Below the pieces are notes generated by a model. It had not been told where the DNA came from, did no database searches, and saw only the letters and a program-made list of their open reading frames with translations. From the IMG/VR virus record IMGVR_UViG_3300035130_000107, positions 1 to 38,587 of that record: a stretch of 38,587 nt of DNA. The stretch is one strand, 5' to 3'. Made by a program: the position numbers and the translations under genes. Of the stretch, positions 1 to 38,587 are shown piece by piece. The DNA comes from a virus. Each line of letters begins with the position of its first letter. The first letter of the stretch is position 1.

Positions 1-1
1 T

Positions 2-160
2 ACAATTGCTGTGTTTTGCCACCCCATAATTGGATTGTTAGCTTTGACTGTTTCTATAGGAATAGAAAAGGAACTTTATGATTGGGATAAAGGACAATAT
101 TTCGACTTCGGGGATTTGCTTGCGGATGTTTTAGGAATTGGATTAGGAATTTTGAACTGA
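2..160 (+). CDS. 3' end of a small membrane protein, DUF2279/lysis-cassette-like
   Basis: Only the last 52 codons are present; the start lies before the window. The visible part has a hydrophobic stretch (IAVFCHPIIGLLALTVSIGI), then a KELYD segment and a D-LLADVLGIGLG ending. That layout resembles small YfiM/DUF2279-type membrane proteins often found beside holins in phage genomes. The stop at 158-160 is one base before the next start, so it belongs to the same operon as the two membrane proteins downstream. Function is inferred only from the motif and neighbours. Confidence 0.5.
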   Translation, partial: TIAVFCHPIIGLLALTVSIGIEKELYDWDKGQYFDFGDLLADVLGIGLGILN

Positions 161-161
161 T

Positions 162-425
162 ATGGCTAAAACTAACGATATATTAAACGAACTAAAACAT
201 CTAAGAAACGTACAAGGTAAATTGTTCGATGAAATAAAAGACGTTAGAAAAGAGGTAAATAAAAACCATCTTGAAGTAACAAAGACAATAGGCAGGATTG
301 AAACGAAGGTCGAAGTGCATAAGGTTAAATCTGGGTTTATCGGGGTTATTGGTGGAGCTATCCCAACCGCTCTTGCCTTAGCTTTTTTGTTGTTCAAACA
401 ATGGCTTATTGGAGGAGGTAAATAA
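162..425 (+). CDS. XhlA-like coiled-coil membrane protein (holin-associated)
   Basis: 87 residues. Residues 1-52 are charged and heptad-like (ILNELKHLRNVQGKLFDEI), predicting a coiled coil. Residues about 58-80 form one membrane helix (FIGVIGGAIPTALALAFLLF). This is the layout of XhlA-type haemolysin/holin accessory proteins, which sit in the cytoplasmic membrane and help release endolysin. The gene follows a partial membrane protein and overlaps the start of a second small membrane protein (stop TAA and start ATG share bases at 423-427), consistent with a lysis cassette. No endolysin is visible in the window. The family match is by architecture only. Confidence 0.55.
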   Translation: MAKTNDILNELKHLRNVQGKLFDEIKDVRKEVNKNHLEVTKTIGRIETKVEVHKVKSGFIGVIGGAIPTALALAFLLFKQWLIGGGK

Positions 426-637
426 TGGATGCTTTAAAAAATATATCAGAAGTATTAACGAAACATAAAAGAAAATTTATCACCACTTTAGTCGGTATGG
501 GATTAGTTTTTATCCTTGCTTTAAAGGGTATTGTTCCCGGTGAAACAGCTTCTGCTGACATTAAAGTAATCGCACTTGGTTTTATTCTGCTCGAAATAGC
601 AGGGAGAACTAAACTCTTGTCGAATGGGAAAAATTAA
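425..637 (+). CDS. Putative two-helix holin-like membrane protein
   Basis: 70 residues with a basic N-terminus (KHKRKF), a first membrane helix at about 18-37 (FITTLVGMGLVFILALKGIV) and a second at about 45-60 (IKVIALGFILLEIAG), ending in a short basic tail. Size, two helices and a position right after an XhlA-like gene fit a class II holin that would make lesions in the cytoplasmic membrane. The start ATG follows GGAGGTAAATA. It is the last gene before an AT-rich gap holding a promoter, so it probably ends the late transcript. Confidence 0.5.
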   Translation: MDALKNISEVLTKHKRKFITTLVGMGLVFILALKGIVPGETASADIKVIALGFILLEIAGRTKLLSNGKN

Positions 638-651
638 AAATCATTAAGGGG

Positions 652-679
652 TTGACTTTTTACTATTTTTGATTAAATT
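652..679 (+). promoter_or_regulatory. Sigma70-like promoter with start codon at +1
   Basis: TTGACT at 652-657, 16-base spacer, TAAATT at 674-679. The predicted transcription start falls at about 686, exactly on the GTG start of the phosphoesterase gene, and no Shine-Dalgarno is seen there. The extended -35 (GGGGTTGACTTTTT) recurs in other promoters of the window, and the 34-base distance from the first base of the -35 to the start codon is conserved in most of them. Confidence 0.7.
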
Positions 680-685
680 AATATT

Positions 686-1561
686 GTGAAGGTAACTTAT
701 ATTAAGTTAGATAAACCTAAACAAATATTTTACGCAGCTTCCGATGTTCATTTCGGAATTAAAAATTGTGATATAGATTCATTTAAAAAAGAACTTCAAG
801 AGGCAAAAGAACGTAATGCCCGTATAATCCTGAACGGTGATATTTTTGATGCTATTTTTCCACGTGGGGATAAGCGATGGAACCCTTCTTTATTGATAGA
901 TGAGTTGGCTAATCAGGATGATGCACCGTTAGTTGCTGCTGAAATGATGGCTGATATTTTAGAACCTTATGCAGAATTGATTGATATTATAGGAATGGGA
1001 AATCACGAATATGCGGTTTATAAATACGGACAAACAAATATGACAAAACTATTATTTATGATGTTAAATGCAAAATTAAATGGAAAACACAAAGTTGCCT
1101 ATGGTGGATATACGGGGTATTTAGGATATAGATTTAGCGATGGAAATCATAAGAAGATTCTAAAAATACTATATCATCATGGATCGGGTGGCAGTTCTCC
1201 GGTTACGAAAGGGATGATTGATATAAATAGAAAAGAGACTAACTGGGATTATGATATTTTCCTATTCGGGCATAAGCATAATAAATTCGTAACAGCGAAT
1301 GGCAGAATGCAGCCTGTATTCAGGAAAGATGGTACAGGGTATATTTACTGGACTGACAACAAATCAATTCAAACAGGTTCTTTTTACCGTAATTATTCAG
1401 CCGGTGAAGCAGAGGGAACTAAAATCCCACCTTACGAAGAAGTAAAAGAACACGCACCTAAACCGATAGGGGGTGTTTTTTTCACGGTTCAATTAGAACA
1501 AGAATGGATTAAAGCATTTCAAACTCAAACAGTAGTATTTAAAATAAGAGCGGAAATATAA
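686..1561 (+). CDS. Calcineurin-like metallophosphoesterase
   Basis: 291 residues with the full metal-binding set of the calcineurin-like superfamily: D20-x-H22 (DVHFG), G51-D52 (NGDIFD), G105-N-H-E108, H164-H165 and G195-H-K-H198. These ligate a dinuclear metal centre, so a phosphoesterase or nuclease (possibly 3'-5' exonuclease-like) activity is expected; the substrate is unknown. The GTG at 686 is chosen because it coincides with the predicted +1 of the upstream promoter; there is no ribosome binding site, so translation is probably leaderless. The gene ends on the ATA-ATG junction with the DUF1599 gene, making a coupled pair. Cytosolic, no signal peptide. Confidence 0.85.
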   Translation: MKVTYIKLDKPKQIFYAASDVHFGIKNCDIDSFKKELQEAKERNARIILNGDIFDAIFPRGDKRWNPSLLIDELANQDDAPLVAAEMMADILEPYAELIDIIGMGNHEYAVYKYGQTNMTKLLFMMLNAKLNGKHKVAYGGYTGYLGYRFSDGNHKKILKILYHHGSGGSSPVTKGMIDINRKETNWDYDIFLFGHKHNKFVTANGRMQPVFRKDGTGYIYWTDNKSIQTGSFYRNYSAGEAEGTKIPPYEEVKEHAPKPIGGVFFTVQLEQEWIKAFQTQTVVFKIRAEI

Positions 1562-1884
1562 TGGATTTAATTGATTTAGAAACCTTGCATAATATTATAT
1601 CTAAAAAATCAAAGAAAACTATTCGTGACAAGAATAATGATTATTCAAAAGAAGAAGATGCACTTGATAATTTCAAAAAACAATCAATTATTTGTGAGGC
1701 ATTAGGATTAGATAATTCCCCGAAGGCACAAGCAATGAGATTATTAATACTAAAAATCATACGTATTACAAACCTCTGGAATAAGCCGAATGTGAATTTT
1801 GAATCGATAATCGATAGCCATATTGATTTAAACAATTATTCAATACTTGCGGAGGCTTGTCGGCAAGATGAAATGGCTACGTAA
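1561..1884 (+). CDS. DUF1599 / nucleotide-modification-associated domain protein
   Basis: 107 residues. It shows the typical DUF1599 (Nmad1) pattern: DYS..ED.LDNF near residues 27-38, a GLDNSPKAQAMRLLILKI..ITNL segment near 50-72, and a C-terminal ESIIDSHIDLNNYSIL helix. The family occurs in phages and was proposed to be linked to modified DNA bases; its biochemistry is not settled. It starts on the base after the phosphoesterase stop, so the two proteins are probably made together. Base modification in this phage is an inference from family context only. Confidence 0.75.
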   Translation: MDLIDLETLHNIISKKSKKTIRDKNNDYSKEEDALDNFKKQSIICEALGLDNSPKAQAMRLLILKIIRITNLWNKPNVNFESIIDSHIDLNNYSILAEACRQDEMAT

Positions 1885-2443
1885 GTTACCTGACATTATC
1901 GCGATTTTCTTAAGTTGTCTGTCAATTGCTGGGCTATATTTAGCATTTAGATGGGTCAATAGTCAACTGGATGACACTATACCGAACATGGATTATCAAA
2001 CAATTTTCCTTAAAGATACTTTTGATATTAAAGAACCTGACATAAAAATAAAATGGCTTGAACATATCAGGGAAGTTGAAGCCAAACCTGAAACCGTTAA
2101 AGTTGTCAGATATGTTTATAATACCCCTGATATATTAGTCAACTTTATAAAAGCGGATGGTAATAAAATAAGGATACGCACACAAGAAAACAATTCACCT
2201 TTCGGTCAGGAATTGGTTTATCCTTATTATAAATATTTTCAATTTGTCCCCCCGGAGAATATGACTTATTATCGGGATTTTTGGGATTGGGAAAAGCTTT
2301 TTATTTCCGTTACATGTTATCGAGAGCAACAAACAGAAATAAAACTGGGGTCATCATTACAGTTTAACCCCTGGGCTTTAAGAATCGAACCGTTTATCAG
2401 TAATAAAAGGACAGGAATAGAAATAAGAAAACAACTCTGGTAG
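1868..2443 (+). CDS. Single-pass membrane protein of unknown function
   Basis: About 191 residues from the ATG at 1868; GGAGG lies at 1851-1855. A TTG at 1847 in the same frame is possible but would sit on the ribosome site. Residues 1-32 contain a basic start (MKWLRKLP) and a membrane helix (IIAIFLSCLSIAGLYLAFRWV); the rest is soluble and probably extracytoplasmic. No family recognised. It overlaps the DUF1599 gene by 17 bases and is followed by a hairpin starting at its stop codon, closing the operon that begins at 652. Confidence 0.7.
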   Translation: MKWLRKLPDIIAIFLSCLSIAGLYLAFRWVNSQLDDTIPNMDYQTIFLKDTFDIKEPDIKIKWLEHIREVEAKPETVKVVRYVYNTPDILVNFIKADGNKIRIRTQENNSPFGQELVYPYYKYFQFVPPENMTYYRDFWDWEKLFISVTCYREQQTEIKLGSSLQFNPWALRIEPFISNKRTGIEIRKQLW

Positions 2444-2459
2444 TAAGAAATTCTCTTAC
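2443..2459 (+). terminator. Hairpin at end of the plus-strand operon
   Basis: GTAAGA (2443-2448) pairs with TCTTAC (2454-2459) around AATTC, starting on the last base of the stop codon. A second small hairpin, TTATCA/TGATAA, follows at 2472-2487. No strong T-run follows either, so termination strength is uncertain. Confidence 0.4.
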
Positions 2460-2492
2460 GTTCAGTCTATATTATCAAAAATGATAAGAAAT

Positions 2493-2521
2493 AAAAAAGC
2501 CCCACCAAAAATGATGGGGCT
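2493..2521 (-). terminator. Rho-independent terminator of the minus-strand operon
   Basis: On the minus strand AGCCCCA (complement of 2515-2521) pairs with TGGGGCT (complement of 2498-2504) and is followed directly by TTTTTT (complement of 2493-2498), a textbook intrinsic terminator. A further hairpin AAGGTTAA/TTAACCTT at 2523-2543 overlaps the stop of the lipoprotein gene just upstream. It ends the minus-strand transcription unit and faces the plus-strand operon that ends at 2443. Confidence 0.85.
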
Positions 2522-2541
2522 AAAGGTTAAGAGATTTAACC

Positions 2542-2922
2542 TTAGAAATTTAATTTGTTAATTATACACTCAATTTTCATTACAGGGGAGAAAGAGATAT
2601 CACTATAAAGACCAATTGGATGTGTATATGTAAATTGTCTTGTCTGTTCTTTTCTTATTTCATAATCGTATCTTTTTGTCGCTGACCCTTTTCCGGTTTC
2701 GCTTTCAATTGTAAAATGTATTTCATAGTTATAGATATCAACATTACCAGTGTTTTCGATTTCATAAACAATTCTAACATCGCCATACAGTTCTAATTCT
2801 TTATTATATTCTTGGTCCCAACTTAATATTGTTGCTTCTGCTAAAAGTATATCAGGTTCAACTACCGAATTATCACAACCAATGAAACATATAATTAATA
2901 TTAAAATTATAAACCACTTCAT
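2542..2922 (-). CDS. Small lipoprotein
   Basis: 126 residues. The N-terminus MKWFIILILIICFIGC is a type II signal peptide with Cys16 as the lipidated residue. The mature part is a beta-rich domain (VRIVYEIENTGNVDIYNYEIHF) resembling FxLYD/immunoglobulin-like extracytoplasmic modules. It would be anchored in the host envelope; phage lipoproteins of this type often alter superinfection, but nothing in the sequence shows that. The start follows GGAGG and overlaps the upstream gene by four bases. Last gene of the minus operon, just before the terminator at 2493-2521. Confidence 0.75.
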   Translation of the reverse strand: MKWFIILILIICFIGCDNSVVEPDILLAEATILSWDQEYNKELELYGDVRIVYEIENTGNVDIYNYEIHFTIESETGKGSATKRYDYEIRKEQTRQFTYTHPIGLYSDISFSPVMKIECIINKLNF

Positions 2923-3140
2923 ATTTTCCTCCTTAGATTTTTATCTGTTTGTTTTTCAATATAATCAAAGGCTTCCGGCTGAGTGAAAAATCTTTTGGCT
3001 GCACTTTGTGGTTCAAATCTACGCCTGACTTCCCATGCTCCGACAATCAATCTTTCTATCCCGTGGTCGTTCTTCCTCACATACAATCTTGTCAAAAGCC
3101 AATTTCCTATTTGATTTGATTTTCTGTCTATTATTTCCAT
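2919..3140 (-). CDS. Small protein, paralogue of the 11046-11237 gene
   Basis: 73 residues from the ATG at 3140, which follows GGAGGAAAAG; an in-frame TTG at 3152 lies inside that ribosome site and is rejected. The protein aligns over almost its whole length with the 63-residue product at 11046-11237: both start with a charged segment and share GN-x2-x-T-x-L, a ND-x-G-x-ERL block, a W-x-VR-x-x-F-x-PQ block, A-K-x-FF-x-Q and DY near the end. Function unknown. The two paralogues occupy the first and nearly the last positions of the minus-strand region. Confidence 0.75.
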   Translation of the reverse strand: MEIIDRKSNQIGNWLLTRLYVRKNDHGIERLIVGAWEVRRRFEPQSAAKRFFTQPEAFDYIEKQTDKNLRRKI

Positions 3141-3219
3141 CTTTTCCTCCAAGATTTGTTACAAATTTAACATTATATCCGGCATAATATACTGTTACTA
3201 CTGACATTCTGCTAAACAT
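3019..3219 (-). CDS. Possible small ORF overlapping the 2919-3140 gene
   Basis: 66 codons in another frame. The start ATG at 3219 has an excellent AAGGAGGAAAA ribosome site, but the last 40 codons lie on top of the well supported gene at 2919-3140. It could be a genuine overlapping gene or a leader whose translation opens the downstream ribosome site. The product has no recognisable domain. Confidence 0.35.
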   Translation of the reverse strand: MFSRMSVVTVYYAGYNVKFVTNLGGKDGNNRQKIKSNRKLAFDKIVCEEERPRDRKIDCRSMGSQA

Positions 3220-3413
3220 TTTTCCTCCTTATAGGTTTAACGCTTTAACTTTTATTTTTTAATTAATCATTAATTTTTCAAAGAGCTACTTATTATAAGT
3301 ACAAGAATAATTCCACTTTTTCCGTAATCTTTGCAAACCATTGCAAATAAAGAAAAGATTTTTATTTATGACATTTGTGTCAGTCAGTAATTATGGATTT
3401 AGCATAAATATAT

Positions 3414-3441
3414 TTGACATCTAAAACTATTACAATATAAA
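3414..3441 (+). promoter_or_regulatory. Consensus-like promoter facing away from the flanking genes
   Basis: TTGACA at 3414-3419, 16-base spacer, TATAAA at 3436-3441 on the plus strand. There is no plus-strand gene downstream: transcription from about 3448 would run antisense into the minus operon or make a short RNA up to the hairpin at 3552-3570. Unlike the other promoters here it has no start codon at +1. Confidence 0.5.
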
Positions 3442-3551
3442 GACTTTAAGCGATATAACCCATAGAGGATATAAAAACGACAAGTTTAATTTACTATTTT
3501 TATAATATAATATTGTATGGTTATAATTGTATATTATAATGCACCTCCTTC

Positions 3552-3570
3552 GGGGAGCTTATCGCTCCCC
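3552..3570. terminator. GC-rich hairpin after the 3594-4055 gene
   Basis: GGGGAGC (3552-3558) and GCTCCCC (3564-3570) with a five-base loop. Located 24 bases beyond the stop of the minus-strand gene at 3594, so it may end or process the main minus transcript. No T-run follows on either strand, so it is not a classical intrinsic terminator. Confidence 0.45.
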
Positions 3571-3593
3571 CTGTTTGAAATTTATGCGCTATC

Positions 3594-4055
3594 TTATTTT
3601 CGATCTTCCCACGTCTCTTTTGGGTTCAAGTATCCCTCCTTCACGCACCACAGGGCAAGTTCGGCTGCGGCTTCTTGAGGTTTGGTTCGGATTGCTATAC
3701 TAATTAACGAACAATTACAAGCACCTGAACATTCACCATCATCAGTAGGACACCCCTTTAAAAGAAAACCAACACTCAAATATCCAATTTCTTTTGGGAA
3801 TAATACCAAAGTATATTGTAACCCATTCGTATTTATTTCCCTCGGCAAAATCTCCCACAGCTCGTTGAAAAACCAGGCTCTAACATACCCTGACTTATCC
3901 ATACAATTATAAGTTTCAGCCTCTTTTTTAGATAATAATAACCAACCTTGCAGTAAATCCGCACACCAATATGCAATCCCGTTTTCCTGCGGAAAGCCAG
4001 CCTCCTTCAACTTCCTCGATGTTTCCAGGGTGGTACAAATATCCTGTAAACTCAT
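3594..4055 (-). CDS. Conserved phage protein of unknown function (SRKLKEAGF family)
   Basis: 153 residues from ATG 4055, preceded by AAGGGGGA; an ATG one codon upstream is too close to the ribosome site. It has the LETSRKLKEAGFPQENGIAYW start, a central ELWEILPREI helix, and an EAAAELALWCVKEGYL ending, a pattern common in small phage and prophage proteins whose role is unknown. A Cys-rich turn (CPTDDGECSGACNC) near residues 103-116 could bind metal. It is the last gene of the long minus operon before the regulatory island. Confidence 0.7.
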   Translation of the reverse strand: MSLQDICTTLETSRKLKEAGFPQENGIAYWCADLLQGWLLLSKKEAETYNCMDKSGYVRAWFFNELWEILPREINTNGLQYTLVLFPKEIGYLSVGFLLKGCPTDDGECSGACNCSLISIAIRTKPQEAAAELALWCVKEGYLNPKETWEDRK

Positions 4056-4065
4056 CATTCCCCCT

Positions 4066-4284
4066 TTAGTATCTTTTTATCTCTTCCCATGTTTCTATCT
4101 CTATCCCGTTACCAGATATTTTCATAGTTCTTATCTCTCCCTTATATTTATTAAACCCGTACTTGCTTTTTATTCTTAGGTTAGCATGTTTACGCCTATG
4201 CTTTTTTGGTAGAAGGGGGTTCACTCCACGGGTAAACCAATATTTCTTATTGTTCTCAAACTCATGTATCTTCTTCTTACTCAT
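4066..4284 (-). CDS. Small basic protein, unknown
   Basis: 72 residues, rich in Lys and Arg (KKHRRKHANLRIKSKYG), with no recognised domain. The start ATG at 4284 shares the ATGA overlap with the stop of the upstream gene and follows AAGGAAG, so translation is coupled. The charge suggests nucleic-acid or ribosome contact, but that is a guess. Confidence 0.6.
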   Translation of the reverse strand: MSKKKIHEFENNKKYWFTRGVNPLLPKKHRRKHANLRIKSKYGFNKYKGEIRTMKISGNGIEIETWEEIKRY

Positions 4285-4883
4285 AAGTCTTCCTTGAGCT
4301 CCTTGATTTTATCAAATATTTCATCCTTACATTGATTAGTACAATAAGGCTCATAAGGGCGTATTAATTTTTTCAACCATTTCTCCAACTTCTCGACCGG
4401 GAAGTGCTTTTTTGTGTAACCTTTGTTGTAGGCTTTTTCTATACCGAGTTCTATTGCAACCTGAATCGAAGCCCATTGTTCTTGCGAAATTTTGAAAGAA
4501 CTCAACCGTTTATAAATTTCTTTTTTTACATTATTACTCAACTCCTCCAATTCCTTCTCCCGTTCAGTCATCTTCTTGCCTCTCTTTTTTTTGGTTTTAT
4601 ATCCATAAATTCCAATTGTATAAGTAGTATCATTATGGCAACTAAATCCAGCATCCCCACTTTGCCAAACAGTATCTATGTTGGCTTCTATAAAATCAAA
4701 TTCTTTTGGTATTTTATGTTTTTTTAACCACTTTGAAAAGGTGTTTTCTCTTGTATAAAAAGCCCCAATTCTTTTACGTGTTCTACTTTTATATCCTAAT
4801 TTGCAAATATCTTCATATTCTAAATTTGTTTCTATTAACCCTTTATCTGTATTTTTATAGAAACAACATATCTTCTCATCCAT
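4281..4883 (-). CDS. Hypothetical protein, 200 residues
   Basis: Starts at ATG 4883 after GAGGAGGAGAAGG; an in-frame TTG at 4898 lies within the ribosome site of this gene and is rejected. The N-terminal half (about 1-100) contains several Cys residues and a WQSGDAGFSCHND segment and ends in a lysine-rich linker (KTKKKRGKK). The C-terminal half is helical and charged (MTEREKELEELSNNVKKEIY) and ends in a CTNQCKDEI motif. No family recognised. It overlaps both neighbours by a few bases. Confidence 0.6.
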   Translation of the reverse strand: MDEKICCFYKNTDKGLIETNLEYEDICKLGYKSRTRKRIGAFYTRENTFSKWLKKHKIPKEFDFIEANIDTVWQSGDAGFSCHNDTTYTIGIYGYKTKKKRGKKMTEREKELEELSNNVKKEIYKRLSSFKISQEQWASIQVAIELGIEKAYNKGYTKKHFPVEKLEKWLKKLIRPYEPYCTNQCKDEIFDKIKELKEDL

Positions 4884-5055
4884 CCTTCTCCTCCTCAATC
4901 ACACGGATTGGTTTGTGGCAAGCTGGGCAAATCCCTTCAGGTTTCGTAGTCCCTTTATCTAACACATAGCCACAAGTCCCAACATAACAAGGTTTCAATA
5001 TACCGTTTTCAACTTTATATGCAGCACTTCGCCACTCACACACTTTCTTGCTCAT
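4876..5055 (-). CDS. Zinc-ribbon-like mini-protein
   Basis: 59 residues, found by reading the minus strand between two listed genes. It begins MSKKVCEWRSAAY and has two cysteine knuckles, CYVGTCGY at about 28-35 and CPACHKP at about 47-53, a pattern fitting a zinc ribbon. The ATG at 5055 overlaps the upstream stop as ATGA, and its own stop overlaps the next start by 8 bases. Its 3' end contains the ribosome site of the following gene. Probably a DNA, RNA or protein adaptor; no specific role visible. Confidence 0.7.
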   Translation of the reverse strand: MSKKVCEWRSAAYKVENGILKPCYVGTCGYVLDKGTTKPEGICPACHKPIRVIEEEKDG

Positions 5056-5285
5056 AGTTTCTCCAGCTTGGAGAGTATTGCGTTAATCGCATCTGCATAA
5101 CCCATATTATAAGTATCAACCTCGTATACTTTGTCTATCGCTTTTTTTGTTTCCTCCAGCCACTCCCTCAACTCCCCCACATCACGGAATCCGGCGTCAA
5201 TTAAAGCGTGCGATATGCGAGTAGGGCTACCATTGCATTCTTGTGCTATTTTGAATATTTTTAATCTCTGACTATCCATGCTCAT
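5052..5285 (-). CDS. Small helical protein, HTH-like
   Basis: 77 residues, predicted mostly helical. The part GSPTRISHALIDAGFRDVGELREWL resembles a helix-turn-helix or UBA-like fold and is followed by a long charged helix. The start overlaps the end of the upstream gene by 14 bases. No family identified. Confidence 0.6.
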   Translation of the reverse strand: MSMDSQRLKIFKIAQECNGSPTRISHALIDAGFRDVGELREWLEETKKAIDKVYEVDTYNMGYADAINAILSKLEKL

Positions 5286-5583
5286 TTTTGGTCTCCTTTG
5301 GATAAACTCGGCAAAAAGCTTTTCCTATATATTCTATCCGTTTTATCCCTCCACCATAATCTTGCAATTCCTTTAGACATTCTCCTAAATCATTTGTAAA
5401 TACCATAAGATACCCTTCGGATTCATATCTGGTATCCTTAACTAATGACATATATACACTATCACCATTTTCTTTTTCTTTTGCGACTGTATCAAACATA
5501 TAATTAGTATGTTCATTAAACCAGATTTTATATACTTTCTTTTCACCTAAAAAACATGCTGGAAATTCTAAATGTTCACTCAC
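5272..5583 (-). CDS. Hypothetical protein, 103 residues
   Basis: A GTG start at 5583 follows AAGGAGGAGAT; the ATG overlapping it runs straight into a stop and is rejected. No recognised domain; the protein is soluble, with aromatic-rich strands (YKIWFNEHTNYMFDTV). It follows a closed-stem RNA element (5599-5659) whose 3' end is just upstream of the ribosome site, so its translation may be influenced by that structure. Confidence 0.6.
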   Translation of the reverse strand: MSEHLEFPACFLGEKKVYKIWFNEHTNYMFDTVAKEKENGDSVYMSLVKDTRYESEGYLMVFTNDLGECLKELQDYGGGIKRIEYIGKAFCRVYPKETKNEHG

Positions 5584-5598
5584 ATCTCCTCCTTTTTA

Positions 5599-5659
5599 CG
5601 GGGACTGGCTGCGGAATTTGATAGGGTTATCTCTTGCCTAATCATCATACCAGCCCCCG
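5599..5659 (-). ncRNA. Closed-stem RNA element upstream of the 5272-5583 gene
   Basis: On the minus strand CGGGG plus CTGG (complement of 5599-5608, with one bulge) pairs with CCAG plus CCCCG (complement of 5650-5659), enclosing about 40 bases. The element is clearly GC-richer than its surroundings and fills most of the 89-base gap between two genes. Its stem ends about five bases before an AGGAGGAG ribosome site. It could be an intercistronic regulatory or processing structure. Confidence 0.45.
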
Positions 5660-5672
5660 ATTGGTTATAGTG

Positions 5673-6188
5673 TTAATTGTAAAAGTTGAATGAGGCAATA
5701 GCCCACCATAATGCGACAATAACAAATAAAAGCCAAGCAATACCACATAAAACACTAAGAAGAAAAATTCTATCTTCTCTTAGTTTTGCTGATTTAAACA
5801 ATTTTGAAATCCTATCTAATTGATGGTCTATTTCTTGCCCCGTTAACTGTTCCATCCCTTGTTGATACGCCATCTCGGAAGGGGATATTTTAGCAATATC
5901 TTTAAATCTTTTTATCAACCCTTTTAGAATTTGTTTTTGTCTATTTAATTCCATATCTTTACGCATAAAAATATAAGCAGGGTTATGTTCAATAACAGAA
6001 ATACACTCAAGATATTCTCCCAAATATCCTGCTTTTACTTCTGGTAACGAAGCATCATCCGCTAATTTGAGAGCATATTCATAATTCTTAGGGTATACCC
6101 AAAAATGCCATATTACTATAGGAGCACTTAATATCAAACAAACTACTAATACTATACTGTTTACGATTATATACTTTTTTGCCCTCAT
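5673..6188 (-). CDS. Two-helix membrane protein with internal coiled domain
   Basis: 171 residues. Membrane helix at 7-30 (IIVNSIVLVVCLILSAPIVIW) and another at about 141-164 (FLLSVLCGIAWLLFVIVALWW), with a charged helical region between them. Start ATG 6188 follows AAGGAGGAGAT. Function unknown; it would sit in the host inner membrane with the central part on one side. Its ribosome site lies just after the structured RNA at 6210-6280. Confidence 0.65.
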   Translation of the reverse strand: MRAKKYIIVNSIVLVVCLILSAPIVIWHFWVYPKNYEYALKLADDASLPEVKAGYLGEYLECISVIEHNPAYIFMRKDMELNRQKQILKGLIKRFKDIAKISPSEMAYQQGMEQLTGQEIDHQLDRISKLFKSAKLREDRIFLLSVLCGIAWLLFVIVALWWAIASFNFYN

Positions 6189-6209
6189 ATCTCCTCCTTA
6201 AAGGTTTGT

Positions 6210-6280
6210 GCGGAAAGGACTGCTTACGCATCTTGATACGCAAGTGTTCAGGGGCATACCCCTGTGGACTGCCTTCCCGC
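6210..6280 (-). ncRNA. Three-way-junction RNA element
   Basis: On the minus strand GCGGGAAGG (6280-6272) pairs with CCTTTCCGC (6218-6210), a nine-pair closing stem with one wobble. Inside are hairpin CAGGGG-TATG-CCCCTG (6264-6249) and hairpin CTTGCGTA-TCAAGA-TGCGTAAG (6244-6223). The junction strands contain two copies of GCAGTCC. The 3' side continues ACAAA and then the ribosome site of the next gene. At 71 bases with an acceptor-like stem it is tRNA-sized but has no T-arm. No family recognised. Confidence 0.6.
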
Positions 6281-6288
6281 AAGTTTGT

Positions 6289-6432
6289 GGTGCGAAATCC
6301 AGTTTAATATGATTGAGTGTATTTAACGTCCTCTTCTGGACTGGCGGGTTGAATCGGCAGGCAATAGCCGAGAGTGCGTCTCTACTGGAACCTACTCGCC
6401 CCCAAATCATATTCCTTCCTCTATCTCGCACC
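6289..6432 (-). ncRNA. 144-base closed-stem RNA element
   Basis: On the minus strand GGTGCGA (6432-6426) pairs with TCGCACC (6295-6289). A second long-range stem is AATATGATT (6413-6405) with AATCATATT (6314-6306). Internal hairpins are TCGGC/GCCGA (6371-6354) and GTCC/GGAC (6341-6328). The 3' end reads ACCACAAA. It stands in tandem with the 6210-6280 element, eight bases apart, in a 250-base gap without a convincing gene. An ORF across it on the minus strand is judged spurious because the stems explain the sequence better. Confidence 0.55.
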
Positions 6433-6438
6433 ATTAAA

Positions 6439-12623: not shown

Positions 12624-12777
12624 TTTCTTGGTTCCTATAATTATTTTTTTAGGGGGATTTATATGTGCAATGTATGGTTTGTTTACGTCAAGTTTTGATT
12701 TTGGTCATACTGGATTACTTCTTGTTATTTTATCTTTTGTTATGAGGATAATAAATAAACAAGAATATGGTATTTAA
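12613..12777 (+). CDS. Small two-helix membrane protein
   Basis: 54 residues. Helix one at about 5-20 (FLVPIIIFLGGFICAM) and helix two at about 33-47 (TGLLLVILSFVMRII), with a short charged C-terminus. Start ATG 12613 follows TTAGGGAGG with good spacing. It is the first gene behind the pseudoknot leader, so expression is probably controlled at that RNA. Role unknown. Confidence 0.65.
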   Translation: MLFDFLVPIIIFLGGFICAMYGLFTSSFDFGHTGLLLVILSFVMRIINKQEYGI

Positions 12778-12846
12778 TGGCAATGCCTATTGAAAACAAA
12801 GTTAAAGAAAATTATAAATAATGGCAAGTAAAGGGTTGGTTAAATT

Positions 12847-13464
12847 ATGGGATTAATTAAAGAATTTATTATTGGGTCTAAATATTTTAATGGTATGAGC
12901 ATACAAGGTATTTTTGGTCTACCTATTGATATATTTGAAATAGCTTTAGAACACTATAAAAAAACTGGGGAAAATGTTTTAGACGAATATGCTGAAATAA
13001 TCTATTTAATACAAGATGCGAAAAATTTCGATCCAAATGATATTTATCCAAATTATATTTGTTCTCCTTTTAAAATAATGTCTTATAAAGAAATTTTAGA
13101 TCATAAAAATTTCTGGAAAATAGAAGCATTTTCAACAACAAAAGATAGGGCACAAATAAGGAAATATATTACAGCAAGTGAAAAAAGAATTAAATTTTTA
13201 AAATCATATAAAAATAAAAGAGAAAAGGCTTGTAAATATATAAGCAACCCAACTATTAGAAAAAAGATTTTCAAAAGAGATGGCAAAAAATGTGCAAAAT
13301 GTGGCACAAAAAAAGATTTAACAATAGATCATATAAAATCTATTTATCACGGTGGTAAAAATGAATTAGATAATTTACAAGTTTTATGTAAATCTTGTAA
13401 CAGTTCTAAGGGGGTTAAAATAAAAGATTATAGAAATAATAAGGGGATTAATGTCACGACCTAA
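12847..13464 (+). CDS. HNH endonuclease
   Basis: 205 residues. The N-terminal 140 residues are helical and unassigned. The C-terminal 60 form a classical HNH/McrA-type nuclease: CAKCG knuckle, TIDHIKSIYHGGKNELDNLQ with the catalytic His of DHI and the Asn, then LCKSCNSSKG. Such stand-alone HNH proteins in phages are often homing or packaging-related nucleases. The position next to the replication initiator and the 14-base overlap with it fit either. The ribosome site is weak (AAAGGG about 12 bases upstream). Confidence 0.8.
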   Translation: MGLIKEFIIGSKYFNGMSIQGIFGLPIDIFEIALEHYKKTGENVLDEYAEIIYLIQDAKNFDPNDIYPNYICSPFKIMSYKEILDHKNFWKIEAFSTTKDRAQIRKYITASEKRIKFLKSYKNKREKACKYISNPTIRKKIFKRDGKKCAKCGTKKDLTIDHIKSIYHGGKNELDNLQVLCKSCNSSKGVKIKDYRNNKGINVTT

Positions 13465-14218
13465 AAAACAAACAGTAGATTATTTCCCACATGATTGTAA
13501 TCACAAAAAAACTATGTTTATTTTAGAATCTCAATTCGGAAATGACGGTTATGCTTTTTGGTTTAAGCTTTTGGAACTTTTAGGGAATACAGAAGGGCAT
13601 TTCTACGATTGTAGGGATGAGCATGATTGGGGGTTTCTGTTAGCAAAAACCCGATTGGATGAGGAAACTACTAACAGAATACTTAATACCCTATCAAAAC
13701 TGCAAGCGATAGACCCGGAATTATGGGAACAAAAAATTATCTGGTCTCAAAATTTTGTTGATAGATTGGAAGATGTTTATAAAAGAAGACTGGTTAATGT
13801 ACCCATAAAACCCACTATAAAGAATAAATGTCAACAGAAACCCGCAAGCAACGGGATAAATGTTGACGGTAATCCGCAAAGTAAAGTAAAGGAAAGTAAA
13901 GTAAAGGAAAGTATATATATAGTGTTTGAAAAATACAAAGAAATTTTTAAAGACTATCATAAAAGAGAACCGTTATTAACTGATAAGCGTATAAAGAAAA
14001 TAAAAGCACGGTTAAAAAGATTTTCCGAGGAAGAGTTGATTATGGCTATGCAGCGCATAAGTAAAAGCGATTGGCATATTGGCAAGAATCCTAACAGTAA
14101 ATTTTACGCAACACCGGAGTTCTGTTTCCGAAACGATGAGAAAGTTGAAAATTGGTTAAACGAACCGGAGAAAACAAAAGCCCAAGACCTTGATGCTTGG
14201 GTGGGAGGTTTGAAATGA
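13451..14218 (+). CDS. DUF4373/Lin1244-type phage replication initiator
   Basis: 255 residues. Residues 5-60 (VDYFPHDCNHKKTMFILESQ..GYAFWFKLLELL) match the DUF4373/Lin1244-Lin1753 N-terminal domain of phage replication organisers. A low-complexity linker (SKVKESKVKES) is encoded by tandem repeats that look like origin iterons. The C-terminus (WHIGKNPNSKFYATPEFCFR) is typical of DnaD-like initiators. It likely binds the origin within its own gene and recruits the helicase encoded downstream. The start overlaps the HNH gene; the GGGG site lies just before the ATG. Confidence 0.75.
   Translation: MSRPKKQTVDYFPHDCNHKKTMFILESQFGNDGYAFWFKLLELLGNTEGHFYDCRDEHDWGFLLAKTRLDEETTNRILNTLSKLQAIDPELWEQKIIWSQNFVDRLEDVYKRRLVNVPIKPTIKNKCQQKPASNGINVDGNPQSKVKESKVKESIYIVFEKYKEIFKDYHKREPLLTDKRIKKIKARLKRFSEEELIMAMQRISKSDWHIGKNPNSKFYATPEFCFRNDEKVENWLNEPEKTKAQDLDAWVGGLK
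13878..13907 (+). repeat. Tandem 15-bp iteron-like repeats in the initiator gene
   Basis: Two perfect copies of AAAGTAAAGTAAAGG (13878-13892 and 13893-13907), followed by a partial third copy running into TATATATATAG. Location inside the replication-initiator gene and the flanking AT-rich stretch are like lambda-type origins. The repeat also encodes a Lys/Ser-rich linker, so it might simply be low-complexity coding sequence. Confidence 0.5.
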
Positions 14219-14601
14219 TATTTTGCGCTAAAAATGAAGACGGTATACCGACTTGGAAGCTCGTACTTGAAGGCAAGAAAACAGTAACACGAAGATTGAA
14301 ACCTCTGCCAGTTGGCAAGGAATTTGCGATACAACCAGGGAGAGGGAAGAAGGTGGTTGCGAGGGGAAAGGTTGTGGATTGCCAGCATACTTGGTCTTGG
14401 TGGCTTGATTGGATGCTTGGGCAATTAGACCAGAAATGGTTGAGTATGCCTTTTACATATAAGAAAAGAAAATTCTTAACAAAAGAAGCTCATAAGGAAG
14501 GGTTTAAATCTTGGGAAGGGTTAATCATTTGGTTTAAAGAACACAAAATAGACATTAACAATACTTATCGGATAGAGTTTGAGCTCTTGGAGGGTAAATG
14601 A
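14215..14601 (+). CDS. ASCH-domain protein
   Basis: 128 residues from ATG 14215, which overlaps the initiator stop and follows GGGAGG; a TTG at 14197 is rejected. The KLVLEGKKTVTRRLKP motif, PVGKEFAIQPGRGKK and VVARGKVVDC are typical of ASCH domains, a PUA-like RNA-binding fold found in phages. Possible roles are RNA binding or processing of modified nucleosides. A C-terminal helical part (residues 75-128) is less conserved. Confidence 0.8.
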   Translation: MIFCAKNEDGIPTWKLVLEGKKTVTRRLKPLPVGKEFAIQPGRGKKVVARGKVVDCQHTWSWWLDWMLGQLDQKWLSMPFTYKKRKFLTKEAHKEGFKSWEGLIIWFKEHKIDINNTYRIEFELLEGK

Positions 14602-14617
14602 TAAAAAAGGAGGAAAG

Positions 14618-14869
14618 ATGAGCGAATATCCCAATAAGGAAAGCTTCCAACAATTTAATTATGGACTTAGAGATTTAGAAGATGCACGGAATAGTCTCAA
14701 GTTAGCAAAAGTTTGTTTTGAAAATGTGGTTGACGAATTAAATAAAAATAAATCTGATTTGCATATAGAAAACGATTTGGGGTTTGCTATTCTTATAATT
14801 GAATCTTCATTAAATACTATCATTCGATTATTAAAATATTTAAAACAAAAAAAGGGAGAAGGGAAATGA
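14618..14869 (+). CDS. Small helical protein, unknown
   Basis: 83 residues from ATG 14618, which follows AAAAAAGGAGGAAAG; earlier in-frame codons are rejected. Two long amphipathic helices (RDLEDARNSLKLAKVCFENV and AILIIESSLNTIIRLLKYL) suggest a helical hairpin or dimer. No family recognised. Its stop overlaps the next start as ATGA. Confidence 0.6.
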   Translation: MSEYPNKESFQQFNYGLRDLEDARNSLKLAKVCFENVVDELNKNKSDLHIENDLGFAILIIESSLNTIIRLLKYLKQKKGEGK

Positions 14870-14955
14870 AAATCGAAAATATGTTAATTGGATTGGAAAT
14901 TATCGGATTGATTTTTTTTGTTTTGTGGATGTTCTCATATTTGGGGTTTTTATGA
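14866..14955 (+). CDS. 29-residue single-pass membrane peptide
   Basis: MKIENMLIGLEIIGLIFFVL followed by WMFSYLGFL: essentially one membrane helix. Both ends overlap the neighbouring genes as ATGA, and GGGAGAAGGG lies upstream, so it appears to be truly translated. Role unknown; tiny membrane peptides in phage early regions often act on host envelope proteins. Confidence 0.5.
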   Translation: MKIENMLIGLEIIGLIFFVLWMFSYLGFL

Positions 14956-15212
14956 ACGATAGAATAACCCTAAAAGAAATAAAAGAGGGCATATGCAAAT
15001 TAGTTCTCAACTATCAAGTGAATTACGACATCGAAAAGCTCGATAAGATTGCTAATATGTGGCTCGGATTTTTCAAGAATGAAAAGGCGGAATGGTATTT
15101 CGAGGCGGTGGACAGGTGTATTGAAAATCTTATTCTCTATCAACACCGCTTGCCGACAGTCGCGGAAGTGCGTGAATATTTCGACCCTTACCGGAGATAC
15201 CAGAAGTTATGA
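14952..15212 (+). CDS. Putative helicase loader (G39P-like)
   Basis: 86 residues, all helical, from ATG 14952 in an ATGA overlap. The YQHRLPTVAEVREYFDPYR ending resembles the C-terminal part of SPP1 G39P-type loaders (LPT..E), and the gene directly overlaps the replicative helicase, as loader genes do. It would bring DnaB to the initiator complex. The sequence match is short, so this rests mainly on context. Confidence 0.45.
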   Translation: MNDRITLKEIKEGICKLVLNYQVNYDIEKLDKIANMWLGFFKNEKAEWYFEAVDRCIENLILYQHRLPTVAEVREYFDPYRRYQKL

Positions 15213-16507
15213 AACCTTTATACCCAGAAGACGCAGAACAGGCAGTTATATCAAGTATGCTTATGGATGAATCCTGTATCGAGGAAATCTCGACAATTTT
15301 AAGCGATAAGGATTTTTACGACCCTGCGCATGGCATTTTATTTTCCGCGATGTGTGATATGCGAAGAGATAATCGCAAGATTGATTTGACTACGCTTGTT
15401 TCATATTTAGGTGCAAGGGATGATTTGGAACGAATTAGCGGAGTGGGATTTGTAGCATCATTCGTGAAGGGAACCGTGAACTCTGAAAATGCTATTTATT
15501 ATTCAAACATAGTTCGGGAAAGTAGTTTATTACGTAAAATAAGAGTGCGAAGTCAATGGATTGCGGATAATCCCGAATCATCTAAACGTGAAAAATGGAT
15601 TGCGGAAATAAATCAATTTGAAAAAGCGTTACCAGGTGATATTACAGAATTAAAAGACCTTAAAGAAATATTGGATGAAACGATTATCGAATTGGACAAA
15701 GACCCGTTTGAAGAGGGTCTTGCCGGATACCCGACAGGATTCTCCGGATTGGATAAGATGATTTTAGGGATTGAAAAGGGGGTTTATTATATTATCGCGG
15801 CGCGTCCTTCGGTTGGGAAAACAGCGTTTGCTCTTAATATCGCGTTAAATCTTATTAAATTAAAAATACCGGTTGTGTTTTTTTCCTATGAAACAAAGAA
15901 TAAATCGATTGGACGCAGGCTCATCTCTTCCGAGTTACAGATTTTAAGCAACAAATTAAGGTCAAGAACCTTGACTGATGAAGAACGGAAAAGTATTATG
16001 TTCTGGAAACAGGATATTGAAAATAATCCTTTTTATTTTATGGATAATCAGCAAGCAGATTTAGGACAATTGGAAAAAACCGTTAGTGAATTTCACAGAA
16101 AAAACAAGGATTTTGTTTTAGTGGTTGACTATTTACAACTAATTCCGGGAGGGAGAGGCGACACAAGAGAACAGGAAGTCGCGAGTATATCGAAGGCTTT
16201 AAGGGGTATAACCTTGCGGTACGATATTCCTGTAATTGCACTTTCTCAACTATCGAGAAAGGTTACAACACGAAGTAAAGACTCTAAACCGAATCTTGCG
16301 GATTTGCGAGAGAGCGGGAGTTTAGAACAAGACTCGGATACAGTTATTTTTTTACACAGAAAAGCGGATGTCGAGGTTGATAATCTGTACCCGATAAAAA
16401 TCATCATTGCGAAACAGCGAGATGGGGCGTTAGGAGAATTTGACTTAATGTTTGACTCCTCGACCGTGAAATTTTTAAACTATAATGAGGATTTTGTTAA
16501 ACCATAG
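15209..16507 (+). CDS. dnaB: DnaB-type replicative DNA helicase
   Basis: 432 residues. N-terminal domain at about 1-110 (DAEQAVISSMLMDESCIEEI..FYDPAHGILFSAM), linker, then RecA-like core: Walker A ARPSVGKT at 198-205, Walker B VLVVDYLQL at about 303-311, ALSQLSR and the arginine-finger region with LRESGSLEQDSD. This is the ring helicase that unwinds the phage replication fork, 5'-3'. Slightly shorter than cellular DnaB (about 450-470), as usual in phages. It overlaps the putative loader by four bases. ATG 15209 is the only sensible start. Confidence 0.96.
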   Translation: MKPLYPEDAEQAVISSMLMDESCIEEISTILSDKDFYDPAHGILFSAMCDMRRDNRKIDLTTLVSYLGARDDLERISGVGFVASFVKGTVNSENAIYYSNIVRESSLLRKIRVRSQWIADNPESSKREKWIAEINQFEKALPGDITELKDLKEILDETIIELDKDPFEEGLAGYPTGFSGLDKMILGIEKGVYYIIAARPSVGKTAFALNIALNLIKLKIPVVFFSYETKNKSIGRRLISSELQILSNKLRSRTLTDEERKSIMFWKQDIENNPFYFMDNQQADLGQLEKTVSEFHRKNKDFVLVVDYLQLIPGGRGDTREQEVASISKALRGITLRYDIPVIALSQLSRKVTTRSKDSKPNLADLRESGSLEQDSDTVIFLHRKADVEVDNLYPIKIIIAKQRDGALGEFDLMFDSSTVKFLNYNEDFVKP

Positions 16508-16515
16508 GAGGAGAT

Positions 16516-16746
16516 ATGAAAAAGTATAAATATCAAGTAGGAGACCAAGTTTTATTTTTAGATGAATATAAAAATGTAAGAGCTGGCTATATATCTAAAC
16601 GAGAGAAAAAGACTGAAACACTGTGGAGTTTTTACGACATTTCGCAAACAGAAACAATGGAATATACAATAGAAATATACGGATTTGGGACTACAATAAA
16701 AAGAGAATCTGAGATACTTTTTAAATTTGGTAAAGTTAAAAAGTAG
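16516..16746 (+). CDS. Small SH3-like protein
   Basis: 76 residues beginning KKYKYQVGDQVLFLDEYKNVRAG, the pattern of KOW/SH3-like barrels seen in many small phage proteins, and ending in a basic tail. Start follows AGGAGGAGAT. Unknown role. Confidence 0.65.
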   Translation: MKKYKYQVGDQVLFLDEYKNVRAGYISKREKKTETLWSFYDISQTETMEYTIEIYGFGTTIKRESEILFKFGKVKK

Positions 16747-16758
16747 AAGGAGGAAAAG

Positions 16759-16929
16759 ATGAATTGTATAGTAATATCAGCTTTTATTGGAATGACTGTC
16801 GCAAATTTATTGACAAGGAAGTTTTGTAAGCCAATAGGATGGGATGAATTTTGGCAAACCGAGACAGGTGTAATTCAAATGGCAATAGGAGTATTGTTTA
16901 TATTATTTTTAAAAAATCATGGTTGGTAG
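16759..16929 (+). CDS. 56-residue membrane protein
   Basis: First hydrophobic segment at 3-18 (CIVISAFIGMTVANLL), second at about 39-52 (VIQMAIGVLFILFL), with a charged loop between them. Start ATG 16759 follows AAGGAGGAAAAG. Ends just before the ribosome site of the next gene. Unknown role. Confidence 0.6.
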   Translation: MNCIVISAFIGMTVANLLTRKFCKPIGWDEFWQTETGVIQMAIGVLFILFLKNHGW

Positions 16930-16942
16930 AGGAGGAGGAAGG

Positions 16943-17212
16943 ATGAGCGATAAAAGAAGGCGTAAATTTAGATTTTCCGATGGGGTAAAAATGTATCCTT
17001 GCGCAAGATGCGGAGAATATTTTCCGAAGGGAGAAATGAAAAGAGATACTCTAATGCTTGATAATGTCGGTTCATATTGCAAGACTTGCTATTCGGTGAT
17101 TAAGAATTTCCCTGGGCGGGTCAAGAATCGTGAGCGGAAATTCAATAAGGATTTCCAGGGTAGTTTCGTAAACGTGAGGAAAGCGGGAGTGTGTAAATTA
17201 TGGTGCAGGTAG
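16943..17212 (+). CDS. Zinc-finger protein
   Basis: 89 residues from ATG 16943 after AGGAGGAAGG; an upstream in-frame ATG at 16919 is inside the previous gene and lacks a site. CARCGEYFP at 20-28 and YCKTCY at about 45-50 form a four-Cys zinc site between basic arms (MSDKRRRKFRF and KNRERKFNKDF). A nucleic-acid role is likely. It precedes an NrdD-like fragment, overlapping it by 13 bases. Confidence 0.65.
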   Translation: MSDKRRRKFRFSDGVKMYPCARCGEYFPKGEMKRDTLMLDNVGSYCKTCYSVIKNFPGRVKNRERKFNKDFQGSFVNVRKAGVCKLWCR

Positions 17213-17361
17213 AAAAGCATAAAGAAAAAGTAATCGCGATTCCCGCAGAATGTTATTCACGTGTAGTCGGATATTTTCGTCCGGTGCAGCATTGGAATAA
17301 CGGGAAACGTGAAGAGTTCAAGGATAGGAAATATTTGAAGGCGGAGGTTAAAGATGGATAA
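17200..17361 (+). CDS. NrdD C-terminal-like mini-protein
   Basis: 53 residues. The segment CYSRVVGYFRPVQHWNNGKR matches the glycyl-radical C-terminal end of anaerobic ribonucleotide reductase NrdD, where an R-x-x-GY-x-RP-V-x-x-W-N-x-GK pattern is conserved. The catalytic glycine would be the G of VVGY. The rest of NrdD is absent, so this is a free-standing fragment; such pieces recur in phages and their function is unknown. It may replace a damaged glycyl-radical domain, as YfiD does for pyruvate formate-lyase, but that is inference. Overlaps both neighbours. Confidence 0.65.
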   Translation: MVQVEKHKEKVIAIPAECYSRVVGYFRPVQHWNNGKREEFKDRKYLKAEVKDG

Positions 17362-17548
17362 AATATTAATAGCTCAGAAATGCAAGGGTGGCTGGTATGT
17401 TAAAATTATCGAAACGCATTGTGTGGATACCGAAACGGATGTCAGGAAACTTATGAAAGCTTATAATTTAAAAAAAGTGAAAGAGTTTAGTTCTGGGAAA
17501 AGAATTTATGCGAGATTGTTAACCAAAAGCCAAAGGAGGCGAAAATAG
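17354..17548 (+). CDS. Small basic protein, unknown
   Basis: 64 residues, MDKILIAQKCKGGWYVKIIE then a charged helix and a basic end (TKSQRRRK). The start follows GCGGAGG and overlaps the previous stop. Its stop overlaps the presumed ATA start of the next gene. No family seen. Confidence 0.6.
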   Translation: MDKILIAQKCKGGWYVKIIETHCVDTETDVRKLMKAYNLKKVKEFSSGKRIYARLLTKSQRRRK

Positions 17549-17961
17549 CAAAGTTTAATTTTTTAGGGAAGAAAGTCAGGAGCCGCAGATTTTGGGATAA
17601 GGGGAAAACCTTGCAAGCGAAAAAATGGCGTTGGAAATTGGCTGCAAATGAGAGGGCTGATATGAAATATTTCTTTACGGAAAAAAGATTAAATGGTTCT
17701 ATACCTCTCACTCCTTTGATAATTACGATTATTCGGGTGTATCCGACAAATCCAGGTAGACATTCAATGTTTAAACGCCAACAAATTTATGATGATGATA
17801 ATATGAGTGGTGGATGTAAACACCTAAGAGATGGTATCGCGGATGGGTTGGGATATAAGAGCGATAGTCATCCAGATTTAAAATGGGAATACAAACAAGT
17901 TAAAACTAAGAATAAGCAAAACATGATTGTAACGATTAAAACACGGGAGGAAAATGAGTAA
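17545..17961 (+). CDS. RusA-like Holliday junction resolvase, apparent ATA start
   Basis: 138 residues if started at ATA 17545. AAAGGAGG lies seven bases upstream and the ATA overlaps the previous stop, exactly where an ATG would be expected. Downstream codons (AKFNFLGKKVRSRRFWDKGK) read as protein. The first conventional start is a TTG at 17611 without a ribosome site. The core shows the RusA pattern: IIRVYPTNPG, DDDNMSGGCKHLRDGIADGLGY and KSD, where conserved Asp residues bind the metal. It would resolve branched phage DNA. An ATA start or a point mutation in the start codon are both possible. Confidence 0.7.
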   Translation: MAKFNFLGKKVRSRRFWDKGKTLQAKKWRWKLAANERADMKYFFTEKRLNGSIPLTPLIITIIRVYPTNPGRHSMFKRQQIYDDDNMSGGCKHLRDGIADGLGYKSDSHPDLKWEYKQVKTKNKQNMIVTIKTREENE

Positions 17962-18607
17962 ATTATCGATAATAATCCCGGTTCATAACGAAGAAAAAAC
18001 GATACAAGAGACATTAAATCAAGTTTCTAAGATTCCCCTGAACAAAGAAATCCTTGTGATAGATGATGGTTCAACCGATAATACTTTAATAAAAATTATA
18101 TCGTTTGCTAAAAATATGGGAAAAGGTGCGGCTGTCAGGGAAGGTATAAATCAGGCTAAGGGAGATTATATTGTTATTCAAGATGGAGATTTAGAATATA
18201 ATCCGGAAGACTTATCCAAGTTACTACAATCTTTATCGGTGGATTCACAGGTTGTTTATGGTTCAAGATTATTGAAAAAGAATCCGAAAAGTAACTGGCT
18301 GTTTCATCTCGGTGGACGTTCTCTTTCCTGGATAACTAATCTTTTATTTGGTACACACCTGACGGATGTCTATACTTGTTATAAATTATTCCCGACGGAA
18401 ATAGCAAAATCCTTTAATTTGACTTCAAACGGATTCGAGATAGAGGCGGAGTTGACTGCTAAAGCACTTAAGAGAAAATTAAGGATTAAAGAAGTCCCTA
18501 TAAGTTATCACCCGAGATTGGTGGGGAAGAAGATTAAATTCATGGATTGGATAAAAGGAGTTTTAACTTTGTTCAGGATAAGGTTTTCATGGAACGAAAA
18601 GTCTTAA
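17954..18607 (+). CDS. Family 2 glycosyltransferase, polyprenyl-phosphate type
   Basis: 217 residues, complete GT-A domain: IIIPVHNEEKTI at 6-17, IDDGSTDNT at about 35-43, NMGKGAAVREG, IQDGDLEYNPED (the DxD-type metal site), VVYGSR, then the HPR..GKKIKFMDW ending typical of dolichyl/undecaprenyl-phosphate sugar transferases. It makes a lipid-linked sugar from a nucleotide sugar on the cytoplasmic face. No C-terminal membrane helices, so DPM1-like rather than GtrB-like. Followed directly by a GT-C protein that could use the lipid-linked sugar. Overlaps the RusA gene by eight bases. Confidence 0.9.
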   Translation: MSKLSIIIPVHNEEKTIQETLNQVSKIPLNKEILVIDDGSTDNTLIKIISFAKNMGKGAAVREGINQAKGDYIVIQDGDLEYNPEDLSKLLQSLSVDSQVVYGSRLLKKNPKSNWLFHLGGRSLSWITNLLFGTHLTDVYTCYKLFPTEIAKSFNLTSNGFEIEAELTAKALKRKLRIKEVPISYHPRLVGKKIKFMDWIKGVLTLFRIRFSWNEKS

Positions 18608-19569
18608 TATTTATTGCGATAATTTTAACGATAGTGGTTTTTACTTTTTTACCTTTTGACGGGGGGGATAATATTAAATATTTTTTATTGAGTCGATCCA
18701 TACAAGAGGGACAATATAGAAGTATCTGGTTACAAGGGCAGCCCCTGCACGTGCATTATCCCCCTGTATTCCCCGGAATCTTAAGCCTGTTTCCAACTTA
18801 TTTGTCTTGTAAAATTGTGGTCTTTTTTATGTTTCTGCTTTTTCTGGTTTATGCTTATTGGTTATTCAAGGAATTGGAATTACCCGATTACACTTTTTTA
18901 CTTTTAATATTTTCTCCCTTACTCTTGACTTATTCACATTGGGTACTATCGGAAATTCCGTATTTACTGTTCAGCACGATTACACTTTTTTGTCTGGCAC
19001 GAAAAGAGTACCCTTTAGCTCTCACATTTGCCCTTATTTCGTATTTAACTCGTTCTGTTGGTATTTCGTTGGTTGTTGTTGTGTCTGTGGTGGTGGTGGC
19101 TTTTTTAGACAAACGTGAATACAGGGCTTTATTTTGCGTTTGGGGTATAATTTTATCCTGGATGGTTTATTGTTTCGTTCATGGCGGAGGGTATATAGGG
19201 CAATATATTTATAAAAATCCGTACAATATACTTTCCGGATATGTAAATTTATCAGATGTATTACAGCGTATTACATTGAATTTAAAGAATTTATTACTGG
19301 TTTCTCTTCCAGAAATATTCGGATGTGTAATTTTTTCTTCTATAATAATCATATTAATAATTTTAGGGGTTATCCATACATGGCGAGATAGGTTTTACCG
19401 AGGACTATTAATTTATATGTGTTTGTTTTTAACGGCAAATTTATTATTACCGAATATATGGTTAGCGGGTCGTTATTATTTACCGTTATTGCCGGTATTT
19501 TGCATATTTGCCGGCAAGGGATTACAATTTTTGGAGGGATATGTATTTAATACAAAGTTTTCTAAGTAA
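18589..19569 (+). CDS. GT-C-fold integral membrane glycosyltransferase
   Basis: 327 residues from ATG 18589, overlapping the upstream gene by 19 bases. About nine or ten membrane helices. The first loop holds FDGGDNIKYFLLSRSIQEG and, later, HYPPVFPG, matching the acidic catalytic loop and P-x-YPP region of GT39/ArnT-like enzymes that transfer sugars from polyprenyl phosphate on the outer face of the membrane. With the GT2 gene it would add a sugar to a host cell-surface glycan or protein. The acceptor is unknown. Confidence 0.75.
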   Translation: MERKVLIFIAIILTIVVFTFLPFDGGDNIKYFLLSRSIQEGQYRSIWLQGQPLHVHYPPVFPGILSLFPTYLSCKIVVFFMFLLFLVYAYWLFKELELPDYTFLLLIFSPLLLTYSHWVLSEIPYLLFSTITLFCLARKEYPLALTFALISYLTRSVGISLVVVVSVVVVAFLDKREYRALFCVWGIILSWMVYCFVHGGGYIGQYIYKNPYNILSGYVNLSDVLQRITLNLKNLLLVSLPEIFGCVIFSSIIIILIILGVIHTWRDRFYRGLLIYMCLFLTANLLLPNIWLAGRYYLPLLPVFCIFAGKGLQFLEGYVFNTKFSK

Positions 19570-20332
19570 ATTATTTATAACGTGCAAGGTGTTATATAAA
19601 TCTTTAATGGATTGGGGTTTTAAATTTTGGATTATTTTTTGGTTTACTGATAAGAAACAAGAAGTTAGGATTTGGGGGTTATGGTATTTTGTCCGGGTTT
19701 GTAATTGGCGTTATAAATTGACGGATGTCGCTTCGATTTACGGTATTGAGGATTATTTTATTTGTCCGGTAAACAAGGGGGATATAGTTGTGGATATAGG
19801 GGCTTATATCGGTGGTTATGCGAAGTGGGTTGAGAATAAAGGTGCTAATGTAGTCGCTATCGAACCACATCCTTCTTCTTATCACTATTTGAAGATGAAT
19901 ACAAGTTTTAAGAAAGGTACATATTTAATAAAAAAAGTTGTATCCAGTAAAGGTGATGTGCGGTTTCTTAACAATATTTCTACTTTATATTTAAACGAAA
20001 GGAATCCCTCTGAACACTCGATAGTCAAAATATCGGATTGGTATATACCACGTGAAACTATACATTTAAGGAATATTATTGAAGAAATATATGGAAACGG
20101 GAATACTATTTTAAAAATGGATTGTGAAGGATCAGAATACGATATTTTATTTAATTCGCAGGATATTTTAGACAAAATAGATAGAATTATCATGGAGTAT
20201 CATGTACCGAAGTATTGGGGTGTTACCGGTTATACTGTTCAGGATTTAGTTAATCTATTGCGGAATCATGGATTTACTGTTAATATAAAACAACAAAAAT
20301 GTTACCAGGGGATTTTATATGCGTACAAGTAA
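19541..20332 (+). CDS. FkbM-family methyltransferase
   Basis: 263 residues from ATG 19541 after GGAGGG with short spacing. SAM-binding motif VVDIGAYIGGYAKW, then EPHPSSYHYLKMN, and the FkbM hallmark KMDCEGSEYDIL, with a final EYHVPK. FkbM enzymes methylate sugar hydroxyls in antibiotics and surface polysaccharides. The first 40 residues are hydrophobic and may touch the membrane. Together with the two glycosyltransferases it suggests a methylated sugar decoration. Overlaps the upstream gene by 29 bases. Confidence 0.88.
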   Translation: MYLIQSFLSKLFITCKVLYKSLMDWGFKFWIIFWFTDKKQEVRIWGLWYFVRVCNWRYKLTDVASIYGIEDYFICPVNKGDIVVDIGAYIGGYAKWVENKGANVVAIEPHPSSYHYLKMNTSFKKGTYLIKKVVSSKGDVRFLNNISTLYLNERNPSEHSIVKISDWYIPRETIHLRNIIEEIYGNGNTILKMDCEGSEYDILFNSQDILDKIDRIIMEYHVPKYWGVTGYTVQDLVNLLRNHGFTVNIKQQKCYQGILYAYK

Positions 20333-20579
20333 AGTAATTAGATTTTTTATTTATATTTACATCGCGGTAAATATTTTGATTTTGTTAGACAGGATACCGG
20401 CAGATATGTGGAATCGACAAATTAATTATCTTAAAAAAGGGCGATACCCTAAAACGGAAAAATACATATATTATTATTGGTATGAGAAGGCGTTTGAGGA
20501 AGAAAAACTGGATAGAAATAAATGGTATAATGTTCGCAAGAAGGAGATTTTTTATTTCATCCAGAAGGAGTATAAATAA
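20319..20579 (+). CDS. Small membrane-anchored protein of the glycosylation cassette
   Basis: 86 residues: N-terminal membrane helix at 6-23 (VIRFFIYIYIAVNILILL) and a basic, tyrosine-rich C-terminal part (KYIYYYWYEKAFEEEK). The start overlaps the methyltransferase end by 14 bases, so it belongs to the same unit. No family recognised; possibly an accessory subunit. Confidence 0.55.
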   Translation: MRTSKVIRFFIYIYIAVNILILLDRIPADMWNRQINYLKKGRYPKTEKYIYYYWYEKAFEEEKLDRNKWYNVRKKEIFYFIQKEYK

Positions 20580-20599
20580 ACTTTTAGAGGAGGAAATTT

Positions 20600-20875
20600 A
20601 TGATTGAACCAGTAGGTAGGCGTATTTTGGTAGAAAGATTGAAAGAAAAAGAAGGTACAAAGAAAAGTAATATTGTTATCCCTGAAATAGCGAAAGAAAA
20701 ACCTCACCAGGGTATTGTTAAAAATATAGCAAAAGTTGGCAAAAATGATGGTCCTTTCCCAGTCAAAAAGGGAGATAAAATCCTTTTTGGGAAATACAGT
20801 GGGACTGAAATAGAATTTAAGGGAAAAGAATATCTAATATTAATTGAAGATGATATTCTTGCAAAAATAGGATAA
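20600..20875 (+). CDS. groES: GroES-like co-chaperonin
   Basis: 91 residues covering the whole Cpn10 fold: PVGRRILVERLKEKEGTKKS at the start, a mobile loop region (NIVIPEIAKEKPHQG), VKKGDKILFGKYSGTEI and a YLILIEDDILAKI ending. Phage co-chaperonins replace host GroES to let GroEL fold large capsid proteins, as T4 gp31 does. The mobile loop that contacts GroEL is hydrophobic (NIVIPE), as required. Start ATG 20600 follows AGAGGAGGAAATTT. No groEL is present, so it must work with host GroEL. Confidence 0.93.
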   Translation: MIEPVGRRILVERLKEKEGTKKSNIVIPEIAKEKPHQGIVKNIAKVGKNDGPFPVKKGDKILFGKYSGTEIEFKGKEYLILIEDDILAKIG

Positions 20876-20887
20876 CAGGAGGGAATG

Positions 20888-21145
20888 ATGAGTAATTTTG
20901 TGAAAATAGGTGCGTTATGGAAGGCTAAAGAAGGCAGTAAGGCAGTTTTAACCGGTAAACTTGGAAATGCGAGTTTATTAATTTTTAAGAATACTAGGAA
21001 ACAGGAAGGCAGCAACCAGCCGGATTACAATGTCTGTGTGGCAAACCCATATAAGAAAGACAATGAGGACTCGACAGATGAACCGTATATGCCGGATGGT
21101 GATAGTTCTAAATCTAAATCGGATGAGGGAGATTTACCGTTTTGA
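20888..21145 (+). CDS. Putative single-strand DNA-binding protein
   Basis: 85 residues from ATG 20888, five bases after AGGAGG; ATG 20885 is too close to the site. The N-terminal half reads NFVKIGALWKAKEGSKAVLTG, an OB-like or DUF736-like strand pattern. The C-terminus is a Ser/Asp-rich tail finishing DEGDLPF, like the acidic DDDIPF tip by which SSB proteins bind replication partners. The truncated OB region (85 versus 110-170 residues) leaves doubt, but context near replication genes fits. Confidence 0.55.
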   Translation: MSNFVKIGALWKAKEGSKAVLTGKLGNASLLIFKNTRKQEGSNQPDYNVCVANPYKKDNEDSTDEPYMPDGDSSKSKSDEGDLPF

Positions 21146-21153
21146 GGTGATTT

Positions 21154-21411
21154 ATGAAAATTGTATCAGTTGAATGGATAGACGCAAGAATGTTTCTTGA
21201 TAATATGGATGAAAGAGAAATTTTAGAATTGGAACCCAAGATTTGTGAAACTGTTGGATATTTGGTTGTGGACGATGATAAAAATGTGAAAATTGCCGGG
21301 CAAATATATCAAACAGATGAATGGGATAACAAAATTTGTTATACTGATATAAATGTCATCCCAAAATGTCTGGTGAGGAAAATCAGGGTTTTTAAAGAGA
21401 ATAAAAATTAA
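21154..21411 (+). CDS. Hypothetical protein, 85 residues
   Basis: MKIVSVEWIDARMFLDNMDE, then CETVGYLVVDDDKNVKIAGQ and an IPKCLVRKIRVF end: a pattern common among small phage proteins of unknown function, all-beta with a central acidic strand. Start follows TGAGGTGATTT. Confidence 0.6.
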   Translation: MKIVSVEWIDARMFLDNMDEREILELEPKICETVGYLVVDDDKNVKIAGQIYQTDEWDNKICYTDINVIPKCLVRKIRVFKENKN

Positions 21412-21422
21412 GTGGAGGATTT

Positions 21423-21821
21423 ATGAAAAAAGAATATTTCCTGTTTTTGTTTACTTTTATCTTTTTGTTGAGTTGGGTTATTGTAGAAAAGCACGCAAAG
21501 GATATAAGAAGGCAAGCTGAAGATAACTGGACGATTGCAGAAATAAGAAAAGCACGTAAAAAAGTATGGGATGAGAATACTCCATTAATAAGCTTCAAAT
21601 ATGAAGATAGGAGAGACACGAACAATATAAAAATAATGTCTTTTAGTTGTTCTTTGGATGAATTGAAAAATATGAATACCAGTCAAAAAACAGATTTTTT
21701 GCTTGCCACTAAGCTTTGGGAGTATGCGGTATATATTACAGATACTACTTTGTATCAAGAAATTTGTGAATATATCTTTTATCTTTTTAAAGAATCTAAA
21801 ATAAGGGGAAAGAATGAATAA
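21423..21821 (+). CDS. Signal-anchored protein of unknown function
   Basis: 132 residues. N-terminal hydrophobic helix at 5-21 (YFLFLFTFIFLLSWVIV), then a charged region (RRQAEDNWTIAEIRKARKK) and a helical C-terminus. It probably faces outside the cytoplasm. Start follows GTGGAGGATTT; the end overlaps the next gene by eight bases. Confidence 0.6.
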   Translation: MKKEYFLFLFTFIFLLSWVIVEKHAKDIRRQAEDNWTIAEIRKARKKVWDENTPLISFKYEDRRDTNNIKIMSFSCSLDELKNMNTSQKTDFLLATKLWEYAVYITDTTLYQEICEYIFYLFKESKIRGKNE

Positions 21822-22182
21822 AAAAGAATTATTCAAATTATTGAAAAATATACCAGATCATATTGAAATAGCTTTTGATATTCCAGGAATGGGAGATCAT
21901 GGAAATTTAGGTCGTGATTGGGAATATATAGAAGAAGAACGAATAAAATTTATAGATCCAGAGACCGAATGTGAATTTGACAATAATACAAATAAGAATA
22001 TAGTAAAAATAATTCAAGGCAAAACTGAAATAGAAATTGAATACTATTCGTTAGAATATTCTTTACCATCAAAAGAACGTATGGAGCTTAATCCCCGTTG
22101 GCGAATCCCAAATGAAAGCTTTTCTTTAAATGGAATAATAAAAAGTATATCTTATAAAGAAATAGATGAAAAAGATAACTAA
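21814..22182 (+). CDS. Hypothetical protein, 122 residues
   Basis: Begins with a short helix (KKELFKLLKNIPDHIEIAFD) followed by acidic strands; no family recognised. ATG 21814 overlaps the upstream gene and follows AAGGGGAAAG. Ends 17 bases inside the following gene. Confidence 0.55.
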   Translation: MNKKELFKLLKNIPDHIEIAFDIPGMGDHGNLGRDWEYIEEERIKFIDPETECEFDNNTNKNIVKIIQGKTEIEIEYYSLEYSLPSKERMELNPRWRIPNESFSLNGIIKSISYKEIDEKDN

Positions 22183-22519
22183 AAATAGAGTAAAATTAAT
22201 CAAAAATGGAACCGAAATAAATAATTTTTCTATTATAGGACAATTTGACAGGAAATTACATAAGGATTTTGACGAAGAATATTCCATGGAATCAAACAAT
22301 ATAAAAATCAGATTGAGTTATTTTTTAATAGGTTTTTTATTAATTATATGTTGTATATTTTGGAAATGGGATTTTATTAAAAACCTCAATCTGTTTAAGA
22401 GCATCTGGAAAAATACTGCGACAAAAACGATCTACGACGAAAATTACAATGATTCAATTGGAGATAACCGAATTAAAGTATATTATAATGGCGAACAATA
22501 TTATATACCATTATATTAA
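22166..22519 (+). CDS. Membrane protein ending in an NGxQYYIPLY motif
   Basis: 117 residues with one membrane helix at about 51-67 (SYFLIGFLLIICCIFWKW). The last 16 residues, RIKVYYNGEQYYIPLY, are nearly identical to the end of the virion-region protein at 31851-33218, and 41 of 48 bases match at DNA level. The motif is similar to a C-terminal strand seen in phage fibre proteins. No ribosome site upstream; translation probably depends on the overlapping gene. Function unknown. Confidence 0.6.
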   Translation: MKKITKNRVKLIKNGTEINNFSIIGQFDRKLHKDFDEEYSMESNNIKIRLSYFLIGFLLIICCIFWKWDFIKNLNLFKSIWKNTATKTIYDENYNDSIGDNRIKVYYNGEQYYIPLY

Positions 22520-22603
22520 AGTGGTGTTGGATTTATGTATTTTAAAGAATTCATAGGATATTTGGAAGATAAACTTAATAAACTTTCATACGCGGAGGTG
22601 AAA

Positions 22604-22822
22604 ATGGTTTTTAAATGTAAGGACAATGAAGAAGTAGAACCAGTAGAAGTTAGCATAAGTCAAGATGGCAAGGATGTAGATATTCTTTTGGATGGTGTAA
22701 GAGTTGCTTGTTTTAAGGGGGATGAGAGTAAGCTTGTTTCATTGTATCTGAGATGTGAGGACATGACGAAATTAAAAGCCAAAGGGGTAGAATTAGACGG
22801 AGATGTAATAGCAATAGGATAA
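22604..22822 (+). CDS. Hypothetical protein, 72 residues
   Basis: Start ATG 22604 is preferred because CGGAGGTGAAA precedes it; the in-frame ATG at 22535 would add 23 residues but has no good site. All-beta, acidic (EVEPVEVSISQDGKDVDILL) with no recognised family. Ends one base before the next ATG. Confidence 0.55.
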   Translation: MVFKCKDNEEVEPVEVSISQDGKDVDILLDGVRVACFKGDESKLVSLYLRCEDMTKLKAKGVELDGDVIAIG

Positions 22823-23359
22823 ATGGGGCAATCTCGATATTATAAAAAACGGAATAAGAAGATCATACAAGATTATAGGGAATTACACAAGAATAAATCT
22901 CGCAATCAAGAAACGATAGACATTGAATTTGCCCTCGCAAAGAAATATGGTGTCAGCACCAATAGAATACATGAAATTTTAAAACGTGAAAGAAATCCTG
23001 GGATATATAAAGAGCTAAAAGAGAACAAAGAAAGAAATTCCGATGAAATACCCTTAAAACTGGAATTATGGCAAATATTAGGTACGCGCCATACGATGCA
23101 CATCCCTATGGATGCTGGCATCTATTTTCTTATAAGTCAAGGTGAGATAGTTTATATTGGCGAAAGTGCTAACATATTTAGACGGATAGCTACACACAGT
23201 GATGATAAAATATTTGATAGTGTTACTTGGCAACCACTCCCCAATTTAAAGAAATCCCTTCGCCGGAAATTAGAAAGAGAATATATTAAACAATATAAAC
23301 CTAAATATAATATGCTTAGCAAAGAAAGGATAATATATGGATTTAACCGAAAGAAATAA
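22823..23359 (+). CDS. GIY-YIG endonuclease with N-terminal DNA-binding part
   Basis: 178 residues. The nuclease domain at about 98-170 has AGIYFLISQGEIVYIGESAN, the GIY and YIG strands, an Arg in FRRIATH and the catalytic Glu in LEREYIKQYKPKYN. The N-terminal 75 residues contain a helix-turn-helix-like segment (FALAKKYGVSTNRIHEIL) for target binding. Typical of phage homing or freestanding endonucleases. Start ATG 22823 directly follows the upstream stop. Confidence 0.85.
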   Translation: MGQSRYYKKRNKKIIQDYRELHKNKSRNQETIDIEFALAKKYGVSTNRIHEILKRERNPGIYKELKENKERNSDEIPLKLELWQILGTRHTMHIPMDAGIYFLISQGEIVYIGESANIFRRIATHSDDKIFDSVTWQPLPNLKKSLRRKLEREYIKQYKPKYNMLSKERIIYGFNRKK

Positions 23360-23534
23360 ATGGATAGAAAAACGGTATAAGGAACTTAAACAAACCAACA
23401 CCGAAATATACAATAATCAAATTTTTCAACAAATATCGGAGGAATTAAACAAAGAATTTCCACTCTTATGGATAAATTGGCAAACTGTTCGCTTTATTTG
23501 TAAGAAATATGGTTACTATAAGAACAACAAATAA
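23337..23534 (+). CDS. Small helical protein, HTH-like
   Basis: 65 residues overlapping the endonuclease end by 23 bases. It reads MDLTERNKWIEKRYKEL and ends WQTVRFICKKYGYYKNNK, similar in style to the N-terminal helix-turn-helix of the GIY-YIG protein. Ribosome site AAAGGA upstream. Last gene before the late promoter. Confidence 0.5.
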   Translation: MDLTERNKWIEKRYKELKQTNTEIYNNQIFQQISEELNKEFPLLWINWQTVRFICKKYGYYKNNK

Positions 23535-23597
23535 TTGATTAATTAAAATTAAAGTAATAGTCTAACATTTCACATTTTCTTAACAATCTCTTAACTA

Positions 23598-23625
23598 TTG
23601 ACAACTATTTAATAATAGTTATTAA
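23598..23625 (+). promoter_or_regulatory. Promoter of the packaging and virion genes
   Basis: TTGACA (23598-23603), 16-base spacer, TATTAA (23620-23625). ATG follows at 23632, 34 bases from the first base of the -35, as in the other promoters. The spacer contains ACTATT-TA-AATAGT-type dyad symmetry (ACTATTTAATAATAGT), a possible operator. It lies in the only sizeable gap before the terminase genes. Confidence 0.7.
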
Positions 23626-23631
23626 TTAGTT

Positions 23632-23685
23632 ATGATTAATTTTCTTAATCTAACTAAATTATCCCAAGAGGTGGCAAGTGGTTAA
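23632..23685 (+). CDS. Leaderless 17-residue leader peptide before terS
   Basis: MINFLNLTKLSQEVASG, starting at the predicted transcription start and stopping eight bases inside the terminase small subunit gene. The GAG-GTG codons contain that gene's ribosome site. Same layout as 11221-11262 and 12501-12623. Confidence 0.45.
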   Translation: MINFLNLTKLSQEVASG

Positions 23686-24157
23686 GGAATTGGCCAATAC
23701 AGAGGCCAAAGTACCACAAGAGAAACATCCTGGTGGAAGGCCTGCTTTATACAAGACTCCCGAAGAAATACAAGACAAGATAGACGAATATTTCCGAAGA
23801 ATTGAAGAAGAACAGAAAACCAATTCAGACAGAATCCCCGGAGTTGCAGAATTAGCTTATTATTTAGGCTTTGCGTCAAGACAGAGTATGTACGATCAAG
23901 AGAAGCGTGGAGATGAGTTTTCTTACGCTGTAAAACGAGCAAGGCTTTACATCGAGGCTGAACTTGAAAAGAAATTATCTGGAGAGAAATCTAATCCTAC
24001 AAAGTGGATTTATTTCTTAAATTCAAGGCAATACCAACGTGATGAAAGTAAATCAAATACAAGACGTATTGGTGGTAATGTAATAATAATAACTACAGAT
24101 AAGAAGCCTGAAGGATTAAACATAGACGGCCAAGAGATATTACCCGATGAAGACTAA
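23678..24157 (+). CDS. terS: Terminase small subunit
   Basis: 159 residues from GTG 23678, five bases after AAGAGGTG. GGRPALYKTPEEIQDKIDEYF, then IPGVAELAYYLGFASRQSMYDQ is the helix-turn-helix of P22 gp3-like or Terminase_6-type small subunits, followed by a helical oligomerisation region and an acidic tail. It recognises the packaging site and regulates the large subunit. It precedes the large subunit by about 1 kb, with an unusual structured region between. Confidence 0.87.
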   Translation: MVKELANTEAKVPQEKHPGGRPALYKTPEEIQDKIDEYFRRIEEEQKTNSDRIPGVAELAYYLGFASRQSMYDQEKRGDEFSYAVKRARLYIEAELEKKLSGEKSNPTKWIYFLNSRQYQRDESKSNTRRIGGNVIIITTDKKPEGLNIDGQEILPDED

Positions 24158-24368
24158 ACTTAAACCTGAACCAATAGTACAAGAAATATTTACTGATATT
24201 TCCACACAGTACTTAATACAACAAGAACTACAAGATATTTATAATTCTTTAGAAATAATAAACCAAGAACCAATAATAATATATATGTCTGAAGAAGAAT
24301 TAGAAGCTTTAGAAGAACCTAAACAAGATAATAAATTTCAAGAGGAACCTGTTTATGAAGATTTATAA
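24147..24368 (+). CDS. Acidic hypothetical protein, 73 residues
   Basis: Very acidic C-terminal half (YMSEEELEALEEPKQDNKFQ) and no recognised domain. ATG 24147 overlaps the terminase small subunit end by 11 bases; no clear ribosome site. Translational coupling to terS is likely. Confidence 0.5.
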   Translation: MKTKLKPEPIVQEIFTDISTQYLIQQELQDIYNSLEIINQEPIIIYMSEEELEALEEPKQDNKFQEEPVYEDL

Positions 24369-25011
24369 TAATATTAATTTAATTGTTAAATATATTAAAA
24401 GAACTTTTAAATACAAAGTGCTTTATATATTATTATGTCTTAAGCATATTATTTTTGTTTATAATATTATGCTTTGTAAAATAAAGGACTTTATTTATAA
24501 TGTATTACTTTTTAAAGAATTGTTATTGTTGTATAGATACCATTCCTCAATCTTATTATTAATTAAAAAGAGCTTAATTCGGTGGGGAACTGTCCCTATT
24601 TTTTTTAATTATGCAACGTCTGATAATATACATTATGTAAACTTAATGCCTAATCAGCATAGTTTTCACTCGAAAGTGGTGTGTTATCCCTATTTTGAAC
24701 AATTCTTCCGAAAAATTATCACGGGTGGGGGTACATTCGAGGGGGCAATAACCATATCATTAAAAATTTTAAAAAGCCTTTCATTACAACCATTTTGGAA
24801 GAAAAAAATAAAAAAGGGTTTAAGTTTATTTAGCTTATCTGCCATGTGTAGAAAAAGTAACGGTGTCGTTCTATTGGGCGACACTTGCCAAATTGTCTGC
24901 AAGGCTTGTAGTGGAGCGGGTAGTTTTGGCGTGTCGGCTATCGTGGTTCCGAGAGGTCATGACTCTCAAAAGAATAGGCACGCCAGAAATAACATTCAGG
25001 AGGTTTAAGGT
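24369..25011 (+). other. 640-base largely non-coding stretch between terS and terL
   Basis: The only long ORF here (24355-25008) is AT-biased, has no ribosome site and no protein-like pattern, and its last 50 codons run through GC-rich hairpins, so it is judged spurious. The first 230 bases are very AT-rich with an AAGCATA/TATGCTT inverted repeat at about 24440-24477. From about 24860 the sequence turns GC-rich and folds (see the ncRNA entry). The region could hold packaging signals or a regulatory RNA. Confidence 0.5.
24863..24984 (+). ncRNA. Structured RNA upstream of the 25012 gene
   Basis: Stem GTGTCG (24863-24868)/CGACAC (24879-24884). Stem GCCAAA (24887-24892)/TTTGGC (24925-24930) encloses hairpin CTGCAA/TTGTAG (24897-24911). 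Stem GGCGTG (24928-24933)/CACGCC (24979-24984) encloses hairpin GAGAG/CTCTC (24951-24967). The second and third outer stems share three bases (24928-24930), so they may be alternatives, as in a switch. The last stem ends about 14 bases before the CAGGAGG site of the next gene. No known family recognised. Confidence 0.5.
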
Positions 25012-25221
25012 ATGGCTAAATTCCCCAATGGATATTGTGGTTTTACATTAAAATCAATGAAAATAGAAAATAATGAATTTGTGTTATATTTCGAACTTAA
25101 TAAGAAAAGTTGGCAATATGAAAAAATGAAATTGCGCCTTGGATTTATTTTATTTTTGAAGTTTATTTTTAAAACAATTACACAAATATCTTTTCTTGCT
25201 TACAGGAGTATTTATGCCTAA
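25012..25221 (+). CDS. Hypothetical protein, 69 residues
   Basis: Begins MAKFPNGYCGFTLKSMKIEN and ends in a hydrophobic helix (LGFILFLKFIFKTITQISFL). A strong AGGAGG site nine bases upstream supports the start. The end overlaps the terminase large subunit by eight bases. Function unknown. Confidence 0.6.
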   Translation: MAKFPNGYCGFTLKSMKIENNEFVLYFELNKKSWQYEKMKLRLGFILFLKFIFKTITQISFLAYRSIYA

Positions 25222-26590
25222 AATATCTTCAGCAGTAACAACAAGTCGAGGCAGGGTAAAGGTATACCCAGCCAACAAGAAAATAAAAATGCATTATTGG
25301 CAATCTCTTGCCATGATAGCAAAAGAGAAGTTTGTTGCATTAATTGCCGGTACAGGTGGAGGAAAGACATTTACTGGTCCTCCCTGGCTTACACAAGAGA
25401 TTAGAAAAGATGACCAATCGACATATATGGTTGTATCCCCAACATATAAAATGTTGACTGGTGCTTGCATGGAAACGCTTTTCGAATATTTAGATATTAC
25501 AGATACATCTTTTGAATATCGAGATAATGCAAAGGAGATTTTATTCCCTACAGGTGGAAAGATATTATTGCGAAGTGCAGATGCTCCGGATAGTCTTGAG
25601 GGTAATCATTGTAAGGCGATATGGTTGGATGAAGCCGGGCAGATGGCTTGGAAGGTTTGGAGAAATATTCAGGCAAGAGTTGGTACTTTAAATGGTAGAG
25701 TTTTAATTACAACAACACCTTATGCACAGAATTGGTTGTATCGTGATTTTTATAGACATTGGAAAAATGGGCTTAAAGATTATTTGGTTATACAATTCCC
25801 CACATGGGCAAACAAAAAATATCCACGAGAAGAAATAGAAAGGGCTAAGGCTACTCTCGACCCTGATACTTTTGATATGCGTTATCGTGGGTTATTTAAA
25901 AAGCGAGAAGGTATTATTTATAAAGATTTTATCGAGGAAAGAGATTGTGTGAAACCCTTTACGGTTCCTTCCGATTGGTTAAGATTGGGTGGTATTGATT
26001 GGGGGTATAATGACCCGTTTGTATTTTTAGATATTGCGGTAGATACCCGGAACGAGGAGATTTACATTGTCAATGAGTATTATAAGCGTGGACAGACAAA
26101 TGAAATTCATGCTTATAATGTTTCTCAAATGATTGATCCTGATGTTAATTATACCGCTTATTATGATCCTTCTGGCGCACAAACTGTTGAGGATTTTAGA
26201 CGGGAGTTGTTCAGGGCTGGTGTTAAAAATATATTTTTAAATCCAGGAGATAATATTTTGATGTCACGGAATACCCACGAAACAGTTGGAGTTGATTATT
26301 TGATGACTTTATTCCGTAAACAAAAAATAAAAGTGGTTGCTGAGAATTGCCCAAATTTTATGGATGAAATAAGTATGTATTCTTGGGAAGGGGGTAAGGA
26401 TGGGGGGAACTATAAAGATAAACCGAGAGATGAAGATAATCATACAATGGATGCAATGAGATATCCTATATTTACACATTTGTATACATGGTTTGGACAA
26501 CCTAAAATTGCAGACCCAATAAGTACATTCGGGAATGTAGAATTTGAAAATGATTTAGAGGGGGCATTCGATGCTGAATGGGCTTTTTAA
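25214..26590 (+). CDS. terL: Terminase large subunit
   Basis: 458 residues from ATG 25214, eight bases after AGGAG; an in-frame ATG at 25196 is inside the upstream gene. ATPase: Walker A GTGGGKT at 46-52, Walker B KAIWLDEAG with the catalytic Glu about 140, coupling motif ITTTPY about 165-170. RNase H-like nuclease: D262 in GGIDWGYNDP, D318 in YYDPSG and D413 in NHTMDAMRY. It pumps DNA into the prohead and cuts it. Complete and normal in length. Confidence 0.96.
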   Translation: MPKISSAVTTSRGRVKVYPANKKIKMHYWQSLAMIAKEKFVALIAGTGGGKTFTGPPWLTQEIRKDDQSTYMVVSPTYKMLTGACMETLFEYLDITDTSFEYRDNAKEILFPTGGKILLRSADAPDSLEGNHCKAIWLDEAGQMAWKVWRNIQARVGTLNGRVLITTTPYAQNWLYRDFYRHWKNGLKDYLVIQFPTWANKKYPREEIERAKATLDPDTFDMRYRGLFKKREGIIYKDFIEERDCVKPFTVPSDWLRLGGIDWGYNDPFVFLDIAVDTRNEEIYIVNEYYKRGQTNEIHAYNVSQMIDPDVNYTAYYDPSGAQTVEDFRRELFRAGVKNIFLNPGDNILMSRNTHETVGVDYLMTLFRKQKIKVVAENCPNFMDEISMYSWEGGKDGGNYKDKPRDEDNHTMDAMRYPIFTHLYTWFGQPKIADPISTFGNVEFENDLEGAFDAEWAF

Positions 26591-29168
26591 TAGGTTTAAG
26601 AGGACGAATAATCAAGTAATTGATTTTCAAGAATCAAAACCTGAAGTTAATTTACGGGAATTAACATATTCTGGTGTATTAGATGAATATATGCAGTACA
26701 TGGATGACTATAGTTTGAATCCGGATGATTTGATTGCGGAGAAGGGATGGGATTATGTTAAGGCAATGGCAGATGACGACACTATTCATTCTTGTCTTGA
26801 AATTAAGAAAACTGGAAGATTGTCAACAGAGTGGGATATAAAAGAAGCCTCAGAAAGTCAAGAAGATAAGAAAGTTGCTGCTTATGTACGATATTGTTTT
26901 AAAAGAATGGATGGTAATTTCAACGATAATTTAAAAGATATTCTTTCCGGTCTGGAATTTGGTCATTCTTGTAGTGAGATGAATTATTTGCGTTATCCTG
27001 ATGGGGAATGGAAAAATTATATTGGTTTAAAATCGATTAAAACTCGCGATCCGAAACATATACGTTATAAATTTGATAAACATGGTAATATTATAGATGT
27101 TATACAGAAAGCGGATTATATCATGGGACTTAAAGAAGATATACATATCCCACGAGATAAATGTATTATTTATACACCTAATAAGTTATTTTCTAATCCT
27201 TACGGAGAACCTGAACTTAAATATGTGTTTAAACCATATTTAGCCAAAAAGTGGGTTGTACGTTTTTGGAATATTGCTCTTGAACGGTATGGTGCCGGTT
27301 TAGTAATCGGGACTTATAATATTGGGCGAGAAGGACAGAAAGAATATTTGGAAAAAGTACTTAAAAATTTGCAAGCTAAGACTGAGATTGTAAAACCCGC
27401 CGGGATAGAAATTGATGTTCAAAATCCTATGGTTGGTGGTAAAATGGCTTATGAATTTGCCCTTGAAAAACATGAAACTGCAATAGCCCGTGCTTTATTG
27501 ATTCCGGATTTAATAGGATTTAGTAAATTTACTAAGGGTTCATTCGCTTTAGGCCAAAAGCATTTTGACGTTTTCTTATGGGTGCTTAAAAAACTCGGTC
27601 GTGATATAGAAGAAACAATTGTAGATGAACAGATTATACGACATTTAGTTAAAATTAATTTTGGTGATAATGTACCAATTCCGCACTTTAAATTTGTACC
27701 ACTTACAGAAGAAGACAAGACTGAATACTTACAGAGAATTGAAGGAATGGCTAAGACAGGTATTGTTAATATGACTCCCGAAGATGAAGTTTATTTACGT
27801 AATTATATGGGTATGCCCAAAAGGGAACTTGAAGATATTGTTGCGGATAAGGAAGAAAAAGAGAAAAAGGCGGAAGAAATTAGACAACAAATGCAAAAAA
27901 ACGCAGAAGAAAATGAAGTTGAAGACGAGGATGAAGAACAACGGGATGGAGAAAATTATACTGAACATAGAATAACCGTTGAAAATAAATTGAATCGTGA
28001 TATTGCCAACGGGAAACTTAAGCGTCCCGAAAAATGTCAAATTTGTGGTAAGACTAATGGCAAAATATATGCACATCATCCTAATTATAATAAATCTAAA
28101 AAAGTAATATGGGTATGCCCTTCTTGCCACAATTTAATTCATGCTAACAATTTACGTAATGAGACCAGTGTAAAAGTTATAAAAAATGTATTAAAAAAGA
28201 AAAATAAATTTGCGGAAAGTAAAGCAAAATCTTATTTAGCATATAAGACTTTTAAATTCAAAGAACTTGGCGATTTTTGGGATAATATCGAAGATAATGC
28301 TATTGCAGAATTACGGAATATATTTAGAAAAACTAAAAATTCCTTTATGGATCGACTTGAACGAAAAGGATATTTGAATGTTGATAATCCTGTAAATTCT
28401 GCGGAAGTTAAAAAATTAAAATTGAACTATACGGGAGAAATTAAAAAAACCCTTACCAATGTTATGACGTTGGGATATTTGCATTCTAAGGCAGTTACGA
28501 TTAACGAAATGCGAGCTGTTAATGATGTTGTAAAAAATATATTCAAAAAAGATATATCCTTGCCGGAATATAATTTGAGTAAGGTTAATTTTCAGGAAGA
28601 ACTTGACCCACAATTTAATTTGAAGGCAGAAAAAGCAATTGAACATTTGGAAAAGAAGATACCAGTTAAAAAATCTGAGTTGTTGTTCTATCAGAGAAAG
28701 GCATATACAATTACTGGGGTGGAAAGTGAAGAAATACTTGGTAGTGCTAAAAATATAATTTATAAACACTTACAAACCGGAGACAAGAAACGAACAAAGA
28801 AAGCGTTTGAGAAGTTATGGGATAAGTATGAACAAACGGGAAAAATAACCGATAAGGGTAAGTTAAGCACCGCATATAGACTTGAAACAATTGTCCGTAC
28901 AAATGTTGGTGAGGCAATGAGCGAGGGACGGCGTGCAATGTATGAAGACCCACAGATAGCCGATGAGATTGTTGCTTATACTGTATCTGCAATACTTGAT
29001 TCGAGTACAACAGAGTATTGTGCAGGTATAGATGGATTAACCTTTTCAAAAGAGGAGTTTAATTTCCCACCTTATCACTTTAATTGCCGGACAGTCGCAT
29101 TACCCGTTTACCGTGGGGAAGAACACACTTTAAAAAGCTGGAAGGAGTCGCCTTATGAATTTTATTGA
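26571..29168 (+). CDS. Portal-HNH-MuF fusion protein
   Basis: 865 residues in one frame. Residues about 20-440 are a DUF935/Mu gp29-type portal (DDTIHSCLEIKKTGRLSTEW, KGSFALGQKHFDVFLW). Residues about 463-525 are a compact HNH domain: RPEKCQICG, AHHPNYNKSKKVIWVCPSC and HNLIH. Residues about 700-855 are a MuF/SPP1 gp7-like minor head domain (LETIVRTNVGEAMSEGRRAM, C-terminal PPYHFNCRTVALPVY). Portal and MuF are normally separate or simply fused; an HNH domain between them is unusual. Start ATG 26571 follows AGAGGGGG and overlaps terL by 20 bases. Confidence 0.88.
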   Translation: MLNGLFNRFKRTNNQVIDFQESKPEVNLRELTYSGVLDEYMQYMDDYSLNPDDLIAEKGWDYVKAMADDDTIHSCLEIKKTGRLSTEWDIKEASESQEDKKVAAYVRYCFKRMDGNFNDNLKDILSGLEFGHSCSEMNYLRYPDGEWKNYIGLKSIKTRDPKHIRYKFDKHGNIIDVIQKADYIMGLKEDIHIPRDKCIIYTPNKLFSNPYGEPELKYVFKPYLAKKWVVRFWNIALERYGAGLVIGTYNIGREGQKEYLEKVLKNLQAKTEIVKPAGIEIDVQNPMVGGKMAYEFALEKHETAIARALLIPDLIGFSKFTKGSFALGQKHFDVFLWVLKKLGRDIEETIVDEQIIRHLVKINFGDNVPIPHFKFVPLTEEDKTEYLQRIEGMAKTGIVNMTPEDEVYLRNYMGMPKRELEDIVADKEEKEKKAEEIRQQMQKNAEENEVEDEDEEQRDGENYTEHRITVENKLNRDIANGKLKRPEKCQICGKTNGKIYAHHPNYNKSKKVIWVCPSCHNLIHANNLRNETSVKVIKNVLKKKNKFAESKAKSYLAYKTFKFKELGDFWDNIEDNAIAELRNIFRKTKNSFMDRLERKGYLNVDNPVNSAEVKKLKLNYTGEIKKTLTNVMTLGYLHSKAVTINEMRAVNDVVKNIFKKDISLPEYNLSKVNFQEELDPQFNLKAEKAIEHLEKKIPVKKSELLFYQRKAYTITGVESEEILGSAKNIIYKHLQTGDKKRTKKAFEKLWDKYEQTGKITDKGKLSTAYRLETIVRTNVGEAMSEGRRAMYEDPQIADEIVAYTVSAILDSSTTEYCAGIDGLTFSKEEFNFPPYHFNCRTVALPVYRGEEHTLKSWKESPYEFY

Positions 29169-29265
29169 ATTTGAATGTCCAGAAAATTATATTTTTGATT
29201 ATCCTGAAGATTGGATTTATGGAGGATGGATTATTGATTTAACAATGGAGGGAGATGATGCCTAA
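29155..29265 (+). CDS. 36-residue acidic mini-protein
   Basis: MNFIEFECPENYIFDYPEDW, Trp/Asp-rich. ATG 29155 is eight bases after AAGGAG, overlaps the portal fusion end and itself overlaps the next gene. Probably translated; no function visible. Confidence 0.45.
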   Translation: MNFIEFECPENYIFDYPEDWIYGGWIIDLTMEGDDA

Positions 29266-30496
29266 ACATAAAAAGGGAGAATCACGAGATGATTGGATGG
29301 CAAGATGTATTCCTTATGTTATCGAAAAAGAAGGATTGGAGCAGAAAGAGGCTGCTGGTAAATGTGGCGGTATGTATGATTCGTGGAAGAAGGCAAATAT
29401 GTCTGAACCGGAAACTTACGATTTATCGGATGTGGAGATATTTGCTGCTGGTAAATGGCGTTCTGCAAATGGTACAATACATGAGTTTTCTATTGATGAT
29501 TTACATGATATTGTAAATAATTTTAATGAATTAAAGGGCCAGGCAGACCCAGCTATTAAAATAGGGCATGATGATAAGCAGGAAATAGCTAAAAATTTAG
29601 GTTTATTCTCTTTAGGGTGGCCAGATAATTTAAGGGTTATTAAAGATAAAATAATTGGGGATTTGAAGAAAATTCCAAGTAAATTATATAAGATTGTTAA
29701 AAATGGTGGGTTAAAGCGTGTTTCTCCTGAAATAGCTTATAATTACCAAGCTCAACCGGGAGGGAAAGTTTATAAGAAATTTTTGCAAGCTGTAGCCCTA
29801 CTTGGAACAGAACAAAAAGCAATGAAATCGCTTAAAGATATTGTCAACGTATATTCGGAGGGAAATGTTAATGACATTTCTTTAGAATTAGATTTTGAAA
29901 CAGCGGTTTTTACAGAAGGAGTTATCGATGAAGATAATAACAAAAACCATATACAGGAGGTAACGGATATGGAACTAAAAGACTTGTTAGATGAAAAGAA
30001 AGCCGAATTGAAAGAAATGAAAGGCAAATTTTCTGAATCTGAATCTAAAGTTAAAAATCTTACCGATGATCTTGGTAAGTCTAATAGTAAAATAGAAACT
30101 TTAGAAGCAGAAAATAAAGAACTTAAGGAGAAAGTTGCCAATTTTACTGAGGAAGCTAAGAAGAAAGAAATTTCTGATTATGTGGACGAAAAAGTAAAAG
30201 AAGGCAAAATACCCGCCGCATTAGCAGATGATTATGTGGTAGAATTTTCGGATTTTTCCGATGAAAAACTTGAGAGTATGAAAAAGCTACTTGATAAGAC
30301 ACCGAGTGTTGATTTTGGCGAACATTCAATTGACACCAGTGAAAAAGATGAACCAGACGAAGCGAAGATAGATAAAGAAACAGGTGACGAAATTGAGAAT
30401 GAAGATAAGGACAAAAAAGTAAAAGCCTATATGAAAGAACATGATGTTGATTACATAACAGCAGATGAAAGGCTAAGAGAACAGGAGGAAATATAA
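29258..30496 (+). CDS. Mu gpI-like capsid protease/scaffold
   Basis: 412 residues from ATG 29258 after GGAGGGAG. Residues 1-45 (KGESRDDWMARCIPYVIEKE..KCGGMYDSW) are a small module often attached to phage head proteins. Residues 55-190 match the Mu I protease (VEIFAAGKWRSANGTIHEFS, PAIKIGHDDK, LKRVSPEIAYNY). Residues 225-300 are a coiled coil (KAELKEMKGKFSESESKVKN) typical of an internal scaffold. It would organise and then cleave the prohead. An internal start such as ATG 29970 could give a scaffold-only product. Confidence 0.85.
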   Translation: MPKHKKGESRDDWMARCIPYVIEKEGLEQKEAAGKCGGMYDSWKKANMSEPETYDLSDVEIFAAGKWRSANGTIHEFSIDDLHDIVNNFNELKGQADPAIKIGHDDKQEIAKNLGLFSLGWPDNLRVIKDKIIGDLKKIPSKLYKIVKNGGLKRVSPEIAYNYQAQPGGKVYKKFLQAVALLGTEQKAMKSLKDIVNVYSEGNVNDISLELDFETAVFTEGVIDEDNNKNHIQEVTDMELKDLLDEKKAELKEMKGKFSESESKVKNLTDDLGKSNSKIETLEAENKELKEKVANFTEEAKKKEISDYVDEKVKEGKIPAALADDYVVEFSDFSDEKLESMKKLLDKTPSVDFGEHSIDTSEKDEPDEAKIDKETGDEIENEDKDKKVKAYMKEHDVDYITADERLREQEEI

Positions 30497-30497
30497 A

Positions 30498-30887
30498 ATG
30501 GCTACTGATTCAAGATATGATGGAACTATTAGAAATTTTACTTGTGAGGGTACTATTACACAATTTCATTTTGTGAAATTGAATGCCTCTTATAAGGTTG
30601 AAGAGTGTGATTCTGAAGGTGAAGCTGTTTTTGGAATAGCCCTTGAAACTGGAAGCGATGAAGGCAGAATAGATGTATTTGTTGGCCCCGGATTTTGTAA
30701 GGTAGCCGCAGGTGCATCTACAACCCTTAATGGTTATTTACAATGTGATTCTGATGGTGAGGCAATTGATTCAGCGACAACTGGACATGATAATGTGGCA
30801 ATCGGTATGCAGGCGGCAGGAGATGCTGACCAAATAATTGAATGTTATTTCTTTGGCCCTGGATATCTAACTGAAGTCGGCGACTAA
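30498..30887 (+). CDS. Head decoration protein (DUF2190-like)
   Basis: 129 residues, all-beta: FHFVKLNASYKVEECDSEGE, VFGIALETG, a GFCKVAAGASTTLNGYL core and DNVAIGMQAAGDADQIIEC. This is the DUF2190/gpD-like capsid-stabilising fold. Position between scaffold/protease and major capsid is typical. Start follows AGGAGGAAATATAAA. Confidence 0.75.
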   Translation: MATDSRYDGTIRNFTCEGTITQFHFVKLNASYKVEECDSEGEAVFGIALETGSDEGRIDVFVGPGFCKVAAGASTTLNGYLQCDSDGEAIDSATTGHDNVAIGMQAAGDADQIIECYFFGPGYLTEVGD

Positions 30888-30899
30888 GGGAGGCGAATA

Positions 30900-31838
30900 A
30901 TGGCATATAAAACAAGAAAAAGAGTAGATAAATATCTTACCAATATATCTTCGAAACTTACATTTCAGGGGATGTATAAGGCTGATAGTGTAATGCCTAT
31001 ACTCCCGGTAGTTCAAGATTCGGGTAAGATTGTAAATTATGATAAATCTCATCTTATAAGAGAAAATACACGAGTTAGCAATAAAGGCAGTACGGCTCCG
31101 GTTTTTGAAATAGGTTTTGCTTCCGACAGTACTTATTCAACAAAGGCTTACGCCATAGAGGCTTTAGTTACGCAGGATGATAGAACACAGAGTGATAGTC
31201 CTGTTGATGCCGAAAGAGATATTGCAAGTGCTTTAACAGAATTAATGGCTGTTGATAGAGAGTATAGAGTTGCGGCTGCGTTGCTCAACACTTCGACATT
31301 TACTTCAGTTACCCTATCGGGTACATCTCAATGGAGTGATACAGTTAATTCCACTCCGTTTGTTAATCTTCAGACTGCTATAGTTGCGGTCAGAGATGCC
31401 TTTGGTTATCCGCCTAATATTATGTGTATGGATTGGGAAGTCGCCCTTAAGTTAGTGGCCCATCCTAATATTAGGGAGAGCCAATTAGTTGGTAGTGGCC
31501 CTTTACAGAGAAAGAAAATCGAATCAGTATTATCTGATTGGTTTGGACTTAAGTTTATGGTAGGAATGGCAATGTATAATAGTTCTCTTGAAGGAGCGAC
31601 TGCTTCTCTTACCAAAACCTGGGGCGATGATGTCTTTATTGGTTATATTGATCCGAAACCTAGCAGGTATTCACAGACTTGTGCTGTAACATTTGATTTG
31701 AAACCCGGTAGAGTTGTAAGAAAATACGAATATGATAGAATACCTAACGCTTATTACCTTCAGGTTTGGGATTTTGGTAAGGATGAGAAAATCTTAGATT
31801 CCAATGGTGGATATGTAATTGAAAATGCGATTGCGTAA
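30900..31838 (+). CDS. Major capsid protein
   Basis: 312 residues, HK97-fold expected from order and pattern: N-terminal arm, SDSTYSTKAYAIEALVTQDD, an alpha-rich spine (ERDIASALTELMAVDREYRV), PNIMCMDWEVALKLVAHPNI and a C-terminal KYEYDRIPNAYYLQVWDFG. No long scaffold domain of its own; the preceding gene supplies it. Start follows AGGGAGGCGAATA. Likely the most abundant late product, assisted by the phage GroES. Confidence 0.87.
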   Translation: MAYKTRKRVDKYLTNISSKLTFQGMYKADSVMPILPVVQDSGKIVNYDKSHLIRENTRVSNKGSTAPVFEIGFASDSTYSTKAYAIEALVTQDDRTQSDSPVDAERDIASALTELMAVDREYRVAAALLNTSTFTSVTLSGTSQWSDTVNSTPFVNLQTAIVAVRDAFGYPPNIMCMDWEVALKLVAHPNIRESQLVGSGPLQRKKIESVLSDWFGLKFMVGMAMYNSSLEGATASLTKTWGDDVFIGYIDPKPSRYSQTCAVTFDLKPGRVVRKYEYDRIPNAYYLQVWDFGKDEKILDSNGGYVIENAIA

Positions 31839-31850
31839 GGGAGGATAATT

Positions 31851-33218
31851 ATGAGAAAATTTACTAAAATTTTAATCCTTTCTTTAATAGCGTTTTCTTT
31901 ATATGGACAGCGAATACTCTGGAATCCTATCCTGCGGGGTAAGATGGAAGGCTCGAGCACATCATCTATTAAGATAGATTCACTTAATGTTGCGAATATT
32001 GTTGCTACCGAAAAGGTATTGCTCGATATAGTAGCTGGTAAACTTGTATTGCAAGATGGTACGATTCTGTATTTTACAGATGGAACTGAAGCTGATAGTG
32101 CATATATCTCACATGATGGTACGGATTTGGTTCTTACGGGTGATGGCGGTACAACCGCATTGGAATTAGAAGGGCTTAATTTAATATTATCCAATGATGC
32201 CACTATAGATAACGTCAATGATAATGCAATAGAATTCAATGAAAATAGTGACGAACTTATATGGACTTTTGGTAGTAATACTATAACCGCATCAAGTGGT
32301 GATGTAACATTGTTTGATTATGGTACGATTAATCTCGCAACAGATGCTCTTGATTTGTCAGAAGGAAATATTGGCAATGTCGGTGAGGTAGCACTTGATT
32401 TAGTCGATGATGACGATGGAGCTATTGCAATTGGAGATAATGATGAAACCGTTGCTATCAATTCAAGCGATTGGGATATTACTACTGTTGGTAATATGTC
32501 GGGTATTGGTACATTTGGTGCAGATGGTACAGCGACTTGGACAATGACAACTGGTACAGCACTTACTGTGGCCGGTACTCCAACTAAGATTTTAAGTGCG
32601 GGAAGCTATGGCTCCAAATTAGACATTGCTGAAGGTTCAACTGTTGAAATGGTTACTATCGCTGGAGAAACAACCGAAGATGACTTTTTGATTGGCGAAG
32701 GTATTTATTTGAGAACAACGGGAGAAGATGGCAAGGGATTTGGTGCATCATTTTTGGTAGAAGCTACAAATACTACTGGGACTCCAACATTGGAAGGCGC
32801 ACAAATAATGGCGTTTCTTGGTTCTGTTGGGGGAAGTGAAGCCGCTGTACTTAAAACGAGAGATGGTGACGCTACTGCTGGAATGTATGCACTTTGGTTG
32901 AAAACAGGGGCGAATAATAATTGCGTATTTAATAGTGGTTCAAGAACGGCTCCACTATGGGTCGACAATCAATGCGGGGGAACACACAACGGCGAAGAAT
33001 ATGGTATTTTTTCTTCAACAGGTATGAGCCGCCCTGACGCATGGGCAGGATTTGAAACAACTTCAAGCGGTTACGATCAACTCTTTTACTTTGATGAGAC
33101 CTTTAATTCGGGAGCGGGTACTTGTATAACAACTGATGCAGTTCCTGGCGGGAACCAAGATGCGAGAATAAAAGTCTATTATAATGGTACCCAATATTAT
33201 ATACCATTATATAGATAG
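31851..33218 (+). CDS. Secreted beta-repeat protein in the head module
   Basis: 455 residues. The N-terminus MRKFTKILILSLIAFSLYGQ is a cleavable signal peptide, unusual for a virion-region protein. The body is Gly/Asp/Thr-rich beta sequence (ILYFTDGTEADSAYISHDG, ISHDGTDLVLTGDGGTTA), like phage fibre or beta-helix proteins, and the end is RIKVYYNGTQYYIPLY plus Arg, shared with the 22166-22519 protein. It may be exported to the host surface or be a virion appendage with a vestigial signal. Start follows GGGAGGATAATT. Confidence 0.65.
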   Translation: MRKFTKILILSLIAFSLYGQRILWNPILRGKMEGSSTSSIKIDSLNVANIVATEKVLLDIVAGKLVLQDGTILYFTDGTEADSAYISHDGTDLVLTGDGGTTALELEGLNLILSNDATIDNVNDNAIEFNENSDELIWTFGSNTITASSGDVTLFDYGTINLATDALDLSEGNIGNVGEVALDLVDDDDGAIAIGDNDETVAINSSDWDITTVGNMSGIGTFGADGTATWTMTTGTALTVAGTPTKILSAGSYGSKLDIAEGSTVEMVTIAGETTEDDFLIGEGIYLRTTGEDGKGFGASFLVEATNTTGTPTLEGAQIMAFLGSVGGSEAAVLKTRDGDATAGMYALWLKTGANNNCVFNSGSRTAPLWVDNQCGGTHNGEEYGIFSSTGMSRPDAWAGFETTSSGYDQLFYFDETFNSGAGTCITTDAVPGGNQDARIKVYYNGTQYYIPLYR

Positions 33219-33226
33219 GAGTTATA

Positions 33227-33421
33227 ATGGCTGATTTAGCTTGGACAACAGAAGTCAATACTCCAGCACAAATTAAAAAAGAATTGTTACATGAAACAAC
33301 TCTTTCTGCTGGAGAAAAACTCGAAGCCAAGACAGGTGATGATGATTTTGATGAGAGCGTGCCAGTAGGTAAGGAATGGGCTGTTATAATTTCAATACGT
33401 GTTACAGAAACAGATGTTTAA
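33227..33421 (+). CDS. Small structural-module protein, unknown
   Basis: 64 residues, acidic, beta-like (KEWAVIISIRVTETD). Start follows TAGGAGTTATA. Its pattern is that of small capsid- or neck-associated accessory proteins, but nothing specific is recognised. Confidence 0.55.
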   Translation: MADLAWTTEVNTPAQIKKELLHETTLSAGEKLEAKTGDDDFDESVPVGKEWAVIISIRVTETDV

Positions 33422-33443
33422 TAAATAAAGGAGATAATGGCTG

Positions 33444-33710
33444 ATGGAAGATAAGAAGTGGATGTTGATAATTGTAGTTTTAGTATCTGTTATTGTTGTT
33501 TTGACAATTGCCGATATAGGTTCTTTTGCTACAACAATAGTACAAATACAAAAACAAAAGAATCTAACACTTCAGAAACAGCAAATACAAATACAAATGC
33601 AACAGCAAAATGTGGCTGTCAATTCTTTTGTCAGCCAACTCCAAAGGTGTAAAACTATGAATGATGTTGATGAAGTTCTAAAGACTATAAATGTTGAACG
33701 CATAAAATAG
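33444..33710 (+). CDS. Membrane protein with Gln-rich coiled coil
   Basis: 88 residues: membrane helix at 7-25 (MLIIVVLVSVIVVLTIADI), then QIQKQKNLTLQKQQIQIQMQ as a glutamine-rich coiled coil. Start ATG 33444 follows AAGGAG about 10 bases upstream; ATG 33437 in another frame is rejected. Function unknown. Confidence 0.6.
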   Translation: MEDKKWMLIIVVLVSVIVVLTIADIGSFATTIVQIQKQKNLTLQKQQIQIQMQQQNVAVNSFVSQLQRCKTMNDVDEVLKTINVERIK

Positions 33711-33718
33711 GAGGCTGA

Positions 33719-33910
33719 ATGGATAAATTTAAAATTGTAAAAGAAGGACATACAGTTTTAAAAGATGGCAGAGAATATAAATTGAATAATACAGTAGAAT
33801 TGTCAGAAGGTTCAGATGTGGATAGATTTGGCAGAAAGAAAACTTGGTTACAGGCTGAATCTGAAGTTAAAAAAGCTGTAGTGAAAGATAATAAAAAGGA
33901 TGAAAAGTAA
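33719..33910 (+). CDS. Small basic-acidic protein, unknown
   Basis: 63 residues. KEGHTVLKDGREYKLNNTVELS suggests a small beta domain followed by a lysine-rich tail. Starts seven bases after TAGGAGG. Followed by a hairpin that may end this transcript segment. Confidence 0.55.
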   Translation: MDKFKIVKEGHTVLKDGREYKLNNTVELSEGSDVDRFGRKKTWLQAESEVKKAVVKDNKKDEK

Positions 33911-33919
33911 GAAAAAACT

Positions 33920-33947
33920 ATTGGGGTGGAGATTTCTTCACCCCAAT
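33920..33947 (+). terminator. Strong hairpin between 33910 and 33971
   Basis: ATTGGGGTG (33920-33928) pairs with CACCCCAAT (33939-33947), nine perfect pairs with a ten-base loop. What follows is AATATAACC rather than a T-run, so it may attenuate, stabilise or process the message instead of ending it cleanly. It splits the head genes from the connector genes. Confidence 0.5.
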
Positions 33948-33970
33948 AATATAACCATGTGAGGATATAT

Positions 33971-34369
33971 ATGTCAAATAGAGAACGTATGTATTATATT
34001 AAAGAAGGCCATGAAATTCATAAGGCTAAAGGCAGAGATATTAATGGTGATAGGATTGTAGAAGTATATCATCACAAAAGTAATACGAAATTTCCTCGAA
34101 CTGTAGAACATGGGGATATTAAAGTAACGTATATTTCTGCTGGAAATAAAATTGCTTTAACACATGATGAATTAAGAAATAAGAAATATTGGCGAGATGT
34201 AATAATTTCGAATAGTGTTGAATGGAAAGACCTCAACAGGGAATTAACAGAAGCTTATCCGAAAGGTAGAAAAACAGTTCTCATGGACAAAGCTATACGG
34301 TTAGGAATACCTAAAGCAGATGAAGTTGTGGATAGATATATAAGTGGTGATGTGCTTAGAGGCAGATAA
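33971..34369 (+). CDS. Hypothetical connector-region protein
   Basis: 132 residues from ATG 33971 after GTGAGGATATAT; an upstream ATG at 33959 lacks a site. YYIKEGHEIHKAKGRDING at the start, helical C-terminus (LNRELTEAYPKGRKTVLMDK). No family assigned; position suggests a neck or head-tail joining protein. The stop overlaps the next start (TAATG). Confidence 0.55.
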   Translation: MSNRERMYYIKEGHEIHKAKGRDINGDRIVEVYHHKSNTKFPRTVEHGDIKVTYISAGNKIALTHDELRNKKYWRDVIISNSVEWKDLNRELTEAYPKGRKTVLMDKAIRLGIPKADEVVDRYISGDVLRGR

Positions 34370-34806
34370 TGGCTTATTCTACTGATGCTAAAATAAGACT
34401 TGCATGGACAGGTTCGAACAGTACAGAATTAACTGATGCTTTATTATCTGATGTTAAAACTTATGTTGATGGGATAATTGACGCTTTTATTACTAACCGA
34501 TATTCATTGCCCTTGGCTTCAACTCCAGGTATTCTTGAGGGAATATCTACTAATTTATGTGTTCTTGAATGTAAGAAACGTAAAAATCCGGGGCTTTATA
34601 CAGAAGTAGATACTATGAAAGAATCTTCCGAGTATGGTAAATTGATTGAGTTGCGAGACGGTAAGATATCCCTACCCGATATATCCGAAAAACAATTGGT
34701 TGAATCAAATACTGAAGATTATAATACGATATTTAACGTAGATGATGAATTAAAACAGAATGTAGATAGTGATAGGTTAGATGATATTGAGGATGACCGA
34801 GAATAA
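34369..34806 (+). CDS. DUF1320/Mu gp36-like head-tail connector
   Basis: 145 residues. YSTDAKIRLAWTGSNSTELT, a DGIIDAFITNRYSLPLAS loop and ISTNLCVLECKKRK form the helical adaptor pattern of DUF1320, the Mu gp36 type. The C-terminus is acidic (DSDRLDDIEDDRE). It would bind the portal ring and connect the tail. One-base overlap with both neighbours. Confidence 0.75.
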   Translation: MAYSTDAKIRLAWTGSNSTELTDALLSDVKTYVDGIIDAFITNRYSLPLASTPGILEGISTNLCVLECKKRKNPGLYTEVDTMKESSEYGKLIELRDGKISLPDISEKQLVESNTEDYNTIFNVDDELKQNVDSDRLDDIEDDRE

Positions 34807-35246
34807 TGCAACTGGATTTTAAAATTGAAGGCAATTTACAACGCAACCTCGAAAAAGCTGCACGTAAAGCAGGAGATTTGACTTATATTTCAAAACGGAT
34901 GGGTTCTTATATGGTTAAAAGTACAACAAAGACATTCAATAAAGAAGGTGCAAGAGGAAATGCGGTTTTCGGTGGTGGTTCAAAATGGAAGGGGTTGGAA
35001 GATTCTACAAAGAAATGGCGCAAAAGAATAGGTAAGGAAGATTCTCCAATATTGAGTGTTACTGGAAACCTTAAAGGTAGCCTAACTTATGAACCACACA
35101 AGGATAAGGTTGTATGGGGTACTTCAAGTGTAGCTCCTTATGGGAAATATCTACATAAGAAACGCCCATTTTTACAATTCTTGAGAGAGGATCATGCCGA
35201 ATTGGTAAAAGTAACCAGACAATATATCGAGAGGTTATTTAAATGA
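34806..35246 (+). CDS. Virion morphogenesis / tail completion protein (Mu gpG-like)
   Basis: 146 residues: KWKGLEDSTKKWRKRIGKED, SPILSVTGNLKGSLTYEPHK, VVWGTSSVAPYGKYLHKKRPF is the typical phage_tail_S/gpG signature (LxxTGxLxxSI..., YAxxHQxG..., RPF). It forms or completes the head-tail joint. Start overlaps the stop of the connector gene. Confidence 0.87.
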   Translation: MQLDFKIEGNLQRNLEKAARKAGDLTYISKRMGSYMVKSTTKTFNKEGARGNAVFGGGSKWKGLEDSTKKWRKRIGKEDSPILSVTGNLKGSLTYEPHKDKVVWGTSSVAPYGKYLHKKRPFLQFLREDHAELVKVTRQYIERLFK

Positions 35247-35713
35247 ATACTGGAATGAGGGCTTTATTGGCAGCACTTGACACAGCTATTGATGCAGGGG
35301 TATCTTCTATATTAGAGATTAAGCAAGTTACAGACCCATATCCACTTCCGAAGCAATATCCGGCAGTTTTTCTCGACCCAAAAGAGCCAGAAAAAATGAA
35401 AGAATCTAACGATACTGAAACCGAGGTTTTATGGCATAGATATCCTGTTGAAATAGTTGTTTGGAATAAGTATATTACAACAGAAGAAGAAAGTTTAGTA
35501 CATAGTACAAATGGATTAATTAAAGTAATGGAAGATATTGAAACATTGCTTGAAAGTAATATGCTTGGTGGAATTTTACAAAACGCAGATTGTAGGGTAA
35601 TAACCTATAATTTTGAAGAAAGAAGAATAGCGGATGGAATATATACAAGAGCAGGGAAATTGTTATTTACAGGAGAGACCATTCCATACCGTTCAACGAT
35701 AAGCAGAAGCTAA
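35243..35713 (+). CDS. Tail terminator-like protein
   Basis: 156 residues. N-terminal helix (MRALLAALDTAIDAGVSSIL), then YPAVFLDPKEPEKM, VLWHRYPVEIVVWNKY and a C-terminal strand pair with RAGKLLFTGE. Layout and position between gpG and the tail tube match tail terminator or minor tail proteins that cap the tail. Overlaps the previous gene by four bases. Confidence 0.65.
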   Translation: MNTGMRALLAALDTAIDAGVSSILEIKQVTDPYPLPKQYPAVFLDPKEPEKMKESNDTETEVLWHRYPVEIVVWNKYITTEEESLVHSTNGLIKVMEDIETLLESNMLGGILQNADCRVITYNFEERRIADGIYTRAGKLLFTGETIPYRSTISRS

Positions 35714-35725
35714 TGGAGGGAAAAT

Positions 35726-38587: not shown

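What the first reader, a model, noticed from the sequence alone, without database searches (positions are those of the whole stretch)
26571..29168. Portal protein carrying an in-frame HNH domain before a MuF domain
A single 865-codon frame joins a DUF935 portal, a 60-residue HNH nuclease fold with intact CxxC, HH and CxxCH motifs, and a MuF-like minor head domain. HNH genes often sit next to packaging genes as free-standing ORFs, and HNH proteins assist terminase in some phages. Here the nuclease would be part of the portal ring, placed at the DNA channel. It may be a captured homing nuclease that stayed in frame, an intein-like or processed product, or a functional packaging nuclease.
Basis: partly seen in the sequence, partly recalled or inferred. 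Interest (0 to 1): 0.7.

Follow-up and report, generated by a model that had tools for sequence, protein, structure and literature searches.

The report
HNH module inside portal-MuF fusion protein
In this uncultivated phage the protein that forms the DNA-entry ring of the head carries, between its portal part and a second head-protein part, a small DNA-cutting-type (HNH) module of the class that usually sits in mobile introns; close relatives have the same two-part protein without the module, so it was inserted, and what it does there is untested.

Summary
ORF 26571-29168 (865 aa) is one open frame: a DUF935/Mu-type portal, an HNH (beta-beta-alpha-metal) module at residues ~464-531, and a MuF domain. 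The portal-MuF fusion itself is ordinary: 19 relatives have it, and it is published for Microbacterium phages. The HNH is not shared. The closest relatives (L007, L008, 46-50% identical; L087, about 40%) have the same fusion with a short linker, so ~120 residues including the HNH were added in frame on the window's branch. The module is the C-terminal half of a phrog_2340-type endonuclease, whose nearest named relatives are ORFs splitting DNA polymerase genes of phages K, Bobb, BSP12 and EFDG1. It keeps every residue invariant in 68 relatives. No intein or intron signature was found. A second, independent case turned up: L140/L181 has a related HNH in frame inside a MuF-type protein, and a 66%-identical relative (L182) lacks exactly that piece. 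Best explanation: a homing-type HNH module captured in a permissive linker of a virion protein, still folded and metal-binding, tethered inside the head near the portal crown. Catalysis, role and cleavage of the polypeptide remain untested. New variant of a known kind.

The parts
26571..29168 (+). 865-codon ORF: portal - HNH - MuF fusion protein
   Evidence: one open frame, ATG start
26667..27911 (+). portal (DUF935 / Mu-type) domain, residues ~33-447
   Evidence: PF06074 at 63-408; phrog_113 portal 3-459; solved portals are the best matches of the model
27912..27959 (+). acidic, low-confidence linker, residues 448-463
   Evidence: pLDDT under 50; absent from L007/L008
27960..28163 (+). HNH (beta-beta-alpha-metal) module, residues ~464-531; C489xxC492, H502H503, C516xxC519-H520xxxH524
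   Evidence: phrog_2340; family HMM E 7.9e-22; model and fold comparison
28164..28256 (+). low-confidence Lys-rich linker, residues ~532-562
   Evidence: pLDDT 41-53 over residues 531-560
28257..29165 (+). MuF (SPP1 gp7-like) domain, residues 563-865
   Evidence: PF04233 758-843, TIGR01641 729-846; aligned end to end with L007/L008 and L087
25196..26590 (+). terminase large subunit; its end overlaps the start of the portal ORF
   Evidence: PF03237 and PF17288, phrog_2
29255..30496 (+). head maturation protease gene directly downstream; a candidate for cleaving the linkers
   Evidence: phrog_976 E 6.6e-35

Best explanation
Shown: the protein is a naturally fused portal-MuF virion protein into whose variable linker a ~65-residue HNH module, with extra linker (~120 residues in all), was added in frame. 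Shown: the module belongs to the phrog_2340 endonuclease family, lacks the N-terminal zinc finger of full-length members, and keeps every invariant metal-binding and HH residue. Inferred: it descends from a mobile homing-type endonuclease that landed in, or recombined into, a spot where an in-frame flexible insert is harmless. Inferred: in the virion each portal subunit displays one folded zinc/HNH module on flexible tethers on the crown side, inside the head, where it can touch packaged DNA. The most likely present role is DNA binding, or sequence-restricted nicking, carried over from its homing past; it need not be required for packaging, since close relatives do without it.
For: Single open frame, portal and MuF above curated cut-offs. 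Nineteen relatives have the portal-MuF fusion and no HNH, so a frameshift artefact would have to recreate an ancestral fusion. The portal tree puts the window with L007/L008/L009 (99/92) and then L087 (100/99), so the HNH is most simply a gain on the window's branch. Nearest named HNH relatives are endonuclease ORFs splitting DNA polymerase genes or sitting next to SSB genes. All invariants kept. Confident HNH-type model with disordered flanks; best VIA-align hits are Gme HNH nicking endonuclease (Z 6.3), phage T5 SciA (5.9) and PacI (4.2). Independent parallel: L140/L181 HNH inside a MuF-type protein, with empty site L182 at ~70% DNA identity on both sides; its HNH is closer to free-standing genes (62-66%) than to the window's copy (41%).
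Against: Only one record carries this exact arrangement, so selection on the insert cannot be measured. Structural Z-scores are modest, as usual for a domain this small. The family's common P and L before the second CxxC are S and K here, so reduced or lost catalysis is possible. A nuclease at about 12 copies inside the head would endanger the packaged genome unless it is specific, nicking or inactive.
Confidence: 0.6

Rival explanations
1. Neutral passenger: the linker tolerates insertions and the HNH is a decaying or merely structural zinc knob with no function of its own.
For: The junction is variable in length in relatives, and other small zinc modules sit there (L016 and L023 zinc ribbons; PcaP2EGY portal C-terminal C2H2-like finger). 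Close relatives lack it. P and L of the family motif are changed.
Against: All eight invariant residues and the near-invariant V and W are intact although portals in this clade have diverged to about 50% identity.
Confidence: 0.22
2. Non-splicing selfish element: the in-frame HNH cuts portal-MuF genes that lack it during mixed infection and is copied in by repair, as homing endonucleases do, but without intron or intein because the linker accepts it.
For: Family origin; filled and empty alleles exist in two unrelated systems (window against L007/L008; L140 against L182); an 11/14 direct repeat borders the L140 insert.
Against: The two insertion sites are not homologous. The border repeat is weak (about 4% by chance) and none borders the window's insert. 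The N-terminal finger is missing. No close filled/empty pair exists for the window.
Confidence: 0.18
3. Packaging or ejection nuclease: the module acts on phage DNA at the portal, or is released by the head protease and injected with the genome.
For: MuF proteins are brought into the head by the portal and some carry cargo toxins (PMC6316719; PMC3482391). A head maturation protease gene follows directly. Linkers either side are low-confidence.
Against: Known packaging HNH proteins are free-standing; close relatives with the same portal-MuF fusion manage without it; no cleavage data.
Confidence: 0.12
4. Group I intron or intein carrying the HNH, spliced out of RNA or protein.
For: Nearest annotated HNH relatives interrupt DNA polymerase genes.
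Against: No Rfam match in the window and none of an intron at E 5 in the region; the insert is fully open and in frame; no HINT domain; the parallel L140 insert is only about 240 nt.
Confidence: 0.03

Closest known systems
Portal-MuF fusion proteins (Microbacterium phage clusters EA3/EA5/EA8/EB, PMC7302621; IMG/VR L007, L008, L010-L013, L018; MAG contig L087)
   Same: One frame joins the portal and the MuF minor head protein.
   Different: No HNH between them in any of the 19 relatives examined here.
phrog_2340 HNH endonucleases: Staphylococcus phage K ORF87, Bacillus phage Bobb gp120, BSP12_135, Enterococcus EFDG1 gp064 (all split DNA polymerase genes); Sf6 gp26 (next to SSB)
   Same: Same C-terminal HNH module, about 37-48% identical in the matched part, same invariant residues.
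   Different: They are own genes of 140-190 aa with an N-terminal Cys4 finger; here only the C-terminal module remains, inside a virion protein.
L140/L181 (IMGVR_UViG_3300005918_001864): HNH inside a MuF-type head protein
   Same: Same HNH family, in frame in a virion protein beside the portal; empty relative L182.
   Different: Portal is a separate gene; insert lies within the MuF-type protein, upstream of its core; independent capture; contig ends before the MuF core.
HNH packaging proteins beside cos terminases (HK97 gp74 type; Kala et al. 2014, as cited in PMC6316719)
   Same: HNH fold, head/packaging region.
   Different: Free-standing proteins acting with terminase; not fused to a portal.
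MuF polymorphic toxins (PMC3482391, PMC6316719)
   Same: MuF protein carrying an enzymatic cargo domain.
   Different: Toxins lie C-terminal to MuF; here the module is N-terminal to MuF and nothing follows MuF.

Membership tests
phrog_2340-type HNH endonuclease | CxxC ... HH ... CxxCHxxxH with the family invariants | tested here: met
   family HMM E 7.9e-22, all invariants present
phrog_2340-type HNH endonuclease | N-terminal Cys4 zinc finger of full-length members | tested here: not met
   absent; the portal tail precedes the module. Short members without it exist (L170, L173, phrog_11793)
phrog_2340-type HNH endonuclease | beta-beta-alpha-metal fold | tested here: met
   predicted, mean pLDDT 86.7; HNH nucleases are the top matches, Z 4.2-6.3, which is modest
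phrog_2340-type HNH endonuclease | endonuclease activity | not testable with these tools
   needs purified protein
Mu/DUF935 portal | PF06074 above gathering score and portal fold | tested here: met
   184 bits against 23.9; portals including JBD30 and Mu among the top folds
MuF minor head protein | PF04233 / TIGR01641 above cut-off | tested here: met
   37.3 against 29.6 and 43.2 against 39.65 bits
Intein | HINT domain and splice junction residues | tested here: not met
   no HINT family in the Pfam scan; no Cys/Ser ... His-Asn-Cys/Ser/Thr junctions at the insert borders
Group I intron-encoded homing endonuclease | intron core around the ORF at this locus | tested here: not met
   no intron hit in Rfam; insert in frame throughout
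Free-standing homing endonuclease | own start codon with ribosome-binding site | tested here: not met
   no plausible internal start with a Shine-Dalgarno sequence before the module
cos-packaging HNH protein | separate HNH gene beside terminase | tested here: not met
   only one HNH of this family in the window, inside the portal ORF
cos-packaging HNH protein | stimulation of terminase cos cleavage | not testable with these tools
   biochemical
MuF polymorphic toxin | toxin domain C-terminal to MuF | tested here: not met
   MuF match ends at residue 846 of 865

The most novel reading that the evidence does not exclude
Portal/MuF virion proteins are recurrent landing sites for in-frame HNH modules that spread by homing without any intron or intein, with the host linker standing in for splicing; or, equally unexcluded, an active HNH nuclease is built into all portal subunits and acts on DNA at the crown or in the infected cell.
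Probability: 0.2. Interest if true: 0.7.

Novelty: new variant of a known kind. Interest (0 to 1): 0.45.

Why it matters
Portal proteins are among the most constrained phage proteins, and no nuclease domain inside one was found in the papers and records searched here. A folded HNH module tolerated in frame at the portal-MuF junction, plus an independent in-frame HNH in another phage's MuF-type protein with a close empty relative, shows how homing-type nucleases can become parts of virion proteins. It gives concrete filled/empty pairs with which to test activity, homing and delivery.

Tried and rejected
Assembly or frameshift artefact: rejected, since relatives are fused in the same way without the HNH. 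Loss of catalysis argued from the missing middle N: rejected as an argument, since the family varies there and eight of 68 relatives also have K. Intein and intron: rejected. Internal start giving a free HNH-MuF product: no ribosome-binding site in front of candidate starts. Direct repeat bordering the window insert: none at 12/14 or better. Border repeat in L140: 11/14, about 4% by chance, kept only as weak evidence. Single-protein scans of IMG/VR with P0001 or its MuF part found no close relatives, so dN/dS was not possible. A search of 147 genomes of the phylum of the WOR-3 MAG gave only portals without HNH. No paper describing an HNH inside a portal was found. Foldseek alone gave no match at E under 0.001 for the small module. 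Other zinc modules in the same linker (L016, L023) and at a portal C-terminus (PcaP2EGY) were looked at as possible functional parallels; nothing shows that they share a role with the HNH.

Full report
OBSERVATION. The window is a 38,587-base IMG/VR virus record. The ORF 26571-29168 is open for 865 codons; its start overlaps the end of the terminase large subunit gene. Pfam places a Mu/DUF935 portal at 63-408 (E 6e-54) and MuF at 758-843 (E 5e-9), both above curated cut-offs; TIGR01641 agrees. Between them PHROGs finds the endonuclease family phrog_2340 (E 1.8e-15; 5.6e-15 for the excised module). An HMM built here from 68 relatives, without the window, detects the ORF at E 7.9e-22 and finds no second such module in the window.

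WHAT THE MODULE IS. The core is C489xxC492, H502H503, Y506, W514, C516xxC519-H520xxxH524. In 68 aligned relatives the two C of the first pair, both H, Y, the first C of the second pair and the last two H never vary, and the window has all of them. The residue in the place of the N of HNH is K511; relatives have D, E, K, N or T there, so this says nothing about activity. The window differs from the family at two otherwise common residues (P to S, L to K). The nearest named relatives are endonuclease ORFs lying between two DNA polymerase pieces in phages Bobb, BSP12 and EFDG1, phage K ORF87 inside a three-piece polymerase gene, and Sf6 gp26 and similar genes beside SSB. These have 140-190 residues with an N-terminal Cys4 finger that the window copy lacks. 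In the IMG/VR scan most relatives are free-standing ORFs; a few are fused to other proteins (L116 to a DNA methyltransferase, L119 to phrog_11527). AlphaFold models the module with mean pLDDT 86.7, as helix, beta hairpin, helix. VIA-align's best matches are HNH nucleases: Gme HNH nicking endonuclease Z 6.3 (79 residues, 3.2 A), T5 SciA 5.9 and PacI 4.2. The Z-scores are modest, but HNH nucleases stand at the top.

THE FUSION AND THE EMPTY SITE. Portal and MuF are separate genes in Bacillus phages such as Blastoid, but fused in 19 relatives, 17 viral contigs and two MAG contigs, and such fusions are published for Microbacterium phages (PMC7302621). None of these 19 has an HNH, and the family HMM finds none beside any of the other portal loci searched with it. 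L007 and L008 (50% and 49% identical over the portal) run 'GIPIEEKTEKSFSFAAKKPKVKTKAHSIVNFAEIKK' where the window has about 120 more residues. L087, a contig of a WOR-3 MAG, is likewise without it. The portal tree groups the window with L007/L008/L009 (99/92) and then L087 (100/99), so the insert is most simply a gain on the window's branch. In the full-length model (mean pLDDT 79.5) the portal ends in a helix at 420-447, residues 448-463 and about 527-551 are low-confidence, and the MuF part starts at about 563: the module looks like a bead on flexible tethers. The portal part matches solved portals including JBD30 and Mu.

A SECOND CASE. In L140/L181 (a 4.2-kb IMG/VR contig) a separate phrog_113 portal is followed by a head-morphogenesis ORF with the same HNH family in frame. 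L182, about 70% identical in DNA on both sides, has the same protein with the HNH missing: '...VTIIQKARADVSVGVNPYS...' against '...VEIIQKT[HNH]QIIQKAKYGTAGMGVGINPYS...'. The 14-base borders match at 11 positions, which chance gives in about 4% of trials. The L140 HNH is 62-66% identical to its nearest free-standing genes and 41% to the window copy, so these are independent captures. Their insertion points differ (portal-MuF junction against inside the MuF-type protein).

OTHER MODULES AT THE JUNCTION. L016 and L023 carry CxxC...CxxC zinc ribbons in the same linker, and the Pectobacterium phage PcaP2EGY portal ends in a C2H2-like finger. The place thus accepts small zinc modules of more than one kind.

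MECHANISM. Shown: architecture, family, conservation, empty relatives. From the literature: in SPP1 the portal carries gp7 (MuF) into the procapsid, gp7 is dispensable for assembly but supports infection, and gp7-like proteins can carry toxins (PMC6316719). Inferred: each portal subunit displays the HNH inside the head near the crown. The likeliest reading is a captured homing-type module still able to bind (perhaps nick) DNA, in a place where it does little harm. A pure passenger, a non-splicing homing element, or a packaging/ejection nuclease remain open, in that order. Intein and intron are unlikely.

NOVELTY. Portal-MuF fusions and in-gene homing nucleases are both known. Their combination, an HNH inside a portal polypeptide, was not found in 50,697 phage records (the best places cover the portal/MuF parts or the HNH, not both) nor in the papers searched. 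New variant of a known kind; interest is moderate because a single record carries it and activity is unknown.

Noticed in passing
22470-22516 and 33166-33212: A 47-nt direct repeat (87%) encodes nearly the same C-terminal peptide RIKVYYNG[T/E]QYYIPLY at the ends of two otherwise different ORFs (22166-22519 and 31851-33218).
   Followed up: partly
22823-23359 (+): ORF with a weak GIY-YIG nuclease match (E 4e-4, below cut-off) just upstream of the terminase small subunit: a possible second mobile nuclease.
   Followed up: no
24368-25196: About 800 bases between the terminase subunits without a convincing gene; the 217-aa ORF there looks non-coding. No tRNA or Rfam match.
   Followed up: no
17954-18607 and 19508-20332 (+): GtrB-like glycosyltransferase and a methyltransferase close together upstream of the packaging genes.
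   Followed up: no
L069:4326-7208: A DUF935 portal with an apparent intein-like insertion (RAAYR / C...N / SYWAKD), at a different site from the window's insert.
   Followed up: no
L016, L023, L005:2866-4248: Zinc ribbons in the portal-MuF linker (L016, L023) and a C2H2-like finger at a portal C-terminus (PcaP2EGY): small zinc modules recur at this place.
   Followed up: partly
L140:2497-3453, L182:4995-6011: Filled and empty versions of a MuF-type protein differing by an in-frame HNH of about 80 codons.
   Followed up: yes
L116:2650-4011: The same HNH family fused to a DNA methyltransferase in one ORF.
   Followed up: no
L002:4680-5312: Rossellomorea phage phiT1 gp60, annotated 'portal protein', is a MuF-type protein whose homology to the window starts about 180 bases upstream of the annotated start.
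   Followed up: no
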